NCBI RefSeq assembly: GCF_003386865.1
Contig: NZ_QTUA01000001.1
Span: 2,852,001 to 2,916,000 of the forward strand
DNA from: Calidifontibacter indicus
Lineage (GTDB): Bacteria > Actinomycetota > Actinomycetes > Actinomycetales > Dermatophilaceae
Length of the DNA: 64,000 nucleotides
Direction: 5' to 3'
The notes under the pieces were generated by a model. It was given only the letters and a program-made list of their open reading frames with translations. It was not told where the DNA came from and ran no database searches. Positions 1 through 64,000 of the stretch are shown piece by piece. The translations under genes were made by a program, and so were the position numbers. Each line of letters begins with the position of its first letter. The stretch's first letter is position 1.

Positions 1-1015
1 CCAACGAGGCCGCGATGGGATCGTCGCGCAGAGCCTCGAGCACCAGCACGAAGGCGGCCACCCCGCACAACGCAACGAGGGATTCCGCGGTGCCCCACGG
101 GTCGGGCCGGTAGACCGAGTACGGCACCTTCCGTCCGCCCCACCAGAGCCCGAGCGCCCCCAGCAGCAGACCGAGTACGACGAATCCGCGTCCGATCCAC
201 ACCGGTGTGCCGGTCTGTTCGCCGTCGGCGGAGGTCGATTCGCCGAGCAGTCCGTACAACCCGACACACAACGCCATCAGTCCACCGAGCGACAGCGCCC
301 CCATCAGGATACTGTCGCGGCGGGTGGTCTCGGCCCGGTTGCCGAAGCCCCGCGCATCCATCGAGGCGGCCAGCAGCAACGACCGGTCGAGGGTGTCCTG
401 CAGCACCGGCAGCGCGATCTGCGGCACGCCGCGCAAACCCGACGCGGTGCTCCCCCGCAGCTGCCGCGCGCGCCGCACCCGCACCGCGCTCTCGGCCAGC
501 TGCGGCACCACGGTCAGGGCGATGACGACGGCCGTGCCGACGTCACGCACCGCGGCCGGCAGCGACCGCAGCAGCCGTCGCGGGTTGGCGAGCACGTTGG
601 CCGCGCCGAAGCACGTGATCATCGTGGCCAATCGCAGGCCCTCGCTCGCCGCCGCGGCCAGGTCTTCCACGGCGATCGGCCCGAGCAACTGGATGCCGGC
701 AGCCCACGAGGGAAGGTCGACCGCCGGCAGCCGCACCAGCACGGTCGGCCCGGTCTTGGCGCCGACGAGCACGAACAGGAGCACCCGGCTGACCACGACG
801 AACACGCCGAGGTAGAGGTACATCCGGAACGACCGAGCCCACGGTGCATTGGGACGACGGTTGACCACCACGAAGACGACCGCGCCGAGCGCGAGCAGAA
901 GCAGCATCGGATTGGTGGTCTGGGTGGCGGCGGCACCGAGGCAACACGCCCACAGCCACCACGCCCCAGGGTGCACGAAGCGGGGCGCCCATCCTCCGGT
1001 ACTGCCTGCGACCAC
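1..1015 (-). CDS. ECF transporter transmembrane (T) subunit, CbiQ/EcfT family; 3' end beyond window
   Basis: This is the energy-coupling membrane subunit of an ECF-type vitamin importer, linking an S subunit to the cytoplasmic ATPases. The reading frame starts at a GTG eight bases after the stop of the upstream DUF4430-like gene and stays open to the window edge, about 338 codons. Several hydrophobic segments are visible, and the family's coupling motif appears as ASMDARGFG, preceded by an Arg-rich helix (VRVRRARQLRG). It is the third gene after a cobalamin riboswitch, so cobalamin or a precursor is the likely substrate. The ATPase and S-subunit genes are expected just beyond the left edge. 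The family call is firm; the substrate is inferred from context. Confidence 0.85.
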   Translation of the reverse strand, partial: MVAGSTGGWAPRFVHPGAWWLWACCLGAAATQTTNPMLLLLALGAVVFVVVNRRPNAPWARSFRMYLYLGVFVVVSRVLLFVLVGAKTGPTVLVRLPAVDLPSWAAGIQLLGPIAVEDLAAAASEGLRLATMITCFGAANVLANPRRLLRSLPAAVRDVGTAVVIALTVVPQLAESAVRVRRARQLRGSTASGLRGVPQIALPVLQDTLDRSLLLAASMDARGFGNRAETTRRDSILMGALSLGGLMALCVGLYGLLGESTSADGEQTGTPVWIGRGFVVLGLLLGALGLWWGGRKVPYSVYRPDPWGTAESLVALCGVAAFVLVLEALRDDPIAASL

Positions 1016-1022
1016 TCCCCGA

Positions 1023-2051
1023 TCAGTCCTGCGGACGACGGCGGAACCAGGCGATGACGGCGCCTGCACCGAGCAGCGCCACGGCCCCACCGCCGGCGAC
1101 CAGGCCGAGGTTGGTGCCGCCACCGCCGCCGTTGTTGTCGGGCTGCGCGACGGCGACATCGGTGCCCGTCGGGACACCGGTCGTCGAGGCGTTCGTCGAG
1201 GCGTCAGCTGAGGCCGAGGTCTGCGACGACGGATCCTGCGACCGGTTCTGCGACGACGAACCGGTAGCCGTACTCGACGAGGTGGACGAGGTCGCGCCGG
1301 CCTTCTTCGACCCAGCGGCCGATGCCGACCCGGACCCTGCGCTCGATCCCGACGTGGGCACCGAACCAGCGGTGCCCGAACGAGGTGCCGTCGAGGACGA
1401 GCCGGGCGCCGTCGACGACGGCCGGGCGGCCGTCGAACTCGGGTGCGCCGCAGTCGAACTCGGACACGTCGAGGTGGAGCTGGGCCGCGGGCTCGTGCTC
1501 GTCGGCCGTGTCGTGCTCGTGGCGCTCGTCGTGCTCGTCGCGGACGGCTTGGTCGGGGTGATCGGCGCGATGCCGGGCGCAGCGCCCGATCCGAACCGCC
1601 AGCCGACGCTGCTGCCCTGCGGCGCAGGCATCGAGGCCGCACCCATCTGGGAGTAGGTCCAGCCACTGCCCGGACGGCCACTGAAGACGGCCCAGTAGGC
1701 AGTGCTCGGCGCCGCGCGCTGGCACGGATCACTGGCCGGCTGCCCACTGATCCGGCACACGAAGTAGCCCGCTTCCCGGGCGGCTCGGGTGGTCTGGAAC
1801 CCGGCGGCCTGCGTCGCCTGCAGCGCGCTGGAGTAACTCCCTGGAGCGCATCCGGTGGCGATGCCGCCACCGGGGAATTGCACGACCACCGAGACACCCG
1901 TGCTGCCGGTGCAACCGGCTGCCTGGCTCGACGGTGCCTGCACGAAGCCGACGAGTCCGACGAACCCCAGGGCCAGCCCGAGCGCGACGAACAGCCTCAG
2001 CGCGGTGCTCCCGGCGCGCGCCGGGCGACGATCACTTGCGACGGCGGCCAT
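1023..2051 (-). CDS. secreted, C-terminally anchored DUF4430-like (SCO2322-type) protein
   Basis: This surface protein of about 342 residues probably takes part in cobalamin capture. It has an N-terminal hydrophobic signal ending near SSQA|AGC, then a compact domain of about 110 residues (VSVVVQFPGG, AGF, YFVCRISG, YWAVFSG, GWRFGSG). That pattern is typical of DUF4430, the fold of the C-terminal domain of transcobalamin. A Ser/Thr/Pro/Ala-rich stalk of about 150 residues follows, then one transmembrane helix and an RRR tail, so the domain faces outward. The ATG at 2051 has a GGAG before it and overlaps the upstream stop by 20 bases. An upstream start at 2129 would overlap far more and was not chosen. 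The domain call comes from residue pattern only. Confidence 0.7.
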   Translation of the reverse strand: MAAVASDRRPARAGSTALRLFVALGLALGFVGLVGFVQAPSSQAAGCTGSTGVSVVVQFPGGGIATGCAPGSYSSALQATQAAGFQTTRAAREAGYFVCRISGQPASDPCQRAAPSTAYWAVFSGRPGSGWTYSQMGAASMPAPQGSSVGWRFGSGAAPGIAPITPTKPSATSTTSATSTTRPTSTSPRPSSTSTCPSSTAAHPSSTAARPSSTAPGSSSTAPRSGTAGSVPTSGSSAGSGSASAAGSKKAGATSSTSSSTATGSSSQNRSQDPSSQTSASADASTNASTTGVPTGTDVAVAQPDNNGGGGGTNLGLVAGGGAVALLGAGAVIAWFRRRPQD

Positions 2052-3315
2052 AGGCTCCAGCCCCTGCGCCGACGGTGGCGATGAGCGCCACGGCCCCGGC
2101 CAGCACGCCGAGGTCGGCTCCCCCGTCACCGGTCGGGCCGTCGGTGACGACCGCCGGGCCGGTCACGGTCGAGGTCGACGAAGCGGCCACCGACGTGGTG
2201 GGAGACGTGGTGGACGCTGACGAGGACGATGTGGACGACGTGGTGGACGCCGAGGTGCTCGACGTGCTGCTGCTGGTAGTCGTGCTGCAGTCGACGGCCG
2301 CGGTCGCGGCGCCGTGCGCGGTCACCGACACGTACGGCTGCAGGGTGAGCCCGAACGCCGCCTGCACGGTGCTGCGGTTCTCCTGGTCACCGGGTGCCCC
2401 CGCGGCCAACTTGGTGGTGTAGGTCGCACGGTCGTAGGCGATGGCGCCGCGCAACGGCGCCGGCGCGTCGCAGCCGAACTGCAGCGACTTCACGAACGCG
2501 GTCGCACGAGCGGCGTTGGCCGACTTGCCGGTCACCGAGAAGGCGACGGCGGCCAGGCCGGTGCTGTTGCTGTTCACGGCGGAGGTGGTCGAGCCGCCGC
2601 CCACACCACCGGACGCCTGCTGCTTCCCGGCGAGGTAGTCGGCACCGCGGGTGGCGGCAGCACTGTCGCCCACGGCTGCGAGCGCCTGCACCGCGAAGGA
2701 GGTCGCGTCCGGGTCGCTGGCGCAGCCGGTGTCGCCGGGGTTGAGCTTGAACCCGCCGTCGGTGCACTGCTGGGACTTCAGGAAGGCGATGGCATTGGCC
2801 GAAGGGTTCACGCCCGAGCGCTTGAGCGCGATGAGCGCCCACGACTGGGACAGGTTGTTGGAGTAGTCGCCGTACTCGGACTTGTCGGAGAATCGCCCGT
2901 TCGCCGCCTCGAGGCCGCGCAGGTCAGTGACCAGTGCGCCGGTCGAGCGTCCGGTGGCCTTGAGCATGACGATCTGCTTGGCCAGCGACCCGCTGTAGCG
3001 CTCGGCACCGGCACCGTAGTAGGCGCTGCCGTTCGCGACCATGTAGTCGGCGGCACGGCCCATCTCGGTCTGCCCGGCGCCGGTCGTGGCGAGCGCGAGG
3101 ATCGCGTCGTTGGTGAGGCCGTAGTCGGCGTACGGGGTGCCGTCGAAGGTGGTGGACAGGTGGTGTCCGCCGGCAGCGAGCTGCGAGACGAGGTAGGACG
3201 CGACACCGACCTCGGGGGTGGTCGCGGCCTGAGCGGTCGACGTGCCGGCCAGGGCAAGGGCGGCGAGCGCGGCAGTGCCCGCGAGACCCGCGCGGGCGGT
3301 GGTGTTGAGGGTCAT
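2032..3315 (-). CDS. secreted alpha/alpha-toroid (prenyltransferase/squalene-oxidase repeat) protein, transcobalamin alpha-domain-like
   Basis: The 427-residue product has a signal peptide cut near TAQA|ATTP and a helical region of about 300 residues. That region carries repeats typical of terpenoid-cyclase/prenyltransferase toroids (QQCTDGGF, SFAVQALAAVGD, STVQAAFGL). A Ser/Thr-rich stalk, one transmembrane helix and an RRRK tail follow. No catalytic cyclase motif is evident, and secretion argues against lipid cyclisation. The same toroid fold forms the N-terminal domain of animal transcobalamin and intrinsic factor. The gene is first in its operon, directly behind a cobalamin riboswitch, and precedes a DUF4430-like gene and an ECF T subunit. 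The inferred role is extracellular corrinoid binding. The start has the strong ribosome site GAAGGA. Confidence 0.75.
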   Translation of the reverse strand: MTLNTTARAGLAGTAALAALALAGTSTAQAATTPEVGVASYLVSQLAAGGHHLSTTFDGTPYADYGLTNDAILALATTGAGQTEMGRAADYMVANGSAYYGAGAERYSGSLAKQIVMLKATGRSTGALVTDLRGLEAANGRFSDKSEYGDYSNNLSQSWALIALKRSGVNPSANAIAFLKSQQCTDGGFKLNPGDTGCASDPDATSFAVQALAAVGDSAAATRGADYLAGKQQASGGVGGGSTTSAVNSNSTGLAAVAFSVTGKSANAARATAFVKSLQFGCDAPAPLRGAIAYDRATYTTKLAAGAPGDQENRSTVQAAFGLTLQPYVSVTAHGAATAAVDCSTTTSSSTSSTSASTTSSTSSSSASTTSPTTSVAASSTSTVTGPAVVTDGPTGDGGADLGVLAGAVALIATVGAGAGAYGRRRK

Positions 3316-3325
3316 GGTGATCCTT

Positions 3326-3358
3326 CCAGGACGGCCGGCGTGCGGGAGCCGGTCCTGG
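3326..3358 (-). promoter_or_regulatory. hairpin next to the ribosome site, probable riboswitch expression platform
   Basis: CAGGACCGGC and GCCGGCCGTCCTG form an imperfect stem ending directly before the GAAGGA ribosome site of the toroid gene. It lies between the cobalamin aptamer and the start codon and has no U run, which suits translational control. The switching mechanism is inferred. Confidence 0.45.
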
Positions 3359-3384
3359 TGGGGTCCGACGCTCCGCCCGTAGAC

Positions 3385-3505
3385 CTCGACGGGGAGTGAG
3401 CTCGTCTCCGCGTCGGCGTTCCGGCTCGCCCTCTCGGGCCTACGGTTGCGGGTCAGCGCCGGACTTCGACCGGCTTTCCCTCCGCGGATACGCCGGTCAC
3501 TCTAC
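3385..3505 (-). promoter_or_regulatory. cobalamin riboswitch
   Basis: On the minus strand the leader contains GGGAAAGCCGGTCGAAGTCC (from 3480), then GGCGCTGACCCGCAACCGTA. This closely matches the conserved cobalamin-aptamer core (GGGAA, CCGGTG-A-TCCGG, CTGACCCGCAACCGT). A shortened B12-box-like stretch, GAGCCGGAACGCC, lies near 3428-3416. The element precedes the toroid protein gene by about 70 bases. It predicts that cobalamin represses this uptake operon. Confidence 0.9.
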
Positions 3506-3573
3506 GCCGCGCGCCGGGCGCCCCCGACATGCGTCCGGTGGGTGTGAGATGGGTAGGCGTCGGGACCGGGAGG

Positions 3574-5619
3574 TCACGGCCGGGTGCGCAGCACGTCCCA
3601 GATCTGCCGGGCGGCGGGCACCGCGGCCGATGCGGCGAGGCCGCCCTGTTCGATCATCACGACGACGACGTACTGCTTGCCGCTGGGCAGCTTGGGTCCG
3701 TACGACGCGAACCATGCGGTGGCGTCCTTGCCGTAGACCTCGCCGGTGCCGGTCTTGCCCGAGACCGGGTAGTCGGCGGGGAAGGTCGCAAAGCCCGCGT
3801 GCGCGGTGCCGGCCGGTTCGGTGACCACGCGCCGCAGGCCGTCAAGCAGCACCGGACGAGCCTCGGCAGGCATCGACACGGTGCCGGTGCGGTGCGGGGT
3901 GACGGCGGTGCGGGAGGAACCGTCGGCGGTGCGGGTGGCCGCGACCACCTGCGGCTGCCAGAGCGTTCCGCCGTTGGCGACGGCGGCGTACGCTACCGCC
4001 AGTTGCAGCGGGCTGACGAGCATGTCGCCCTGACCGATCGAGAGGTTGACGGCGTCACCGGCCTGCCACTGGTAGCCGTACCGGCAGTTCTCGACCGCCA
4101 ACTGCTTGAAGTAGTCGGCCTGCGCCTTGTCCTTCACCTCGGGGTAGCCGGTTGTCGCACGGCGGCAGGTGGTGGCCTTCATCGCGTTCCACTGATTCAC
4201 CTTCCACTGGCGCCCGGGCACGTTGCCGGCTGCCTCGCCCGGTAGGTCGATGCCGGTGGGTTTGCCGAAGCCGAACGAGACGGCGGTGTCGGTGAACGGG
4301 TTCGGGGTGGATGCGTCGGCCTTGATGCCGCCCTCGGCGATCCACCGGGCGTAGGCCCAGCGGTAGAAGACGGTGTCGCAGGAGACCTCGAGCGCGGTGG
4401 GCAGGTCGATCGATCCGAACGCCGCCGACTCGTAGTTCTTGAAGACCCGGCTGCCGACGGTGACCGACGACGAGCACTGGTAGTGCCCCTTCGGATCGAT
4501 GCCGGTGGCGATCGCGGCCGGCAGGCTCACCGCCTTGAAGGTCGACGCCGGGGGTTGCAGTTGCGCGATCGCCCGGTTCATCAACGGGTTGTTCGCCGAG
4601 GGTGCGGTGAGGCGGGCGTAGTCGGCCGAGCTGATGCCGCCGGTCCAGACCAGGGGGTCGTAGCTGGGGTTGCTGGCCATCGCCACGACGGCGCCGCTCG
4701 ATGCGTCGAGCACCAGTGCCGCTCCCCCGGTCGTCGGACGCTTCGCGGCCCGCAACCGGGCGATCGTGTCCGACAGCGCCGACTCGGCGGCCCGCTGCAC
4801 CGGCAGGTCGAGGTGGGTGACGACATCGCGTCCGGACGTCGGGGGCCGGGTGCTCACCGTGCTCACCGGCAACCCGCGGGCGTCGACGGCAAGCACCGTC
4901 TCACCGGCGGTGCCACGCAACGCCTTGTCCTGACTGAGTTCGAGGCCGCTGCGCCCGATGACGTCGGCGGCGGTCAGTGACGGATTGCGTTGCAGGTCAT
5001 CGCTGTTCGTGCGGCCAAGGTAGCCGATCACCTGTGCCGCGTTGACCGCCGACGGCGCCGGGAAGCGGCGCACCTGCACCTGCTGGACGGCGATGCCAGG
5101 GAAGTCCTCGGGGCGTTCGAGCAAGGTCATCGCCAGCCCGGGATCGACGTCGCCGAGCACCGGGATCGGTTCGACCGGGCTCCCGGAGAAGCAGACGGGG
5201 GCCGGCGGTGCGCCCGCCGTGCCGCAGGCCCGGGTGCGGGCCAGCATCTGTTCCACGTCGCCGCCGACGAGTTGCTGCACCCGGGTCAGCAGCGCGCGGC
5301 CGCCGTCCTTGCTGTCGGCCAGCACCGTGGGGTCGATCGTCAGCATGGCGGTCGACCCGTTGGTGACCAGCGGGGTGCCGTCGACAGCGAGGATGCGACC
5401 GCGGGTGGCCGGCACGGTGATCGTGCGGGTGTTGATGCGCTCGGCGGCCTGCCGCATCTGGGGGCCGTCGACCACCTGCAGTTGGAAGAGCCGTCCGGCG
5501 AGCACCCCGAACACCAGCACGGCGACGAGCAGCAGCGCCCAGATGCGGGTGGGGTACGGCGCCCGCCCGGCCGGACGGTGGCCGTCGGGATACTCGATGC
5601 CGCCGCGCCGCCGAATCAC
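3574..5619 (-). CDS. mrdA: penicillin-binding protein 2 (elongasome transpeptidase)
   Basis: This class B penicillin-binding protein cross-links peptidoglycan with the MreBCD elongation machinery. One membrane anchor lies near residues 25-43, followed by the dimerisation and transpeptidase domains. The catalytic motifs are all present: STFK with Ser359, SCD at 413-415 and KTGTG from Lys622. The length of 681 residues suits PBP2. The GTG start overlaps the mreD stop as GTGA, indicating translational coupling. An in-frame extension upstream runs inside mreD and was rejected. No rodA follows; the next genes on this strand belong to the cobalamin operon. Confidence 0.93.
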   Translation of the reverse strand: MIRRRGGIEYPDGHRPAGRAPYPTRIWALLLVAVLVFGVLAGRLFQLQVVDGPQMRQAAERINTRTITVPATRGRILAVDGTPLVTNGSTAMLTIDPTVLADSKDGGRALLTRVQQLVGGDVEQMLARTRACGTAGAPPAPVCFSGSPVEPIPVLGDVDPGLAMTLLERPEDFPGIAVQQVQVRRFPAPSAVNAAQVIGYLGRTNSDDLQRNPSLTAADVIGRSGLELSQDKALRGTAGETVLAVDARGLPVSTVSTRPPTSGRDVVTHLDLPVQRAAESALSDTIARLRAAKRPTTGGAALVLDASSGAVVAMASNPSYDPLVWTGGISSADYARLTAPSANNPLMNRAIAQLQPPASTFKAVSLPAAIATGIDPKGHYQCSSSVTVGSRVFKNYESAAFGSIDLPTALEVSCDTVFYRWAYARWIAEGGIKADASTPNPFTDTAVSFGFGKPTGIDLPGEAAGNVPGRQWKVNQWNAMKATTCRRATTGYPEVKDKAQADYFKQLAVENCRYGYQWQAGDAVNLSIGQGDMLVSPLQLAVAYAAVANGGTLWQPQVVAATRTADGSSRTAVTPHRTGTVSMPAEARPVLLDGLRRVVTEPAGTAHAGFATFPADYPVSGKTGTGEVYGKDATAWFASYGPKLPSGKQYVVVVMIEQGGLAASAAVPAARQIWDVLRTRP

Positions 5620-6113
5620 ACCATCCCCCTGGCAACGAGGTGGTGTTCCAGCCGCATCACCGGAGGCACGAGCAGCGCGCCGACGACGGCGGTCAACACC
5701 ACGAGGGCGGCCGCGTGACCGAGGTCGAACCCCTGCCGCGCCGACGCCGCCACGCCGAGCCGCACCAGTTGCACGGCGGCCGCGGCGAGCAGCAGGCATG
5801 CTGCCGGCAGCAGCACCGACGCCCGCACCGAACGATGCAGCACGCCCGCGCCCGCGCCGATCGCGGCGTAGACCAGCGCGGTCGCCCCGAGCGGCACCGA
5901 CCCCGGCGGCACGACGTCGACCAGCAGCCCGGCGACGAGCCCGAACAACGCGCCCACCTGGGTGCCGGCGCGCAACCCGACCGCGACGACGAGCACCAGC
6001 ACGAGATCGACCGGCACACCCCAACGGGGCAGCACGGTGACGGTCAGCAACACCGCAAGCAGCAGTTCCAGCGTCCGCACGACGGTCAACCGTGCGGGGA
6101 TCAACGAGGTCAC
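5616..6113 (-). CDS. mreD: rod shape-determining protein MreD
   Basis: MreD is a small integral-membrane protein of the elongasome that links MreC, PBP2 and the MreB filament. The product has 165 residues and is almost entirely hydrophobic, with about five transmembrane segments. The GTG start lies eight bases after the mreC stop, and the stop overlaps the PBP2 start by four bases. This tight spacing marks an mreC-mreD-mrdA operon. Sequence conservation of MreD is weak, so position carries much of the call. Confidence 0.87.
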   Translation of the reverse strand: MTSLIPARLTVVRTLELLLAVLLTVTVLPRWGVPVDLVLVLVVAVGLRAGTQVGALFGLVAGLLVDVVPPGSVPLGATALVYAAIGAGAGVLHRSVRASVLLPAACLLLAAAAVQLVRLGVAASARQGFDLGHAAALVVLTAVVGALLVPPVMRLEHHLVARGMV

Positions 6114-6120
6114 CGCGACG

Positions 6121-6948
6121 TCACCGGGTGCCCTGCACCGTCGGACGGGTCTGCCGGTCACCGGGCAGCACCACCCCGACGAGGTCGAGCCGGCTGACGT
6201 CGACCGCGGGCCGCAGCACCGCGGTGGGCGCACCCTGGCCACGGTCGGGGTCGACGGATACCACCGTGCCGACCGGCACGCCCGACACGTACGGCGTCTG
6301 GTCGATGCTGCCGAGGGTGGTCGCGCGGTCGCCGACCTTCGCCTGGGTGGTGCCGGCGATCCGGAGCGTGAGGCGCCCGGGATCGCGGGTGGGCAGCCCG
6401 GCGGGCACCTTCGCCGACACCGACGCGAGCATTCCGGGTGCACCGACCCGCACCCCGACCGCGCTGTCCGGGTCGGTGAGCAACTGCACCGTCGCCGAGT
6501 GGGTGCTGACCGCGACCGTGCGTCCGACGAGTCCGTCGGTGGCGATCACGGTCAGGTTGGTGCGGATGCCGTCCGCCGATCCGGCGTCGATCGTCACCTG
6601 CTGCACCGTGCCCGCCGTGGTGCCCGTGGTGTAGCCGATGACGCGCGCCGCCACGAACCGGCGTCCGTCGGCCGGTGCCGACCCGAGCAAGGTCCGCAGG
6701 GCACTGAGCGTCGCCGCGTTCGCACGGGAGTCACCCGCATCGCGGAGCGCGGAATCACGTTGCCGAGCAAGGCTGTTCGCGTCGTCGCCGCCGGACAACG
6801 CCGACTGGGCGGGTGAGAACACCTCTGCGGCGACCCGCCGCACCGGTGCCGTGGCACCGGGCGCCGCCTGGTCGACGACGACCGCCAACAGACATCCGGC
6901 CAACCCGACGGCGAGCACCCGCCGTCGGGTGTGTGGCCGGAGCGCCAT
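6121..6948 (-). CDS. mreC: rod shape-determining protein MreC
   Basis: MreC is the bitopic scaffold that connects the cytoskeleton to PBP2 outside the membrane. The 275-residue product has a short basic N-terminus, one transmembrane helix near residues 10-28, a short helical region and the typical MreC beta domain (ARVIGYTTGTTAGTVQQVTIDAG, VGRTVAVS, TVVSVDPD). It starts three bases after the aminotransferase stop and ends eight bases before mreD, so it sits in one transcription unit with both neighbours. Confidence 0.92.
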   Translation of the reverse strand: MALRPHTRRRVLAVGLAGCLLAVVVDQAAPGATAPVRRVAAEVFSPAQSALSGGDDANSLARQRDSALRDAGDSRANAATLSALRTLLGSAPADGRRFVAARVIGYTTGTTAGTVQQVTIDAGSADGIRTNLTVIATDGLVGRTVAVSTHSATVQLLTDPDSAVGVRVGAPGMLASVSAKVPAGLPTRDPGRLTLRIAGTTQAKVGDRATTLGSIDQTPYVSGVPVGTVVSVDPDRGQGAPTAVLRPAVDVSRLDLVGVVLPGDRQTRPTVQGTR

Positions 6949-6951
6949 GGG

Positions 6952-8280
6952 TCAGCCCTTGGCCTGGGCGTCCCCGACCGCGAGTGCCGCGTCGAGGATC
7001 TGCAGACCCTCCTGCAACTGGTCGTCAGGAATGTTGAGCGCGGGCACGACGTGGATGCGGTTGTAGTTGACGAACGGCAGCAGGCCGTTCTTCTTGCACT
7101 CGGCCACCACCGCGTCCATCGCCGGGCTCGACCCGCCGTACGGCGCGAGGGGTTCGCGGGTTTCCTTGTCGCGCACCAGTTCCAGCGCCCAGAACGCACC
7201 GACGCCGCGCACCTCGCCGAGACAGGCGTGGTCGTCGGCCATCTTGGTCAGGGTCGGCCCGATGATGTCGCGGCCGACGCGCGCGGCGTTCTCGACCATG
7301 CCCTCCTCGCGCATCGCACCGATCGTCGCGATCGCGGCCGCGGCGGCCAGCGGGTGGCCGGAGTAGGTGAGGCCGCCCGGGTAGGGCTTCTCGGCGAACG
7401 ACTCGAACACCGTCGGCCCGACCATGACGCCGCCGAGCGGCACATAACCCGAGGTGACGCCCTTGGCGAAGGTCACGAGGTCGGGCACCACGTCGTGGGC
7501 GTCGAGCGCCAGCCATTCACCGGTGCGACCGAACCCGGCCATCACCTCGTCGGCGATGTAGACGAGACCGAATTCGTCGCACAACTCGCGCACCCCCTTG
7601 AGGTAGCCGGGCGGCGGGGGCATGATCCCGGCGGTGCCCGGGATGGTCTCCAGCAGGATGGCGGCGATCGTCGAGGGGCCCTCGAGTTCGATGGTGCTGC
7701 GCAGGTGCGCCAGTGCCCGCTCGCACTCCTGCTGCTCGGTGGTCGCGTGGAACTCCGAGCGGTAGAGGAACGGTCCGCGGAAGTGGACGATGCCGGCGTT
7801 GCCGTAGTCGCTGGCCCAACGGCGCGGGTCGCCGGTCGCGTTGAGCGCGGTCTGGGTGCCGCCGTGGTAGCTGCGGTAGCGGGTGAGCACCTTGATCTTG
7901 CCGGTGTGCAGGCGGGCCATCCGGATCGCGTGCTCGATCGCCTCGGCGCCGGCGTTGGTGAAGAAGGTGTACTCCATGCCCTCGGGCGAGATCTCGGCGA
8001 TCAACCGGGCCGCCTCGGAGCGTTCGGCGTTGGCGTGGGCCGGGGCGATCGTGCACAGCTTCGCGGCCTGGTCCTGGATCGCCTTGACCACCTTGGGGTG
8101 CTGGTGGCCGATGTTGGTGTAGACCAACTGGGAGGTGAAGTCGAGGTAGCGGTTGCCCTGGTCGTCCCACAGGTGGGAGCCCTCGGCGCGGTCGACCACC
8201 ATCGGGCTGATCTTGCGCTGGGCCGACCACGAGTGAAAGACGTGGGCGCGGTCCAGTTCGTAGGCGCGGGAGTTGCTCAT
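6952..8280 (-). CDS. class-III pyridoxal-phosphate aminotransferase (omega type)
   Basis: This 442-residue fold-type I enzyme should move an amino group from an amine or omega-amino acid to a keto acid, probably pyruvate or 2-oxoglutarate. Visible family motifs are the phosphate-binding TNAGAEAIEHAIRMAR, YRSYHGGT, the cofactor aspartate in YIADEVMAGFGRTG and the Schiff-base lysine in TFAKGVTSGYVPLGG. The sequence looks closest to taurine-pyruvate or beta-alanine aminotransferases, but the substrate cannot be fixed by eye. It has its own ribosome site (AAGGATG). Its position between mreB and mreC is unusual. Confidence 0.88.
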   Translation of the reverse strand: MSNSRAYELDRAHVFHSWSAQRKISPMVVDRAEGSHLWDDQGNRYLDFTSQLVYTNIGHQHPKVVKAIQDQAAKLCTIAPAHANAERSEAARLIAEISPEGMEYTFFTNAGAEAIEHAIRMARLHTGKIKVLTRYRSYHGGTQTALNATGDPRRWASDYGNAGIVHFRGPFLYRSEFHATTEQQECERALAHLRSTIELEGPSTIAAILLETIPGTAGIMPPPPGYLKGVRELCDEFGLVYIADEVMAGFGRTGEWLALDAHDVVPDLVTFAKGVTSGYVPLGGVMVGPTVFESFAEKPYPGGLTYSGHPLAAAAAIATIGAMREEGMVENAARVGRDIIGPTLTKMADDHACLGEVRGVGAFWALELVRDKETREPLAPYGGSSPAMDAVVAECKKNGLLPFVNYNRIHVVPALNIPDDQLQEGLQILDAALAVGDAQAKG

Positions 8281-8330
8281 CGGGACATCCTTCCTCAGCC
8301 GACCGCGCGCATTCCGGGTGGGCGCACGGG

Positions 8331-8370
8331 TCAGTACTTCTGCTCAGTACTTTTGCTCAGTACCTCTTGC
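8331..8370. repeat. three tandem copies of a 13-14 bp unit at the mreB stop codon
   Basis: On the plus strand TCAGTACTTCTGC, TCAGTACTTTTGC and TCAGTACCTCTTGC lie head to tail. Each copy carries TGA on the minus strand. The first copy met by mreB translation (8357-8370) supplies its last codons and stop; the other two fall in the 3' gap before the aminotransferase gene. Confidence 0.85.
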
Positions 8371-9385
8371 TGTCTACCAAAACTCGTTGCAGGGTGCCGA
8401 ACTCCTCGACACATCGTCCCGCCCCTCGGGCCACCGCGCGCAGCGGCTCCTCGGCGATCCGCACCGGCACCCCGAGTTCGTGCCGCAGCCGGGCGTCGAC
8501 GCCCCGCAGCAGTGACCCGCCGCCGGTGAGCATGATGCCGTGGTCGAGCACGTCGCCGGCGAGTTCGGGCGGGCAGACGTCGAGGGTCGCGCGCACCAGT
8601 TCGCAGATCTGCAACAGTGGGGCGTCGATCGCCCGGCGCACCTCCTGGGAGGTGACGGTGACCGTCTTCGGCAGCCCGCTGACCAGGTCGCGTCCGCGCA
8701 CCCGCATCGACAGTTCCTCGCGCAACGGGAAGGCCGACCCGATCTGCACCTTGATGTCCTCGCTGCTGCGCTCCCCCAGCAGCAGTGCGTACTCGTTCTT
8801 CACGAAGGCGACGATCGCCTCGTCGATCTCGTCGCCGCCGACCCGGATCGATCGGGCCTGCACGATGCCGCCGAGGCTGATCACCGCGACGTCGCTGGTG
8901 CCGCCGCCGACGTCGACGACCATGCTCGCGGTGGCCTCCTCGACCGGCAGGTCGGCACCCAGTGCGGCCGCCATCGCCTCCTCGATCACGTAGACCCGGC
9001 GCGCGCCGGCTCGGGTCGCGGCGTCCTCCAGTGCGCGGCGCTCGACCCCGGTCACCTCGCTGGGCACGCACACCACCATGCGGGGTCGCAGCAGCCGGGA
9101 CGGGTGCACCTGGGCGATGAAGTAACGCAGCATCCGCTCGGCGACGTCGGCGTCGTTGATGACACCGTCGCGCAGCGGACGGGTGACGTCGACGTGGCCG
9201 GGTGTGCGGCCGAGCATCTCGCGCGCCTTCGCGCCGGCGGCGATGAGTCGTCCGGTGCCGACCTCGAGCGCGACGGCGGACGGCTCGTCGAGCACGACGC
9301 CGCGTCCGCGCTCGTACACGAGGGTGTTCGCGGTGCCCAGATCGACTGCGAGGTCACGCCCGGTAGGCAGCAGTCGACGGGTCAC
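8357..9385 (-). CDS. mreB: rod shape-determining actin homologue MreB
   Basis: MreB polymerises under the membrane and organises lateral wall synthesis. The 342-residue product shows the actin-family phosphate loops: DLGTANTLVY at the N-terminus, VVDVGGGTSDVAVISLGG in the middle and IMLTGGGSLLRGVD near the C-terminus. The GTG at 9385 gives the normal MreB start just before the first phosphate loop. A -10-like TACGAT lies six bases upstream, so the mRNA may be leaderless. A longer in-frame start at 9475 would cross the divergent marR start and was rejected. The next gene downstream is the aminotransferase, not mreC. Confidence 0.93.
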   Translation of the reverse strand: MTRRLLPTGRDLAVDLGTANTLVYERGRGVVLDEPSAVALEVGTGRLIAAGAKAREMLGRTPGHVDVTRPLRDGVINDADVAERMLRYFIAQVHPSRLLRPRMVVCVPSEVTGVERRALEDAATRAGARRVYVIEEAMAAALGADLPVEEATASMVVDVGGGTSDVAVISLGGIVQARSIRVGGDEIDEAIVAFVKNEYALLLGERSSEDIKVQIGSAFPLREELSMRVRGRDLVSGLPKTVTVTSQEVRRAIDAPLLQICELVRATLDVCPPELAGDVLDHGIMLTGGGSLLRGVDARLRHELGVPVRIAEEPLRAVARGAGRCVEEFGTLQRVLVDSKRY

Positions 9386-9391
9386 CCGGTG

Positions 9392-9397
9392 ATCGTA
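9392..9397 (-). promoter_or_regulatory. -10 hexamer TACGAT of mreB
   Basis: TACGAT fits TANNNT and lies six bases before the mreB GTG, with no Shine-Dalgarno sequence between. It fits a leaderless transcript. Confidence 0.55.
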
Positions 9398-9461
9398 GAT
9401 CAGTTGCCGTCTCCTGGTGGTCGCGACCGTTCCGACCCCTGACGGTGGCACACTGGAGGCA

Positions 9462-10007
9462 ATGAGTCCTTCCAAATCGAAACGTAAGTCGGTCCGTCAG
9501 GAGTACGAGGCCGAGGTCGCCGCATACGTCGAAGCGGGCGGCAACGAGCAGGTGCAGCGGGTCATCACCGCGGTGCAGGGCCTCACCCGCAAACTGTCGC
9601 AGTGGTACGGGTTCGCGCTGTCCGACGTGGGCCTCACCACCGGTGAGTGGTCGGTGCTGTCCAACCTCGCCCTGCGTCCGCGCGACACCACGACCACGCC
9701 GTCACAGCTGGCCGAAGTGGTCGCGGTGGCACCGTCGTCGATGACCCACCGCCTCGACAAGATGGCCGAGCGCGGCCTCATCGATCGCACCCCCGACCCG
9801 AGCAACCGCACCCGCGTGCTGGTCACGCTCACGGCCGCCGGTTGGGAGACCTTCCGACAGGTGGTCCGCGAGAGCGACCTGCTGGAGTCGGATGTGCTGT
9901 CCCGCCTCACCGGCCCGCAGCGCGAGCAGCTTGCGACCCTGCTGGAGAAGGCGATCGCCGGACTCGACGACCTGGCCGCGAGTCGCGACCAGGCGGCCGC
10001 TTCCTAG
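9462..10007 (+). CDS. MarR-family transcriptional regulator
   Basis: The 181-residue product has the MarR winged-helix layout: an N-terminal dimerisation helix, TTGEWSVLSNLALR, the recognition region LAEVVAVAPSSMTHRLDKMAERGLIDR, and the wing PDPSNRTRVLVTLTAAG. It should be a ligand-responsive DNA-binding dimer; the ligand is unknown. It is transcribed away from mreB across 76 bases, so it could regulate itself, mreB or both. The ATG at 9462 is preceded by GGAGG only two bases away and by CACACT seven bases away, so the transcript may be leaderless. Confidence 0.88.
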   Translation: MSPSKSKRKSVRQEYEAEVAAYVEAGGNEQVQRVITAVQGLTRKLSQWYGFALSDVGLTTGEWSVLSNLALRPRDTTTTPSQLAEVVAVAPSSMTHRLDKMAERGLIDRTPDPSNRTRVLVTLTAAGWETFRQVVRESDLLESDVLSRLTGPQREQLATLLEKAIAGLDDLAASRDQAAAS

Positions 10008-10015
10008 CGCGACCA

Positions 10016-10076
10016 TCGCACCGCATCGCCGACGCGCCGCCCGACGAACCGGGGCTCAGCGGCGCCCGCGGTGCGA
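10016..10076. terminator. nested hairpin between marR and ndk
   Basis: TCGCACCGC pairs with GCGGTGCGA, and an inner CGCCGC pairs with GCGGCG. The element fills the gap between two convergent genes. It has no clear T run. Confidence 0.5.
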
Positions 10077-10098
10077 CTATGGCCGGCCGATCAGACGA

Positions 10099-10524
10099 TC
10101 AGCCCGCGAACCAGATGTTGATCTCACGCTCGGCCGACTCCGGCGAGTCGGAGCCGTGCACGATGTTCTGCTGCACCGGCAGGCCCCAGTCGCGGCCGAG
10201 GTCGCCCCGGATGGTGCCCGGCAGCGCCGCGGTCGGGTCGGTCGCGCCGGCCAGGGCGCGGAAGCCCTCGATGCAACGGTGTCCCTCGACGATCGCGAAG
10301 ACCGCGGGGCCGCTGCTCATGAAGTCGACCAGCGGCTCGTAGAAGGGCTTGCCCTCGTGCTCGGCGTAGTGCTTCGCGAGGCGCTCACGGTCGGGGCTGA
10401 TGACCTGCAACTCGGCCAGCGTGTAGCCCTTGGCTTCGATGCGGCGCAGCACCTCCCCGGTGAGTCCACGGGAGTAGCCGTCGGGCTTGACGATGACCAG
10501 GGTCCGTTCGATCTGCGCGCTCAC
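10099..10524 (-). CDS. ndk: nucleoside-diphosphate kinase
   Basis: Ndk transfers the gamma phosphate from ATP to other nucleoside diphosphates through a phosphohistidine. The 141-residue length is standard. The N-terminal TLVIVKPDGYSRG binding motif and the active-site NIVHGSDS with His123 are intact. The GTG start has no ribosome site but follows TAGGCT by seven bases, so translation of a leaderless mRNA is likely. It is convergent with marR. Confidence 0.96.
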   Translation of the reverse strand: MSAQIERTLVIVKPDGYSRGLTGEVLRRIEAKGYTLAELQVISPDRERLAKHYAEHEGKPFYEPLVDFMSSGPAVFAIVEGHRCIEGFRALAGATDPTAALPGTIRGDLGRDWGLPVQQNIVHGSDSPESAEREINIWFAG

Positions 10525-10531
10525 GATGCAG

Positions 10532-10537
10532 AGCCTA
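10532..10537 (-). promoter_or_regulatory. -10 hexamer TAGGCT of ndk
   Basis: TAGGCT ends seven bases before the GTG of ndk, and no Shine-Dalgarno sequence is present. It fits a leaderless promoter. Confidence 0.6.
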
Positions 10538-10619
10538 GGCCACCGCCCCCAACGCTAACACCGCCCCCAACGCAAACGCTGCGGGGTGTGCGTGCGGGGT
10601 GTGAGTGGGCTGGGTACGG

Positions 10620-11459
10620 CTAGGCGGTGGGTGCCCCGCTGTCGATGACACCGAAGCCGAGCAGCGCGAACAGGATCACCGCGAGCGCGATCCGGTAGAA
10701 CACGAACGGCTTGAAGTCGTGGGTCGAGATGTAGCGCATCAGCCAGGCGATGACCGCGTAGCCGACGATGCCCGCCAACACGGTGGCGATGACGATCGGC
10801 GTCCAGCCGTCCGGGTTGGGTTTGCCGGCGATGTCGAGCAGTTCGAAGAAACCGGACGCGAGCACGGCCGGCACGGCCAGCAGGAAGGAGTAGCGGGCGG
10901 CGTCCTCACGGCGGTATCCCATGAACAGACCACCGGCGATGGTGCCGCCGGAGCGGGAGACACCCGGGATGAGCGCGCAGGCCTGGAACAGACCGAACTT
11001 CACGCCGTCGGCCGCGTTCAGATCGTTGAGCGTCTTGCGCTGACTGGCGGTCGAGTCGGCGACCGCGATGATCAGTGCGAACACCAGCAACATCGTCGCG
11101 GTGACCCACAGGTTGCGCACCGGACCGTGGATCGCGTCCTTCAGCACCACGCCGAGCACGCCGATCGGGATGGTGCCGATGATCACCCACCAGCCCATCC
11201 TGGCGTCGGGGTCGCTGCGCGGCACCTTGCCGACGAGCGACAGCGCCCACGCCTTGACGATGCGGACGATGTCGCGCCAGAAGTAGACGAGCACCGCGGT
11301 CTCGGTGCCGAGCTGGGTGACCGCGGTGAACGCGGCGCCGCCGCCGTCGTTGTCGAAGAACAGTCGGCTGACGATGAGTTGGTGGGCCGATGACGAGATC
11401 GGCAGGAACTCGGTCAGGCCCTGCACGAGGCCGAGCACGACGGCTTGGAAGAAGTTCAC
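10620..11459 (-). CDS. uppP: undecaprenyl-diphosphatase (UppP/BacA)
   Basis: This membrane phosphatase recycles undecaprenyl pyrophosphate, the lipid carrier for wall precursors. The 279-residue product has about eight transmembrane segments. The two active-site motifs are present: LTEFLPISSSAHQLI near residues 15-29 and PGVSRSGGTI in the C-terminal half. The GTG start overlaps the stop of the DUF4233 gene by four bases, placing it at the end of the ileS-GNAT-folC-DUF4233-uppP run. Over-expression of this family confers bacitracin resistance in other bacteria. Confidence 0.94.
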   Translation of the reverse strand: MNFFQAVVLGLVQGLTEFLPISSSAHQLIVSRLFFDNDGGGAAFTAVTQLGTETAVLVYFWRDIVRIVKAWALSLVGKVPRSDPDARMGWWVIIGTIPIGVLGVVLKDAIHGPVRNLWVTATMLLVFALIIAVADSTASQRKTLNDLNAADGVKFGLFQACALIPGVSRSGGTIAGGLFMGYRREDAARYSFLLAVPAVLASGFFELLDIAGKPNPDGWTPIVIATVLAGIVGYAVIAWLMRYISTHDFKPFVFYRIALAVILFALLGFGVIDSGAPTA

Positions 11460-11842
11460 TGGGCGGCTCCGGAGAATTCGCGGGTCAGTCGGTCCATCTT
11501 GGCGCCCTGCACGAGGGCGGTGATCCACAGCGCGCCGAACACCAAACCGACGAAGAACATCATCGGCACGATGAATGTCGCTGCGAGAGTGGCGATCTGG
11601 ATCGCCCAGCCGAGAGTGACGCCCCATGGTCGGCGCATCGCTCCAGCCGCGACGATACACAGCAGCGCCAGCACGCACCCGACCACCAGGTAGGCGGTGT
11701 GCGAGGAGTCGTCCTTCGCCTTGGCGATCGCGAAGGCGACCAGGGCACCGAAGAACACCACCAGCGACTGCGAACCGACGACGATCGCGGCGAAGCGCCG
11801 GGTCATCTTCTCCCCGACGCCGTAGTAGATGAGGTCTTTCAC
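11456..11842 (-). CDS. DUF4233 membrane protein
   Basis: This small hydrophobic protein of up to 128 residues has three or four predicted transmembrane helices and belongs to DUF4233, a family usually found directly downstream of folC in actinobacteria. Its function is unknown. The GTG start overlaps the folC stop as GTGA. An ATG at 11806, giving MTRRFAAIVV, has a better ribosome site (GGGGAG) and may be the true start. The stop overlaps the uppP start, so the three genes appear translationally coupled. Confidence 0.8.
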   Translation of the reverse strand: MKDLIYYGVGEKMTRRFAAIVVGSQSLVVFFGALVAFAIAKAKDDSSHTAYLVVGCVLALLCIVAAGAMRRPWGVTLGWAIQIATLAATFIVPMMFFVGLVFGALWITALVQGAKMDRLTREFSGAAQ

Positions 11843-13230
11843 GTGGTCGTCACCCCGAGTGCTGCGCGGACGTCGGCCGCGGTGACGACCGATCCGGTGG
11901 CGAGCACGCCGCCGCCGACGCCACCCTGCTCGTCGGCCAGTGCGGCGGCCTTGTCGATGGCCTCCACGAGGTGCGGCTCGACGTGCACCCGGTCGGCCCC
12001 GAACACCTCGGTGGCGAGTTCGCCGAGCTCGCCCACGCTCATCGAGCGCGGCGAGGAGTTGCGGGTGATCACGACCTCGTCGAGCACCGGCTCGAGCGCC
12101 TCGAGCATTGACTCGGCGTCCTTGTCGCCCATGATCGCGATGAGGCCGATGAGTCGGGTGAAGGTGAACGAGTCGTTGAGCGCCGCGCGCAGCGCTTCCA
12201 CTCCGCCCGCGTTGTGTGCCGCGTCGACGACGACCGTGGGCGAGCGCCGCACGATCTCCAGCCGTCCGGGCGAGGTCACCTCAGCGAGCGCCGTCTGCAG
12301 CACGTCCCGGTCGAGCGGCTGCTCGCCACCGCCGACGAACGCCTCGACGGCGGCGATCGCCATCGCGGCGTTGTGCGCCTGGTGCTCACCGAACAGCGGC
12401 AGGAACAGGTCGGCGTACTCCCCCGTCAACCCGCGGACGGTGATCTGCTGGCCGCCGACCGCGGTGTCGCGCTCGGTGACCCCGAAGGCGTCGTCCTCGC
12501 GTTCGAGTCGGGCGCCGACCTCCTGCGCGTGCAGGCGCAGGATCTCGTCGGCCTCGGGCACCTGGCGTCCGACGATCGCGATCGCGTCGGGCTTGATGAT
12601 GCCGCGCTTCTCACCGGCGATGTCCTCGACCGTGTTGCCGAGCAGACGTTGGTGGTCGATCGAGATGGGCGTCACGACGGCCACCTTGCCGTCGGCGACG
12701 TTGGTGGCGTCCCACACCCCGCCGAGGCCGACCTCGACGATCGCGACGTCGACCGGCGCGTCGGAGAACGCGGCGTAGGCCAGCACGACCATCACCTCGA
12801 AGTAGGTCATCCGCGGGCCGCCCTCGGCCTGCGAACGCTGGTCGACCATCTCGATGAAGGGCAGCACGTCGTCGTAGACGTCGATCAGCCTCTCGGGTTC
12901 GATCGGGTTGCCGTTCAACGAGATCCGCTCGCGCATATCGTGCAGGTGCGGGGAGGTGAACCGCCCGGTCGACAGTCCCATCTCGCGCAGGATGCGCTCG
13001 ATGATGCGGGTGGTGGTGGTCTTGCCGTTGGTGCCGGTGAGGTGGATCAACGGGAAGTTGTGCTGCGGGTCGCCCAGCAGACTCATGCACTCGGCCACCC
13101 GGTCGAGCGAGGGCTCGGGGTTGTTCTCGGGAGTGCGGGCGAGGATCTCGGCCTCGATCTCGCGCACCCGGCGGTGCACCTCGAGCTTGCGAGCGGCCTC
13201 CACCTGGGCGGCGTCCGGACGGGGGCTCAT
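11839..13230 (-). CDS. folC: folylpolyglutamate synthase / dihydrofolate synthase
   Basis: FolC adds glutamate to dihydropteroate or to folates, using ATP. The 463-residue product has the Mur-ligase layout: the P-loop LTGTNGKTTTTR near residues 64-75, the folate-binding EVGLGGVWDATN, the SIDH motif (PISIDHQRLLG) and the C-terminal VVDAAHNAGG. It lies between the GNAT and DUF4233 genes with four-base overlaps on both sides. Whether it has both activities cannot be told from sequence. Confidence 0.94.
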   Translation of the reverse strand: MSPRPDAAQVEAARKLEVHRRVREIEAEILARTPENNPEPSLDRVAECMSLLGDPQHNFPLIHLTGTNGKTTTTRIIERILREMGLSTGRFTSPHLHDMRERISLNGNPIEPERLIDVYDDVLPFIEMVDQRSQAEGGPRMTYFEVMVVLAYAAFSDAPVDVAIVEVGLGGVWDATNVADGKVAVVTPISIDHQRLLGNTVEDIAGEKRGIIKPDAIAIVGRQVPEADEILRLHAQEVGARLEREDDAFGVTERDTAVGGQQITVRGLTGEYADLFLPLFGEHQAHNAAMAIAAVEAFVGGGEQPLDRDVLQTALAEVTSPGRLEIVRRSPTVVVDAAHNAGGVEALRAALNDSFTFTRLIGLIAIMGDKDAESMLEALEPVLDEVVITRNSSPRSMSVGELGELATEVFGADRVHVEPHLVEAIDKAAALADEQGGVGGGVLATGSVVTAADVRAALGVTTT

Positions 13231-13748
13231 GCCTTCTCCTCCTGCTGCGGCTCATCGCGCAGCGGCTTGCGGATCCAGACCGAGTCGGGCATGCCCGACC
13301 CGCCGTGCTCCCGGTCGTATTCGATGAAACCGTGCCGGCGGTAGAACTCCCCGGCGTGGTCGTTGCCGACCAGGTAGGACAACCGCACGTCGGCGAACTC
13401 CTCGGCGTGGGCCCGGTTGATGGCTGCGGTGAGCAACCGGTGGCCGAGACCCTGCCCGTGGAACTCAGGCAGCACGTACAGCTTCCAGATCATGAAGTGG
13501 CCGTCCTGCGGCGAGAACGAGACCATCCCGACGACCGCACCGTCGACCTCGGTGACCAGCACCCGACCCGCCCGGATCGCGGGGATGGTCGCTTCCTCGG
13601 TCCACCACTTCGCCAGGCCCATCGCCACGTAGTCCTTGCCGGCGATCGGCGCGTAGGTGGCAGGCCACGTGCGCCGCCCGACCTCGAGCACCGCGTGCAG
13701 GTCGTCGCCGGTCGCTTGGCGCAGCACCACCGTCGGCGAACCCGTCAT
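13227..13748 (-). CDS. GNAT-family N-acetyltransferase
   Basis: The 173-residue product has the acetyl-CoA-binding motif A as [24 protein letters not shown] and the C-terminal [13 protein letters not shown] strand-helix typical of GNAT enzymes. The substrate is unknown. The ATG overlaps the ileS stop as ATGA, and the stop overlaps the folC start, so it is translated from the ileS-folC message. Confidence 0.86.
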
Positions 13749-16700
13749 CGCGGCTCCACCTTCTTCAGCGCGACATTCGCACTCAGCCCGTCGGAGAGCG
13801 TCATCGGGGTCGCACCCGGCAACACCTGGTCGCCACCGGCGGCACCGAGTTGCACCGCGAGCGTCTCGCCCATGATCAAGCCCTGGTGCTCCAGCACCGC
13901 CTGCCAAACCGGTTCGTCCCCGACGATCGCGACGCTGATCCGGTCGCTCACGTCGAGCGCGGCGTCGCGGCGCGCCTGCTGGATGCCGCGGATGACGTCG
14001 CGGGCGACGCCCTCTGCGCGCAGCGCGTCGGTCACCTCGGTGTCGAGCACGACGAACCCGCCACCGGGCAGCTTCGCCGGTGCGGTCGATCCCGACTCCC
14101 CTTGCGCGACAACGGTTTCGAGCGTGTACTCGCCCTCGACGAGGGCGAGTCCGCCACTGGTGACAGTGCCGTCGTCGGCCACCGACCAGTCGCCCGACTT
14201 GCTGCCCTTGATCGCGAGCTGCACGTCCTTGCCGAGCCGCGGACCGGCCGCACGCGCGTTGACGGTGAGCCGGCGGGTGAGACCGAAGTCTTCCTCCGCG
14301 GCCGACGCGAGGTCGACGAGGTCGACCTTCTTGACGTTGACCTCATCGGCGATCAGGTCGGCGAACGGCTGCACCGCGGCGGCGTCCGGCACGACCACGG
14401 TGAGTCCGCCGAGCGGCAGACGCACCCGCAGTCCCTCGGCCTTGCGCAGACTCGAGGTCGTTGAGCAGACCGCGCGCACGCGGTCCATCGCGGTGACCAG
14501 CGCGTCGTCGGCCGGCAGGTCGTCGGCGACCGGGTAGTCGGCGAGGTGCACCGAACGTCCGCCGGTCAGGCCGCGCCAGACCTGCTCGGCCGTGAAGGGA
14601 AGCAGCGGCGCCGCGACCCGGGTGAGGGTCTCCAACACCGTGTAGAGCGTGTCGAAGGCCTCGGTGTCGGCACCGTTGTCGCCGTCCTTGCCCACCGACC
14701 AGAACCGGTCGCGGGAGCGACGGATGTACCAGTTGGTGAGCACGTCGGCGAAGCCGGCGGTGGCCTCGCACGCGCTCGCCACGTCGTATTCGTCGAGGTA
14801 GGCGGTGACCTGCGTGACCAGGTCACGGGTCTTGGCCAGCAGATACCGGTCGAGCACGTTCTGTGACGCGGTCGACCACTTCGCCTCGTAACCGGCCGCG
14901 TTCGCGTACAGGCTGAAGAAGTACCAACTGCTCCACAGCGGCAGCATCACCTGACGCACGCCGCCGCGGATGCCTTCCTCGGAAACGATGAGGTTGCCGC
15001 CGCGCAGAATCGACGACGACATGAGGAACCACCGCATCGCGTCCGCACCGTCGCGGTCGAAGACCTCGTTGACGTCGGGGTAGTTGCGCAGCGACTTGCT
15101 CATCTTCTGCCCGTCGGAGCCGAGCACGATGCCGTGGCAGATGACGTTCTCGAAGGCGGGACGGTCGAACAGCGCGCTGGCCAGCACGTGCAGCGTGTAG
15201 AACCAGCCGCGGGTCTGACCGATGTACTCGACGATGAAGTCGGCCGGGTAGTGGTGCTCGAACCACTGCGCGTTCTCGAACGGGTAGTGCACCTGGCCGT
15301 ACGGCATCGAGCCGGAGTCGAACCAGACGTCCATGACGTCCTCGACGCGGCGCATCGTCGACTTGCCGGTGGGGTCGTCGGGGTTGGGCCGGGTGAGCTC
15401 GTCGATGTACGGACGGTGCAGGTCGGGTTCGCCGTCGGCGTTGGTCGGCACCCGGCCGAAGTCGCGCTCCAACTCGGCGAACGAGCCGTAGACGTCGATC
15501 CGCGGGTACTGCGGGTCGTCGGACTTCCAGATCGGGATCGGGCTGCCCCAGAAGCGGTTTCGCGAGATCGACCAGTCGCGGGCGTTCTCCAACCACTTGC
15601 CGAACTGGCCGTCCTTGACGTTGCCCGGCACCCAGTTGATCTGCTGGTTGTTCGCCAGCATCTTGTCCTTGAACTCGGTGACCGAGACGAACCACGACGA
15701 GACCGCCATGTAGATCAGCGGGTTACGGCAGCGCCAGCAGTGCGGGTAGCTGTGGTCGTAGGTCTCTCGACGCAGCAGGACGGTGCCGGGGCTGACCGAG
15801 CCGCTCGCGCCCTCGCCCCGCGTGGCCGCCTTGAGGTGGTCGATGATGTGCGGGTTGGCATCGAAGACCTGCATGCCTTCGTATTCGCCCACCGGGTAGG
15901 TGAACCGGCCGTTCGGGCCGACCGGGATCACCGGGGCCATGCCCTCGCGGTCGGTGACCATCATGTCGTCCTCACCGAAGGCGCCGGCGCTGTGCACCAG
16001 CCCGGTGCCATCGGTGGTGGTGACGAAGTCGGCCTCGACGACCCGGAAGGAGTTCTCGTGGCCGAGGTAGTAGGAGAACGGCGGCGTGTAGGTGGCGCCG
16101 AACATCTCGCGGCCCTTCAGCCGGCGCACCACCTTGTCCGACCAGTCGGCCTTGGCGTCACCGAAGAGTTCCTTGGCGTACGCCTGCACCCGCGGCTCGG
16201 CGATCACGTAGCGCTCGGTGCTGCCGGTGACATCCGACTCCACGACGACGTAATCGATGTCGGGGTGCACCATCACCGCGAGGTTGCTCGGCAGCGTCCA
16301 CGGCGTCGTGGTCCAGATCAGGAAGAGCGCACCTTCGAGTTCACCACTGTCGCAACGGAACCCGACGGTCACAGCCGGGTCTTGCCGCATCTGGTAGACG
16401 TCGTCGTCCATCCGCAGCTCGTGGTTCGACAGCGGGGTCTCGTCGTTCCAGCAGTACGGCAGCACCCGGAAGCCCTGGTAGGCCAAGCCCTTGTCGTAGA
16501 GCTGCTTGAAGACCCACAGCACCGACTCCATGAAGGTCGCGTTGAGGGTCTTGTAGTCGTTCTCGAAGTCGACCCAGCGACCCATCCGGTTGACGTAGGC
16601 CTCCCATTCGCCGGTGTACTTCAGCACCGACGCGCGGGCGGCCGCGTTGAACTTGTCGATCCCCATCTCGAGGATCTCGTCCTTGGTCTTCAGCCCGAGT

Positions 16701-17050
16701 TGGCGCATCGCCTCGAGCTCGGCGGGCAGGCCGTGGGTGTCCCAACCGAAGCGGCGCTCGACCTTCTTGCCGCGCATCGTTTGGAACCGCGGCACGATGT
16801 CCTTGACGTAGCCGGTGAGCAGGTGGCCGTAGTGCGGCAGACCGTTCGCGAACGGCGGACCGTCGTAGAACACGAACTCGTTGGCCCCGTCGACGCCCGC
16901 GTCACGCTGGGCGACGGACGCACGGAAGGTGCCGTCGGCGTCCCAGTAACGCAGCACCGCCTGCTCGATCGCCGGAAAGTTCGGGGTCGACGAGACGCCG
17001 GCAGCCTGCTGCTCGGCGGGTGCGGTGAGATCAACCTTGGGGTAGGTCAT
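13745..17050 (-). CDS. ileS: isoleucyl-tRNA synthetase
   Basis: This class I synthetase charges tRNA-Ile and edits misactivated valine. The 1101-residue product carries the HIGH motif as HYGH at 73-76, KMSKS from residue 649, a large CP1 editing insertion between them, and a C-terminal anticodon-binding region. An internal CWRC pair ([11 protein letters not shown]) is also present. The leader holds a complete T-box, so expression should respond to uncharged tRNA-Ile. It heads a run of overlapping genes: ileS, GNAT, folC, DUF4233 and uppP. Confidence 0.96.
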
Positions 17051-17084
17051 CGCGGCTTCCTTCGCGGGTCGTTCGTCCGTCGGG

Positions 17085-17225
17085 TTCGAGGACGACGACG
17101 CCGGACTTCCGACGGCACCGCGGTACCACCTCGCTTGCCCCGCCCTTCGGTGCGAAGGGTGTGGCCGCTCGATCGTGAGCTGTGACGGGCTCGTCCCGTC
17201 CGGTTCTACTGGGCGGCGGTGACCG
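17085..17225 (-). promoter_or_regulatory. T-box leader of ileS (translational type, short stem I)
   Basis: The minus strand holds AGGTGGTACCGCGG at 17131-17118, the invariant T-box sequence. Its TGGT can pair with the ACCA end of uncharged tRNA. Upstream, CCGC ... AGTA and ATC ... GCGG can form an unusually short stem I, with ATC (Ile) at 17173-17171 as candidate specifier codon. There is no terminator U run before ileS, so control is probably at the ribosome site GAAGGAAG. Confidence 0.88.
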
Positions 17226-17401
17226 CTGTTCTTCCGGAAGCTCGCCGCTGATGACGGCTCAGACGCTGTGTGTTCAGTCTACGCGGCTGCCGCGGCTGCC
17301 CGGCAACCGCATTGCGACGGGCGGTATCAGCGAGGGTCCGGGCGGCTCCCCTACATGAGGCGCACCCAGCCACCTCGCAGCCGTCCACGGAAGGAACCGT
17401 C

Positions 17402-17893
17402 ATGCAGACATCCGCCACCCGTCGTATCGTCCCGTTGCTCCTCGCGCCAATGCTGTTGAGCCTCGGGCTCATCGGTGTCGGTTTCGGTGCGGCACCGCCG
17501 GCGCACGCCGGTCTGTGCACCACCAGCCCGCTCGACGGCACCTGGTACAACAGCGACTCGGCGACGCAATCGATCACGAGAACCCGCGTCTACTGCGGCG
17601 ACGACACCCAGACGGTCTGCAACGGCAACATCTGCTCGACGACGTACGGCGTCGCCCGGTACGTGCAACTGTGGGGCAAGTGCTATCCGACCGACTGTGC
17701 CTGGGGTTCACGCAAGTTGACCCTGCGCAGCGACGGCTGGTCGACGGCTTTCTACGACCAGGGCTTCGCCACCCGCACGGTGTGGGTGCGCACCGAGAGC
17801 TGGTACGGACGCACCTACCTGCGGGTATCGATCTGGAACGACTACCGCGACTCGCGCACCGACAAGTGGACCACCGACTGGTTCCTGCGGTAG
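17402..17893 (+). CDS. small secreted protein of unknown function
   Basis: The product is 163 residues with a clear signal peptide (RR start, Leu-rich core, cleavage near AHA|GLC), leaving a mature domain of about 130 residues. It is rich in Trp and Tyr and has four or five cysteines. Visible features are an N-terminal GTWYNSDSATQSITRT and a central WGKCYPTDCAWG. Similar short domains occur in uncharacterised secreted actinobacterial proteins, as far as I can recall. A GGAAGGA ribosome site supports the ATG at 17402. It converges on the immunity-like gene across a strong terminator. Confidence 0.72.
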   Translation: MQTSATRRIVPLLLAPMLLSLGLIGVGFGAAPPAHAGLCTTSPLDGTWYNSDSATQSITRTRVYCGDDTQTVCNGNICSTTYGVARYVQLWGKCYPTDCAWGSRKLTLRSDGWSTAFYDQGFATRTVWVRTESWYGRTYLRVSIWNDYRDSRTDKWTTDWFLR

Positions 17894-17909
17894 GCGTGCG
17901 GTCGCAGCT

Positions 17910-17957
17910 CACGAAGACCGCCGCCACGCTCGTGCGCGGCGGCGGTCTTTCTTCGTG
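17910..17957. terminator. bidirectional terminator
   Basis: AAGACCGCCGCC pairs with GGCGGCGGTCTT across a 12-base loop, followed by TTCTT. It lies between the convergent secreted-protein and Tdi1-like genes. Confidence 0.85.
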
Positions 17958-17963
17958 CTCGTG

Positions 17964-18530
17964 TCAGCGACGGGCCGCGGTCTGTTCGTGGATCTCGATC
18001 AGTTTCTCGATGCCAGCGGCCTTCGCGAGCGCGTCTGGTGCGACCTGACCGCCGAGCGACAGCGGCAGGTCGAAACAGTAGATCTCACCCTCGGCGAGGT
18101 CACCGAACTTGGCACGGGCCCCGCCGCGCGGACCCTCGAGGTCGGACAGGTGCGACTGCGGGCTCGGCAGGTGGTCGTTGAAGAAACCGACGACATCGGG
18201 AGCGACGAAGTTGTTGGTGAGGAAGTGCGGGTCGAGGCACTGCACCGGCCCGTCGCCCTGGACGTGGTAGACGTGGCCGAAGCTGGTGACCGCGAAGGGG
18301 AAACTGCGGACGTCGCTGCCGAGCCAGCGCTGCAGCACGGGCGACCACTGCGCCGGGTCGACGAGGGCGAGACGCTGCTGGCCGTAGAAACCGAGGCCGT
18401 GCCGGGTCCAGAGTTCGACGAGTTCGGCCGGGGCGTTCGCTGCTGCGTACTCCAGGAACGCGCGACCGGGCACCCGGACGTCCGGGTCGGGCGCGTAGGA
18501 GTCGAGGAAGCGCTGCACGGTGATCGTCAT
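17964..18530 (-). CDS. GAD-like / Tdi1-type (DUF1851) immunity-like protein
   Basis: The 188-residue product starts with a GAD-like region (PDPDVRVPGRAFLEYAA, HGLGFYGQQRLALVDP) and ends in the Tdi1 C-terminal pattern (ARAKFGDLAEGEIYCFDLPLSLGG, then a Leu/Ile helix). Proteins of this build include the immunity partner of the type VI effector Tde1 and many stand-alone copies of unknown role. No toxin gene or secretion locus lies nearby, so it looks like an orphan. TAGCAT seven bases before the ATG at 18530 marks a leaderless promoter and supports this start. Confidence 0.68.
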   Translation of the reverse strand: MTITVQRFLDSYAPDPDVRVPGRAFLEYAAANAPAELVELWTRHGLGFYGQQRLALVDPAQWSPVLQRWLGSDVRSFPFAVTSFGHVYHVQGDGPVQCLDPHFLTNNFVAPDVVGFFNDHLPSPQSHLSDLEGPRGGARAKFGDLAEGEIYCFDLPLSLGGQVAPDALAKAAGIEKLIEIHEQTAARR

Positions 18531-18537
18531 GCGCCAC

Positions 18538-18543
18538 ATGCTA
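18538..18543 (-). promoter_or_regulatory. -10 hexamer TAGCAT of the Tdi1-like gene
   Basis: TAGCAT lies seven bases before the ATG at 18530, and no ribosome site is present. Confidence 0.55.
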
Positions 18544-18635
18544 ACCAGCGCGCCCGGCGGTACAGGGGTCCACACTCCCGGCACTCGCGCAAACCCGGGT
18601 GAAACCACCCCTGGCGGGATGGGAACATAGGCGCC

Positions 18636-21290
18636 ATGACTGACGCCAGTACCCCCGCTATCCAGGTCCCGGACAAGCCCACCGTCGACGGCTTGGAGGA
18701 CAAGTGGGGACAGGTATGGCGTGAGCAGGACACCTACGCGTTCGACCGCGAGCGTGCGATGCAGTTGCCGCGTGAGCAGATCTTCGCGGTCGACACTCCC
18801 CCGCCCACGGCCAGCGGCGCACTCCACCTCGGCCACGTCTTCGGTTACACCCAGGCCGACTGCCTGGCGCGCTACCACCGGATGACCGGCAAGGAGGTGT
18901 TCTACCCGATCGGTTGGGACGACAACGGCCTGCCGACCGAGCGTCGGGTGCAGAACTACTACGGCGTGCGCGGCGACGCGACCCTGCCCTACGACCCCGA
19001 CTTCACCCCGCCGACCGAGGGCGCGGAGGGCAAGTCGGTGAAGGCCGCCGACCAGAAGCCGGTCGGGCGCGCCAACTTCATCGAGCTGTGCGAGAAGCTC
19101 ACCGCGATCGACGAGGTGGCCTTCGAGGACACCTTCCGCCGGCTCGGGCTCTCCATCGACTGGAACGTGCAGTACCGCACCATCGACGACCGCTCCCGGG
19201 CCGTCGCCCAGCAGGCCTTCCTGCGCAACCTGGCCCGCGGTGAGGCCTACCAGGCGGAGGCGCCGGGGCTGTGGGACGTCACCTTCCAGACCGCGGTAGC
19301 CCAGGCCGAGCTCGAGGCCCGCGACTACCCGGGCGCCTTCCACAAGGTCAGCTTCCACAAGCCCGACGGCTCCACCGTCGAGATCGAGACCACCCGCCCC
19401 GAGCTCATCCCGGCCGTCGTGGCGCTCATCGCCCACCCGGACGACGAGCGTTACCAGCCGCTGATCGGCAGCACGGTCACCTCGCCGCTGTTCGGCGTGG
19501 AGATCCCGGTGCTCGCCCACCCGGCGGCCGAGCCCGACAAGGGCGCCGGCATCGCGATGTGCTGCACCTTCGGTGACCTCACCGACGTGCAGTGGTGGCG
19601 CGAGCTGCAGTTGCCGATCCGCTCGATCATCACCCGCAACGGCCGCATCACCGGCGATCTACCGGAGTGGATCGCGGGCGGCCCGGGCGAGCAGCTCTAC
19701 ACCGAAGAGCTCGCGACCAAGACCGTGCACTCGGCGCGCGAGGCGATCGTCGCCGCGCTGCGCGAGTCGGGCGACCTGGTCGGCGAACCGGTGAAGACCC
19801 AGCGCAAGGCGAACTTCTTCGAGAAGGGTGACAAGCCGCTGGAGATCGTCACCAGCCGCCAGTGGTACATCCGCAACGGCGGCCGCAGCGAGCAGTTGCG
19901 CGACGACCTCGTGGCCCGCGGCCAGGAGATCGACTTCCACCCGACGTTCATGCGCAGCCGCTACACCAACTGGATCACCGGGCTCAACGGCGACTGGTTG
20001 ATCAGCCGGCAGCGCTTCTTCGGTGTGCAGTTCCCGGTCTGGTACCGCCTCGACGAGCAGGGCGAGGTCGTGCACGACGACCCGCTGCTCGCCGAGGAGT
20101 CGCGGCTGCCGGTCGACCCCACCAGCGAGGTGCCGGACGGCTACACCGAGGAACAGCGCGACCAGCCGGGTGGGTTCACCGCCGACACCGACATCATGGA
20201 CACCTGGGCGACGTCGTCGCTCTCGCCGCAGATCGCGGCCGGGTGGCCGGTGGCGGCCGATCCGCTCGGCAAGAACGACCCGGAGCTGTTCGCCAAGATC
20301 TTCCCGATGAACATGCGTCCGCAGGGGCACGACATCATCCGCACCTGGCTGTTCGCCACTGTGGTGCGCGCCCACTACGAACACGGCAGTGCGCCGTGGA
20401 CCGACGCCTACATCAACGGCTGGATCCTCGACCCCGACCGCAAGAAGATGTCGAAGTCGAAGGGCAACGCCACCACCCCGAGCGACATGCTCGAGGCCAA
20501 CGGCACCGACGCCGTGCGCTACTGGGCCGCCATCGCGCGCCCGGGCACCGACACCGTCGACGACCCGCAGCAGATCAAGATCGGCCGCCGCCTCGCGATG
20601 AAGCTGCTCAACGCGAGCAAGTTCGCGCTGACGATGGGCACCGAGGGTGAACCCGTCGGCGGCGTCGAGGCGATCACCGAGCCGCTCGACCGCGCGATGA
20701 TCGCCGGTCTCGCGCAGGTTGTGGAGCAGGCCACCCGGGCGTACGAGGCGTGGGACTACGCCCGCGCGCTCGACGTGACCGAGACCTTCTTCTGGACCTT
20801 CTGCGACGACTACATCGAGCTGGTGAAGGACCGCGCCTACGGCGGTCGTGACAACCCGGTCGCACCCGAGGCAGCTGCCTCCGCGCGGGCTGCCCTGCGG
20901 CTGGCCCTCGATGTGCAGCTGCGTCTGCTCGCGCCGGTGCTGTGCTACTCGGCCGAGGAGGTGTGGTCGTGGTTCAAGCAGGGTTCGGTGCACAAGGCCG
21001 CGTGGCCGTCGGTCGACGAATTGTCTTCGGCCGCAGGTGATTCCGCGGTGCTCGACGCCGTCGGCGCGGCGCTGGCGGGTGTGCGCAAGGCGAAGTCCGA
21101 CGCCAAGCTCGGCATGCGTGCCGAGGTCAGCTCGATCACCTTCGCCGGTCCGGCCGAAACGCTCGACCGGGTGCGTAGCGGCGAGGCCGACCTGCGCGCC
21201 GCCGGCAAGGTGACCGGGCTGGCGTACGCCGATGCCGACGCCTTCGAGGTGCGTGACGCGCAGCTGATCCCGCCGCCGCCGAAGAGCTGA
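18636..21290 (+). CDS. valS: valyl-tRNA synthetase, archaeal-type
   Basis: This class I enzyme charges tRNA-Val. The 884-residue product has HIGH as HLGH at 64-67 and KMSKS from residue 604, with a CP1 editing domain between them. The sequence around the active site (AVDTPPPTASGALHLGH, YPIGWDDNGLPTERRV) follows the archaeal-type ValS pattern rather than the usual bacterial PPPNVTGSLHMGH and DHAGIATQ. It has no T-box. Unlike ileS, it is a single-gene unit between divergent and downstream operons. Confidence 0.93.
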   Translation: MTDASTPAIQVPDKPTVDGLEDKWGQVWREQDTYAFDRERAMQLPREQIFAVDTPPPTASGALHLGHVFGYTQADCLARYHRMTGKEVFYPIGWDDNGLPTERRVQNYYGVRGDATLPYDPDFTPPTEGAEGKSVKAADQKPVGRANFIELCEKLTAIDEVAFEDTFRRLGLSIDWNVQYRTIDDRSRAVAQQAFLRNLARGEAYQAEAPGLWDVTFQTAVAQAELEARDYPGAFHKVSFHKPDGSTVEIETTRPELIPAVVALIAHPDDERYQPLIGSTVTSPLFGVEIPVLAHPAAEPDKGAGIAMCCTFGDLTDVQWWRELQLPIRSIITRNGRITGDLPEWIAGGPGEQLYTEELATKTVHSAREAIVAALRESGDLVGEPVKTQRKANFFEKGDKPLEIVTSRQWYIRNGGRSEQLRDDLVARGQEIDFHPTFMRSRYTNWITGLNGDWLISRQRFFGVQFPVWYRLDEQGEVVHDDPLLAEESRLPVDPTSEVPDGYTEEQRDQPGGFTADTDIMDTWATSSLSPQIAAGWPVAADPLGKNDPELFAKIFPMNMRPQGHDIIRTWLFATVVRAHYEHGSAPWTDAYINGWILDPDRKKMSKSKGNATTPSDMLEANGTDAVRYWAAIARPGTDTVDDPQQIKIGRRLAMKLLNASKFALTMGTEGEPVGGVEAITEPLDRAMIAGLAQVVEQATRAYEAWDYARALDVTETFFWTFCDDYIELVKDRAYGGRDNPVAPEAAASARAALRLALDVQLRLLAPVLCYSAEEVWSWFKQGSVHKAAWPSVDELSSAAGDSAVLDAVGAALAGVRKAKSDAKLGMRAEVSSITFAGPAETLDRVRSGEADLRAAGKVTGLAYADADAFEVRDAQLIPPPPKS

Positions 21291-21342
21291 TGCCCGGCTC
21301 CCGACAACGAGTAGGGTCGCGCGACGATGCGGGGGTGACGAG

Positions 21343-22062
21343 GTGGAGCCGGGAGCCGGTGCTGTAGCCGGCGATCGCGCTCGAGTGACGAATGTCGTCG
21401 CGGTGACCGCGGTGGTCGTCATGGCTGCGGCGGTCGCCGTGGTGTACCGACGTCCGGCACTGGTCACCTACACCGACGTCACCCCGCCGGTACGCCCCTC
21501 CCCGTCGCCCACCACGACGTCGACTCCTCTACCGGGTGCGGGTCAGGCCCCAACGGTCCCGGTCCCCGATCTGAGCGGGTACGGCCCCGACCTGACCCGA
21601 CTGTTCGTGTTCGGTTGTGCGGTAGTTGCTCTCGCCGCAACCTGTTGGCTGGTCGTCGCGCTCGTGCGGGCCATCGGTCTGCGGCATCGCCGGCTGCACA
21701 CGCCTCCGGTGGCGCTCGCCCCGCCGCTGGCCACGCTCGTCGCGGAGTCGGTCGAACACTCGCTCACCGACCTGTCGGTCGGCACCCCGGACAACGCGAT
21801 CATCCGGTGCTGGGTGGGCCTGCAGGACGCCGCCCGCGCGGCCGGCGTCGAGCCCCGGCCGAGCGAGACGTCGGCCGAGCTCACCGTCCGGTTGCTCGAC
21901 GAGTTGTCGGTCGACCGCGCTTCGGTGAGTCGCCTGGCCGCGTTGTACCGCGAAGCGCGGTTCTCCACCCACGATCTGACCGAGGACGACCGTGCGGCGG
22001 CGCTCGCAGCGCTGACCGCCATCAGGCGGTCGCTGCCGGATGCGGCGGTTTCCCATGCCTGA
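21343..22062 (+). CDS. DUF4129 membrane protein
   Basis: The 239-residue product has two transmembrane helices, near residues 16-34 and 88-110, separated by a Pro/Thr-rich extracellular loop, and a C-terminal cytoplasmic domain. That domain contains the DUF4129 pattern (IIRCWVGLQDAARAAGV, SETSAELTVRLL, LYREARFSTHDLTEDDRAAA). DUF4129 proteins accompany MoxR ATPases and DUF58 proteins in actinobacteria, as here. The role is unknown. The GTG start follows GGGGGTGACGAG. Confidence 0.8.
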   Translation: MEPGAGAVAGDRARVTNVVAVTAVVVMAAAVAVVYRRPALVTYTDVTPPVRPSPSPTTTSTPLPGAGQAPTVPVPDLSGYGPDLTRLFVFGCAVVALAATCWLVVALVRAIGLRHRRLHTPPVALAPPLATLVAESVEHSLTDLSVGTPDNAIIRCWVGLQDAARAAGVEPRPSETSAELTVRLLDELSVDRASVSRLAALYREARFSTHDLTEDDRAAALAALTAIRRSLPDAAVSHA

Positions 22063-22567
22063 GCCCGTGCGCCGCTGGGGTGTCCGACTGCTACGCGCGG
22101 TCGTGCTCGCGGCGGCCTTGTGGTGGATCGCCGGTCTGGTCGGCATGCACACCCGGTTGGCGGTCGATGTCGCCCTCGCCCTCGTGGCGACCGCGCTGCT
22201 CGGACTGGCTGCCGACACCGGACCCGCGTGGGCGATGTCGATGCCGACCGACCCGCCCGCCGACGCACGCAGCCGCACGGTGCAAGACCCCCGCCGGTCG
22301 TTGCTGCGCCGCATCGTCGACGACACCACGCGGGGACGCCACGGCGAACCCGTCCGCACCTCCGCCGCCACCCTGCAACGCACCCTGCGTGCCGTCGCCG
22401 CCCATCGCACCGGTCAGCACCTCGGCATCGTGCTCGACCCGGAGGACCGCACCGTGCTCGCCCGGCACCTCGACCCAGACCTTTCCGAATACCTTTGTGC
22501 GACAACACCACCCCCGATCGACCAACACCGGTTGGACGATCTGATCCGACGCATCGAGACTCTGTGA
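22055..22567 (+). CDS. membrane protein of the MoxR operon, unknown function
   Basis: The product has about 170 residues: two N-terminal transmembrane helices (ALWWIAGLVG, LALVATALLGLAAD) and a soluble C-terminal part with Arg- and His-rich helices. It lies between DUF4129 and MoxR, overlapping both: eight bases at its start and GTGA at its end. It is the usual small conserved membrane protein of such clusters. An ATG at 22040 is an alternative start. I do not recognise a named domain. Confidence 0.7.
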   Translation: MPEPVRRWGVRLLRAVVLAAALWWIAGLVGMHTRLAVDVALALVATALLGLAADTGPAWAMSMPTDPPADARSRTVQDPRRSLLRRIVDDTTRGRHGEPVRTSAATLQRTLRAVAAHRTGQHLGIVLDPEDRTVLARHLDPDLSEYLCATTPPPIDQHRLDDLIRRIETL

Positions 22568-23526
22568 CCGACATTGCGACGACGACCGAGACTGCCGCGC
22601 GCGTGCTCGACCAGGTCGAGCAGGTGGTGGTCGGCAAGCGTGCGTCCCTCGAACTCGTCCTGGCGGCGGTGCTGGCCGGTGGTCACGTGCTGCTGGAGGA
22701 CAACCCCGGCCTGGGCAAGACACTGGCGGCGAGATCGCTCGCCCAGTCGCTCGGGCTGGAGTTCAAGCGCGCTCAGTTCACCCCCGATCTCCTGCCGGCC
22801 GACCTCACCGGCGCCTACATCTACGACCAGGCGAAGGGCGAGTTCGCGTTCCGGCACGGTCCGGTCTTCACCGGGCTCCTGCTCGCGGACGAGGTCAACC
22901 GCACGCCACCGAAGACCCAGGCCGCGCTGTTGGAGGCGATGCAGGAACGCCAGGTGACGATCGAAGGACACACCTTCGCGCTGCCCGAGCCCTTCCATGT
23001 GATCGCCACGGCCAACCCGGTCGAGTACGAGGGCACCTACCCGCTGCCCGAAGCGCAACTCGACCGTTTCCTCGCCCGGGTCTCCTTCGGATATCCCTCT
23101 GCGGAACAGGAATTGGACGTCCTGCAGCGGCGCATCGCGCGCCGTCAGGAGGCCGTCGAGCTGCCCGCCGTCACCGATGCGACCGGCCTGCTGGCGATGC
23201 AGCAGGTCGTCGAGCAGGTCGCGGTGGAGACCAGCGTGCAGAAGTACTGCGTTGACCTGACCACGGCCACGCGGTCACACCCGCAGCTCATGCTCGGCGC
23301 CTCGCCGCGCGGCTCGCTCGCGCTGATGCTCCTCGCCCGTGCGATCGCGGTGATCCGCGGACGCGACTTCGTCAGCCCGGAAGACGTCAAGCGGGTCGCG
23401 GTCGCGGTGCTCGGCCATCGCGTCACCGTCAAACCCGAGCTCTGGATGGCGAACGTCGCCGGCGCCGGCGTCGTCCGTGCGCTGCTCGACACCGTGCCCG
23501 CACCGCAGGCGCTTCATGGCACCTGA
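22564..23526 (+). CDS. MoxR-type AAA+ ATPase
   Basis: MoxR ATPases act as chaperones that mature or activate partner complexes, often with von Willebrand-type or DUF58 partners. The 320-residue product shows Walker A (EDNPGLGKTLAARSLA, near residue 45), Walker B (LLLADEVNR), a sensor region (IATANPVEYEGTYPLPEAQLDRF) and the C-terminal lid. The GTG start overlaps the preceding stop, and its end overlaps the DUF58 start by 11 bases. The client is unknown but should be the neighbouring membrane proteins. Confidence 0.92.
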   Translation: MTDIATTTETAARVLDQVEQVVVGKRASLELVLAAVLAGGHVLLEDNPGLGKTLAARSLAQSLGLEFKRAQFTPDLLPADLTGAYIYDQAKGEFAFRHGPVFTGLLLADEVNRTPPKTQAALLEAMQERQVTIEGHTFALPEPFHVIATANPVEYEGTYPLPEAQLDRFLARVSFGYPSAEQELDVLQRRIARRQEAVELPAVTDATGLLAMQQVVEQVAVETSVQKYCVDLTTATRSHPQLMLGASPRGSLALMLLARAIAVIRGRDFVSPEDVKRVAVAVLGHRVTVKPELWMANVAGAGVVRALLDTVPAPQALHGT

Positions 23527-24837
23527 CGACCCGGAAATCGGCACGGGAGACCCGGGAGACACAGCGAACTCGTGGGTGCCCGGGCCGACCATGCTTGCTG
23601 CGGCCGCCGCCGCGGTGGGCCTGTGCACCCTGGCCGTGATCACCGCGCGAGCCGACCTCCTGGTGTTGGCGCTGCCGTTGATCGTCGTCACCGCGTGGGC
23701 CTTCGCGACCCGTCCGACAGGAGATCCGGCGGTGCGGGTTCGGCTCGGCAACCGCACACCCACCGAACAGGAATCGGTCGCGTGGACCGCAACGCTGCAC
23801 GACGCCGCCGGTGCGGAACAGTGGCATGCGGTCGTCGAGCCGACTCCCGGGGTCGTCTGGGACGGCGGACGCCCCGCGCAGACCTCGATGCCGACCTCCG
23901 CCACCGACCGCATCGATCTGACCTTCGCGTTGCGCCGCTGGGGCCCCGCCCAGACCGGCTCGGTCGAGATCGTCGCCGCCTCGCCCTGGGCGGCGTACGT
24001 GTGGGGGCCGGTGCACCTGCCCGGCAGCGACCTGCACGCGCTACCCCGGGTCGACCGGTTCAGCGGCCGCGCGCCGGTGCCGCACCCGATCGGTCTAGTC
24101 GGGTCCAACCGCAGCAGACGCACGGGCGACGGCACCGAGTTCGCCGACATCCGCGCCTTCCGAGCCGGCGACAAGCTGCGCACGATCCATTGGCCGGTCA
24201 CCACCCGCACCGGGCAACTGCATGTGCGCACCAGCTACGCCGAGCAGGACGCGGAGATCGTGCTCGTGCTCGACGGGTCGATCGACGTCGGGGGCACGGT
24301 GACACCGACAGTTCGCTCGACCTGGGCCTGCGAGCCTGCGCGTCGCTCGCGCACTATTTCCTCGGCCGCGGCGACCGCGTCGGCCTCGACGTGATCGGCA
24401 CCGGCTCGCTGCGGCACGTGCCGGTCTCCCTGGGCGCACGTCAGCAGCACAGCATTCTCGACGTGCTCAGCCGGGTGCGGGTCGGGCGATCCTCGGACGC
24501 CCACGCCGACCGGGTGCGGCTGCGGGTCTCCCCCGGCGCGACCGTCTTCCTCGTCACCACCCTGCTCACCGAACTCGGCACGGCGGTGGCCGCCGACCTG
24601 TCGCGGCGCGGTCTGCCCGTCGTCGTGATCGACTGTCTCCCAATGGAACCCGACCACCTCGACGAAGATCTGGTCGACCGGATGGCGTGGCGGATCCGGG
24701 CCCTCGAACGGCAGATGGACATCGACGGGCTGTCCCTGCGCGGTGTGCCGATCACCCCCTGGCGCGGGCCCGGCAGCCTCGATGCGGCGCTGCAGGTGCT
24801 CGGCCGCCGTTCGCCGGCGCGGGAGCGGCGGCGATGA
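23516..24837 (+). pseudogene. DUF58 protein, frameshifted near 24290
   Basis: Read in one frame from the ATG at 23516, the gene gives two N-terminal membrane helices, a beta-rich region and the DUF58 signature TEFADIRAFRAGDKLRTIHWP. It then leaves the conserved pattern after LDGSIDVGG. The remaining DUF58 sequence (SSLDLGLRACASLAHYFLGRGDRVGLD and onward) continues in another frame to the stop at 24837. Adding one G to the five-G run at 24290-24294 restores a single 440-residue protein. Overlaps with moxR (11 bases) and with the next gene (ATGA) are preserved. A recent mutation or a homopolymer sequencing error are both possible. Confidence 0.85.
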
Positions 24838-25367
24838 CGCTCCTTCCGCGACTCGACCGGCTGGTGCGCATCGACCCGACACGATTGCGCGTGCTGCTGG
24901 TGGCAGCCGCCGCCGTGGTCGGCTTCCACGTGTGCGCGGTCGCTGCGGGCGACCCGTCCTGGTTCGTGTTCGCGCTGGTGTTGGTGGCCACCGTGGGCCT
25001 CGCCGCACGCACCGACGGCGCCACCGAAGTGATGTTGCTCGCGCTGCTGGCCCTGGAGTGGTGGGGTGCCACCGATCGGGTGAGTTGGTGGAGCGTTCCC
25101 GCCGCCACCTGCCTCCTGGCTCTGCACAGCGCCGTCACCTTGGTCGCGTCGGGCCCCGACAGCGCACCCGTCCCGCGCGCACTCGCCGTGCGCTGGCTGC
25201 GCCGCACCGCGCTGGTCGCAGGGGGCTGCGCGGTCGCCGGATCGCTCGTGCTCGCCGTCCGATCGGTGGCTCTCGACGGCCCGTGGTGGCCGGTGCCGGT
25301 GGCCCTCGTCGTGCTCGCTGCGGTCACCGTCGTCTTCAGCGAATCGGTGCGCCGTCCCGATCGGTGA
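24834..25367 (+). CDS. membrane protein ending the MoxR/DUF58 operon
   Basis: The 177-residue product is mostly hydrophobic, with about five transmembrane segments. Its start overlaps the DUF58 stop as ATGA. No domain is recognised. Its place in a DUF4129-MoxR-DUF58 operon suggests a structural or accessory role in that envelope-associated system, which is inferred from position only. Confidence 0.7.
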   Translation: MTLLPRLDRLVRIDPTRLRVLLVAAAAVVGFHVCAVAAGDPSWFVFALVLVATVGLAARTDGATEVMLLALLALEWWGATDRVSWWSVPAATCLLALHSAVTLVASGPDSAPVPRALAVRWLRRTALVAGGCAVAGSLVLAVRSVALDGPWWPVPVALVVLAAVTVVFSESVRRPDR

Positions 25368-25388
25368 TACCCACCCGGGAGAAAGTCG

Positions 25389-25407
25389 TTAGGCGCTCCT
25401 AAGTTAA
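25389..25407 (+). promoter_or_regulatory. DtxR/IdeR-type iron box of the siderophore operon
   Basis: TTAGGCGCTCCTAAGTTAA matches the DtxR/IdeR consensus TTAGGTTAGCCTAACCTAA at 13 of 19 positions, including both TTAGG and CCTAA cores. The perfect palindrome CTAAGTTAACTTAG at 25399-25412 overlaps it. It lies about 40 bases before the lipoprotein gene and predicts repression by iron. Confidence 0.75.
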
Positions 25408-25445
25408 CTTAGCCTCCCCTTACAGCCACCTCGGAAGGTTTCATC

Positions 25446-26462
25446 GTGCCCGTTGCTCTCGCCCGCCCGACCCGCACCGTCGCACTCACCGCGGCGCTCG
25501 CCCTCGGCCTCGCCGCCTGCGGTTCGTCCGATTCTTCGAACAGCTCCTCCACCTCGAACGGCTCGTCCGCGTCCACCTCCGGTGCGGCGGCGCAGGCCAC
25601 CGGTCCGGTCACCGTGAAGGACGCCCAGGGCCGCTCGGTGAAGGTTGCCGCCAACCCCGGCAAGGTCGTGGTGCTCGACTGGAGCGTGGCGCGCAGCCTC
25701 ACCCAGCTCGGGGTGCCGATCGCGGCGCTGCCCAAGGCGAGCGGGGAGCTTCCGGCCGACATGGCCGCACTGAAGTCGGTGAAGACGGTCGGCACGTTGT
25801 TCGAACCCGACTACGAGGCGATCGCCGAGCTCGAACCCGACCTGATCATCATCGGTGGCCGTTCCGGCAACGCGAAGGTACTCAAGGAGATGACCAAGAT
25901 CTCCCCCAACGTCATCGACATGTCGGTGCGTGAGGACGACGCGACCAAGCACCTGTCCGCCGTCTCCGACCAGTACAAGACGCTCGCCTCGATCTGGGGC
26001 AAGTCGAGCCAGGCCGACACCCACCTCGCGTCGATGAACAAGGCGATCGGCGATGTGCGCACCAAGGCGACGAACGCCGGTGGCACGACGATGTTCGTGC
26101 AGGTCTCGGGCAGCAAGGTCGGGGCCTACGGTCCGGGCTCGCGCTTCGGCACCGTGTGGACCGACTTCGGGTTCAAGCCGGTCAATGCCCCACTGAAGAG
26201 CGACGGCGGGCACGGTGACGAGATCAACCAGGAATTCTTCCTGAAGTACAACCCGAGCCGCGTGCTGGTGCTCGACCGCAGCCGCACCATCGGTGAGTCG
26301 GCCAAGCCGGCCCTCGACGTGCTCAACTCGGGGCTGGTCAACAAGACCGACGCCGCCAAGAACAAGAAGATCTCGACCGTCGACGGCTTCTCCTGGTACC
26401 TCGCCACCGACACCCCGCTGTCGTACATCGCTGCCGCGAACGACCTCGCCAAGGTGCTGTGA
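25446..26462 (+). CDS. siderophore-binding lipoprotein of an iron ABC importer
   Basis: This extracellular lipoprotein captures a ferric siderophore and delivers it to the permease. The 338-residue product has a signal peptide with lipobox LAAC (Cys near residue 24), a Ser-rich linker and a class III binding fold. Fold markers are GRSVKVAANPGKVVVLDWSVA, IAELEPDLIIIGGRSG and a C-terminal STVDGFSWYLA. It most resembles CeuE/YclQ-like proteins that bind catecholate siderophores. The GTG start follows GGAAGG. It heads a four-gene operon behind an iron box. Confidence 0.9.
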   Translation: MPVALARPTRTVALTAALALGLAACGSSDSSNSSSTSNGSSASTSGAAAQATGPVTVKDAQGRSVKVAANPGKVVVLDWSVARSLTQLGVPIAALPKASGELPADMAALKSVKTVGTLFEPDYEAIAELEPDLIIIGGRSGNAKVLKEMTKISPNVIDMSVREDDATKHLSAVSDQYKTLASIWGKSSQADTHLASMNKAIGDVRTKATNAGGTTMFVQVSGSKVGAYGPGSRFGTVWTDFGFKPVNAPLKSDGGHGDEINQEFFLKYNPSRVLVLDRSRTIGESAKPALDVLNSGLVNKTDAAKNKKISTVDGFSWYLATDTPLSYIAAANDLAKVL

Positions 26463-27565
26463 GTTCGCCGGCGAGCACCGCCGCGCGCAGCCAGGAGTAT
26501 CCGGCCGAGCGCCCGGAGGAGCGCCCGGAGGAGTACCAGGAGGAGCACCCGCACGACCACGTGCAGGAGAACAGCGGCGGTCCGGCGTCCGGTCGTCGGC
26601 GCCGCCCGCCGGTGGTGGCGATCGCGGCCGTCACCGTCGTCGCGCTCAGCGTGCTCTCGCTCGGTGTCGGCGTCGCGGGCGTCGGGCCACTCGACGTGTT
26701 CAGTCCGGACGCCGCGCAGTGGGAGATCCTGCGGATCTCCCGTATCCCGCGGCTGGTCGCGCTGTTGTTGGCGGGGGCGGCCATGGCCGTCGCCGGCCTC
26801 ATCATGCAGCGGATCACCGGCAACCGGTTCGTCTCCCCGAGCACGTCGGGCACGGTCGAGGCCGCGGTGCTCGGCGTCATCGCGTGCGCGGTGCTGGTGC
26901 CGTCGGCCGGCCTGCTGCCTCAGATCGGTTTCGCCATCGGGGCGGCCGTGCTCGGCACGATCGGCTTCCTGTGTCTGCTGCAGACCTTGCGTCGCGCCGA
27001 CACGCTCACCGTGGCGCTCGTCGGCATGATGTACGGCGGGGTGCTGGGAGCGATCGGCGCCTACCTGGCCTACCAGGCCGATCTGATGCAGATGCTGGAA
27101 CTCTGGACGACCGGCGCCGGATCCTCCCTGCGTGAGGGCACCTACGAACCCCTGTATCTGGTGTTGGCCGTCGGCGCCATCGGCTACCTGTTCGCCGACC
27201 GGTTCACGGTCGTCGGCATGGGCGAGGACGTCGCCACCAACCTCGGCGTGAAGTACCGCAGCGTGTTGTACGTCGGACTCGTCGTGGTATCGATGATGGC
27301 CGCGTTGGTCGTCGTGGTGGTGGGCGCGATACCGTTCCTCGGCCTGATCGTGCCGAACATCGTGTCGATGATGCTCGGCGACAATGTGCGCCGGGTGCTG
27401 CCGATCACGGCACTGGCCGGGGCCGGTTTCGTCGTCGCCTGCGACCTGCTCGGACGCCTCGTGCGCTACCCCTACGAGGTGCCCTTCGCCACGATCGCCG
27501 GCATCATCGGGGCGGCCGTCTTCATCGTGCTGATCCTGCGCGCTGCACGGGGTGATCTGCGATGA
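26459..27565 (+). CDS. FecCD-type siderophore ABC permease, subunit 1
   Basis: The 368-residue product has about nine or ten transmembrane segments of the FecCD family, with RIPRLVALLLAGAAMAVAGLIMQRITGN near the start and GAIPFLGLIVPNIVSMMLGDN as the ATPase-contact region. The order of genes and the style resemble CeuB/YclN permeases. Before the first helix is an unusual hydrophilic region of about 40 residues rich in Glu, Pro, Arg and His. The GTG start overlaps the lipoprotein stop by four bases. Confidence 0.92.
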   Translation: MSSPASTAARSQEYPAERPEERPEEYQEEHPHDHVQENSGGPASGRRRRPPVVAIAAVTVVALSVLSLGVGVAGVGPLDVFSPDAAQWEILRISRIPRLVALLLAGAAMAVAGLIMQRITGNRFVSPSTSGTVEAAVLGVIACAVLVPSAGLLPQIGFAIGAAVLGTIGFLCLLQTLRRADTLTVALVGMMYGGVLGAIGAYLAYQADLMQMLELWTTGAGSSLREGTYEPLYLVLAVGAIGYLFADRFTVVGMGEDVATNLGVKYRSVLYVGLVVVSMMAALVVVVVGAIPFLGLIVPNIVSMMLGDNVRRVLPITALAGAGFVVACDLLGRLVRYPYEVPFATIAGIIGAAVFIVLILRAARGDLR

Positions 27566-28587
27566 CCGTTGCGACCACCCGCCCCGTCGACGACACCGCC
27601 GCGGTGCCCGTCGAGACCGACTTCGAGCGCGCCCGGCGCCGTCGCGTCCGCACCGGTCTGCTCGTGCTCGCGGCGGTCGCGGTCGCCGCGGTGGCGATCT
27701 ACCAGTTCTGGGACCTGTCGAACGCGAGCTCGTACGCGCTCGACCTGCGCCGCCGGCAACTGCTCACCCTCGTGATCGCCGGCGCCTCCTGCGGCGTGTC
27801 GGCGATCCTGTTCCAGACCCTCGCCGGCTCACCGCTGCTCACCCCTGGCGTGATGGGCTTCGACGCGCTGTACGTGCTGCTCGGCACGCTCATCGTCTTG
27901 CTGTTCGGCAGCGACACCCTGGCCGGTATGTCGCCGGTCACGACGACCGTGATGAACGCGGGAGCCCTGTGTGTCTTCGGCGTGCTGATCTTCGGTCTGC
28001 TGTTGAAGGTCTCGGGACGCAACCTGGTCGTGATGGTGCTCATCGGCATGGTCTGCAGCGCGCTGTTCTCGTCGCTGGGGTCGTTCGCGTCGCGGATGCT
28101 CTCGCCGACCGACTTCCTGACCGTGCAGGACATCATGTTCGCCTCGTTCAGCACGGCCGACGAGTCGGTGCTGATGGTGACCGCGCTGCTCACCGCGGCC
28201 GCGATCGCCTGCTGCATCCCGCTGGTGCGATACCTCGACCTGTTGAACCTCGGCGCGGAGCGGGCCATCGGCCTGGGGTTGCCCGATCGCGTGGTCGTCG
28301 GCTCGACGCTGGCGCTGATCACCGTGCTGGTGGCGAGCTCGACCGCGCTCGTCGGCCCGATGACCTTCCTCGGACTCATCGTCGCCAATGTCGCCCGCCA
28401 GGTGGTGGGCACACCACGCCACGGACCGTTGCTGCTCGGGGCGCTGCTCGTCGGTGCCATCGCCACGGTGCTCGGGCAACTGCTGGTCAGCCGGGTGCTC
28501 GACTTCGCCGCTCCCCTGTCGGTTGTCATCAACCTGGTCGGCGGCGCCTACTTCATCTTCCTGCTCATGAGGAGAGTGCGACTGTGA
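27562..28587 (+). CDS. FecCD-type siderophore ABC permease, subunit 2
   Basis: This second permease half has 341 residues and about nine transmembrane segments. It shows the family pattern RRRQLLTLVIAGASCGVSAILFQTLAGSPLLTPGVMG and the coupling region GPMTFLGLIVANVARQVVGT. It is CeuC/YclO-like. The start overlaps the first permease stop as ATGA and its stop overlaps the ATPase start as GTGA, so the two halves should be made together and form a heterodimer. Confidence 0.93.
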   Translation: MTVATTRPVDDTAAVPVETDFERARRRRVRTGLLVLAAVAVAAVAIYQFWDLSNASSYALDLRRRQLLTLVIAGASCGVSAILFQTLAGSPLLTPGVMGFDALYVLLGTLIVLLFGSDTLAGMSPVTTTVMNAGALCVFGVLIFGLLLKVSGRNLVVMVLIGMVCSALFSSLGSFASRMLSPTDFLTVQDIMFASFSTADESVLMVTALLTAAAIACCIPLVRYLDLLNLGAERAIGLGLPDRVVVGSTLALITVLVASSTALVGPMTFLGLIVANVARQVVGTPRHGPLLLGALLVGAIATVLGQLLVSRVLDFAAPLSVVINLVGGAYFIFLLMRRVRL

Positions 28588-29342
28588 TCGAACTCCGGGA
28601 CGTCACTGTCCGATACGACACGGCGACGGTGCTCGACGTCCCGTCCCTGCGCATCCCCGACGGTCGGCTGACCGCGCTCGTCGGGCCGAACGGCGCCGGC
28701 AAGTCGACGATGCTGTCGGTGGCCGGACGGCTGCTCAAGCCGACGTCGGGCAGCGCCCTGGTCGGCGGCCTCGACGTCCACCGCACCGCGAACTGCGAGG
28801 TGAGCAAGGTGGTGGCGGTGCTGCGCCAGGAGAACCACCTGACCGCGCGCCTCACCGTCGCCGACCTGGTGCGCTTCGGGCGCTTCCCGCACTCCAAGGG
28901 ACGGCTCGGTGCCGACGATCATCGCCAGGTCGAGGAGGCGATCCGGTTCGCCGACCTGGTCGACCTGCGCGACCGTTACCTCGACCAGCTCTCCGGCGGT
29001 CAGCGGCAGCGTGCGTTCATCGCGATGGTGCTCGCCCAGGACACCCCGCACATCCTGCTGGACGAACCGTTGAACAACCTCGACATCAAGCACTCGGTCG
29101 CGATGATGCAGCGGCTGCGGTCGTTGGTGCACGACTTCGGCAAGACCGTGGTCGTGGTGCTGCACGACATCAACATCGCGGCGGCCTACTGCGACGAGAT
29201 CATCGCCATGCGCGACGGACGGGTGTTGGCTCAGGGAACCCCCGAGCTCATCATCGAACCGGACGTGCTCTGCGAGGTGTACGAGGTCGACGTCGAGGTG
29301 CTCCACACGCGTGGGCGCCGGGTGGCCGTCTACTTCGAGTAG
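28584..29342 (+). CDS. siderophore ABC transporter ATPase
   Basis: The 252-residue product is the nucleotide-binding subunit powering siderophore import. Walker A is GPNGAGKST near residue 34, the signature is LSGGQRQRAFIAMVLAQD, Walker B is HILLDEPLNNLD and the switch histidine lies in VVLHDINIA. It is similar to CeuD/YclP. It ends the operon at a strong bidirectional terminator. Confidence 0.94.
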   Translation: MIELRDVTVRYDTATVLDVPSLRIPDGRLTALVGPNGAGKSTMLSVAGRLLKPTSGSALVGGLDVHRTANCEVSKVVAVLRQENHLTARLTVADLVRFGRFPHSKGRLGADDHRQVEEAIRFADLVDLRDRYLDQLSGGQRQRAFIAMVLAQDTPHILLDEPLNNLDIKHSVAMMQRLRSLVHDFGKTVVVVLHDINIAAAYCDEIIAMRDGRVLAQGTPELIIEPDVLCEVYEVDVEVLHTRGRRVAVYFE

Positions 29343-29360
29343 CCGTCCCACACACCGAAG

Positions 29361-29399
29361 CCGACAGCCCCCGCGAACCTGGTTCGCGGGGGCTGTCGG
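29361..29399. terminator. bidirectional terminator between the siderophore operon and clpX
   Basis: An 18-base perfect stem (29361-29378 with 29382-29399, arms beginning CCGACAGCCCCC) has a three-base loop. It separates two convergent transcripts. Confidence 0.9.
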
Positions 29400-29420
29400 T
29401 CTGTCTGGGACGGGTGGGCG

Positions 29421-30695
29421 TCAGGCGCTCTCCTTGCGCGGGGCGCGCTTGCGGGTATCGCGCCGGACGACCGTCGGCAACACGTTGTCGAGCACGACCT
29501 CACGGGTGACCACGACCCGGGCGATGTCGTCGTCGCTGGGCGCGTCGAACATCACCGGGAGGAGCACCTCCTCCATGATCGCGCGCAGGCCGCGGGCGCC
29601 GGTGCCGCGCAGGGTGGCCTGGTCGGCGATGGCCTCGACCGCGTCGGGCGTGAACTCGAGTTCCACGCCGTCGATCTCGAACATCTTCTGGTACTGCTTC
29701 ACCAGGGCGTTGCGCGGCTCGGTGAGGATCGAGACCAGGCCCTCGCGGTCGATCGGTTCGACGGTGGTGATCACCGGCAGGCGACCGATGAACTCGGGGA
29801 TGAGTCCGAACTTCATCAGGTCTTCGGGCACGACCTCGCCGAAGCTGGCCATCGGGTCGCTGGCCTGGCGCAGCTCGGAGCCGAAGCCCAGACCCTGCCG
29901 GCCGGAACGGGCCTCGATGATCTTCTCCAGGCCGGCGAACGCGCCACCGACGATGAACAGCACGTTGGTGGTGTCGATCTGGATGAACTCCTGGTGCGGG
30001 TGCTTGCGGCCACCCTGCGGCGGCACCGACGCGCTGGTGCCCTCGAGGATCTTCAGCAGCGCCTGCTGCACGCCCTCACCGGAGACGTCACGGGTGATCG
30101 ACGGGTTTTCGCTCTTGCGGGCGACCTTGTCGATTTCGTCGATGTAGATGATGCCGGTCTCGGCCTTCTTCACATCGAAGTCGGCGGCCTGGATCAGCTT
30201 GAGCAGGATGTTCTCGACGTCTTCACCGACATAACCGGCCTCGGTCAGCGCGGTCGCGTCGGCGATCGCGAACGGCACGTTGAGCATGCGGGCGAGGGTC
30301 TGCGCCAGGTAGGTCTTGCCGCAGCCGGTCGGGCCGATCAGCAGGATGTTGCTCTTGGCGATCTCGACGCCGTCGGCGTCCTTCTTCGGCGCCTGCTCGG
30401 CGGCCTGGATGCGCTTGTAGTGGTTGTAGACGGCCACCGCGAGCGAACGCTTGGCGTTGCTCTGCCCGATGACGTACTGGTCGAGGAACTCGAAGATCTC
30501 CTTCGGCTTGGGCAGCTTCTCCAACCCCAGCTCACTGGTCTCGGCGAGCTCTTCCTCGATGATCTCGTTGCAGAGGTCGATGCACTCGTCGCAGATGTAG
30601 ACACCCGGACCGGCGATGAGCTTCTTGACCTGCTTCTGGCTCTTCCCGCAGAACGAGCACTTCAGCAGATCGCTGCTCTCTCCCATACGTGCCAC
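29421..30695 (-). CDS. clpX: ClpX, ATPase subunit of the Clp protease
   Basis: ClpX unfolds tagged proteins and feeds them to ClpP. The 424-residue product has an N-terminal C4 zinc finger (CSFCGKSQ ... CDEC), Walker A GPTGCGKT, a pore loop with GYVGEDVE, Walker [10 protein letters not shown] and the sensor-2 lid. The GTG at 30695 gives [12 protein letters not shown], matching the usual actinobacterial start, and has a GGGAAG ribosome site. A longer start at 30758 and the ATG at 30686 are less likely. The clpP pair lies upstream on the same strand, separated by a repeat-rich gap and a terminator. Confidence 0.96.
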
Positions 30696-30847
30696 TCGAC
30701 TTCCCTCTTCCCTACGTTGCTGGGTGACTGCGCCGACGTTACCCCCGACGTGCGACAACCACTCTTATTGAACCCCGGTGTCGGGCGGCGAGTCACGCCA
30801 GTACGCCGAGGGCTGAAATCCGCGCCGCAACCGCTCCAGCCGTCACG

Positions 30848-31140
30848 CGGCGGGACCCCGTCGGGCCCTGGCAGAAGCGAAGCGCCACCACGACCCGAGC
30901 CGCACTGCCGCTGGTGCCATCCGAAGCGAAGCGCCACCACGACCCGAGCCGCACTGCCGCTGGTGGCACCCGAGCCGACCACGCTGGAAGGCTCACGACG
31001 GCGGGACGCGTCAGGCCCCCGGCAGAAGCGAAGCGCCAGCCACGACCCGAGCCGCACTGCCGGTGGTGGCATCCGAGCCGACCACGCTGGAAGGCTCACG
31101 ACGGCGGGACGCGTCGGGCCCCCGGCAGAAGCGAAGCGCC
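30848..31140. repeat. tandem repeat array (~100 bp unit) between clpX and clpP2
   Basis: A unit of about 100 bases recurs head to tail. Landmarks are CGGCGGGACGCGTCGGGCCC, GGCAGAAGCGAAGCGCC, CACGACCCGAGCCGCACTGC and GAGCCGACCACGCTGGAAGG. GAAGCGAAGCGCC occurs at about 30875, 30924, 31026 and 31128. The copy near 30875 is shortened to about 50 bases. The last copy supplies one arm of the clpP terminator. The 474-base gap between clpX and clpP2 holds no gene I can support. Confidence 0.85.
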
Positions 31141-31152
31141 TGCCGGGGGCCC
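31116..31152 (-). terminator. terminator after clpP1-clpP2
   Basis: GGGCCCCCGGCA and TGCCGGGGGCCC form a perfect 12-base stem around a 13-base loop, 18 bases after the clpP2 stop. Confidence 0.8.
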
Positions 31153-31169
31153 GAACCGCGAAGGAGCCG

Positions 31170-31850
31170 TCAGTTCTGAAGGCTCGCCTTGCGGGAGGAC
31201 AGCACCTCGTCGATGAGGCCGTACTCCTTGGCCTCGGCGGCGGTGAGGATCTTGTCGCGCTCGATGTCCTTCTCGACCTGCTCCTTGGTGCGGCCGGTGT
31301 GGTTGGCGATGGTCTCCTCCAACCAGGCGCGCATCCGGAAGATCTCGTTCGCGGTGATCTCGAGGTCGGAGGCGGTGCCGCCCGAACCCTCCATCGCCGG
31401 CTGGTGGATCAGGATGCGGGCGTTCGGCAGCGCGAACCGCTTGCCGTTGGCGCCGGCGCCGAGCAGCACGGCTGCGGCGGAGGCGGCCTGGCCGATCACG
31501 AAGGTCTGCACATCGGGCTGGATGTACTGCATCGTGTCGTAGATCGCGGTCAGCGCGGTGAACGAACCACCCGGGCTGTTGATGTACATGAGGATGTCGC
31601 GGTCGGGGTCTTGCGACTCCAGCACGATCAGCTGCGCGATGATGTCGTCGGCCGACGCGTCGTCGACCTGCACACCGAGGAAGATGATGCGGTCTTCGAA
31701 CAGCTTGTTGTAGGGGTCGGACCGCTTCATCCCGTAGGACGTGCGCTCCTCGAACTGCGGCAGGATGTAGCGGCTGCTCGGCACCTGCAGGCCGCCCGGG
31801 GTGCGGGTGGAATTCATCTGTGCTCCCAACGGATTCAACGGGTACGTCAT
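31170..31850 (-). CDS. clpP2: ClpP protease subunit 2
   Basis: This is one of two ClpP paralogues that in actinobacteria form a mixed tetradecamer and degrade substrates unfolded by ClpX or ClpC. The 226-residue product has the catalytic Ser124 in [11 protein letters not shown], His149 in LIHQPAMEG and the acidic site in [12 protein letters not shown]. There is a propeptide-like N-terminus of about 15 residues. The ATG overlaps the clpP1 stop as ATGA. A second ATG at 31817 is possible. A terminator hairpin follows. Confidence 0.94.
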
Positions 31851-32464
31851 GCCTGCACCTCACCCGGAGCGTCGGTGGAACGCTCGAAGACGTGGTCGAC
31901 GAAGCCGTACTCCTGGGCTTCCTTGGCCGAGAACCAGCGGTCGCGGTCGGAGTCGCGCTCGATCTGCTCCGCGGTCTGGCCGGTGTGGTCGGCGATGAGC
32001 TGCGCGAGCTCCTTCTTCATGCCGAGCAGCAGTTCGGCCTGCGTCTTGATGTCGGACGCGGTGCCGCCGATGCCGCCGGACGGCTGGTGCATCATGATCC
32101 GCGCGTGCGGGGTGGCGTAACGCTTGCCCTTCGCACCGGCGGACAGCAGGAACTGACCCATCGACGCGGCGAGGCCCATGGCCACGGTGGCGACGTCGTT
32201 GGGGATCCAGTTCATCGTGTCGTAGATCGCCATGCCCGCGGTGACCGAACCACCCGGGCTGTTGATGTACAGCCAGATGTCCTTCTCCGGGTCTTCGGCG
32301 GCGAGCAGCAGCAGCTGCGCGCAGATGGCGTTCGCGTTGTCGTCGCGGACGTCCGAGCCCAGGAAGATGATGCGCTCCTTGAGCAGGCGGTTGTAGATCT
32401 GATCGTCGAGGCCGGCCACCGGCTGGGTGGCCATGCCGACCGGCGCGTTACTGCGCTCCGTCAT
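31847..32464 (-). CDS. clpP1: ClpP protease subunit 1
   Basis: This is the first of the paired ClpP subunits. The 205-residue product has catalytic Ser101 in [11 protein letters not shown], His126 in MMHQPSGG and the acid residue in [11 protein letters not shown]. The ATG at 32464 has GGAG six bases before it; a longer upstream start at 32512 lacks such support. It lies downstream of tig, separated by a terminator, and is translationally coupled to clpP2. Confidence 0.94.
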
Positions 32465-32631
32465 CGTGACTCCATCTGTCGTTCGCGTGCGGACGCTGGT
32501 GTCCGCTTCCATTTGACCCTAACGTCAGCCACCGAGGGTTTCGTCCCGACCCGGACCGATGTTCGCCGTCAGCGGAAGAGGCACCCGCCGGCGTCCCCGA
32601 GACGGTCCTGATGCGGGCCCTTGCCCGGACG

Positions 32632-32669
32632 GCGAAAGGCGCCCGGGCAGTTGCCCGGACGCCTTTCGC
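32632..32669 (-). terminator. terminator after tig
   Basis: GCGAAAGGCGCCCGGGCA pairs with TGCCCGGACGCCTTTCGC with one mismatch and a two-base loop. It sits between the tig stop and the clpP1 start, so the clpP pair probably has its own promoter. Confidence 0.85.
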
Positions 32670-32692
32670 ACGTGTCCCCGTGGGGAGGCCGA

Positions 32693-34075
32693 TCAGGCCT
32701 CTTCGGTGGAAGCTTCCTCGGTCGCGGCCTCGTCGGTCGCGGCCTCGTCCGTCGCGTCAGCGGCGGGAGCCTCGTCGTCGTCCGACGCCTCGTCGCCCTC
32801 GAGCTCCATCTCCTGGTTCAGGTCGACGGTGTTGCCGTCGGTGTCGACAACCTGCACCTTCTCCAGCACCGAGGCCAGCGCCTTGCGGCGGGCCACCTCG
32901 GACAGCACCTGCGGCACCTGACCCTGCTGGTCGAGCGCCTGCGCGAAGGTGTTCGGGTCCATGCCGTACTGCTGCGCCTGCATGATGAGGTACTCGATGA
33001 GCTCCTCCTGCGAGACCTGCACCTCGTCCTGAGCGACGATCTTGTCGAGCAGCAGCTGCGACTTCAGGGCCTTGCGGGTCGACTCGTCGACCTCCGCGCG
33101 GTGCTCGTCGTCCTCCAGGCGACCCTCGGCCTCGAGGTGGCTGTGCACCTCGGCCTCGATGATCTTCTCCGGCAGCGGGATCTCGACGTTGTCGAGCAGG
33201 TGGTCGAGCACCTTGTCGCGAGCCTGCACACCCTGCTGGAAACGCTTGGTGGTCTCCGCTTGGGTGGTCAGCTGCGCGCGCAGCTCGTCCATCGTGTCGT
33301 GCTCCGACGCCAGCTGGGCGAAGTCGTCGTCGAGCTCGGGCAGCTCGCGCTCCTTGACGCTACGCAGCGTGATGACGCAGTCGGCGTCCTCGCCCTCGTG
33401 CTCGCCACCGGCCAACGGCGCTGTGAAGGTCTTCGACTCATCGAGCGACAGGCCCTCGAGCGCCTCGTCCATGCCCGGGAGCATGTTGCCCGAACCGATC
33501 TCGTAGGAGATGCCCTCGACCGAGTCGATCTCCTCGTCGCCGATGGTGGCGGTGAGGTCGACGGTGACGAAGTCGCCCGACTTCGCCGCGCGCTCGACGG
33601 TCTTCAAGGTGCCGAAACGCTCACGCAGCGCGCTGACCTCGGCATCGACGTCCTCGTCGGTGACCTTCAGCGGGTCGACCTCGATCTTGATGTCGCCGAA
33701 CTCCGGCAGGTCGAACTCCGGACGCACATCGACCTCGGCGGTGAAGACCAGCGGGTCGTCGCCCTCGGTCGGCGCACCGGTGATGTCGACCTCCGGCTGA
33801 CCCAGCGGCTGCAGGTCGTTCTCCTCGATCGCCTGACCGTAGAACTCCGGCAGCGCCTCGTTGATCGCCTCGCTGACGACCGCGCCACGGCCGAAACGCT
33901 GCTCGATGATGCGAGCCGGCACCTTGCCCTTACGGAAACCGGGGATCTGCACCTGGTTGCCGATCGCGGCGTACGCGGCGTCCAAGCTCGGCTTGAGCTC
34001 CTCGAACGGCACCTCGACGGTCAGCTTGACCCGGGTCGGGTTGAGGGTCTCGACGGCGCTCTTCACTACAGGCAC
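32693..34075 (-). CDS. tig: trigger factor (ribosome-associated chaperone and prolyl isomerase)
   Basis: Trigger factor binds nascent chains at the ribosome exit. The 460-residue product has the ribosome-binding domain with its signature GFRKGKVPARIIEQRFG near residues 46-62, a central FKBP-like domain (SGDFVTVDLTATIGDEE, GSGNMLPGMDEALEGL) and a helical C-terminal chaperone domain. The last 45 residues are very acidic (Asp/Glu/Ala). It precedes clpP1, clpP2 and clpX in a common protein-quality-control order. tRNA-Gly lies 32 bases upstream on the same strand. Confidence 0.95.
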   Translation of the reverse strand: MPVVKSAVETLNPTRVKLTVEVPFEELKPSLDAAYAAIGNQVQIPGFRKGKVPARIIEQRFGRGAVVSEAINEALPEFYGQAIEENDLQPLGQPEVDITGAPTEGDDPLVFTAEVDVRPEFDLPEFGDIKIEVDPLKVTDEDVDAEVSALRERFGTLKTVERAAKSGDFVTVDLTATIGDEEIDSVEGISYEIGSGNMLPGMDEALEGLSLDESKTFTAPLAGGEHEGEDADCVITLRSVKERELPELDDDFAQLASEHDTMDELRAQLTTQAETTKRFQQGVQARDKVLDHLLDNVEIPLPEKIIEAEVHSHLEAEGRLEDDEHRAEVDESTRKALKSQLLLDKIVAQDEVQVSQEELIEYLIMQAQQYGMDPNTFAQALDQQGQVPQVLSEVARRKALASVLEKVQVVDTDGNTVDLNQEMELEGDEASDDDEAPAADATDEAATDEAATEEASTEEA

Positions 34076-34107
34076 TCCAAAAGGTTGGGAATCGGTTCCG
34101 CACTTGC

Positions 34108-34181
34108 TGGAGCGGGCGACGAGAATCGAACTCGCGTAATCAGTTTGGAAGACTGAGGCTCTACCATTGAGCTACGCCCGC
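34108..34181 (-). tRNA. tRNA-Gly (anticodon TCC)
   Basis: The cloverleaf runs from GCGGGCGTAGC to the discriminator T, with CCA encoded. The anticodon loop is CTTCCAA, giving TCC at 34149-34147, and the T arm contains GTTCGATTC. Confidence 0.95.
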
Positions 34182-34296
34182 ACGGCTCAGCACGCGCGAG
34201 CGACAGGGTGGCCCGACGTCCGGCGTGATGTACCGAGGGGTTAGCCTACCTACTCTGCCGACAGCGCCCAAAACGGGCCGGTCGCAGACACCACCA

Positions 34297-34370
34297 CGGG
34301 GTATGGCGCAGCTTGGTAGCGCGTCCGCTTTGGGAGCGGAAGGCCGCCGGTTCGAATCCGGCTACCCCGA
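34297..34370 (+). tRNA. tRNA-Pro (anticodon TGG)
   Basis: The cloverleaf has acceptor arms CGGGGTA and TACCCCG, a D arm with TGGCGCAGCTTGGTAGCGC, anticodon loop TTTGGGA (TGG) and T loop GGTTCGAATCC. CCA is not encoded. Confidence 0.95.
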
Positions 34371-34576
34371 CGCCGGGCCTGCGGCCCTATGTTCATCGTT
34401 CGACTCCCTCCGGCCGTCCCGGCCTTCCCGGGCTCGCAGGCTCGCCCGGTCGGCCGTGCCGACTCTCCGGCAGATCTCACATAGTCCGCTTGCGCTGCGG
34501 GCGGGTGATCGTGTTGGTCGCCTATCGCACCTCGATGCCGGGCACGGACTCCCCGGTCGGCTGCGGTGACCGACGG

Positions 34577-35713
34577 TCAGTTTCGTTTGAGGACGACGAC
34601 GGTGCGGTCGTCAGACTCGCCGGCGCGGGCCATTTCGCAGATACGACGGGCGGAGCCGTCGAGGCAGGCCGTGATCTCGCGGTCGGCGACACCCAGCATG
34701 CGGTCGATGCCCTGGGAGATGTCGACGTCCTTGTGCTCGACGACACCGTCGCTGTAGAGCACCAACACGTCACCGCGGTCGAGTCGACCTTCTAGACGCG
34801 GGTAGTCGGCCTCGTTGAGGTCCTCCAGGATGCCGAGCACCACCCCGGCGCCGGTGCGCAACGGCTCCCAGCGTCCGGTGCCCGCGTGGAACTGCACGGC
34901 CGCCGGGTGGCCGGCCGAGCCGAGGCAGAAGGCACCCGACTCCAGATCGACCGCGACATGGGTCGCGGTCGCGAAACCGTCGGTCCACCCCTGGCGCACC
35001 AGGTAGTCGTTGGTCGCAGGGAGCACCCGGTTGGGTTCGAGAGCACCCAGCAGACCCGACACGGCACCGCCCAACAGCACCGCACGCGACGCCGCGGTCA
35101 AGCCCTTGCCCGAGACGTCCAGCACGGCGGCGTTGAAGATGCCCTTCACCTCACAACCCACCACGACGTCGCCGCAGAGGGCCTCGCCGTGCGCGGGCAG
35201 GACGGCGGTGTCGAGCGTCCACTGCGCAGGCAGGGTCGGCATGTGGGTCTGTACGGCGTGCCGGCGCCGCAGGTCGGTCAGCATGTTCGCGGCGACCTCC
35301 TGGGTCACCCCACCGGGGCGGCCCCACAACCGGTTGATGAGCGCGACGATCGCAACCGTCGCCCCGAGCGCCAGCGCACTCGACACGACGCGATCACTCA
35401 ACTCACCGGTGTGCAGCACGACCGACACCACCACGAAGGACACGCAGATGTAGGCGAGCACCGTCGCCATCAGCCGGCCGCGCAGCAGCAGACCGGCCGC
35501 CGCGACCAGCGGCACGAACAACGCGTAACTGAGGCTCGGTCGGACGACGAAGATGCCGACCAGAACAGAACTCGCCAGAACGAGCGCTCCCGCGGCGATG
35601 ACGCCGATGCGAGGGACGGCCGTCGTGCGGCCTACGACACGATCAGCCGGCTCGGCGAGCCATCGGGCACGCCGAGCGAAGAGCCCGTGCGGCAACGGCT
35701 GTTCGATCCCCAT
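34577..35713 (-). CDS. membrane-anchored PP2C-type (SpoIIE) serine phosphatase
   Basis: The 378-residue product has four to six transmembrane helices in its first half and a SpoIIE-type PP2C phosphatase domain from about residue 155. Metal-site motifs are present: CGDVVVGCE, VLDVSGKGLTAA, LGSAGHPAA, LVLYSDGVVE and GESDDRTVVVLK. Such enzymes usually dephosphorylate anti-sigma-factor antagonists or similar signalling proteins; no partner gene is adjacent. The ATG at 35713 follows TAGCGT by seven bases, indicating a leaderless mRNA. An upstream TTG start at 35749 is less likely. Confidence 0.86.
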   Translation of the reverse strand: MGIEQPLPHGLFARRARWLAEPADRVVGRTTAVPRIGVIAAGALVLASSVLVGIFVVRPSLSYALFVPLVAAAGLLLRGRLMATVLAYICVSFVVVSVVLHTGELSDRVVSSALALGATVAIVALINRLWGRPGGVTQEVAANMLTDLRRRHAVQTHMPTLPAQWTLDTAVLPAHGEALCGDVVVGCEVKGIFNAAVLDVSGKGLTAASRAVLLGGAVSGLLGALEPNRVLPATNDYLVRQGWTDGFATATHVAVDLESGAFCLGSAGHPAAVQFHAGTGRWEPLRTGAGVVLGILEDLNEADYPRLEGRLDRGDVLVLYSDGVVEHKDVDISQGIDRMLGVADREITACLDGSARRICEMARAGESDDRTVVVLKRN

Positions 35714-35720
35714 ACCGGCA

Positions 35721-35742
35721 ACGCTATAGGTACCGATCGGTA
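35721..35742 (-). promoter_or_regulatory. promoter of the SpoIIE phosphatase gene with a palindromic operator
   Basis: A -10-like TAGCGT (35726-35721) lies seven bases before the ATG. Five bases further upstream is the perfect 12-base palindrome TACCGATCGGTA (35731-35742), in the -10/-35 spacer, where a dimeric repressor could bind. The regulator is unknown. Confidence 0.55.
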
Positions 35743-35860
35743 ACGCCAAAGGAACTTGACCAACTTCTTACCTTCAAACCCCACTTTTCACCCGGCGGGG
35801 CGTATCCTTCGCCGTTTCAGCCGGCGACCGATAGCACTCCTGCGGGCGGACCGCAAGGGT

Positions 35861-36325
35861 TCAGGACGCCGGAAGTGTGCCGTCCTGCTCATAGGTCGAC
35901 ACCATGTCGAGCCGACGCTGGTGTCGCTCGACTCCGGAGAACGGCGTCTCGAGGAAGACCTTCACCATCGCCTGAGCCTGCTCCTGGGTGTGGAAACGCC
36001 CGCCGAGGGAGATGATCTGCGCGTCGTTGTGCTCCCGGGCGAGCTGCGCCAACTCGGTGGAGTAACAGAGCGCAGCACGGATGCCCTTCACCTTGTTCGC
36101 AGCCATCTGCTCACCGTTGCCGGAGCCGCCCAGCACCACGCCGAGCGAACCCGGTTCGGCAGCGACCGCCTCGGCGGCACGCAGCACGAAGACCGGGTAG
36201 TCGTCGAGCTCGTCGTACTCCTTGGGTCCGTGGTCAACGACGTCGTATCCCTGCTCGGCCAGCCAGTCGACCAGGCCGCGCTGCATCTCGTAGGCGGCGT
36301 GGTCGCCACCGATGTGAACTCGCAT
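35861..36325 (-). CDS. rpiB: ribose-5-phosphate isomerase B
   Basis: RpiB interconverts ribose 5-phosphate and ribulose 5-phosphate in the pentose phosphate pathway. The 154-residue product has the family start MRVHIGGDHAAYEMQ, the GVVLGGSGNGEQMAANKVKGIRAALCY loop and ARxHNDAQIISLGGR. The position of the usual RpiB active-site cysteine (GSGxG) is occupied as in actinobacterial enzymes, without Cys in that loop. It lies 12 bases after the DsbA-like gene and is probably cotranscribed. Confidence 0.93.
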   Translation of the reverse strand: MRVHIGGDHAAYEMQRGLVDWLAEQGYDVVDHGPKEYDELDDYPVFVLRAAEAVAAEPGSLGVVLGGSGNGEQMAANKVKGIRAALCYSTELAQLAREHNDAQIISLGGRFHTQEQAQAMVKVFLETPFSGVERHQRRLDMVSTYEQDGTLPAS

Positions 36326-36337
36326 TGTCGTGATACC

Positions 36338-37000
36338 TCAGCTGAAGTCGGGGTCAGCGCTGCGGCTGCGCTTGAGCTCGTAGAAGCCGGGGGTGCCGGC
36401 GACGAGCAAGCAGCCGTCGAACAGGCGGCCGGCGGCCTCGCCCTTCGGCGCCGGGGTGACGACCGGACCGAAGAAGGCGACATCTTGGAAGGACACCACG
36501 GGCGTGCCCACGTCGTCACCGACCAGGTCGATCGCACGCTGGTGCGACTCGCGCAGCCGGGTGTCGATGTCGTCACCCGGAACGTTCTGCGCCTGCTCGA
36601 TGAGTTCGGCAGGCAGTCCGGCCTCGGCGAGCGCCTCGACGCAGATCTCACGCAGTTCGTCACCGGTACGGCCACGCTCCTGGAGGTGAATGCGCCGACC
36701 CATGGCGTCGTACAACTTCTTGCGGACGGTGTTGCGCTCGGCCTCGGGCACCGACTGCTCGGCGGCGATCACGGTGCGCACCGGCAACCAGCCGCGGTCG
36801 AGCATGTCGCGGTAGCTCTGCGGCACGTCACGGCCCTCGTTGAGCACACTCAACGACATGACCGACCAGGTCACGTCGACGTCGCGCACCTTCTCCACCT
36901 CCATCATCCAGCGGGAGGTCATCCATGCCCACGGGCACATCGGATCGAAGAACATCTCTGCCGCCGAGCGGCCGCCGTTCGAGGCGTTGTTGTCAGTCAC
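36338..37000 (-). CDS. DsbA-fold protein, mycothiol-dependent nitroreductase (Rv2466c) family, CPWA variant
   Basis: The 220-residue thioredoxin-fold protein resembles Rv2466c, a mycothiol-dependent reductase of actinobacteria. The start AEMFFDPMCPWAWMTSRWMMEVEKV aligns with the Rv2466c active-site region, but the second cysteine of CPWC is alanine here. The cis-Pro region DVGTPVVSF is present. The GTG start gives VTDNNASNGG. It is divergent from pepN across 98 bases and lies just upstream of rpiB. Loss of the second Cys suggests a one-cysteine mechanism using mycothiol, which is inferred. Confidence 0.82.
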   Translation of the reverse strand: MTDNNASNGGRSAAEMFFDPMCPWAWMTSRWMMEVEKVRDVDVTWSVMSLSVLNEGRDVPQSYRDMLDRGWLPVRTVIAAEQSVPEAERNTVRKKLYDAMGRRIHLQERGRTGDELREICVEALAEAGLPAELIEQAQNVPGDDIDTRLRESHQRAIDLVGDDVGTPVVSFQDVAFFGPVVTPAPKGEAAGRLFDGCLLVAGTPGFYELKRSRSADPDFS

Positions 37001-37098
37001 GTGCCCATCCTGCCAAAGCCGTCGAGGCGTTGCGTGGCAGCATGGCTGCGCACGAGACCGACCGATGGTGCGTGCGCGATCCCCACGAAGGAGACCAG

Positions 37099-39666
37099 GT
37101 GTCGACCACCAACCTGACCCGCACCGAGGCGGAGTCCCGCTCGGGACTCGTCGATGTCGCGTCCTACGACGTGAGCCTCGATCTGACCACCGACGCGGCG
37201 ACATTCGGGTCGGTCACATCCGTGCGGTTCAACGCCGCGCACGACGCCGACACCTTCATCGACTTCGTCGGCGGCACCGTGTCCTCCCTCGAGCTCAACG
37301 GCGAGAGCATCGACGCCGGAGGCTACGACGGTGCACGGATCCCGTTGTCGCTCAAGGCCGGCGACAACCAGTTGGTCGTCACCGGCACCGGCACCTACAT
37401 GAACACCGGCGAGGGTCTGCACCGGTTCGTCGACCCGGTCGACTCCGAGGTCTACCTGTACTCCCAGTTCGAGGTCGCCGATTGCCGCCGCATGTTCGCG
37501 GTCTTCGACCAGCCCGACCTGAAGGCGACCTTCGCGTTCACCGTGACCGCTCCCGCGCACTGGCAGGTCGTGTCCAACCAGCCGACCCCCGAGCCGGTGG
37601 AGTCGTCGCAGGTCTGGACCGACCCGTCCGGCAATGAGCGCCCGACCGCCACCTGGAAGTTCTCGGCCACACCGGTCATGTCGTCGTACATCACCGCGCT
37701 GGTGGCCGGCCCCTACGACGTCGTGCGCGACAGCGTCACCACCCGCCGCGGCGAGGTGCCGCTGGCGCTCTACTGCCGTCGCTCGCTGCGCGAGTACCTC
37801 GACGCCGACAACGTGTTCGACTGCACCAAGCGCGGATTCGACTTCTTCGAGAAGGAGTTCGACTGCGAGTACCCGTTCGAGAAGTACGACCAGATCTTCA
37901 CCCCCGAATACAACATGGGGGCGATGGAGAACGCCGGCTGCGTCACGATCAACGAGATCTACATCTTCCGGTCGAAGGTCTCCGACGCGAAGGTCGAGCG
38001 CCGCGCGCTGACGATCCTGCACGAACTGGCGCACATGTGGTTCGGCGACCTGGTGACGATGCAGTGGTGGAACGACCTCTGGCTGAACGAGTCGTTCGCC
38101 GAGTGGGCTTCCACCGTGTGCCAGGCCGAGGCCACCGAGTGGGCCGAGGCGTGGACGACCTTCTCGATCCTGGAGAAGACCTGGGCCTACAACCAGGACC
38201 AACTCAGCTCGACCCACCCGATCGTCGCCGAGATCCGCGACCTGGAGGACGTCGAGTCGAACTTCGACGGCATCACCTACGCCAAGGGCGCCTCCGTGCT
38301 CAAGCAGCTCGTCGCGTACGTCGGGCGCGAGGCGTTCGTGCAGGGTTTGCGCAGCTACTTCGCGAAGTACGCGTGGGGCAACACCACCCTGCCCCAGCTG
38401 CTCGGTGAGCTGGCCGACGCATCGGGCCGCGACCTCGACGCGTGGTCGGCGGCTTGGCTGGAGACCGCGGGCGTCAACACCCTGACCCCGAAGGTCGAGG
38501 TCGACGCCGATGGCACGATCACTTCCTTCAGCATCGAGCAGACCGCGACGGAGCAGCTGCCGACCCTGCGCCCGCACCGTCTCGCCGTGGGTTGCTATGA
38601 GCGCCAGGCAGATTCGTGGGTGCGGGTGAAGCGGATCGAGGTCGACGTCGACGGCCCGTCGACCTCGGTCGACGAACTCGTCGGCAGCAAGCACCCCGGC
38701 GTCGTGCTGGTCAACGACGACGACCTCGCCTACTGCAAGATCCGTCTCGACGAGGCGTCGCTGGCCGCGATCGTCGAGCGTCCGGACGGCTTCGGGTCAC
38801 TCCCCCGCGCACTCGTGCTCGGCGCGCTGTGGGACATGACCCGCGACGCACAGATGCGCGGCCGCGAGCTGGTGTCGGTGGTGCAGGTGCTGCTGGGCGC
38901 CGAGACGCACGCCGGCATCCTGCGCATGATGCTCAACCTGCTGCGCCAGCTGACCGCGCTCTACATCGACCCGGCGGCGCGCGAGGAGATCCGCGCCCAC
39001 GTCACCGCCTCGCTGCGCGCCGCGGCCACGGCGGCCGAGCCGGGATCGGACGCGCAACTGCAGCTCACCGAGGCGTTCGCGACCTTCGCGTCGTCCGACG
39101 ACGACCTCGCGCTGATCCAGGGCCTGTTCACCGGCGAGGAGACCTTCGAGGGGCTCGTCGTCGGCCAGGACCTGCGCTGGAACCTGCTCATCGCCCTGGT
39201 CACCGGCGGCGTCGCCGGCGAAGCGGAGATCGCGGCCGAGCAGGAGCGCGACGCGACCGCCACCGGCAAGGAGAAGGCTGCCTGCGCACGGGCGGCCGTG
39301 CCGACCGCGGAGGCGAAGGCCGCCGCGTGGACCTTGCTCGTCGACACCCCCGACCTGGCGAACCAGACCATCGAGGAGGTCGGCATCGGGTTCCAGCGGG
39401 TGCACGACAACGCCTTGCTCACGCCGTACGTCGACAAGTACTTCGCGATGCTCACCGACATGTGGAGCACCCGCACCTTCCACATCGGGCAGTCCATCGC
39501 CCAGCTGGCGTTCCCGGTGCGGCTGGCGTCGACCGAGCTGCTGACCGGCTGCGAGAAGTGGTTGCAGGACAACGGTTCTGCCTCTGCAGGGCTGGTGCGC
39601 GTGGTCACCGAGCACCGCGACGACGTCGCTCGGGCACTGACAGCGCAGGCCTTCGACGCCTCCTGA
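37099..39666 (+). CDS. pepN: aminopeptidase N (M1 family)
   Basis: PepN removes N-terminal residues from peptides in the cytoplasm. The 855-residue product has the M1 substrate motif GAMEN near residue 274 and the zinc site HELAH at 308-312 with the third ligand in NESFAEW. An N-terminal beta domain and a long helical C-terminal domain complete it. The GTG start has a perfect AAGGAG site six bases before it. An in-frame extension to 36925 overlaps the divergent DsbA-like gene and was rejected. A strong terminator follows. Confidence 0.95.
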   Translation: MSTTNLTRTEAESRSGLVDVASYDVSLDLTTDAATFGSVTSVRFNAAHDADTFIDFVGGTVSSLELNGESIDAGGYDGARIPLSLKAGDNQLVVTGTGTYMNTGEGLHRFVDPVDSEVYLYSQFEVADCRRMFAVFDQPDLKATFAFTVTAPAHWQVVSNQPTPEPVESSQVWTDPSGNERPTATWKFSATPVMSSYITALVAGPYDVVRDSVTTRRGEVPLALYCRRSLREYLDADNVFDCTKRGFDFFEKEFDCEYPFEKYDQIFTPEYNMGAMENAGCVTINEIYIFRSKVSDAKVERRALTILHELAHMWFGDLVTMQWWNDLWLNESFAEWASTVCQAEATEWAEAWTTFSILEKTWAYNQDQLSSTHPIVAEIRDLEDVESNFDGITYAKGASVLKQLVAYVGREAFVQGLRSYFAKYAWGNTTLPQLLGELADASGRDLDAWSAAWLETAGVNTLTPKVEVDADGTITSFSIEQTATEQLPTLRPHRLAVGCYERQADSWVRVKRIEVDVDGPSTSVDELVGSKHPGVVLVNDDDLAYCKIRLDEASLAAIVERPDGFGSLPRALVLGALWDMTRDAQMRGRELVSVVQVLLGAETHAGILRMMLNLLRQLTALYIDPAAREEIRAHVTASLRAAATAAEPGSDAQLQLTEAFATFASSDDDLALIQGLFTGEETFEGLVVGQDLRWNLLIALVTGGVAGEAEIAAEQERDATATGKEKAACARAAVPTAEAKAAAWTLLVDTPDLANQTIEEVGIGFQRVHDNALLTPYVDKYFAMLTDMWSTRTFHIGQSIAQLAFPVRLASTELLTGCEKWLQDNGSASAGLVRVVTEHRDDVARALTAQAFDAS

Positions 39667-39678
39667 GTCGCCGCCCTT

Positions 39679-39723
39679 CACGACGAAGCCCCCGCTCCGG
39701 TTCGGAGCGGGGGCTTCGTCGTG
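39679..39723. terminator. bidirectional terminator between pepN and malQ
   Basis: A 20-base perfect stem (39679-39698 with 39704-39723, arms beginning CACGACGAAG) encloses a five-base loop between two convergent genes. Confidence 0.93.
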
Positions 39724-39730
39724 CGCAGAC

Positions 39731-42094
39731 CTAGACGGCCGGTCCGGCGTCGCGGCGGTTGACGCAGCGGATGAGGCGCTTGGCCCGGCGGCTGATCATC
39801 ACCTCGTCGAGGGTCACCAGCTTGTGGTTGCCGTCGGCCAGCGGCAGCCGCCAGTTGGGGTATTCCTCGTCGGTGCCCGGCTGGTTGATCGTGCGCACGT
39901 CCCCGACGAGGTCGTTGACCGAGACGCCGAGCATCTTGCTCGGAGCCCACGCAAGGTACTTGTGCAGCGCGTCGACCTGTTCCTCGATGCCCGCGTTCGC
40001 CTTGAGCAGTCCGCGCTCACGCAACGCCGAGAGCACGGCCTCCCGTTGGGCGTCGTCCTCGGCGATCTCCTCCTCCAACGGACGGGTCAGCAGACCGAGT
40101 TCGTGCCGCACCGCGATATGTTCGCCCTGCAGGTAGCCGGCGGTCGGCGGCAGGTCGTGGGTGGTCACGCTCGCCAGACACAGCGACCGGTAGGTCTCCG
40201 GCGCCCGCGGCGCCGAGCCGTCCTTGCGCTCGAACCACAGGATCGAGGTGCCGAGCAGCCCGCGCTCGAGCAGGTAGTCGCGCACCCAGTCCTCGACCGT
40301 GCCGAGGTCTTCGCCGATGATCACCGCGCCGGCGCGGTGCGCCTCGAGCGCGAGGATGCCGACCATCGCCTCGTGGTCGTAGCGCACGTAGGTGCCGTTC
40401 TTCGCAGACTCCCCCCGGGGCACCCACCACAGCCGGAACAACCCGAGGATGTGGTCGACGCGCAGGCCGCCCGCCATCCGCAACCCGGTGCGCAGCATGT
40501 CGCGGAACGGCGCGTACCCGAGCTCGGCCAGACGGTCGGGCCGCCACGGCGGTTGGCTCCAGTCCTGACCCATCTGGTTGTAGTCGTCTGGCGGCGCGCC
40601 CACGCTCACCTGGTGGGCGAGCACGTCACCGAGGGCCCACGCGTCCGCACCGCCGGGGTGCACACCCACCGCGAGGTCGTGCACGACACCGACGCCCATG
40701 CCCGCGGCGAGGAGTTCACGCTGTGCGTCGGCCAGTTGCGACTGCACGATCCACTGCAGCCAGCACTGGAACTCCACCTCGTCGGCGAGCCGCTCCCGTT
40801 CCTTCGCGACGGCTTCGCTGCGCGGGTCACGCAACTCCTGCGGCCATGTCTCCCAGGGCAATCCGCGGTCGACGACGATCGCCGACCAGGTCGCGAAGTC
40901 GATCAGGCCCTGCCCCTCGCGGGCCATGAACTCCTCGAAGTCGCGGGCGCGACGGTGGGTGCGCTCGGTGCGGAAGATCATCCGCAGCGCGGCCCGCTTC
41001 GCTTCCCACGAACCGTCACGGTCGAGCTGGGCGAGCTTGTTGAGCCGGCGGGCATCGTCGCTGTGCCACTCCACCAACTGGTGTTCGGCCGCGGACAGGT
41101 AGCCGATCTCCGGCACCTCCTCGACCCGGATGTACATCGGGTTGACGAACCGGCGCGACGTCGGCAGGTAGGGCGACGGCTCCATCGTGGCGACCGGCTC
41201 GGCCGCGTGCACCGGGTTGATGAGCACGAAGTCGGCGCCCTGGCGAGCACCCCAGGTGCCGAGCTCGGCGAGGTCGGCGGCGTCGCCGATGCCCCACGAG
41301 CGCTCCGACCGCACGGTGTAGAGCTGGGTCATCAGACCCCACACCCGGTCGTCCTGCAGGGCCTTCGGTAACGCCAGCTTCTCCGGGGTGACGATCACCG
41401 GCGCGCGATGTTCGACCTCTGCAGCATCCGCCTCCACCGTGGATCCGCTTGCCGTGGAGGGTGATTCGACGGTTTCCGGCTTCTCGGTGGGGGCCGAGAC
41501 GGTGCCGGGAACGTGCGCGGCGTTCTCCTCACCGGAGTCGTCCGCGTCGGAGGCGTCGTCCGCGCCGGAGGCGTCGGAGGCGTCGTCCGCGCCGGAGGCG
41601 TCGGAGGCGTCGGCCGCTTCGGCGACCTGCGCCGGCTCCTCGACCACCGCACCCACGGTGACGACGAGCTCGTGATACCCCAGCGGCAGGTCGCCGGGCA
41701 GTTCGATCGTGGTCTCCGCCACGAGGTCGCCGTCGACCTCCCGGGGCTCGACGTAACGGTCGACGACGGTGACGTCGCGGGTGCGGCCGTTCTCCAGCAC
41801 GAGCTTCGCCGTCACCGGAGCACCCTGCGGCGCGTGCAGCGCCACCCACGGCGTCCAGCCCTCGCGCAGCACCACCGCGCGCGGCAGCACCCGGCGCCAC
41901 GGCTCGAGTTCGCGCGCTGCGAGAGCGGCCCGCGCCGACTGCTCGTCGTCGGCCTCGACCCCGAACACGCTGAGCACGGTGCTGATGGTGTCGGCCGACA
42001 CCATCACGTGATTGCCCTTCCAGTCCCAGTAGTCGGTGGCCACGCCGTAGGCGCGGGCGAGATCGATGAGCGGGCTGGAAGGCGCGTCGGACAT
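39731..42094 (-). CDS. malQ: 4-alpha-glucanotransferase (amylomaltase, GH77)
   Basis: MalQ transfers glucan segments between maltodextrins. The 787-residue product carries the GH77 catalytic regions: GLRVDHILGLFRLWWVP (nucleophile Asp), VIIGEDLGTVEDWV (acid/base Glu) and VTTHDLPPTAGYLQG. As in many actinobacteria there is an extra N-terminal region of about 250 residues. Inside it lies a low-complexity acidic segment near residues 155-190, encoded by tandem DNA repeats. The ATG at 42094 follows GAAACT by seven bases. A longer upstream start overlaps the divergent mscS promoter and was rejected. Confidence 0.93.
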   Translation of the reverse strand: MSDAPSSPLIDLARAYGVATDYWDWKGNHVMVSADTISTVLSVFGVEADDEQSARAALAARELEPWRRVLPRAVVLREGWTPWVALHAPQGAPVTAKLVLENGRTRDVTVVDRYVEPREVDGDLVAETTIELPGDLPLGYHELVVTVGAVVEEPAQVAEAADASDASGADDASDASGADDASDADDSGEENAAHVPGTVSAPTEKPETVESPSTASGSTVEADAAEVEHRAPVIVTPEKLALPKALQDDRVWGLMTQLYTVRSERSWGIGDAADLAELGTWGARQGADFVLINPVHAAEPVATMEPSPYLPTSRRFVNPMYIRVEEVPEIGYLSAAEHQLVEWHSDDARRLNKLAQLDRDGSWEAKRAALRMIFRTERTHRRARDFEEFMAREGQGLIDFATWSAIVVDRGLPWETWPQELRDPRSEAVAKERERLADEVEFQCWLQWIVQSQLADAQRELLAAGMGVGVVHDLAVGVHPGGADAWALGDVLAHQVSVGAPPDDYNQMGQDWSQPPWRPDRLAELGYAPFRDMLRTGLRMAGGLRVDHILGLFRLWWVPRGESAKNGTYVRYDHEAMVGILALEAHRAGAVIIGEDLGTVEDWVRDYLLERGLLGTSILWFERKDGSAPRAPETYRSLCLASVTTHDLPPTAGYLQGEHIAVRHELGLLTRPLEEEIAEDDAQREAVLSALRERGLLKANAGIEEQVDALHKYLAWAPSKMLGVSVNDLVGDVRTINQPGTDEEYPNWRLPLADGNHKLVTLDEVMISRRAKRLIRCVNRRDAGPAV
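41525..41625. repeat. in-frame ~30 bp tandem repeats within malQ
   Basis: The sequence GCGTCGTCCGCGCCGGAGGC with GTCGGAG recurs two to three times head to tail. It encodes an alternating Asp/Ala/Ser segment of the type DASGADDASDASGADDASDA. The unit length is a multiple of three, so copy changes keep the frame. Confidence 0.85.
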
Positions 42095-42149
42095 GGCCGC
42101 AAGTTTCGCACGTTCCGAAGGGTCTTCGAGGCGTGGGCCGCTGCCCTGC

Positions 42150-42155
42150 GAGACT
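42150..42155 (+). promoter_or_regulatory. -10-like hexamer GAGACT of mscS
   Basis: GAGACT lies seven bases before the ATG at 42163, and no ribosome site intervenes. Similar GAGACT/CAGACT hexamers precede the globin gene, the GH13 gene and the GNAT gene at 49297. Confidence 0.45.
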
Positions 42156-42162
42156 GACCCGC

Positions 42163-43077
42163 ATGCTCGAGTTGCTCGCGCCGGACACCGGCTCGGAAAC
42201 CGTCTGGGACAAGCTGCTCGGCCGGCCGTTGATGATCGCCGGCATCGTGGTGGTGGCATTGCTCGCGCGATGGCTGGTGCATCGCGCGATCCGCAAGGTC
42301 ACCACGATGATGGAGCAGCGATCCGCCGAGCGCGACTCCTCCGGCGGGCGCGCGACGCGGGTGATCCGCCAGGCGGCCGGCCTCGACAACGAACGACGCA
42401 AGCAGCGCGCCGCGACCGTGGGGTCGTTGCTGCGCTCGATCACCACCGTGGTCATCTTCACCATCGCCGCGCTGACGATCATGGCCGAACTCGGGGTGCC
42501 GCTGGCTCCGTTGTTGGCCTCGGCCGGCGTCGGTGGCGTGGCCCTCGGTTTCGGCGCGCAGTCGCTGGTGAAGGACTTCCTCTCCGGAATCTTCATGATC
42601 ATGGAGGACCAGTACGGCGTGGGCGACGTCATCGACACGGGTGAGGCGATCGGCACCGTCGAGGAGGTCACCCTGCGGGTCACCCGGCTGCGGGACGCGT
42701 CCGGCGTCGTTTGGTACGTGCGCAACGGCGAGATCATCCGCATCGGCAACAGGTCGCAGGGCTGGTCGGTCGCCCTGATCGACATCCCGATCGCCTACGA
42801 CCAATCGGTCGAGCGGGCGCTCGGCGTGCTGCGCACGGTGACCGCCGCCATCGACGACGACGAGCCGTGGAAGAACGTCCTGCTCGCCGAACCCGAGGTG
42901 GCCGGTGTCGAGTCGGTCGCGGGCGGTGTGGTCACGCTGCGGATCATCGCCAAGACCGCACCCGGCGAGCAGTACGCGTTGTCACGCGAACTGCGTGAGC
43001 GCGCCAAGGTCGCCCTCGACGGGGCCGGCATCCGCGGTCCGGCCCTCCCGCCGTATTCGGCCGGCGCCGGCATCTGA
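42163..43077 (+). CDS. MscS-family mechanosensitive channel
   Basis: The 304-residue product should form a stretch-gated pore that releases solutes on osmotic downshock. It has one or two N-terminal transmembrane helices, an Arg-rich linker, then the pore helix with the family sequence LGVPLAPLLASAGVGGVALGFGAQSLVKDFLSGIFMIMEDQYGVGDVI and a cytoplasmic beta/alpha domain. It is shorter than large MscK-type channels. It is divergent from malQ across 68 bases. Confidence 0.9.
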   Translation: MLELLAPDTGSETVWDKLLGRPLMIAGIVVVALLARWLVHRAIRKVTTMMEQRSAERDSSGGRATRVIRQAAGLDNERRKQRAATVGSLLRSITTVVIFTIAALTIMAELGVPLAPLLASAGVGGVALGFGAQSLVKDFLSGIFMIMEDQYGVGDVIDTGEAIGTVEEVTLRVTRLRDASGVVWYVRNGEIIRIGNRSQGWSVALIDIPIAYDQSVERALGVLRTVTAAIDDDEPWKNVLLAEPEVAGVESVAGGVVTLRIIAKTAPGEQYALSRELRERAKVALDGAGIRGPALPPYSAGAGI

Positions 43078-43105
43078 CCCGACCCCTCCCCCGCAACTCC
43101 CCTCC

Positions 43106-43197
43106 CGCAAACGCTGCGCTTCCCGGCAGCCGCTGCCGTTGCAGCAGCAGCGTCTGCACGCAACAGCGTCTGCGGAGGGAGGTGCAGCGTTTGTGGG
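43106..43197. repeat. inverted repeat with CGCAAACGCTGC arms upstream of the globin gene
   Basis: CCGCAAACGCTGC at 43105-43117 is matched by GCAGCGTTTGTGGG at 43184-43197. Between them are two CAGCGTCTGC copies. The same CGCAAACGCTGC also occurs at 10571-10582 between ndk and uppP. The element occupies most of the 160-base gap; its function is unknown. Confidence 0.6.
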
Positions 43198-43237
43198 CGG
43201 TTCGGACGCCGGACGGACGGTTTGCGAGACTGGCCGA

Positions 43238-43651
43238 GTGACCGAGCAGACGACGTACTACGAGCTCATGGGCGGTGCCGCCACCTTCGAGAAGCTGGTG
43301 CACGAGTTCTACCTGGGCGTGGCCGACGACCCCGATCTGCGCGCCATGTACCCCGAGGAAGACCTCGGCCCTGCTGAGCGTCGGCTGCGGATGTTCCTGG
43401 AGCAGTACTGGGGTGGCCCGACCACGTACTCCCAGGAGCGCGGCCACCCGCGCCTGCGGATGCGGCACATGCCGTTCGTCGTGACTCCCGCGCAGCGCGA
43501 CCGCTGGCTGCTGCACATGATGAACGCGGTCGACACGATCGGCCTGGAGAAGTCGCTGGACGACCTGCTGCGCGACTACCTGACCCGCGCCGCGTACTCG
43601 ATGGTGAACGCGCCGGGCGACGACCAGCGTCCCGACCTGACGCAGCTCTGA
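43238..43651 (+). CDS. glbO: group II truncated haemoglobin (trHbO)
   Basis: The 137-residue haem protein belongs to the two-over-two globins linked to oxygen handling or peroxide and nitric oxide chemistry. The proximal histidine is His77 in LRMRHMPFVV. The B-helix Tyr (FYLGVADDP), the GG pairs and the G-helix Trp (RDRWLLHM) are in the expected places. The GTG start has no ribosome site but follows GAGACT by six bases, so a leaderless mRNA is plausible. Confidence 0.92.
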   Translation: MTEQTTYYELMGGAATFEKLVHEFYLGVADDPDLRAMYPEEDLGPAERRLRMFLEQYWGGPTTYSQERGHPRLRMRHMPFVVTPAQRDRWLLHMMNAVDTIGLEKSLDDLLRDYLTRAAYSMVNAPGDDQRPDLTQL

Positions 43652-43709
43652 ACCGAGCCCCTTCGCGGGTCGTGACAACCATCTGCGGCACCCAGGTCGT
43701 CCCGTAGAC

Positions 43710-44219
43710 ATGATCGCTTCGACCCGAGGTGAACCCGACGGCTTCACCGAGTTCGTGCGAGCCCGCGGCGGCTCGCTGCATCGCACCGCGATGCTGCTCA
43801 CGCACGATCACGCCGCCGCCGAAGATCTCGTACAGACCGCCCTCGCCAAGGCATGGCAGAACTGGCACCGGGCCGACCAGCCGGAGGCGTACGTCCGGCG
43901 GATACTCGTCAACGAGTTCGCCTCGGGGTGGCGGCGGAAGTGGCGCGGCGAGGTGCCGACCGACGAGCTTCCCGAGCGGCCGCTCGACGACGGCGATCGG
44001 CTTGATACCCGCGCCGGACTGATCGACGCGCTCGCCCGTCTCCCCCGCCAGCAGCGAGCGGTTGTGGTGTTGCGCTACTACCAAGATTACACCGAGGAGC
44101 AGACCGCCCGCACCCTCGGCATCTCCGTCGGCACGGTCAAGTCGCACACCTCGCGCGCCCTCTCGGCGCTGCGGATCAGTCCCCACCTCGCCGCGACGTC
44201 CGAAGGAGGCCGCCGATGA
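43710..44219 (+). CDS. ECF sigma factor, SigE-like family
   Basis: The 169-residue product has sigma region 2 (LHRTAMLLTHDHAAAEDLVQTALAKAW) and region 4 (LPRQQRAVVVLRYYQDYTEEQTARTLGISVGTVKSHTSRAL), without region 3. This is the short SigE-family ECF type common in actinobacteria. It should direct transcription of a small stress regulon. The next gene overlaps it by four bases and encodes a membrane protein likely to restrain it. Confidence 0.92.
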   Translation: MIASTRGEPDGFTEFVRARGGSLHRTAMLLTHDHAAAEDLVQTALAKAWQNWHRADQPEAYVRRILVNEFASGWRRKWRGEVPTDELPERPLDDGDRLDTRAGLIDALARLPRQQRAVVVLRYYQDYTEEQTARTLGISVGTVKSHTSRALSALRISPHLAATSEGGRR

Positions 44220-45271
44220 CTCTCACGACTCAGGATCTGCGCGACGCGATGGACGCGTACGTCGACGAGGTGCGCGTGCCGAACAGCGAAGCCATGCTCG
44301 CCGGCGTACGCGACCGGGTGCGGGCCGACCGCCGACGCGGGCGCACCCGCTTGGTGGCCGCTGTCGCCGCCGGGGTGCTCGCCGTCGGCGCGGCCGTCGG
44401 TGTGAACCACGTGTGGCCGGAGCAGACGCTCACCCCGGCCGAACAGGTGAAGAAGGCCGGCGCGCACCTACCGTTGTTCGTCGGCGGCTACAGACTGATC
44501 GGAGTGCAGGAGGTAGCGACACATTCCGGAGACCCCCACGAGCAAGCGCCGACGGCGTCGATGATCACCGACCTTCGCGCCAGGACGAGTGCGGGAGCTT
44601 TCGCAGTGTTCTCGTGCGACGACATGCTCACGACCGGCACCGGAATGATCGACACGGCGATGCTGGTGACAGGGGACGGTGCCGGGCGCACAGGCTGCTA
44701 CTCCGCGGACGAGCCCGAACTGCAGCAGCCTGCGTTCGGCCCTGTGGTCTCATCGCTCGAGCTCTCCACGTCGCGGGTCGGCCTGATCTCAGCGGACGGC
44801 AAGATCCGCGCGAAGGTACCTGTCGGTATCTACGTGCCCGCGAAGTGGGGCACCTTTCCCACCCCGACCACAACGGTCAACGTCGAAGAACAACCGCCGC
44901 CGACGCCGTCCGCCGACGTGATAACGGCCAACGGGCACGGGAACGCCGCGGGCACGACATCTGTCACGATCACACCGCAGACCTCGGGAAAGCTCAGCTT
45001 GTTCGTGAACCTGACATCGGGTTCGGTGGGCCAGTTCCGTGCGCGTGTCGACGGCGCCGACACAATTGCCGGCGTTCCCGCAGCGGCCACCGACGGTTGG
45101 TCTCCGGTCTGGAAGCCCGGGTTGACCATCGTGTTCGGGAAGACGGTCGACGCGAAGGCCGGCGTGCCGATCACGGTCGTGGTCGACGCCAAGGACAACC
45201 GCGGGAACTGGGTCGTGGAGGTGGCGGTCATGCCAGGCTCCGCCGCCCCCACTAGCACCACCACACCGTGA
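44216..45271 (+). CDS. membrane protein partner of the sigma factor, putative anti-sigma factor
   Basis: The 351-residue product has an N-terminal cytoplasmic segment of about 40 residues, an Arg-rich stretch (VRADRRRGRTR), one transmembrane helix near residues 44-61 and a large outer part. The C-terminal 100 residues look beta-rich (TSVTITPQTSGKLSLFVNL ... GNWVVEVAVMPG), like a secreted beta-sandwich domain. No zinc-binding anti-sigma motif is seen. The ATG overlaps the sigma gene stop, so the two are coupled. Its anti-sigma role is inferred from this layout. Confidence 0.7.
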   Translation: MTLTTQDLRDAMDAYVDEVRVPNSEAMLAGVRDRVRADRRRGRTRLVAAVAAGVLAVGAAVGVNHVWPEQTLTPAEQVKKAGAHLPLFVGGYRLIGVQEVATHSGDPHEQAPTASMITDLRARTSAGAFAVFSCDDMLTTGTGMIDTAMLVTGDGAGRTGCYSADEPELQQPAFGPVVSSLELSTSRVGLISADGKIRAKVPVGIYVPAKWGTFPTPTTTVNVEEQPPPTPSADVITANGHGNAAGTTSVTITPQTSGKLSLFVNLTSGSVGQFRARVDGADTIAGVPAAATDGWSPVWKPGLTIVFGKTVDAKAGVPITVVVDAKDNRGNWVVEVAVMPGSAAPTSTTTP

Positions 45272-45300
45272 CCCACGCGTGACCAGGGGTTCTCGTCGAC

Positions 45301-45320
45301 GGCCGGATTTGTGTCCGGCC
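45301..45320 (+). terminator. hairpin after the sigma-factor operon
   Basis: GGCCGGA and TCCGGCC form a seven-base stem around TTTGTG. It lies between the membrane partner and the GH13 gene, just before the GH13 promoter. Confidence 0.55.
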
Positions 45321-45346
45321 GCCCGCAAGGCGGAGACTTGTCGACC

Positions 45347-47065
45347 GTGACTTCCGCAGAACTCGACCTGTCCGCCGACGGCACTCTCCTGCACCGCGGA
45401 TCCCCCGACTCCGCCTGGTGGCGCAGCGCGGTGATCTACCAGATCTACCCGCGTTCGTGGGCGGACGCGTCGGGTGACGGCGTCGGTGACCTGCCCGGCA
45501 TCACCGCGCACCTTCCGTACCTGCGCAACCTCGGTGTCGACGCGGTGTGGCTGTCGCCCTTCTACACCTCGCCTCAGGCCGACGCCGGCTACGACGTGGC
45601 CGACTACCGCGACATCGACCCGCTGTTCGGCGCGCTCGATGACGCGAAAACCCTTGTCTCCCAGGCTCACTCGCTCGGCATCCGAGTGATCGTCGACCTC
45701 GTGCCGAACCACTCGTCCGACGAGCACGAATGGTTCAAGGCGGCCCTCGCCGCCGCGCCGGGCTCCCCCGAGCGCGACCTCTACATGTTCCGTGAGGGCA
45801 AGGGTGACGACGGTTCGCAGCCGCCGAACAACTGGCAGAGCGTCTTCGGCGGCCCGGCCTGGACCCGCGTCACCGAGGCCGACGGCACGCCGGGCCAGTG
45901 GTATCTGCACCTGTTCGACCCGAAGCAGCCCGACTTCAACTGGGAGAACCCGGCGGTGCGCGCGGAGTTCGAGTCGGTGCTGCGGTTCTGGCTCGACCTC
46001 GGGGTCGACGGTTTCCGGGTCGACGTCGCACACGGCCTCATCAAGGAGGCGGGCCTGCCCGACTGGACCGGCGCGATGAACATGCTCGACCTCACCGACC
46101 TCGACAAGCAGCACCCGCCGATGTGGGATCAGGACGGTGTGCACGAGATCTACCGCGGCTGGCGCAAGATCCTCGACTCGTACAACACCACGGGCGACGC
46201 GGCGAACGACCGCGCGATGTGCGCCGAGGCGTGGGTCGACCCGCCGGAGCGCGCCGCGCTCTTCGTGCGGGACGACGAGTTCCACCAGGCCTTCAACTTC
46301 GACTTCCTGCAAACCCCCTGGCGGGCAACGGATCTGCGTGAGGTCATCGCGTCGTCGTACGCCGCGAACGACAAGGTCGGCGCGCCGACCACCTGGGTGC
46401 TCAGCAACCACGACGTGGTGCGTCACGCCAGCCGCCTCGGCCTGCCGATCGGCACCCCGCGACCGAACGGAATCGGCGCCGACGACGCGCAGCCCGACGC
46501 GGTGGCGGGTCTGCGCCGCGCCCGCGCCGCGACGACCCTGATGCTCGCGCTGCCCGGAGGTGCTTACCTCTACCAGGGCGAGGAGCTCGGCCTGCCCGAC
46601 CACACGACGATGCCCGACGCCGTCCGCCAGGACCCGACATTCGCCCGCACACACGGCAAGGAACTCGGTCGCGACGGGTGCCGGGTGCCGCTGCCGTGGA
46701 GCAAGGACGAGCCGGCCTTCGGGTTCAACCGCACCGGCAACGCCTGGCTGCCGCAGCCGACCGTCTACGGCGACCTCGCCGTCGACCAGCAAGAGGGCGT
46801 GGCGGGTTCGACGCTGGAGCTCTACCGCGAGCTGTTGCGCATTCGCAAGGAGCGCGACCTCGGCGAGGGCGCACTCAGCGTGCTCGACGAGGGCGCCGAC
46901 GTGCTCGCCGCGCGGGTCGAGACGCGCGCCGGCACTACCCAGGTGCTCGTCAACTTCGGCGCCGAACCGGTCGAGATCCCCTCGGGCGCAACGGTTCTCG
47001 TTGCCAGCGAGCCTGACGTCGACACCACCCTGCCGACCGACACCGCGGTCTGGTTCACCGTCTGA
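45347..47065 (+). CDS. GH13 alpha-glucosidase / oligo-1,6-glucosidase-type enzyme
   Basis: The 572-residue product should hydrolyse alpha-1,4 or alpha-1,6 linkages in short glucans. It has the GH13 conserved regions DLVPNHSS, GFRVDVAHG with the nucleophile Asp, AEAWV with the acid/base Glu and LSNHDVVRHASR. The N-terminus (WWRSAVIYQIYPRSWADASGDGVGDLPGI) is typical of the oligo-1,6-glucosidase/alpha-glucosidase subfamily. The GTG at 45347 follows GAGACT by eight bases. A GTG at 45311 lies inside a hairpin and is unlikely. It may act with MalQ in maltodextrin use. Confidence 0.9.
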   Translation: MTSAELDLSADGTLLHRGSPDSAWWRSAVIYQIYPRSWADASGDGVGDLPGITAHLPYLRNLGVDAVWLSPFYTSPQADAGYDVADYRDIDPLFGALDDAKTLVSQAHSLGIRVIVDLVPNHSSDEHEWFKAALAAAPGSPERDLYMFREGKGDDGSQPPNNWQSVFGGPAWTRVTEADGTPGQWYLHLFDPKQPDFNWENPAVRAEFESVLRFWLDLGVDGFRVDVAHGLIKEAGLPDWTGAMNMLDLTDLDKQHPPMWDQDGVHEIYRGWRKILDSYNTTGDAANDRAMCAEAWVDPPERAALFVRDDEFHQAFNFDFLQTPWRATDLREVIASSYAANDKVGAPTTWVLSNHDVVRHASRLGLPIGTPRPNGIGADDAQPDAVAGLRRARAATTLMLALPGGAYLYQGEELGLPDHTTMPDAVRQDPTFARTHGKELGRDGCRVPLPWSKDEPAFGFNRTGNAWLPQPTVYGDLAVDQQEGVAGSTLELYRELLRIRKERDLGEGALSVLDEGADVLAARVETRAGTTQVLVNFGAEPVEIPSGATVLVASEPDVDTTLPTDTAVWFTV

Positions 47066-47075
47066 CGCGACGTCG

Positions 47076-47103
47076 CGCCGTCCGGCACACCGGCCGGACG
47101 GCG
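47076..47103. terminator. terminator between the GH13 gene and the convergent gene
   Basis: CGCCGTCCGG and CCGGACGGCG form a perfect 10-base stem with an eight-base loop, 11 bases after the GH13 stop. Confidence 0.85.
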
Positions 47104-47129
47104 AACGGCCCGAACAGCCCGACGAGGTT

Positions 47130-47747
47130 TCAGCGGGTGAGGACGTAGCCGGCCGGCGTGCTGAGGCGGGTCCAGGGGCCGACACGGTGCACCTGGGCCG
47201 CCTCACCCACCAGGAACCCGAGGGCGTCGGCAGCGAATGCGGCGCCGGCGGGTACCACCTCGTCGACCGGCCGCGACCACACCCGCTGTCGCAGGGCCGC
47301 GACGGCGGCCGCACCGGCGCCGTCCGGCGTGCCGTCGGCCACCTCGAGCACACCCATCCGGGCCGCTTCCCGCAACCGCTCGACGGTGACCGTTGCCGCG
47401 GGCTCCCAGCCTGAGCGCGGCGGACTGATCGCCAGCCACGGAGCCGAAACCTCCTGCGGCGGAACGGGAATCGTGTCGGTGATGCCGCGCGCGATGCGGT
47501 CACGCAGGGCCACGAGCGCGACGGCGGTGTCGAGAGCGGCGGGTGCGGCCAGTCGCTGCACGCGCAGCGCGAGCGCGAGACCGGAGTGCATCAACCCGCG
47601 TCCGGGCAACACCTCGACCCAGCAGGCGAGCACCTCCCCCGCCGCCTGCAGCCGCAGTGCGCCGTCGGGGTTCACCCGCAGCGCACGACCGACGAAGGTG
47701 GCGAAGTCGGCGGCGGCGCGGTCGTCCTCGAGTCGGAGTTCGGTCAT
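47130..47747 (-). CDS. conserved protein of unknown function, cotranscribed with a thioesterase
   Basis: The 205-residue product is rich in Ala, Leu and Arg, with no signal peptide or clear membrane segment. Conserved-looking stretches are LRVNPDGALRLQAAGEVLACWVEVLPGRGLMHSGLALALRV and VGPWTRLSTPAGYVLTR at the end. I do not recognise the family. The ATG overlaps the 4HBT thioesterase stop by four bases, so the two proteins are probably used together. Confidence 0.65.
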   Translation of the reverse strand: MTELRLEDDRAAADFATFVGRALRVNPDGALRLQAAGEVLACWVEVLPGRGLMHSGLALALRVQRLAAPAALDTAVALVALRDRIARGITDTIPVPPQEVSAPWLAISPPRSGWEPAATVTVERLREAARMGVLEVADGTPDGAGAAAVAALRQRVWSRPVDEVVPAGAAFAADALGFLVGEAAQVHRVGPWTRLSTPAGYVLTR

Positions 47748-48190
47748 CGGGTGCGGCGCTTCATCGGCACCGGGTCGGCGAAGTAGCGCTCCAGGTCGGC
47801 CCGCGTCTCGGCTGTGATGCGTTGCGGCCGTTGGGTTTCCACGTCGAAGGTGACGAGCGTGCTTTCGGAGCGCGCATAGACCACGGCGTCGTCGTCACGG
47901 GACGACAGCACCTCGTACGACAGGTCGAACGACGCACCGGCGATGCGCGAACACCACATCGCGACCGTGATCAGCGGGCCACGGTAGGGCAACTGCTGCA
48001 GGTAGTCGATCTCGCTGCGGGCCACCAGCAGCGGCTGCTTGTCGTGGCCGAGGTCGCCGAACCACTCGCGCATGCCGAGCACGCGGGCTTCCTCCAGCAG
48101 GCGCAGGAACTGGACGTTGTTCACGTGCCGATTGGCGTCCATGTCGGACCAGCGCAGCGGCACATCGAGGTAATACGGGCGTTTCGGCAT
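47744..48190 (-). CDS. acyl-CoA thioesterase, hotdog fold (4HBT family)
   Basis: The 148-residue product has the 4HBT pattern: PLRWSDMDANRHVNNVQFLRLLEEAR with the active-site Asp region, then a central beta strand region (RSEIDYLQQLPYRGPLITVAMWCSRI). It should hydrolyse acyl-CoA or 4-hydroxybenzoyl-CoA-like thioesters. It is divergent from tesB, another thioesterase, across 62 bases. GATGAT lies six bases before the ATG, so translation may be leaderless. Confidence 0.87.
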   Translation of the reverse strand: MPKRPYYLDVPLRWSDMDANRHVNNVQFLRLLEEARVLGMREWFGDLGHDKQPLLVARSEIDYLQQLPYRGPLITVAMWCSRIAGASFDLSYEVLSSRDDDAVVYARSESTLVTFDVETQRPQRITAETRADLERYFADPVPMKRRTR

Positions 48191-48239
48191 GTGTCCATCA
48201 TCCCGTCCGCGGCTCGGGACGTGACGCGGGGCCGATCGA

Positions 48240-48245
48240 TAGAGT
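48240..48245 (+). promoter_or_regulatory. -10 hexamer TAGAGT of tesB
   Basis: TAGAGT lies seven bases before the GTG start of tesB, with no ribosome site. It fits a leaderless promoter. Confidence 0.6.
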
Positions 48246-48252
48246 CTGCCGG

Positions 48253-49221
48253 GTGAACTCCCAGGACCCCACCGCGTCCACCGCCGACGCAGATCGCGAC
48301 CCGGTCGTCGACCTCCTCGATGTGCTCAACCTCGAGCCGCAGGGCAAGACCCGGTTCGGACCGCTCGATGCGGCCATGGACCCCGACTCCGAGCACACCC
48401 ACGAACTCGAGATGTTCGTCGGGCGCAGCCAGGAGACGCCGCAGAAGCGGGCGTTCGGCGGGCAGGTGCTCGCGCAGTCGCTGATGGCGGCCGGGCTGTC
48501 CGTGCGCGGCAACCCCGAGTTGGGCGAACGCGATGTCCACTCCCTGCACGCCTATTTCATCCGTCCCGGCGACTCGTTCCAACCGATCAACTTCGCGGTC
48601 GAGAACCTGCGCGACGGCAACTCCTTCTCGGTGCGCCGGGTCTACGCGATGCAGGAGGGCAAGACGCTCCTGTCGGCGACGCTCTCCTTCCAGGTGCCGG
48701 CTCCCGGGCTCGAACACCAGGCGCAGATGCCCGCCGTCCCCGACCCCGACCGCGTGCGCACCACCGCCGAGGAACTCGAGGGCATCGACCACCCGGTCGC
48801 CGACCACTGGCGCAGCCGCGCCGTCGACGTCCGGACGGTTGAAGGCGCACTATTCTTCCGTCCCGGTCGACAGCACAACGCCAGCCAGAACGTGTGGATG
48901 AAGACCGCCGGTGCGTTGCCGGACGATCCGTTGATTCACGCGGCGGTCATGGCCTACTCCTCCGACTACACGATCCTGGAGTCGAACCTGCGGCGGCACG
49001 GTCTGGTGTGGGCGGACCGCCGGCTGCGTCCGGCGAGCCTCGATCACTCGATGTGGTTCCACCGGCCCGGGCGCGTCGACGAGTGGCTGCTCTACCAGCA
49101 GGAGTCGCCGTCCGCGTCCGGTGGACGCGGCCTGGGCATCGGCAAGATGTTCAGCCTCGACGGCACCCTGATCTGCACCGTCGCCCAGGAAGGCATGATC
49201 CGGGTCAAGGACCTCGACTGA
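48253..49221 (+). CDS. tesB: acyl-CoA thioesterase II (TesB)
   Basis: TesB hydrolyses medium- and long-chain acyl-CoA to free acid and CoA. The 322-residue product is a double hotdog: the first half has FGGQVLAQSLMAAGLSV and HSLHAYFIRPGDSFQPI, the second has the catalytic region SLDHSMWFHRPGRVDEWLLYQQESPSASGGRGLGIGKMFS. The Asp, Thr/Ser and Gln residues expected of the family fall in these regions. The GTG start gives VNSQDPTAST behind a leaderless promoter. Confidence 0.93.
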   Translation: MNSQDPTASTADADRDPVVDLLDVLNLEPQGKTRFGPLDAAMDPDSEHTHELEMFVGRSQETPQKRAFGGQVLAQSLMAAGLSVRGNPELGERDVHSLHAYFIRPGDSFQPINFAVENLRDGNSFSVRRVYAMQEGKTLLSATLSFQVPAPGLEHQAQMPAVPDPDRVRTTAEELEGIDHPVADHWRSRAVDVRTVEGALFFRPGRQHNASQNVWMKTAGALPDDPLIHAAVMAYSSDYTILESNLRRHGLVWADRRLRPASLDHSMWFHRPGRVDEWLLYQQESPSASGGRGLGIGKMFSLDGTLICTVAQEGMIRVKDLD

Positions 49222-49226
49222 CGCCC

Positions 49227-49280
49227 ACCGAAAGTTTGCGCGACACGCGCCGAACAGGCTCGACCACGCAAACTCTCGGT
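49227..49280. terminator. inverted repeat / hairpin between tesB and the GNAT gene
   Basis: ACCGAAAGTTTGCG (49227-49240) pairs with CGCAAACTCTCGGT (49267-49280) with one mismatch, around a 26-base loop. It could end the tesB transcript. It also abuts the promoter of the next gene and shares the CGCAAAC arm motif with the element before the globin gene. Confidence 0.55.
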
Positions 49281-49296
49281 TGCCAGACTTGCCGGC

Positions 49297-49884
49297 ATGG
49301 ACCTCACCACACCCACGCTGATCGGTCGTCTCGTGCGTCTCGAACCGCTCTCACGCGAGCACCACGACGGGCTGGTCGAGGCCACCCAGGACGGTCGGAT
49401 GTGGGACCGCTGGTACACCTCGGCTCCCACCATCGAGGGGGTCGAGACGGCCATCGAGCAACGCCTCGACTTGCAGGCGCAGGGAAACATGCTGCCGTTC
49501 ACCGCGATTCGCCAGTCGGACGACGTGGTGCTCGGCATGACGTCGTTCTACGACATTCGCGCCGACGTGCCTCGGGTCTCGATCGGCTACACCTGGAACC
49601 GCGAGTCGACCCACGGCACCGGCACCAACCCCGAGTCGAAGCTGCTGCTCATGACGCATGCCTTCGAGGCGCTCGGCTGCAAGGCCGTGCGCTACGAGAC
49701 GAGTTGGTCGAATCAGCAGTCACGCTCGGCGATCGAGCGTCTCGGCGCGCGGCTCGACGGTGTGCTGCGGGCCGACCGACTGGAGTCGAACGGTGCGCTG
49801 CGGGACACGGTCGTCTACTCGGTGATGGCGCACGAATGGCCGTCGGTGCGGGCGGGCCTCGAGCACCGACTGCGTCACCGCTGA
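49297..49884 (+). CDS. GNAT acetyltransferase, RimJ/RimL-like
   Basis: The 195-residue product has the RimJ/RimL-type layout: LIGRLVRLEPLSREHHDGL, the central strand GMTSFYDIRADVPRVSIGYTW, then KLLLMTHAFEALGCKAVRYETSWSNQQSRSAIERLGARLDGVLR. The acetyl-CoA loop is less canonical (NRESTHGTGTNPESK). The likely substrate is a protein N-terminus or an amino compound; it cannot be named. CAGACT seven bases before the ATG suggests a leaderless mRNA. Confidence 0.85.
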   Translation: MDLTTPTLIGRLVRLEPLSREHHDGLVEATQDGRMWDRWYTSAPTIEGVETAIEQRLDLQAQGNMLPFTAIRQSDDVVLGMTSFYDIRADVPRVSIGYTWNRESTHGTGTNPESKLLLMTHAFEALGCKAVRYETSWSNQQSRSAIERLGARLDGVLRADRLESNGALRDTVVYSVMAHEWPSVRAGLEHRLRHR

Positions 49885-49963
49885 GGGCGCTGAGCTGACG
49901 GAATTTCTCCCGCGCACGTGCGTTGGACCAAAGGAAGGACATTCCCGCAACGGAAGGAACCTC

Positions 49964-50602
49964 ATGGCACGCATCGCTCTGATCGGCGGACACGGCAAGG
50001 TCGCTTTGCTCGCCGAACCGCTCCTGGTCGACGCCGGACACTCGGTGAGCGCGATCATCCGAAACCCCGACCACCGCGCTGACATCGAGGCAACCGGTGC
50101 GACCCCGGTGGTGGCCGACGTCGAGACGATGGACACCGAGGCGCTCACGCAGTTGCTGGGCGACCACGACGTCGTCGTCTGGTCGGCCGGTGCCGGTGGC
50201 GGCAAGCCCGACCGCACCTACGCCGTCGACCGCGATGCCGCGATCCGTTCGATGGACGCGGCGAAGGCCGCCGGCATCAAGCGTTACGTGATGGTGTCCT
50301 ACCTCGGCGCCAAGCCCGACCACGGTGTGCCGGAAGACAACTCGTTCTTCGCCTACGCGGAGGCGAAGGCCGCTGCAGACACCCACCTGCGATCCAGTGG
50401 ACTTGACTGGACCATCGTCATGCCGAGCTCACTGACTTTGGAACCGGCCCGCGGCATCGACCTCAACCCCACGGAGGGTCGTTCGGCGTCCCGCGAGGCG
50501 GTGGCACAGGTGATCGTCGCGGCCGTCGACCACCCGTCGACCATCGGTGCCGATCTGCCGTTCAACGACGGCGACACCCCGGTCGCGGACGCGCTCGGCT
50601 GA
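49964..50602 (+). CDS. NAD(P)-binding Rossmann-fold protein, atypical SDR
   Basis: The 212-residue product starts with a nucleotide-binding loop (MARIALIGGHGKVALLAEPLLVDAG) and continues with the atypical short-chain dehydrogenase pattern (VVWSAGAGGGKP, DAAKAAGIKRYVMVSYLGA, YAEAKAAADTHLRSSGLDWTIVMPSSLT). Such YwnB/HSCARG-like proteins often act as NADPH sensors or flavin or epimerase-type enzymes. The exact role is unknown. A GGAAGG ribosome site precedes the ATG. Confidence 0.85.
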   Translation: MARIALIGGHGKVALLAEPLLVDAGHSVSAIIRNPDHRADIEATGATPVVADVETMDTEALTQLLGDHDVVVWSAGAGGGKPDRTYAVDRDAAIRSMDAAKAAGIKRYVMVSYLGAKPDHGVPEDNSFFAYAEAKAAADTHLRSSGLDWTIVMPSSLTLEPARGIDLNPTEGRSASREAVAQVIVAAVDHPSTIGADLPFNDGDTPVADALG

Positions 50603-50655
50603 ACAGCCCGCTGAAACGGCTTGCTGAAGCCGCGCGCAGCCGAGACGATCCCGAG

Positions 50656-51189
50656 ATGGGCTTGGAGATCCGGCCGGAGCGCGCGAGCGACTTTCCCGCC
50701 GTCCGACGAGTGGTCGCGGCGGCGTTCGGCAGCGACACCGAGGCCGACCTCGTCGAGCGCATCCGTGCGTCGGACGAGTACCGCCCCGAACTGTCGTTCG
50801 TCGCCGCCGATAGCGGCGAGGTCGTCGGCCACGTGATGATCGACGGCTGCATGGTGCGCGGCGAGGGCGGGGAGCGGGAGATCGTGATGCTCTCTCCGCT
50901 GGCGGTCGCACCTGATCGTCAACGCTCGGGCGCGGGCACGGCGCTGATAGAGCATGCGCTGGCGGCGGCCGACCGGGCGGGCGAACCTCTCGTGGTGCTC
51001 GAAGGCAGCCCCGACTACTACGGCGCGCGCGGCTTCGAGTTCGCCGGCGACCATGGGCTGTCGTTGCCACTGCCCGACTGGGCGCCGCGCGCAGCGGCGC
51101 AGGTGGCGCTGCTGTCGACCTACAACCCGGACGACGTGACCTTGCGCGGGCGAGTGGTCTACCCACCGTCATTCGACGGGCTCGGGTGA
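50656..51189 (+). CDS. GNAT-family N-acetyltransferase
   Basis: The 177-residue product shows the YhbS-like GNAT pattern: IRPERASDFPAVRRVVAAAFGS, then the acetyl-CoA loop LSPLAVAPDRQRSGAGTALIEHALAAADRAGEPLVVLEGSPDYYGARGFEFA. The substrate is unknown. GACGAT lies six bases before the ATG. Confidence 0.85.
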   Translation: MGLEIRPERASDFPAVRRVVAAAFGSDTEADLVERIRASDEYRPELSFVAADSGEVVGHVMIDGCMVRGEGGEREIVMLSPLAVAPDRQRSGAGTALIEHALAAADRAGEPLVVLEGSPDYYGARGFEFAGDHGLSLPLPDWAPRAAAQVALLSTYNPDDVTLRGRVVYPPSFDGLG

Positions 51190-51333
51190 ACCATCAATCT
51201 TGCAGCCGTGTTGGAGCGGCTCCACGACGCTTGACCGAATTTCATCACCTCGATCTCGAGGGCGTGGCCGCAATCACGGATCGGCTTCGACGACCCACTC
51301 GCGATCCGTCCAACTTCGACGGCTTGGAGTAGG

Positions 51334-52200
51334 TCAGCCGTCGAGGCTGTCGACACCGTGCCGAGCCCCCGCCCAGGCGACAATCTCGTTGTCGGGCAAC
51401 GTAATCGGTGTATCCAGCTCGGGGGTCGGCTGCCACTGCTGCCAGCCCTCGTCCATCGGCCACGCCCAGTCGCGGAACAGTTCGCGGCAGGCGTGGTCGG
51501 CCAGGGCGCGCACCGCGTCGCGTTGCCGGCCGGTGTACCGGAGCTGTTCGACCGCGGCGTCGAGCTCGTCCGCATCCTTCAACCAGACGTCCTCGTCACC
51601 CGCGGGCTCCGCATCCATCCACACGTCGAGCACGAGGTCGCAGGTGTGGGTGCGCAACGGCATCGGGTCGCCCTCCCCCGGACGCCGGTGCGGCAGTTCG
51701 AGATTGACATACGTGCCGGAGTAGTCCCCGTTGCTGTCGCGGAAGAACCACACCGACCACGGACGCCTCGTCGGGGCTACCCGCAGCACGCCCGATCCGT
51801 GCCACGTCGATTCCTGCATCACCCAGGGCGTGCGGAACCGCTCGGCCAACTCGACGTCGCGCACATGACCGCCGGTCGCCGGCGTGGCACCGAGCCGGGC
51901 GGAGCCGGAAGGGATCCACGCGACCAGCCCACGTTCGTCGTCGCGCACGACCCGAGCGGTGTCGATGCTGCGTTGGTAGTGCCAAGTGATCTCTGCGCCG
52001 GGCTCGAGGTACGGCGCGTTGCCGGCTTCCCGCGGTGTGGCGCCGGGTAGGTCGCTCGGCCGGTGCGAACCGATGACCGCGAGCGCCTCCTCGAGTGACA
52101 TCCGCGGACCGACCTGCTGCCAGCCCTCCGCTCGGCGTCCGATGAGGGTCACGGTGCCCCCGCTGGGAGTGACGTCGCTGGCACCGATCGGAAGTCGCAT
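51334..52200 (-). CDS. DUF402 domain protein
   Basis: The 288-residue product contains the DUF402 (FomD/Ntdp-like) pattern in its middle: WSVWFFRDSNGDYSGTYVNLELPHRR, then RTHTCDLVLDVWMD. This fold binds nucleotides and divalent metal in characterised members, which hydrolyse nucleoside tri- or diphosphates; activity here is inferred. The N-terminal 120 residues are less familiar. TAGGTT seven bases before the ATG marks a leaderless promoter, separating it from ettA. Confidence 0.78.
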   Translation of the reverse strand: MRLPIGASDVTPSGGTVTLIGRRAEGWQQVGPRMSLEEALAVIGSHRPSDLPGATPREAGNAPYLEPGAEITWHYQRSIDTARVVRDDERGLVAWIPSGSARLGATPATGGHVRDVELAERFRTPWVMQESTWHGSGVLRVAPTRRPWSVWFFRDSNGDYSGTYVNLELPHRRPGEGDPMPLRTHTCDLVLDVWMDAEPAGDEDVWLKDADELDAAVEQLRYTGRQRDAVRALADHACRELFRDWAWPMDEGWQQWQPTPELDTPITLPDNEIVAWAGARHGVDSLDG

Positions 52201-52207
52201 GTGGCCG

Positions 52208-52213
52208 AACCTA
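52208..52213 (-). promoter_or_regulatory. -10 hexamer TAGGTT of the DUF402 gene
   Basis: TAGGTT lies seven bases before the ATG at 52200, and no ribosome site is present. Confidence 0.55.
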
Positions 52214-52229
52214 TGTCATGCGAACGGGA

Positions 52230-52263
52230 ACGCCCCGCCACCGGCGAACCGGTTGCGGGGCGT
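52230..52263 (-). terminator. terminator after ettA
   Basis: ACGCCCCGC pairs with GCGGGGCGT, with further pairing possible inside the loop (ACCGG). It lies 19 bases after the ettA stop. Confidence 0.75.
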
Positions 52264-52281
52264 CTGGCGCTGCGACGTCGA

Positions 52282-53964
<1,683 letters not shown>

Positions 53965-53971
53965 GCGCGCC

Positions 53972-53977
53972 AGGCTA
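53972..53977 (-). promoter_or_regulatory. -10 hexamer TAGCCT of ettA
   Basis: TAGCCT ends seven bases before the ATG of ettA, with no ribosome site. Confidence 0.6.
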
Positions 53978-54053
53978 TCGGTGGGCGGTGCCCCTCTCCC
54001 AATCGGCGGCCCCGCCCGCCCCGGGGCCCAGACAGCGGGCCCAGACAGCAGGC

Positions 54054-54515
54054 TCAGGCGGCGGGCTCCTCGTCCTCGGCCACCACACCACCGGACGCCG
54101 GGCTCGGGCCCGAGAAGTCGGCACCGTCGTCGGGTGCCGACTGCACCGGCGCCTGTTGCTGTCGCTCGAACAGCGCGGTGCCGCGGGCCAGGTCGTGCCC
54201 GACGGCGCTGGCGGTGATAATGACGCTCTGACGCCGCCCACCGTCCTGACCCTGCCAGGTCTCGACGCTGAGCCGGCCGGTCACGACGACCGGGTCGCCC
54301 TTGTGCAGCGACACGGTGGCGTTGTGCGCGAGCCGGTTCCAGCACTCCACGTCGTAGAAGGTGGTGGTGCCGTCGCGGTATTCACCGGTGTTGCGGTCGC
54401 GCACCGAGGGGGTGCAGGCCACCGAGAACTTCGACTTGCGGGTGCCGGTGTCGAACTCGTGCACCTGCGGGTCGGCGGTGACGTTGCCGGTGATCGTGAT
54501 GATCGAGCTGCCCAT
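54054..54515 (-). CDS. ssb: single-stranded DNA-binding protein
   Basis: The 153-residue product has one OB fold (IITITGNVTADPQVHEF, KFSVACTPSVRDRNTGEYRDGTTTFYDVECWNRLAHNATVSLHKGDPVVVTGRL). An acidic tail ends in EDEEPAA, lacking the classic DDDIPF tip. It stands alone rather than beside rpsF and rplI, so it is probably a paralogue used in recombination or competence-like functions rather than the main replication SSB. An AGGAGG ribosome site supports the ATG. Confidence 0.9.
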   Translation of the reverse strand: MGSSIITITGNVTADPQVHEFDTGTRKSKFSVACTPSVRDRNTGEYRDGTTTFYDVECWNRLAHNATVSLHKGDPVVVTGRLSVETWQGQDGGRRQSVIITASAVGHDLARGTALFERQQQAPVQSAPDDGADFSGPSPASGGVVAEDEEPAA

Positions 54516-54596
54516 GTTGCTGCCTCCTGTTGAATGCGTCCCGGCCACCGGGACGGTGGCCTGACCAGAGGGTGCGCCGGTCGGCGAATACGCGAA

Positions 54597-54630
54597 ACCC
54601 GCCGCCGTCCGGTTGTGGACGACGGCGGGT
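54597..54630 (-). terminator. terminator after the GTPase pair
   Basis: ACCCGCCGCCGTCC pairs with GGACGACGGCGGGT with one mismatch around a six-base loop, 34 bases after the stop of the second GTPase. Confidence 0.85.
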
Positions 54631-54663
54631 CTGCAGGTGGGCTGGGGAAACCGGGACGACCTA

Positions 54664-56316
54664 TCAGCGGGCGGCGCGCTCGAGCGCCTCGCGGGTCGCG
54701 CGGTGCTGACCGAGCACCTCACGCACCGGGGCGACCAGCTTGTCGCGTCCGACCTGCTCGACCGCGTCGCGCAACCGCCGTTCGGCCGCTTCCCTGCGCC
54801 GGCGGCCACCGCGGGCGGCAAGCACGCGTGACAGCAAGGCGAGCAACAAGCCGAGCAGCAACCCACCGACCAACAGCAGCAACGGGATCGGGATCCAACC
54901 CCAGTTCGGCACGTCGACGTGGATCTGCGCGAAGCCCAGGCCGGCGAGCACCAACAGCCACCCGAGGCCAACCAGCGCGATCGCGGCGAACAGCCACTGC
55001 AGCGCCGAGAACAGCGGCCACCAGAACGGGTCCTTGTCCCGCAGCGGGGTGCCGAGTACGGCCTGGTCGAGGCTGTCGCGCAGGTCGTCGTCGTGCGGGG
55101 TGGCCGCGTCGTAGACGGCGTCGGCCCACGGCTGCGGAAGCCCCTCGGCGGCCTGCTCACCCAGCCGCCGGGTGGCGAGATCGACCGCCGCGAGCGCCGC
55201 CGGCGAGGCCGGGGGCAACGACGAACGTCCGAGCGCCCGCTGCCCCTCCGAACGGGTCAGCTGCGAGGCCACCTTGTCGAGGCCCAGCCGCGACAGCGGC
55301 GCCGGACGCAACTTGTTGGCCCACCGGGTGAACGGCCAACCACCGTGCATCCCGGCGCGCATGCGGTAGTCACGCTCGACCGCGTGGCCGACGACCGGAA
55401 CCGCGGCGGCCTTCGCCAACGCGTCAGTGAGTTCGGCGCCGGCCCGTTTGCCGAGGTCGGGTTCGGTGTCGCCGACGTGTCGGCGCAACTCCAACGCCTG
55501 CGTGCGCAGATCGGCGGCCAGCCGCTGGTTCGCGGCATTGCGATGCGACACCACACCGGCCAGTTCGGCGCGCAGCGCGTCGAGGCCGATGCCGCGCGCG
55601 GCCGATGTCGGCAACACGCGCACCCCGGTCAGCCCGTCACGCTGCAACAACTGCTCAAGGTCGGCCACGCAGGCGCGCGCGTCCTCGCGGGAGAGCCGGT
55701 CGATCTGGTTGAGCACGACGATGGTCACCGCGGCGTGCTGCGCCATCGTGCGGATGTAGTCGTCGTGCAGCACCGCGTCGGCGTACTTCTGCGGGTCGGT
55801 CACCCAGATGAAGACGTCGGACAGTTTGAGCACCCGGTCGGCCTCGGTGCGGTGCGCCGACACATTGGAGTCGAAGTCGGGCAGGTCGAGCAGCACCAGC
55901 CCGTCGAGCTGTTCGGTGCTGCGGGCCACGAGCGGCACCTGATGCCGAGCACCGACGCCCACCCAGTCGAGCAACGGGCCGGACGCCTCCTCGCCCCACA
56001 CCGCAGCAGCCGCCTTCGAGGTGGTGGGACGTCGCGCACCGATGCGGGAAACCGGCTCTCCCACAAGGGCATTGAACAGGCTGGACTTGCCGCTTCCGGT
56101 GGCACCGGCGAGCGCGACCACGGTGCGCCCGCCGGCGATGTCGCTGCGCTCGGCGACCTTGCGGTCGAGGTCACGAGCGACGGCCACGTTGGCCGCGGGC
56201 AGCCGGTCGCCGCCCTGCTCGATCGCCTCGGCCAGTGCCTTGCCGCGCTCCTGCAGTGCCTCGTTGCTCACGGCGCCGGCCTTCGACGCCTTGCGCTTGA
56301 ACAGATCGGGACTCAT
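54664..56316 (-). CDS. YfjP-like membrane GTPase
   Basis: The 550-residue product has an Era/TrmE-like GTPase domain: P-loop ALAGATGSGKSSLFNAL, switch RRPTTSKAAAAVWG, LLDLPDFDS as G3 and VLNQIDR as G4. A helical region and two transmembrane helices follow near residues 440-500, then a basic tail. YfjP-type GTPases are poorly characterised and possibly act at the membrane or on ribosomes. The ATG overlaps the first GTPase stop as ATGA, so the pair is probably a functional couple. Confidence 0.85.
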   Translation of the reverse strand: MSPDLFKRKASKAGAVSNEALQERGKALAEAIEQGGDRLPAANVAVARDLDRKVAERSDIAGGRTVVALAGATGSGKSSLFNALVGEPVSRIGARRPTTSKAAAAVWGEEASGPLLDWVGVGARHQVPLVARSTEQLDGLVLLDLPDFDSNVSAHRTEADRVLKLSDVFIWVTDPQKYADAVLHDDYIRTMAQHAAVTIVVLNQIDRLSREDARACVADLEQLLQRDGLTGVRVLPTSAARGIGLDALRAELAGVVSHRNAANQRLAADLRTQALELRRHVGDTEPDLGKRAGAELTDALAKAAAVPVVGHAVERDYRMRAGMHGGWPFTRWANKLRPAPLSRLGLDKVASQLTRSEGQRALGRSSLPPASPAALAAVDLATRRLGEQAAEGLPQPWADAVYDAATPHDDDLRDSLDQAVLGTPLRDKDPFWWPLFSALQWLFAAIALVGLGWLLVLAGLGFAQIHVDVPNWGWIPIPLLLLVGGLLLGLLLALLSRVLAARGGRRRREAAERRLRDAVEQVGRDKLVAPVREVLGQHRATREALERAAR

Positions 56317-58025
56317 CGCGCCGCCTTCACTGCCGCGAGCGCCGGGGTGAGCCGGTCGGGCACCGAGGTGTCACCGACGACCTCGGCGAGCACCTGGGTG
56401 TACCGCTCCTGCTCGGCCGAGAACAGCGCGTCGGCGCGTTCCATCAACATCTTGCGGGCCTTCACGCTCAGCGTGCGCACCGCCTGATCACCGAAGATCG
56501 CTTCGAGCAGGCGCTGGGCGAGCACCGCCGAGCCACCGGCGATACCGACCTCGGCGCCGGTGATGCCGGCGGTCGCCGAGAAGGTGATGAGCATGAGCAT
56601 CACGGCGATGCCGTTGACGCCGAAGGCGAGGAAGCGGGCAGTGGTGCGGCGCGAACCTGCCTCCTGACGCACCAACTCCATGACGTCACTCTGCCAGTCA
56701 CGCACGGCACGCTCGACCCGCGCGCCGAAATCGGGTGAGGCCGTTGCCAGTTCGCGATGTTGCTCGACGAGCCGCGCACCACCGGGCGTCGCCCGCCAGG
56801 CGCGCGCCGACGTGATCGCGGCGGTCTCCGCGTGCGACACGAGCAGGGCCGCGACGCCGGTGTGCAGCGCCTCGCCGAGGTTCTCGGCGGGCTCGGCCCG
56901 GCCGCGTCCGCGTAGCGCCGACACGACACGATCGCGCATCCGACCGACACCCGCTTCGAGCTGCCGCAGCAGTTCGCCGGTGCCGACGAACTCCTGCCAG
57001 CGGGCCAGCACCTCGCCGCGCAGGAGGGAGCCGTCCTGCATGCCTTCCTGCACGGCCTGGTGCGCCGCCGTGTAGGCGGTGCGCGGCGCCTCCTGCAGTT
57101 CGTGGGCGATGGTCTGTTGTTCGCGCACGGCCTCGGTGAGCACACGGGCCCGGGAGTCGAGGGAGTCGAGCGCACCGTCGAGGGTGCGGCGGATGACGAT
57201 GCTGCGGGCCAGCGCGTCGGCCGCCAGCGAGCCCAACCAGCCGCGGATGCGGGTCACCTCGCTCACCGGCAGCATTCCGCTCTTCGACAGCTTCGACTCG
57301 GCCACCGCGAACACCGGTGATTGGCCAAGGCCCTGCCGCGCAAGCATTTCGGCGAGGTCGGCGCGCACCTCCTCCATGACGTCCATCGGCACCCGGTCGA
57401 GCACGACGGCCACTGAGGTGCCGCGCTTGATCGCCTGCTGCAGCAGTTCCCAGGGCACGGCGTCGGCGTAGCGCGTGGCGGTGGTGACGAAGATCCAGAG
57501 GTCGGCGGCGCTCAGCAACTGCCGCGCGAGGTCGCGGTTGGCCGACACGACCGAGTCGATGTCGGGCGCGTCGAGCAGCGCGAGCCCCGCGGGCACGGAC
57601 GCGCTGCTGACCAGACGCAAGGTGTTCGGGTCGTGCGCACCGGCCGACTCGCCGGTCAACCGGGCCAGCTCGGGCAGGATGCGGTGGCCGGTGAACCAGC
57701 GTTCGTCGGCCGGGTTGTGGATCAACGTCGAGGCACGCGTCGTCGGACGCAGCACGCCCGGGGTGGTGACCGTCTCCCCCACGATCGAGTTGACCAGGGT
57801 CGACTTCCCGGCACCGGTCGAGCCTCCGACGACAGCCAGCAGCGGCGCATCGAGGGAGTTGGCGCGCGGAATGATGTAGTCACGCAGCTGATTCAGCAGC
57901 TCGCCCCGGCCACTGCGGGCGGCCGCGGCGTTGGGCGTCTCCAACGGAAAACGGGTGCCTTCGACAGCAACTCGCAGACCGTCGAGCGCGGTCGGCAGGC
58001 GGGAGGCGTCGGGGGCAGGACTCAC
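56313..58025 (-). CDS. dynamin-like membrane GTPase
   Basis: The 570-residue product has a GTPase domain with P-loop AVVGGSTGAGKSTLVNSIVG, RPTTRASTLIHNP as G2, LLDAPDIDSV as G3 and VVLDRVP in place of G4. A long helical region and two hydrophobic helices follow near residues 465-510. The layout suits bacterial dynamin-like or YfjP-related GTPases that work at membranes. The GTG start follows TAGACT by seven bases, so it has its own leaderless promoter although efeB ends only 16 bases upstream. Confidence 0.83.
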   Translation of the reverse strand: MSPAPDASRLPTALDGLRVAVEGTRFPLETPNAAAARSGRGELLNQLRDYIIPRANSLDAPLLAVVGGSTGAGKSTLVNSIVGETVTTPGVLRPTTRASTLIHNPADERWFTGHRILPELARLTGESAGAHDPNTLRLVSSASVPAGLALLDAPDIDSVVSANRDLARQLLSAADLWIFVTTATRYADAVPWELLQQAIKRGTSVAVVLDRVPMDVMEEVRADLAEMLARQGLGQSPVFAVAESKLSKSGMLPVSEVTRIRGWLGSLAADALARSIVIRRTLDGALDSLDSRARVLTEAVREQQTIAHELQEAPRTAYTAAHQAVQEGMQDGSLLRGEVLARWQEFVGTGELLRQLEAGVGRMRDRVVSALRGRGRAEPAENLGEALHTGVAALLVSHAETAAITSARAWRATPGGARLVEQHRELATASPDFGARVERAVRDWQSDVMELVRQEAGSRRTTARFLAFGVNGIAVMLMLITFSATAGITGAEVGIAGGSAVLAQRLLEAIFGDQAVRTLSVKARKMLMERADALFSAEQERYTQVLAEVVGDTSVPDRLTPALAAVKAAR

Positions 58026-58032
58026 GGGTAGG

Positions 58033-58038
58033 AGTCTA
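58033..58038 (-). promoter_or_regulatory. -10 hexamer TAGACT of the dynamin-like GTPase gene
   Basis: TAGACT lies seven bases before the GTG start, in the short gap after efeB. It suggests an internal promoter, so the GTPases need not depend on the iron-controlled efe promoter. Confidence 0.6.
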
Positions 58039-58041
58039 AGG

Positions 58042-59367
58042 TCAGCGCCCCTCGAACAATGACGCACCGACGTAGGATCCTTCGTCGGCTCCGGGCGGCA
58101 CCGCGAAGAGCCCGGAACCGGTGTGCTGCAGGTATTCCTGGAGCCGATCCTGGCTGGCCAGTCGGGTCTGCATCGGGATGTAGTGCGTGTCGGGGTTGCG
58201 CACGAACGCGATGAAGAACAAGCCCGCGTCGATCCGACCCAGCGCATTCGATCCGTCGGTGAAGTTGTAGCCGCGGCGCAGCATCTGCACCCCACCGTTG
58301 GTGCTCGGGTGGGCCAGCCGCACGTGGGAGCGAGGGTCGATGATCGGCGTGCCGCCACGACCCTTCATCGCGAAGTCGACCGCACTGAACTCGGTGCCAC
58401 CCGACAGCGGGGCGCCGTTCGCCCGGTCGCGACCGATATTGGTCTCCTGCTCGCGCAGCGAGGTGCGGTCCCACGTCTCGATCTGCATGTTGATCCGGCG
58501 CGCCACCAGGTAGCTGCCCCCGGCGAGCCATTCGGCGCCCGAGTCGTCGCCACGCGCCACCCACACGTGCTTGTCGAGCAGGTCGGGGTCTTCGGCTTTC
58601 AGGTTGGCGGTGCCGTCCTTGAAACCGAACAGATTGCGCGGGGTCGCCTGACTGGTCGAGGTCGACGAGGTGCGCCCGAAGCCGAGTTGGCTCCAGCGCA
58701 AGGCGACCGTGCCGAAGCCGATGCGGGCGAGGTTGCGCACCGCATGCACCGCCACCTGCGGGTCGTCGGCACAGGCCTGGATGCACAGGTCTCCCCCGGA
58801 CCGCGCGGCGTCGAGGTTGTCACCCGGGAAGTGCGGCAGGGTGCGCAGCGCCTTGGGCGCGCGCGCGGCGATGCCGAAGCGGTCCTTGCCGGACGCGTCC
58901 CGGAACAGCCCGGGACCGAACCCGATGGTGATCGTCAGGCCCGACGCCGGCAGCCCGTCGGCCTCACCGGTGTCGGCCGGCGGGGCGTCGTACGACGTCT
59001 CCTCGGCGCTCGCCGACTCACCTGCGGTCATCCTGGCGGCAGCCATCGACCACGCCCGCAGAAGAGTCACCAACTCCTGCCGGTCGGTGGTCGTGACGTC
59101 GAACGCGGCGAAGTGCAGGCGGTCCTGGGCGGGCGTTGCGATGCCGGCCTGGTGGGCGCCGAAGAACGGGTACTTCGCCGGCGGTGTCGTGTCGTCGGCC
59201 GTCGCCGCACGGGTCGCGAACCCACCGGCGAACCCGGCCACACCCAGTGCTGCGCCCGCACCGGTGAGGCCGAGCATCCGGCGCCGACTGGTGCCGCTGC
59301 GACGGGCGTCCCGGGGTCCGGCCTCTTCGCCGGATTCGGTTGTCACACCGTCCGATTCGGACGTCAC
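58042..59367 (-). CDS. efeB: EfeB, Tat-exported DyP-type haem peroxidase
   Basis: EfeB works with EfeU and EfeO in iron uptake, probably oxidising ferrous iron or acting on haem outside the cell. The 441-residue product has a twin-arginine-type signal (SRRRMLGLTGAGAALGVAG) and the DyP motif NLFGFKDGTAN. The C-terminal region (GVQMLRRGYNF, GLFFIAFVRNP) is typical of the family. The GTG start overlaps the efeO stop as GTGA. Confidence 0.93.
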   Translation of the reverse strand: MTSESDGVTTESGEEAGPRDARRSGTSRRRMLGLTGAGAALGVAGFAGGFATRAATADDTTPPAKYPFFGAHQAGIATPAQDRLHFAAFDVTTTDRQELVTLLRAWSMAAARMTAGESASAEETSYDAPPADTGEADGLPASGLTITIGFGPGLFRDASGKDRFGIAARAPKALRTLPHFPGDNLDAARSGGDLCIQACADDPQVAVHAVRNLARIGFGTVALRWSQLGFGRTSSTSTSQATPRNLFGFKDGTANLKAEDPDLLDKHVWVARGDDSGAEWLAGGSYLVARRINMQIETWDRTSLREQETNIGRDRANGAPLSGGTEFSAVDFAMKGRGGTPIIDPRSHVRLAHPSTNGGVQMLRRGYNFTDGSNALGRIDAGLFFIAFVRNPDTHYIPMQTRLASQDRLQEYLQHTGSGLFAVPPGADEGSYVGASLFEGR

Positions 59368-60521
59368 TTGAGCACCGCCGCGGTCACCTTCGACAGCGGC
59401 TCGGAGAGTGCGTTGACGGCGTCGGAGAGCTCCTTGATCTCGGTCTTGCTCAGCTCGGTGTACAGCTTGAAGCCGTCGCCCTTGCGGTGCTTGTCGAGCA
59501 CCTTCTGCAGGGCCGTGAACTTGGTCGCGACCGAGGTCTCGAGGGCTGGATCCTTCTTGGTGAGGATCGGCCGCAGGTTCTCGAACGCGACCTTCGCCCC
59601 GTCGACATTGCCCTGGAAATCCCACAGGTCGGTGTGCGACCAGGTCTCCTCCTCGCCGGTGACCTTGCCGGTCGCGACCTCGTCGAGCAGCCCCTTCGAG
59701 CCGTTGCCCATCCCGTCGACGGTGTAGGTCTGGGTGCGGGTGCGCGAGTGGAGCGTGCGGGTGTCCTTGAGCAACTGGTCGGCGACGGAGTTGCGTTCGG
59801 CGGCGGTGAGCGCGGTGTAGCCGGTCTTCGGCGGCCAGAGGTCCTTCTCGATCTTGTGCCAGCCGGTCCACTTCTGCCCGGGCTCGAGGTCGGCCTCCCG
59901 TGCGTCCATGCTCGGGTCGAGGTCGCCGAAGCTCTCGGCGACGGTCTCGATGCGCTCCCAGTAGATCCGGGTTGGTGCGTAGAGCGCGCGCGCCTTGTCG
60001 AAATCGCCTGCCTTGTAGGCCTTCACGAACGACTCGGTGCCCGACAGCAGCTTGTCGGTCTGGTCCTTGACGTAGCTGGCGTAAAGGCCGGTGGCGGTGG
60101 TGATCAGCGCCTTGTCGTCACCGGTCGCCTCCAACTTCTTGCCCGAGTCGGTCACGGTGAACGCCGCCTGGACGCCGTTGCCGACCATGCCCGGCTTGCA
60201 GGAGGTGTAGTACTTGCCCGGCGGCACCTGCACGACGAGGTCGCGGGTCAACTGCGGGGTGATGTTCTCGATCTCGCCGACGATGCGCAGCCCGTCACTG
60301 GCGAGCAGGTAGAACTCGGTCACCTCGTTGCCGGTGTTCTTCACCTTGAACACGACGGTGCCCGACGGCGCGCTGTTCGCCGACACCTGGCATTCGGTCG
60401 CGGTCGAGGTGACCGTGAGTTCGCCGTTGCCGGCACCGGAGGGGCTGTTGCTGGTGCACCCCACGAGGGTCGTGCCGGCGATGACGGGGCCGGCGAGCAG
60501 CAGGCTGAGGCGACGGTTCAT
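59364..60521 (-). CDS. efeO: EfeO, iron-binding lipoprotein
   Basis: EfeO is the extracytoplasmic iron-binding part of the Efe importer. The 385-residue product has a lipoprotein signal (TLVGC, Cys near residue 22), an N-terminal cupredoxin-like domain (SAPSGTVVFKVKNTGNEVTEFYLL, PPGKYYTSCKPG) and a C-terminal M75-peptidase-like domain with GWHKIEKDLWPP and TWSHTDLWDF, the likely metal site. The ATG overlaps the efeU stop as ATGA. Confidence 0.93.
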   Translation of the reverse strand: MNRRLSLLLAGPVIAGTTLVGCTSNSPSGAGNGELTVTSTATECQVSANSAPSGTVVFKVKNTGNEVTEFYLLASDGLRIVGEIENITPQLTRDLVVQVPPGKYYTSCKPGMVGNGVQAAFTVTDSGKKLEATGDDKALITTATGLYASYVKDQTDKLLSGTESFVKAYKAGDFDKARALYAPTRIYWERIETVAESFGDLDPSMDAREADLEPGQKWTGWHKIEKDLWPPKTGYTALTAAERNSVADQLLKDTRTLHSRTRTQTYTVDGMGNGSKGLLDEVATGKVTGEEETWSHTDLWDFQGNVDGAKVAFENLRPILTKKDPALETSVATKFTALQKVLDKHRKGDGFKLYTELSKTEIKELSDAVNALSEPLSKVTAAVLK

Positions 60522-61384
60522 GCGGCGACTTTCAAGGAGGTGGACGGCGCCGACGGGGCGGCGTTCTTGCCGCCGCCGGTCACCTTGAGCAAGAAGATGG
60601 TCATGACGGGCACCACGTAGGCGACCCAGGCGATCGCCTCGAACCAGGTGGTCACCGGCGAGAAGTTGAAGGTGCCCTTGAGCAGGGTGCCGATGAACGA
60701 GGTCGGACGGATCGTGCCGCTGACATCGAAGGCGACCGCGTGCAGACCGGGCAGGATGCCGGCTTCCTGCAGGTCGTGGATGCCGTAGGAGAGCACCCCG
60801 CCGGCCACCAGGATCAGGAAGGCGCCGGTCCACATGAAGAACTTCGACAGGTTGAGTTTCAGCGTGCCCTTGTACATCAGGTAGCCGAGGGCGACGGCCG
60901 TGAGCAGACCGAGCAGCGCGCCGGTGAGCGGCGCTGTGGTGGAACCGTTCTCGGTGGCGGCAGCCTGGGTGGCCGCCCAGATGAACAACGCGGTCTCCAG
61001 GCCCTCGCGGCCGACGGCGAGCATCGCGACGACGACCATCGAGTAGCGGGAGGCGTCGGCGGCCCGGTCGACCGCACCCTTGAGTTCGGCCGACAGGCCT
61101 CGGGCCGAGCGCGCCATCCAGAAGATCATCCAGGTGACGAAGCCGACAGCGACGATCGACAGGGTGCCACCGATGGCCTCCTGTGCCTCGAAGGTCAGCC
61201 CGCGCGGGCCGAAGGTGAGCGCGGCGCCGAAGGCCAGCGAGACCAGCACCGCGGCTGCGACGCCGGCCCAGATGCGGGGCAACAAGTGACGGCGGTCGGA
61301 CTTCACCAGGTAGGCCACGAGGATGACGACCACGAGGGTCGCCTCGAGGCCCTCGCGCAGCCCGATCAGGTAGTTGCTCAGCAC
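60518..61384 (-). CDS. efeU: EfeU, Ftr1-family iron permease
   Basis: EfeU imports iron across the membrane. The 288-residue product has seven predicted transmembrane helices and both REXXE iron-binding motifs: REGLE at 10-14 and REGLE again in AVGREGLETALF. The GTG start has GGAGG six bases before it. It heads the efeU-efeO-efeB operon behind an iron box. Confidence 0.94.
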   Translation of the reverse strand: MLSNYLIGLREGLEATLVVVILVAYLVKSDRRHLLPRIWAGVAAAVLVSLAFGAALTFGPRGLTFEAQEAIGGTLSIVAVGFVTWMIFWMARSARGLSAELKGAVDRAADASRYSMVVVAMLAVGREGLETALFIWAATQAAATENGSTTAPLTGALLGLLTAVALGYLMYKGTLKLNLSKFFMWTGAFLILVAGGVLSYGIHDLQEAGILPGLHAVAFDVSGTIRPTSFIGTLLKGTFNFSPVTTWFEAIAWVAYVVPVMTIFLLKVTGGGKNAAPSAPSTSLKVAA

Positions 61385-61406
61385 GGAGCACCTCCACAGC
61401 TCGCAC

Positions 61407-61425
61407 TCAGGCAAGGATTGCCTAA
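61407..61425 (-). promoter_or_regulatory. DtxR/IdeR-type iron box of efeUOB
   Basis: TCAGGCAAGGATTGCCTAA is a near-palindrome (AGGCAA-GGA-TTGCCT) resembling the 19-base DtxR/IdeR site. It lies 23 bases before the efeU start. A second weaker match with GGTTAG and CCTTACC lies at about 61436-61452. Iron-dependent repression is predicted. Confidence 0.75.
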
Positions 61426-61617
61426 GTCGAGTGGAGGTTAGTGCAGCCTTACCGCGGCGTCCAATCCGGGGCCAGGGAGCGGACGGCGCGCGCCTGAGCG
61501 CCCCCAAGACGTACGCCCGTCCCCCTCACCTCGGGAGCTGTCAAACCAAAGTGGGGACGTAAATGGGTGATGGCCCTTCCGAGCCTCCCCGCTTTCGGAC
61601 AAACATGCAGGTCAGAG

Positions 61618-61691
<74 letters not shown>

Positions 61692-61730
61692 AACGACGGG
61701 CCAGTCTAGCCGCGGGTCGACGGCGCGCGA

Positions 61731-62939
61731 TCAGCCCAGGCCCGGCGTACGGCGACCGATCGGCGCCCACTCGACGCCGCGGTAGAGCGCGGTGCCGAGG
61801 AAGGGCCGACGCAGCACCCACAGCGCTTCGAGCAGCAGTTGCTCGCGGGCCCGCGAGTCGTGGCCGACGTCGCCGCGCGTCATCCGTGCACGCAACATCG
61901 CCAGTTCGCCTGCGACGTCTTGGAACTGCACCATCTGTCGGCGCAACTGACTGCCACCGTGCGCCTTCGCCCATGCCCGGGCATACCGGCGCTCCCCCAT
62001 CGAGGCGAGCATCCGCACCTCCGGCGGTGACAGCCAGGCGGTGTCGACGTACGCCGACAACTGCTCACCGATCTTGGCCGACTCACGTCGGCGAGCGACG
62101 AGCAGGAGCGCGACGAATGCACAGAACAGCGGCACCTGCAGCAACACGTACGCCACCAGCCAGCCCTGCTCGGACAGGATCGCCAACGCGTTCCACCCCG
62201 CGTGCAGCACGATCGCGCAGGCGAGCCCGACCAGGGGCGGCACGACCCGCATCAAGAATCCCGGTGAGGTGGCTGCGATACCGATGCCGATCCCCGTACA
62301 GATCGTGAACATGGGGTGCGCAAAGGGGCTCATCAACACGCGCACCACGAAGGTGCCGACCAGTCCCTGCTCACCGGAGTCGGCGTACCCGTTGGCGAGG
62401 TAGACGATGTCCTCGACGAACGCGAACCCGGCCGCGCACAGTCCGGCGTAGACCATCCCGTCGAGCACGCCGTCGATCTCGCGACGCCGGAAGACCAGGA
62501 GCAGGAGCAGCGCGAAGCCCTTGAGGCTTTCCTCGACCGGCGGCGCGACGAGGATCGCCACCAACGGATCCGACTCGCCGGTGGCGCCGAGCAGGTAGCC
62601 GCCGACCTCGTTGAGCAGGGCCGCTCCGAGCGTGGCGACGCACGCGCCCCACAAGAAGGCGAACAACAACATGCCCTTGGGTTCGGGTTCGAACCGGTCG
62701 AGCCAGAGGAAGACCGGCACCACGATGCCGAGCACCACCACCGATGCCGCGATGCCCAGCACGGTCGCGGTGGCACCCGACTGGGCCTGCACGCTGGCGA
62801 GAACGACCGCGAGGCACAGGCCGAAGAACACGAGGCCGACCGCCCACCCGATCGAGCGGCGCAGCAGGGACCGCTGCCCGGTCACCCGGGCGAGCTCAGC
62901 GCGCGAGAGCGTGCGGACGCTGTTCGGCTGGATCCCCAT
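61731..62939 (-). CDS. prsW: PrsW-family intramembrane metalloprotease
   Basis: The 402-residue product has about eight transmembrane helices and the PrsW signatures: VAPPVEESLKGFALL, GFAFVEDIVYLANG, FAHPMFTICTGIGIG and VLHAGWN, whose Glu and His residues form the metal site. Related proteases cut anti-sigma factors such as RsiW, but no target is nearby. A C-terminal soluble part of about 130 residues follows. TAGGGT lies eight bases before the ATG. It is divergent from orn across 51 bases. Confidence 0.88.
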   Translation of the reverse strand: MGIQPNSVRTLSRAELARVTGQRSLLRRSIGWAVGLVFFGLCLAVVLASVQAQSGATATVLGIAASVVVLGIVVPVFLWLDRFEPEPKGMLLFAFLWGACVATLGAALLNEVGGYLLGATGESDPLVAILVAPPVEESLKGFALLLLLVFRRREIDGVLDGMVYAGLCAAGFAFVEDIVYLANGYADSGEQGLVGTFVVRVLMSPFAHPMFTICTGIGIGIAATSPGFLMRVVPPLVGLACAIVLHAGWNALAILSEQGWLVAYVLLQVPLFCAFVALLLVARRRESAKIGEQLSAYVDTAWLSPPEVRMLASMGERRYARAWAKAHGGSQLRRQMVQFQDVAGELAMLRARMTRGDVGHDSRAREQLLLEALWVLRRPFLGTALYRGVEWAPIGRRTPGLG

Positions 62940-62977
62940 GAACGCCGACCCTACCGACGTCCGCGGCTCGACGGCTC

Positions 62978-62983
62978 TAGGGT
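62978..62983 (+). promoter_or_regulatory. -10 hexamer TAGGGT of orn
   Basis: TAGGGT lies seven bases before the GTG at 62991. On the other strand another TAGGGT (62953-62948) precedes prsW by eight bases, so two leaderless promoters stand back to back. Confidence 0.6.
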
Positions 62984-62990
62984 GAACGAC

Positions 62991-63608
62991 GTGGCTGACG
63001 TCAAGATGAACAACGACCGCATCGTTTGGATCGACTGCGAGATGACCGGGCTCGACCTGGACAACGACGCACTCATCGAGGTGGCGGTGCTGATCACCGA
63101 CTTCGATCTGAACCAGGTCGACGACGGCATCGATGTGCTCATCAAGCCCGAGCCGGCCGCTCTGGAGCAGATGAACGACTTCGTGCGCGAGATGCACACC
63201 ACCAGCGGGCTGCTGGAGGAGCTGGACGGCGGCCTCACGATGGCCGACGCCGAAGCCAAGGTGCTGAAGTACGTGCGCCAGCACGCGCCGGAGGCCGGCA
63301 AGTGGCCGCTCGGCGGCAACTCGGTGGGCACCGACCGCGCGTTCCTCGCCCGTGACATGCCGCAGCTCATCGAGCACCTGCACTACCGCATCATCGACGT
63401 CTCCTCGATCAAGGAACTGTCGCGCCGCTGGTACCCGCGGGTCTACTTCAACGCTCCGAAGAAGGGTGGCGGCCACCGCGCCCTCGCCGACATCACCGAG
63501 TCGATCGCCGAACTGCGCTACTACCGCGAGGCCGTCTTCGTGCCGCAGCCCGGCCCCGACTCCAAGGCGGCCAAGGCCATCGCTGACAAGCACGTCGTCT
63601 CGGACTGA
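62991..63608 (+). CDS. orn: oligoribonuclease
   Basis: Orn degrades very short RNAs and linear dinucleotides, including pGpG from cyclic-di-GMP. The 205-residue product is a DEDDh exonuclease with WIDCEMTGLDL, GNSVGTDRAFLARDMP, DVSSIKELSRRWYP and GGGHRALADI. The GTG at 62991 is supported by the -10 hexamer seven bases before it. An ATG at 63006 (MNNDRIVW) would also give a normal Orn N-terminus. Confidence 0.94.
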   Translation: MADVKMNNDRIVWIDCEMTGLDLDNDALIEVAVLITDFDLNQVDDGIDVLIKPEPAALEQMNDFVREMHTTSGLLEELDGGLTMADAEAKVLKYVRQHAPEAGKWPLGGNSVGTDRAFLARDMPQLIEHLHYRIIDVSSIKELSRRWYPRVYFNAPKKGGGHRALADITESIAELRYYREAVFVPQPGPDSKAAKAIADKHVVSD

Positions 63609-63731
63609 CGTGCACCGACCGCGTGCTGACCGTGCGCGGACGCCGGACACGGCGCCTGCCGCCGGGGTGGTCATGAGCACTGCTCCGGAGCAGGTACGAT
63701 AGTCCGCGCTGCCCTGCACAAGGGCAGTCTT

Positions 63732-63808
63732 GGTGGGTGTAGCTCAGCTGGTAGAGCGTCGCGTTGTGGTCGCGGATGTCGCGGGTTCAAGTCCCGTCAC
63801 TCACCCCA
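63732..63808 (+). tRNA. tRNA-His (anticodon GTG)
   Basis: The cloverleaf has acceptor arms GTGGGTG and CACTCAC, with the histidine-specific extra G at 63732 facing the discriminator C. The anticodon loop is TTGTGGT (GTG), the T loop GGTTCAAGTCC, and CCA is encoded. Confidence 0.95.
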
Positions 63809-63811
63809 AGC

Positions 63812-63844
63812 CGAAGGCCCCGGAGTTGTGCTCCGGGGCCTTCG
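63812..63844. terminator. terminator after tRNA-His
   Basis: CGAAGGCCCCGGAG and CTCCGGGGCCTTCG form a perfect 14-base stem with a five-base loop. It also faces the end of the convergent gene at the window edge. Confidence 0.9.
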
Positions 63845-63861
63845 TCGTGTCGCTCGGCGGC

Positions 63862-64000
63862 TCAGAGGCCGCGCGCCGCGTACCACTCGTTGCGGCGCTG
63901 CTCGCGCTCGGCTTCGATCTCCTTCGCCAGCGGGCTCGGCTCCGCGGGGGCCTTCGCCGGCCCCTCGTGACGCCCGAGCTCGTAGGCCCGCGACTCCGGG
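63862..64000 (-). CDS. C-terminal fragment of an unidentified protein (5' end beyond window)
   Basis: The minus strand is open from the right edge to a TGA at 63862, encoding 45 residues that end in EREQRRNEWYAARGL. The segment is charged, with a Pro/Ala/Lys linker (GPAKAPAEPSPLAKEIEAE). Codon use is typical of the genome, and it stops 18 bases from a bidirectional terminator. I do not recognise the protein. Confidence 0.5.
   Translation of the reverse strand, partial: PESRAYELGRHEGPAKAPAEPSPLAKEIEAEREQRRNEWYAARGL

What the first reader, a model, noticed from the sequence alone, without database searches (positions are those of the whole stretch)
1..3510. Candidate split transcobalamin: riboswitch-controlled surface toroid plus DUF4430-like protein with an ECF importer subunit
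Seen in sequence: a cobalamin riboswitch, then two secreted proteins, each with a Ser/Thr stalk, a C-terminal membrane helix and an Arg tail, then an ECF T subunit. Known: animal transcobalamin and intrinsic factor combine an alpha/alpha toroid with a small beta domain related to DUF4430, while bacterial ECF importers normally capture vitamins with the S subunit alone. Inference: the two anchored proteins form a two-chain corrinoid-binding device outside the membrane that hands cobalamin to the ECF complex. SCO2322-type genes exist in other actinobacteria, but I know of no functional description of them as a transcobalamin-like pair.
Basis: partly seen in the sequence, partly recalled or inferred. 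Interest (0 to 1): 0.85.

Follow-up and report, generated by a model that had tools for sequence, protein, structure and literature searches.

The report
Bacterial split transcobalamin feeding ECF importer
Soil and environmental actinobacteria carry, next to a vitamin-B12-sensing RNA switch and a membrane importer, two surface proteins whose predicted shapes match the two halves of the proteins that carry vitamin B12 in animals, which suggests that these bacteria catch B12 outside the cell in a way no ECF importer has been described to do.

Summary
The window holds the first three genes of a five-gene operon, completed from the genome: cobalamin riboswitch, secreted alpha/alpha-toroid protein (TOR), secreted small beta-domain protein (S22), ECF T, fused ECF A-A, ECF S. 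The window's leader scores 87 bits (E 6e-22) against a riboswitch model built only from relatives. The AlphaFold model of the window's S22 domain matches the beta domains of transcobalamin, haptocorrin, intrinsic factor and bacterial DUF4430 (Z 8.0-9.7; next best Z 5.0). Several relatives fuse both proteins into one chain in the transcobalamin order; the model of one such fusion has intrinsic factor and transcobalamin as its eleven best PDB matches. Of 57 named loci over 15 kb, found by an S22 motif, 53 carry TOR, S22 and ECF T/AA/S together; 64 of 65 riboswitch cores lie upstream of TOR or S22. Many genomes hold a second, unanchored secreted pair. Cobalt is served by a separate CbiMQ system. 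B12 binding and hand-over to the ECF S subunit remain inference. No functional description was found in the open-access papers searched. The parts are of known kinds; their combination appears new.

The parts
3382..3515 (-). cobalamin riboswitch leader of the operon (Rfam core match 3404-3478)
   Evidence: RF00174 24.1 bits, E 3e-4; lineage covariance model 87.4 bits, E 5.8e-22; 4th-best RF00174 match of the genome
2032..3315 (-). TOR: secreted, membrane-anchored alpha/alpha-toroid protein, 427 aa (SCO2321-like), candidate alpha-domain chain
   Evidence: NF053823 E 2.4e-23 but below its cut-off; profile of the family matches toroids in the PDB; anchor features; fused relative modelled
1023..2051 (-). 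S22: secreted, membrane-anchored protein, 342 aa, with a DUF4430/transcobalamin-beta-like domain at 1554-1913; start overlaps the end of TOR by 20 bases
   Evidence: AlphaFold model pLDDT 85.8, pTM 0.83; best PDB matches 3u7z and transcobalamin/haptocorrin/intrinsic factor beta domains, Z 8.0-9.7
1..1015 (-). ECF T (EcfT/CbiQ-type) subunit, C-terminus beyond the window edge (ends at L001:9849)
   Evidence: PF02361 E 1.5e-5; conserved next to TOR/S22 in relatives. ECF A-A fusion (L001:8218-9852) and ECF S (L001:7427-8221) follow outside the window

Best explanation
The operon encodes a corrinoid (vitamin B12) uptake system in which a two-chain, transcobalamin-like binder on the outer face of the membrane serves a dedicated ECF importer. 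When cellular adenosylcobalamin is low, the riboswitch lets the operon be expressed. TOR (alpha/alpha toroid, counterpart of the transcobalamin alpha domain) and S22 (counterpart of its beta domain) are exported, stay tethered by stalk and membrane helix, and close on a corrinoid between them; the cargo then passes to the ECF S subunit and is imported by T plus the fused A-A ATPase. In many relatives an additional pair without anchor, sometimes fused into one chain, would be secreted as a diffusible scavenger. Shown here by computation: operon, riboswitch, folds, fusions, conservation, anchoring. Inferred: ligand, pairing of the two chains, hand-over, relay from soluble to tethered pair.
For: Riboswitch in front of the operon, and Rfam gathering-level cobalamin riboswitches in front of TOR/S22 in relatives, e.g. 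L040, L041, L045, L047, L051, L053 and named species Amycolatopsis suaedae, Thermomonospora echinospora, Embleya scabrispora, Hamadaea tsunoensis. 64 of 65 riboswitch-core pattern sites in 1.36 Mb of 74 named loci lie within 900 nt upstream of a TOR or S22 domain; 4 sites in shuffled sequence. S22 model: every match with Z 8 or more is DUF4430 or a B12-binder beta domain. Fusion model: eleven best Foldseek matches are intrinsic factor and transcobalamin. Natural fusions in the order toroid-beta (L037, L087, L088, L107, L108, L110) and beta-toroid (L122, L139, L172, L177 and others); in L087 and L088 the fusion stands alone between riboswitch and ECF genes. 53 of 57 long loci hold TOR, S22, T, AA and S. 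Soluble plus anchored copies side by side in many loci. Cobalt importer CbiM/CbiQ behind its own riboswitch elsewhere in the genome. In Thermomonospora the operon faces a riboswitch-led gene of B12-independent methionine synthase.
Against: No sequence-level match to Pfam DUF4430 or to transcobalamin. The toroid alone fits squalene-hopene cyclases better (Z 24) than intrinsic factor (Z 19.3). Whole-chain rmsd to intrinsic factor/transcobalamin is 10-13 A with TM-scores of only 0.28-0.44, so the relative placement of the two domains is not confirmed. Foldseek E-values for the S22 domain alone are weak (0.06-0.3) although their ranking is uniform. Some operons lack the toroid (L050, L051) or carry the toroid without S22 next to it (L042, L043, L089, L093, L095, L097), so both chains together are not always needed in one place. 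The S subunit has no family of known specificity.
Confidence: 0.74

Rival explanations
1. The operon is a cobalt (or other B12-precursor) importer under B12 control, and the two surface proteins serve metal or precursor capture rather than corrinoid binding.
For: Cobalt transporters are often in cobalamin riboswitch regulons (PMC3766115); the T subunit is of the CbiQ family; the organism makes its own B12, as CobN is present.
Against: A CbiM equivalog (298 bits, cut-off 180) and CbiQ (126 bits, cut-off 112) lie behind another riboswitch in the same genome; the T subunit here scores 11 bits against the CbiQ equivalog model (cut-off 112); the S subunit is not CbiM; both surface proteins have folds found in B12 carriers.
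Confidence: 0.08
2. TOR is a secreted enzyme of the squalene/terpene cyclase or prenyltransferase type, and S22 a structural partner.
For: The TOR profile matches squalene-hopene cyclases best among solved structures (E 5e-32) and the toroid model aligns to them with Z 24.
Against: None of 110 TOR domains has the DxDD acid motif of these cyclases; most have DxDS or DxDA. The protein is exported and tethered. Riboswitch, ECF genes and fusion with a transcobalamin-beta-like domain have no explanation on this view.
Confidence: 0.05
3. S22 alone, with the S subunit, captures the corrinoid; the toroid is an accessory that is dispensable or binds something else.
For: Operons with a permuted S22 (SCO2322_fam) and no toroid exist (L050, L051); the isolated human transcobalamin beta domain has been crystallised with cyanocobalamin (PDB 5np4, title).
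Against: The toroid is kept with S22 in 53 of 57 long loci, is fused to it repeatedly, and stands alone behind its own riboswitch in several genomes.
Confidence: 0.13

Closest known systems
Animal transcobalamin / intrinsic factor / haptocorrin
   Same: alpha/alpha toroid plus small beta domain; several bacterial relatives have both in one secreted chain in the same order; eleven best Foldseek matches of such a fusion are intrinsic factor and transcobalamin
   Different: in the window the two domains are separate chains, each tethered to the membrane; no detectable sequence similarity; partner is an ECF importer instead of an endocytic receptor; ligand untested
ECF-CbrT of Lactobacillus delbrueckii (PMC5997447)
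   Same: ECF-type importer assigned to cobalamin; T, two ATPase domains, S subunit
   Different: CbrT is one of several S subunits sharing one ECF module and binds B12 with nanomolar affinity by itself; here a dedicated ECF module sits in one operon with two extracellular proteins
BtuG and BtuH of Bacteroides (PMC6977713, PMC8941943)
   Same: surface-exposed extra B12 binders in riboswitch-linked uptake loci
   Different: BtuG is a beta-propeller and BtuH a different B12-binding domain; Gram-negative outer membrane; partner is BtuB/BtuFCD
SCO2321/SCO2322 gene pairs of Streptomyces (NCBIfam NF053823, NF040672)
   Same: homologous operon: riboswitch, toroid, beta-like protein, ECF T, AA, S (Streptomyces-like loci L099, L100, L102)
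   Different: window proteins fall below both curated cut-offs; the SCO2322_fam domain appears to be a circular permutant of the S22 domain
Bacterial DUF4430-type protein, PDB 3u7z (putative metal binding protein of Ruminococcus gnavus)
   Same: same fold as S22, best match Z 9.7
   Different: S22 does not reach Pfam DUF4430 by sequence; it has four conserved cysteines, two invariant and two nearly invariant among 81 aligned domains

Membership tests
Transcobalamin / intrinsic factor / haptocorrin | alpha/alpha toroid domain | tested here: met
   TOR profile matches toroids; relative's model aligns to intrinsic factor alpha chain 2pmv_B, Z 19.3, rmsd 3.1, 230 aligned. Fold shared with many other toroids; the window's own TOR was not modelled
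Transcobalamin / intrinsic factor / haptocorrin | beta domain of the DUF4430 fold | tested here: met
   window S22 model: 2bb6, 5no0, 5np4, 4kki, 3kq4, 2pmv with Z 8.0-8.8, rmsd 3.0-3.6, 93-96 aligned; next unrelated Z 5.0
Transcobalamin / intrinsic factor / haptocorrin | both domains in one chain, alpha then beta | tested here: not met
   separate genes in the window; met in relatives L037, L087, L088, L107, L108, L110
Transcobalamin / intrinsic factor / haptocorrin | sequence membership (Pfam models, PDB sequences) | tested here: not met
   no DUF4430 match in the genome, no match of window proteins, no transcobalamin in the listed PDB sequence matches
Transcobalamin / intrinsic factor / haptocorrin | high-affinity cobalamin binding | not testable with these tools
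   needs binding assay
Cobalamin riboswitch (RF00174) | Rfam gathering score 31.5 | tested here: not met
   24.1 bits in the window
Cobalamin riboswitch (RF00174) | conserved core with covarying helices, shared with leaders that pass Rfam's threshold | tested here: met
   87.4 bits, E 5.8e-22 with a model of 32 relatives; covariation; L108, L126, L143, L154 in that set pass gathering
Group I (dedicated) ECF importer | T, two ATPase domains and S subunit encoded together | tested here: met
   T, A-A fusion with TIGR04521/TIGR04520 (281/271 bits, below those equivalog cut-offs), S: PF12822 in 24 of 33 homologues, the window's own member unmatched; 4-base overlaps
CbiMNQO cobalt importer | S subunit CbiM and T equivalog CbiQ | tested here: not met
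   T 11.2 bits against cut-off 111.8; S no CbiM match
Squalene-hopene / type II terpene cyclase | DxDD catalytic motif | tested here: not met
   0 of 110 TOR domains; window has DPDAT at 201-205
NCBIfam SCO2321_fam / SCO2322_fam | curated score cut-offs (300 and 85 bits) | tested here: not met
   82.7 and 16.1 bits; same operon context as Streptomyces-like loci

The most novel reading that the evidence does not exclude
Actinobacteria own a complete prokaryotic counterpart, possibly related to the source, of the animal B12 carriers: a two-tier system with diffusible and membrane-tethered toroid/beta pairs (two chains or one) that relay corrinoids to a dedicated ECF importer, so that ECF transport is not always S-subunit-only.
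Probability: 0.42. Interest if true: 0.92.

Novelty: new variant of a known kind. Interest (0 to 1): 0.8.

Why it matters
ECF importers are described as capturing their vitamin with the membrane S subunit alone; an operon-encoded extracellular binder would break that rule. It would give a function to SCO2321/SCO2322-type proteins, found across Actinomycetota (Streptomyces, Micromonospora, Salinispora, Amycolatopsis and others), and suggest one for bacterial DUF4430 proteins. It offers a bacterial relative of transcobalamin and intrinsic factor, whose origin before animals is open, and separate chains with which the roles of the two domains can be tested. Diffusible bacterial B12 carriers would also matter for competition for B12 in soil and sea.

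Tried and rejected
Sequence profiles could not reach transcobalamin: the S22 profile gave one meaningless antibody match, the TOR profile only cyclases and other toroids. Pfam DUF4430 found nothing in the genome. S-subunit specificity could not be read: no useful PDB match, weak PF12822/PF07155 and a sub-threshold folate-family hint in some homologues. Rfam at gathering did not list the window's riboswitch. The literature searches found no description of SCO2321/2322-type proteins as B12 binders; the single hit to SCO2321 is a skin-delivery peptide paper not read further. Rodionov 2009 is not held and Borovok 2006, cited in PMC4991794 for nine B12 riboswitches in S. coelicolor, was not looked up; either could hold a riboswitch or ECF prediction for this locus. 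The cbrS gene next to cbrT in L. delbrueckii (PMC5997447) was not identified; it might be a DUF4430 protein, which is a guess. A heterodimer of the window's two chains could not be predicted with the tool as offered, so a natural fusion was modelled instead.
Full report
WHAT IS THERE. Reading the minus strand of the window from 3515 downwards: a cobalamin riboswitch leader (3382-3515), TOR (3315-2032, 427 aa), S22 (2051-1023, 342 aa) and the start of an ECF T subunit (1015 to beyond the edge). The window lies at G000:C1:2852001-2916000 of a 3.6-Mb genome. The 10 kb to its left (L001) complete the operon: T ends at L001:9849, a fused ECF A-A protein runs to L001:8218 and an ECF S-type protein to L001:7427, with 4-base overlaps between T, A-A and S; rpsO- and pnp-like genes follow (by inspection).

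THE RIBOSWITCH IS REAL. Rfam alone is equivocal: 24.1 bits, E 3e-4, gathering score 31.5. A covariance model built from 32 leaders of relatives without the window finds the window's leader at 87.4 bits, E 5.8e-22, far above the next match of 13.7 bits. The alignment pairs at 96.7% with ten pairs changed on both sides and a covariation score of 0.43 against 0.12 in shuffles and at most 0.13 in slid controls (the structure was derived from the same alignment, which favours it). In the genome the other three clear RF00174 matches lie around the cob gene cluster at C1:448-457 kb.

THE OPERON IS WIDESPREAD. In family relatives the order riboswitch, TOR, S22, T, AA, S recurs in about a dozen genomes. 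A phylum sample found matches to a fused relative in 36 of 296 genomes (a lower bound). A scan of 84,980 species genomes with an S22 motif gave 74 named loci, among them Micromonospora, Salinispora, Streptomyces, Amycolatopsis, Kribbella, Thermomonospora and Embleya. Of 57 loci longer than 15 kb, 53 also carry TOR, T, AA and S (the loci were chosen by S22 only). A riboswitch-core pattern occurs 65 times in these 1.36 Mb, 64 times within 900 nt upstream of a TOR or S22 domain on the same strand; shuffled sequence gave 4. Rfam at gathering level confirms riboswitches upstream of TOR or S22 in several family and named loci.

THE ROSETTA STONE. Some genomes encode the two proteins as one chain. 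Toroid then S22, the order of transcobalamin: L037:5906-7474, L087:6053-7612, L088:6454-8058, L107, L108 and, in a fragment, L110. In L087 and L088 the fusion is the only surface protein between riboswitch and ECF genes. S22 then toroid, some with two toroids: L122, L131, L137, L139, L172, L177, L178. Fusion in both orders argues that the two chains work together (inference).

THE FOLDS. The secreted fusion of Amycolatopsis suaedae (L108, 458 residues, alignment A7 of 78 rows including the window's two domains) was modelled with pLDDT 80.7, pTM 0.67. Foldseek against the PDB returns intrinsic factor and transcobalamin as its first eleven hits (E 1.3e-6 to 7.5e-5; 395-488 alignment columns, most of them spanning nearly the whole chain), ahead of squalene-hopene cyclases. 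The rmsd over the whole chain is large (10.5-12.7 A), so the two domains are recognised but not their mutual placement; the linker region has low confidence. VIA-align ranks cyclases first for the toroid alone (2sqc Z 24.0, rmsd 3.4, 267 aligned) and the intrinsic factor alpha chain lower (2pmv_B Z 19.3, rmsd 3.1, 230 aligned): the toroid by itself is not diagnostic. The S22 domain is. The window's own domain (1539-1925, 81 rows) was modelled with pLDDT 85.8, pTM 0.83; all fourteen entries with Z of 8 or more are 3u7z (Z 9.7, a DUF4430-type protein by prior knowledge) or beta domains of transcobalamin, haptocorrin and intrinsic factor (Z 8.0-8.8), and the next entries have Z 5.0. Foldseek gives the same ranking with weak E-values. 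No sequence method sees this.

NOT COBALT, NOT A CYCLASE. The genome has CbiM and CbiQ above their curated cut-offs directly downstream of another riboswitch. TOR domains lack the DxDD motif of type II terpene cyclases in all 110 cases. B12-binding enzyme domains occur at four places in the genome and CobN is present, so the organism probably both makes and uses B12; the importer would be for salvage (inference).

TWO TIERS. By a simple test of the C-terminus, many loci contain copies without stalk and anchor next to anchored copies: 18 loci show soluble TOR, soluble S22, anchored TOR, anchored S22 in that order on one strand, others variants of it. In L107 and L037 the copy without anchor is the fused one. 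In A. suaedae the riboswitch-led secreted fusion (L108) stands apart from the anchored pair with ECF genes (L154). This suggests a diffusible carrier plus a tethered receiver; the relay is inference. L090 and L101 fusions carry long C-terminal extensions that look like cell-wall-binding repeats (by inspection). The window's genome has only the anchored pair as far as the searches show.

MECHANISM, WITH STATUS. Riboswitch de-repression at low adenosylcobalamin: established for the RNA family, inferred here; the leader also folds a hairpin just upstream of the ribosome-binding site. Export and tethering: predicted from sequence. Corrinoid caught between toroid and beta domain: inferred from fold, fusion and genomic context; conserved polar residues recur along TOR at roughly 45-residue spacing (T68/D70, K113, Q157, D203/T205, N250; numbering corrected by one from the printout, checked), which resembles the spacing of contact residues in transcobalamin as remembered; this is a lead, not a test. 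Hand-over to the S subunit and ATP-driven import: inferred from operon structure and ECF biology.

LIMITS. The toroid of the window itself was not modelled. The specificity of the S subunit is unknown. Absence of earlier description rests on open-access full text only. Operons without toroid (L050, L051) and toroids without adjacent S22 show that the parts can be separated.

VERDICT. A new variant of known kinds: B12-carrier folds, split into two tethered chains and wired to a dedicated ECF importer.

Noticed in passing
L050, L051, L099, L100, L102 (SCO2322_fam-type loci): The SCO2322_fam domain looks like a circular permutant of the S22 domain: the two halves of the S22 profile match in reversed order, and a permuted profile gives single hits spanning most of it in most cases (for example 37.1 against 29.1 bits in L050; margins are small).
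   Followed up: partly
L126:1-3953: In Thermomonospora echinospora the operon diverges from a riboswitch-led metE gene; a further riboswitch lies upstream of a small gene and a FecB/BtuF-like lipoprotein gene.
   Followed up: partly
L090:6108-8384, L101:6129-8576: Fused TOR-S22 proteins with long C-terminal repeats resembling cell-wall-binding repeats in place of a membrane helix.
   Followed up: no
L042:5010-5109: A group II intron match lies close to a solitary riboswitch-led TOR gene.
   Followed up: no
L049:5108-8498: One relative carries three S22-like domains in neighbouring open frames, one at the end of a very long frame, before its ECF genes.
   Followed up: no
L194:2803-4533: The genome's own cob cluster contains CbiM and CbiQ next to a cobalamin riboswitch.
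   Followed up: yes
window 45099-45184 (+): Weak second match of the lineage riboswitch model (13.7 bits, E 0.04), probably chance.
   Followed up: no
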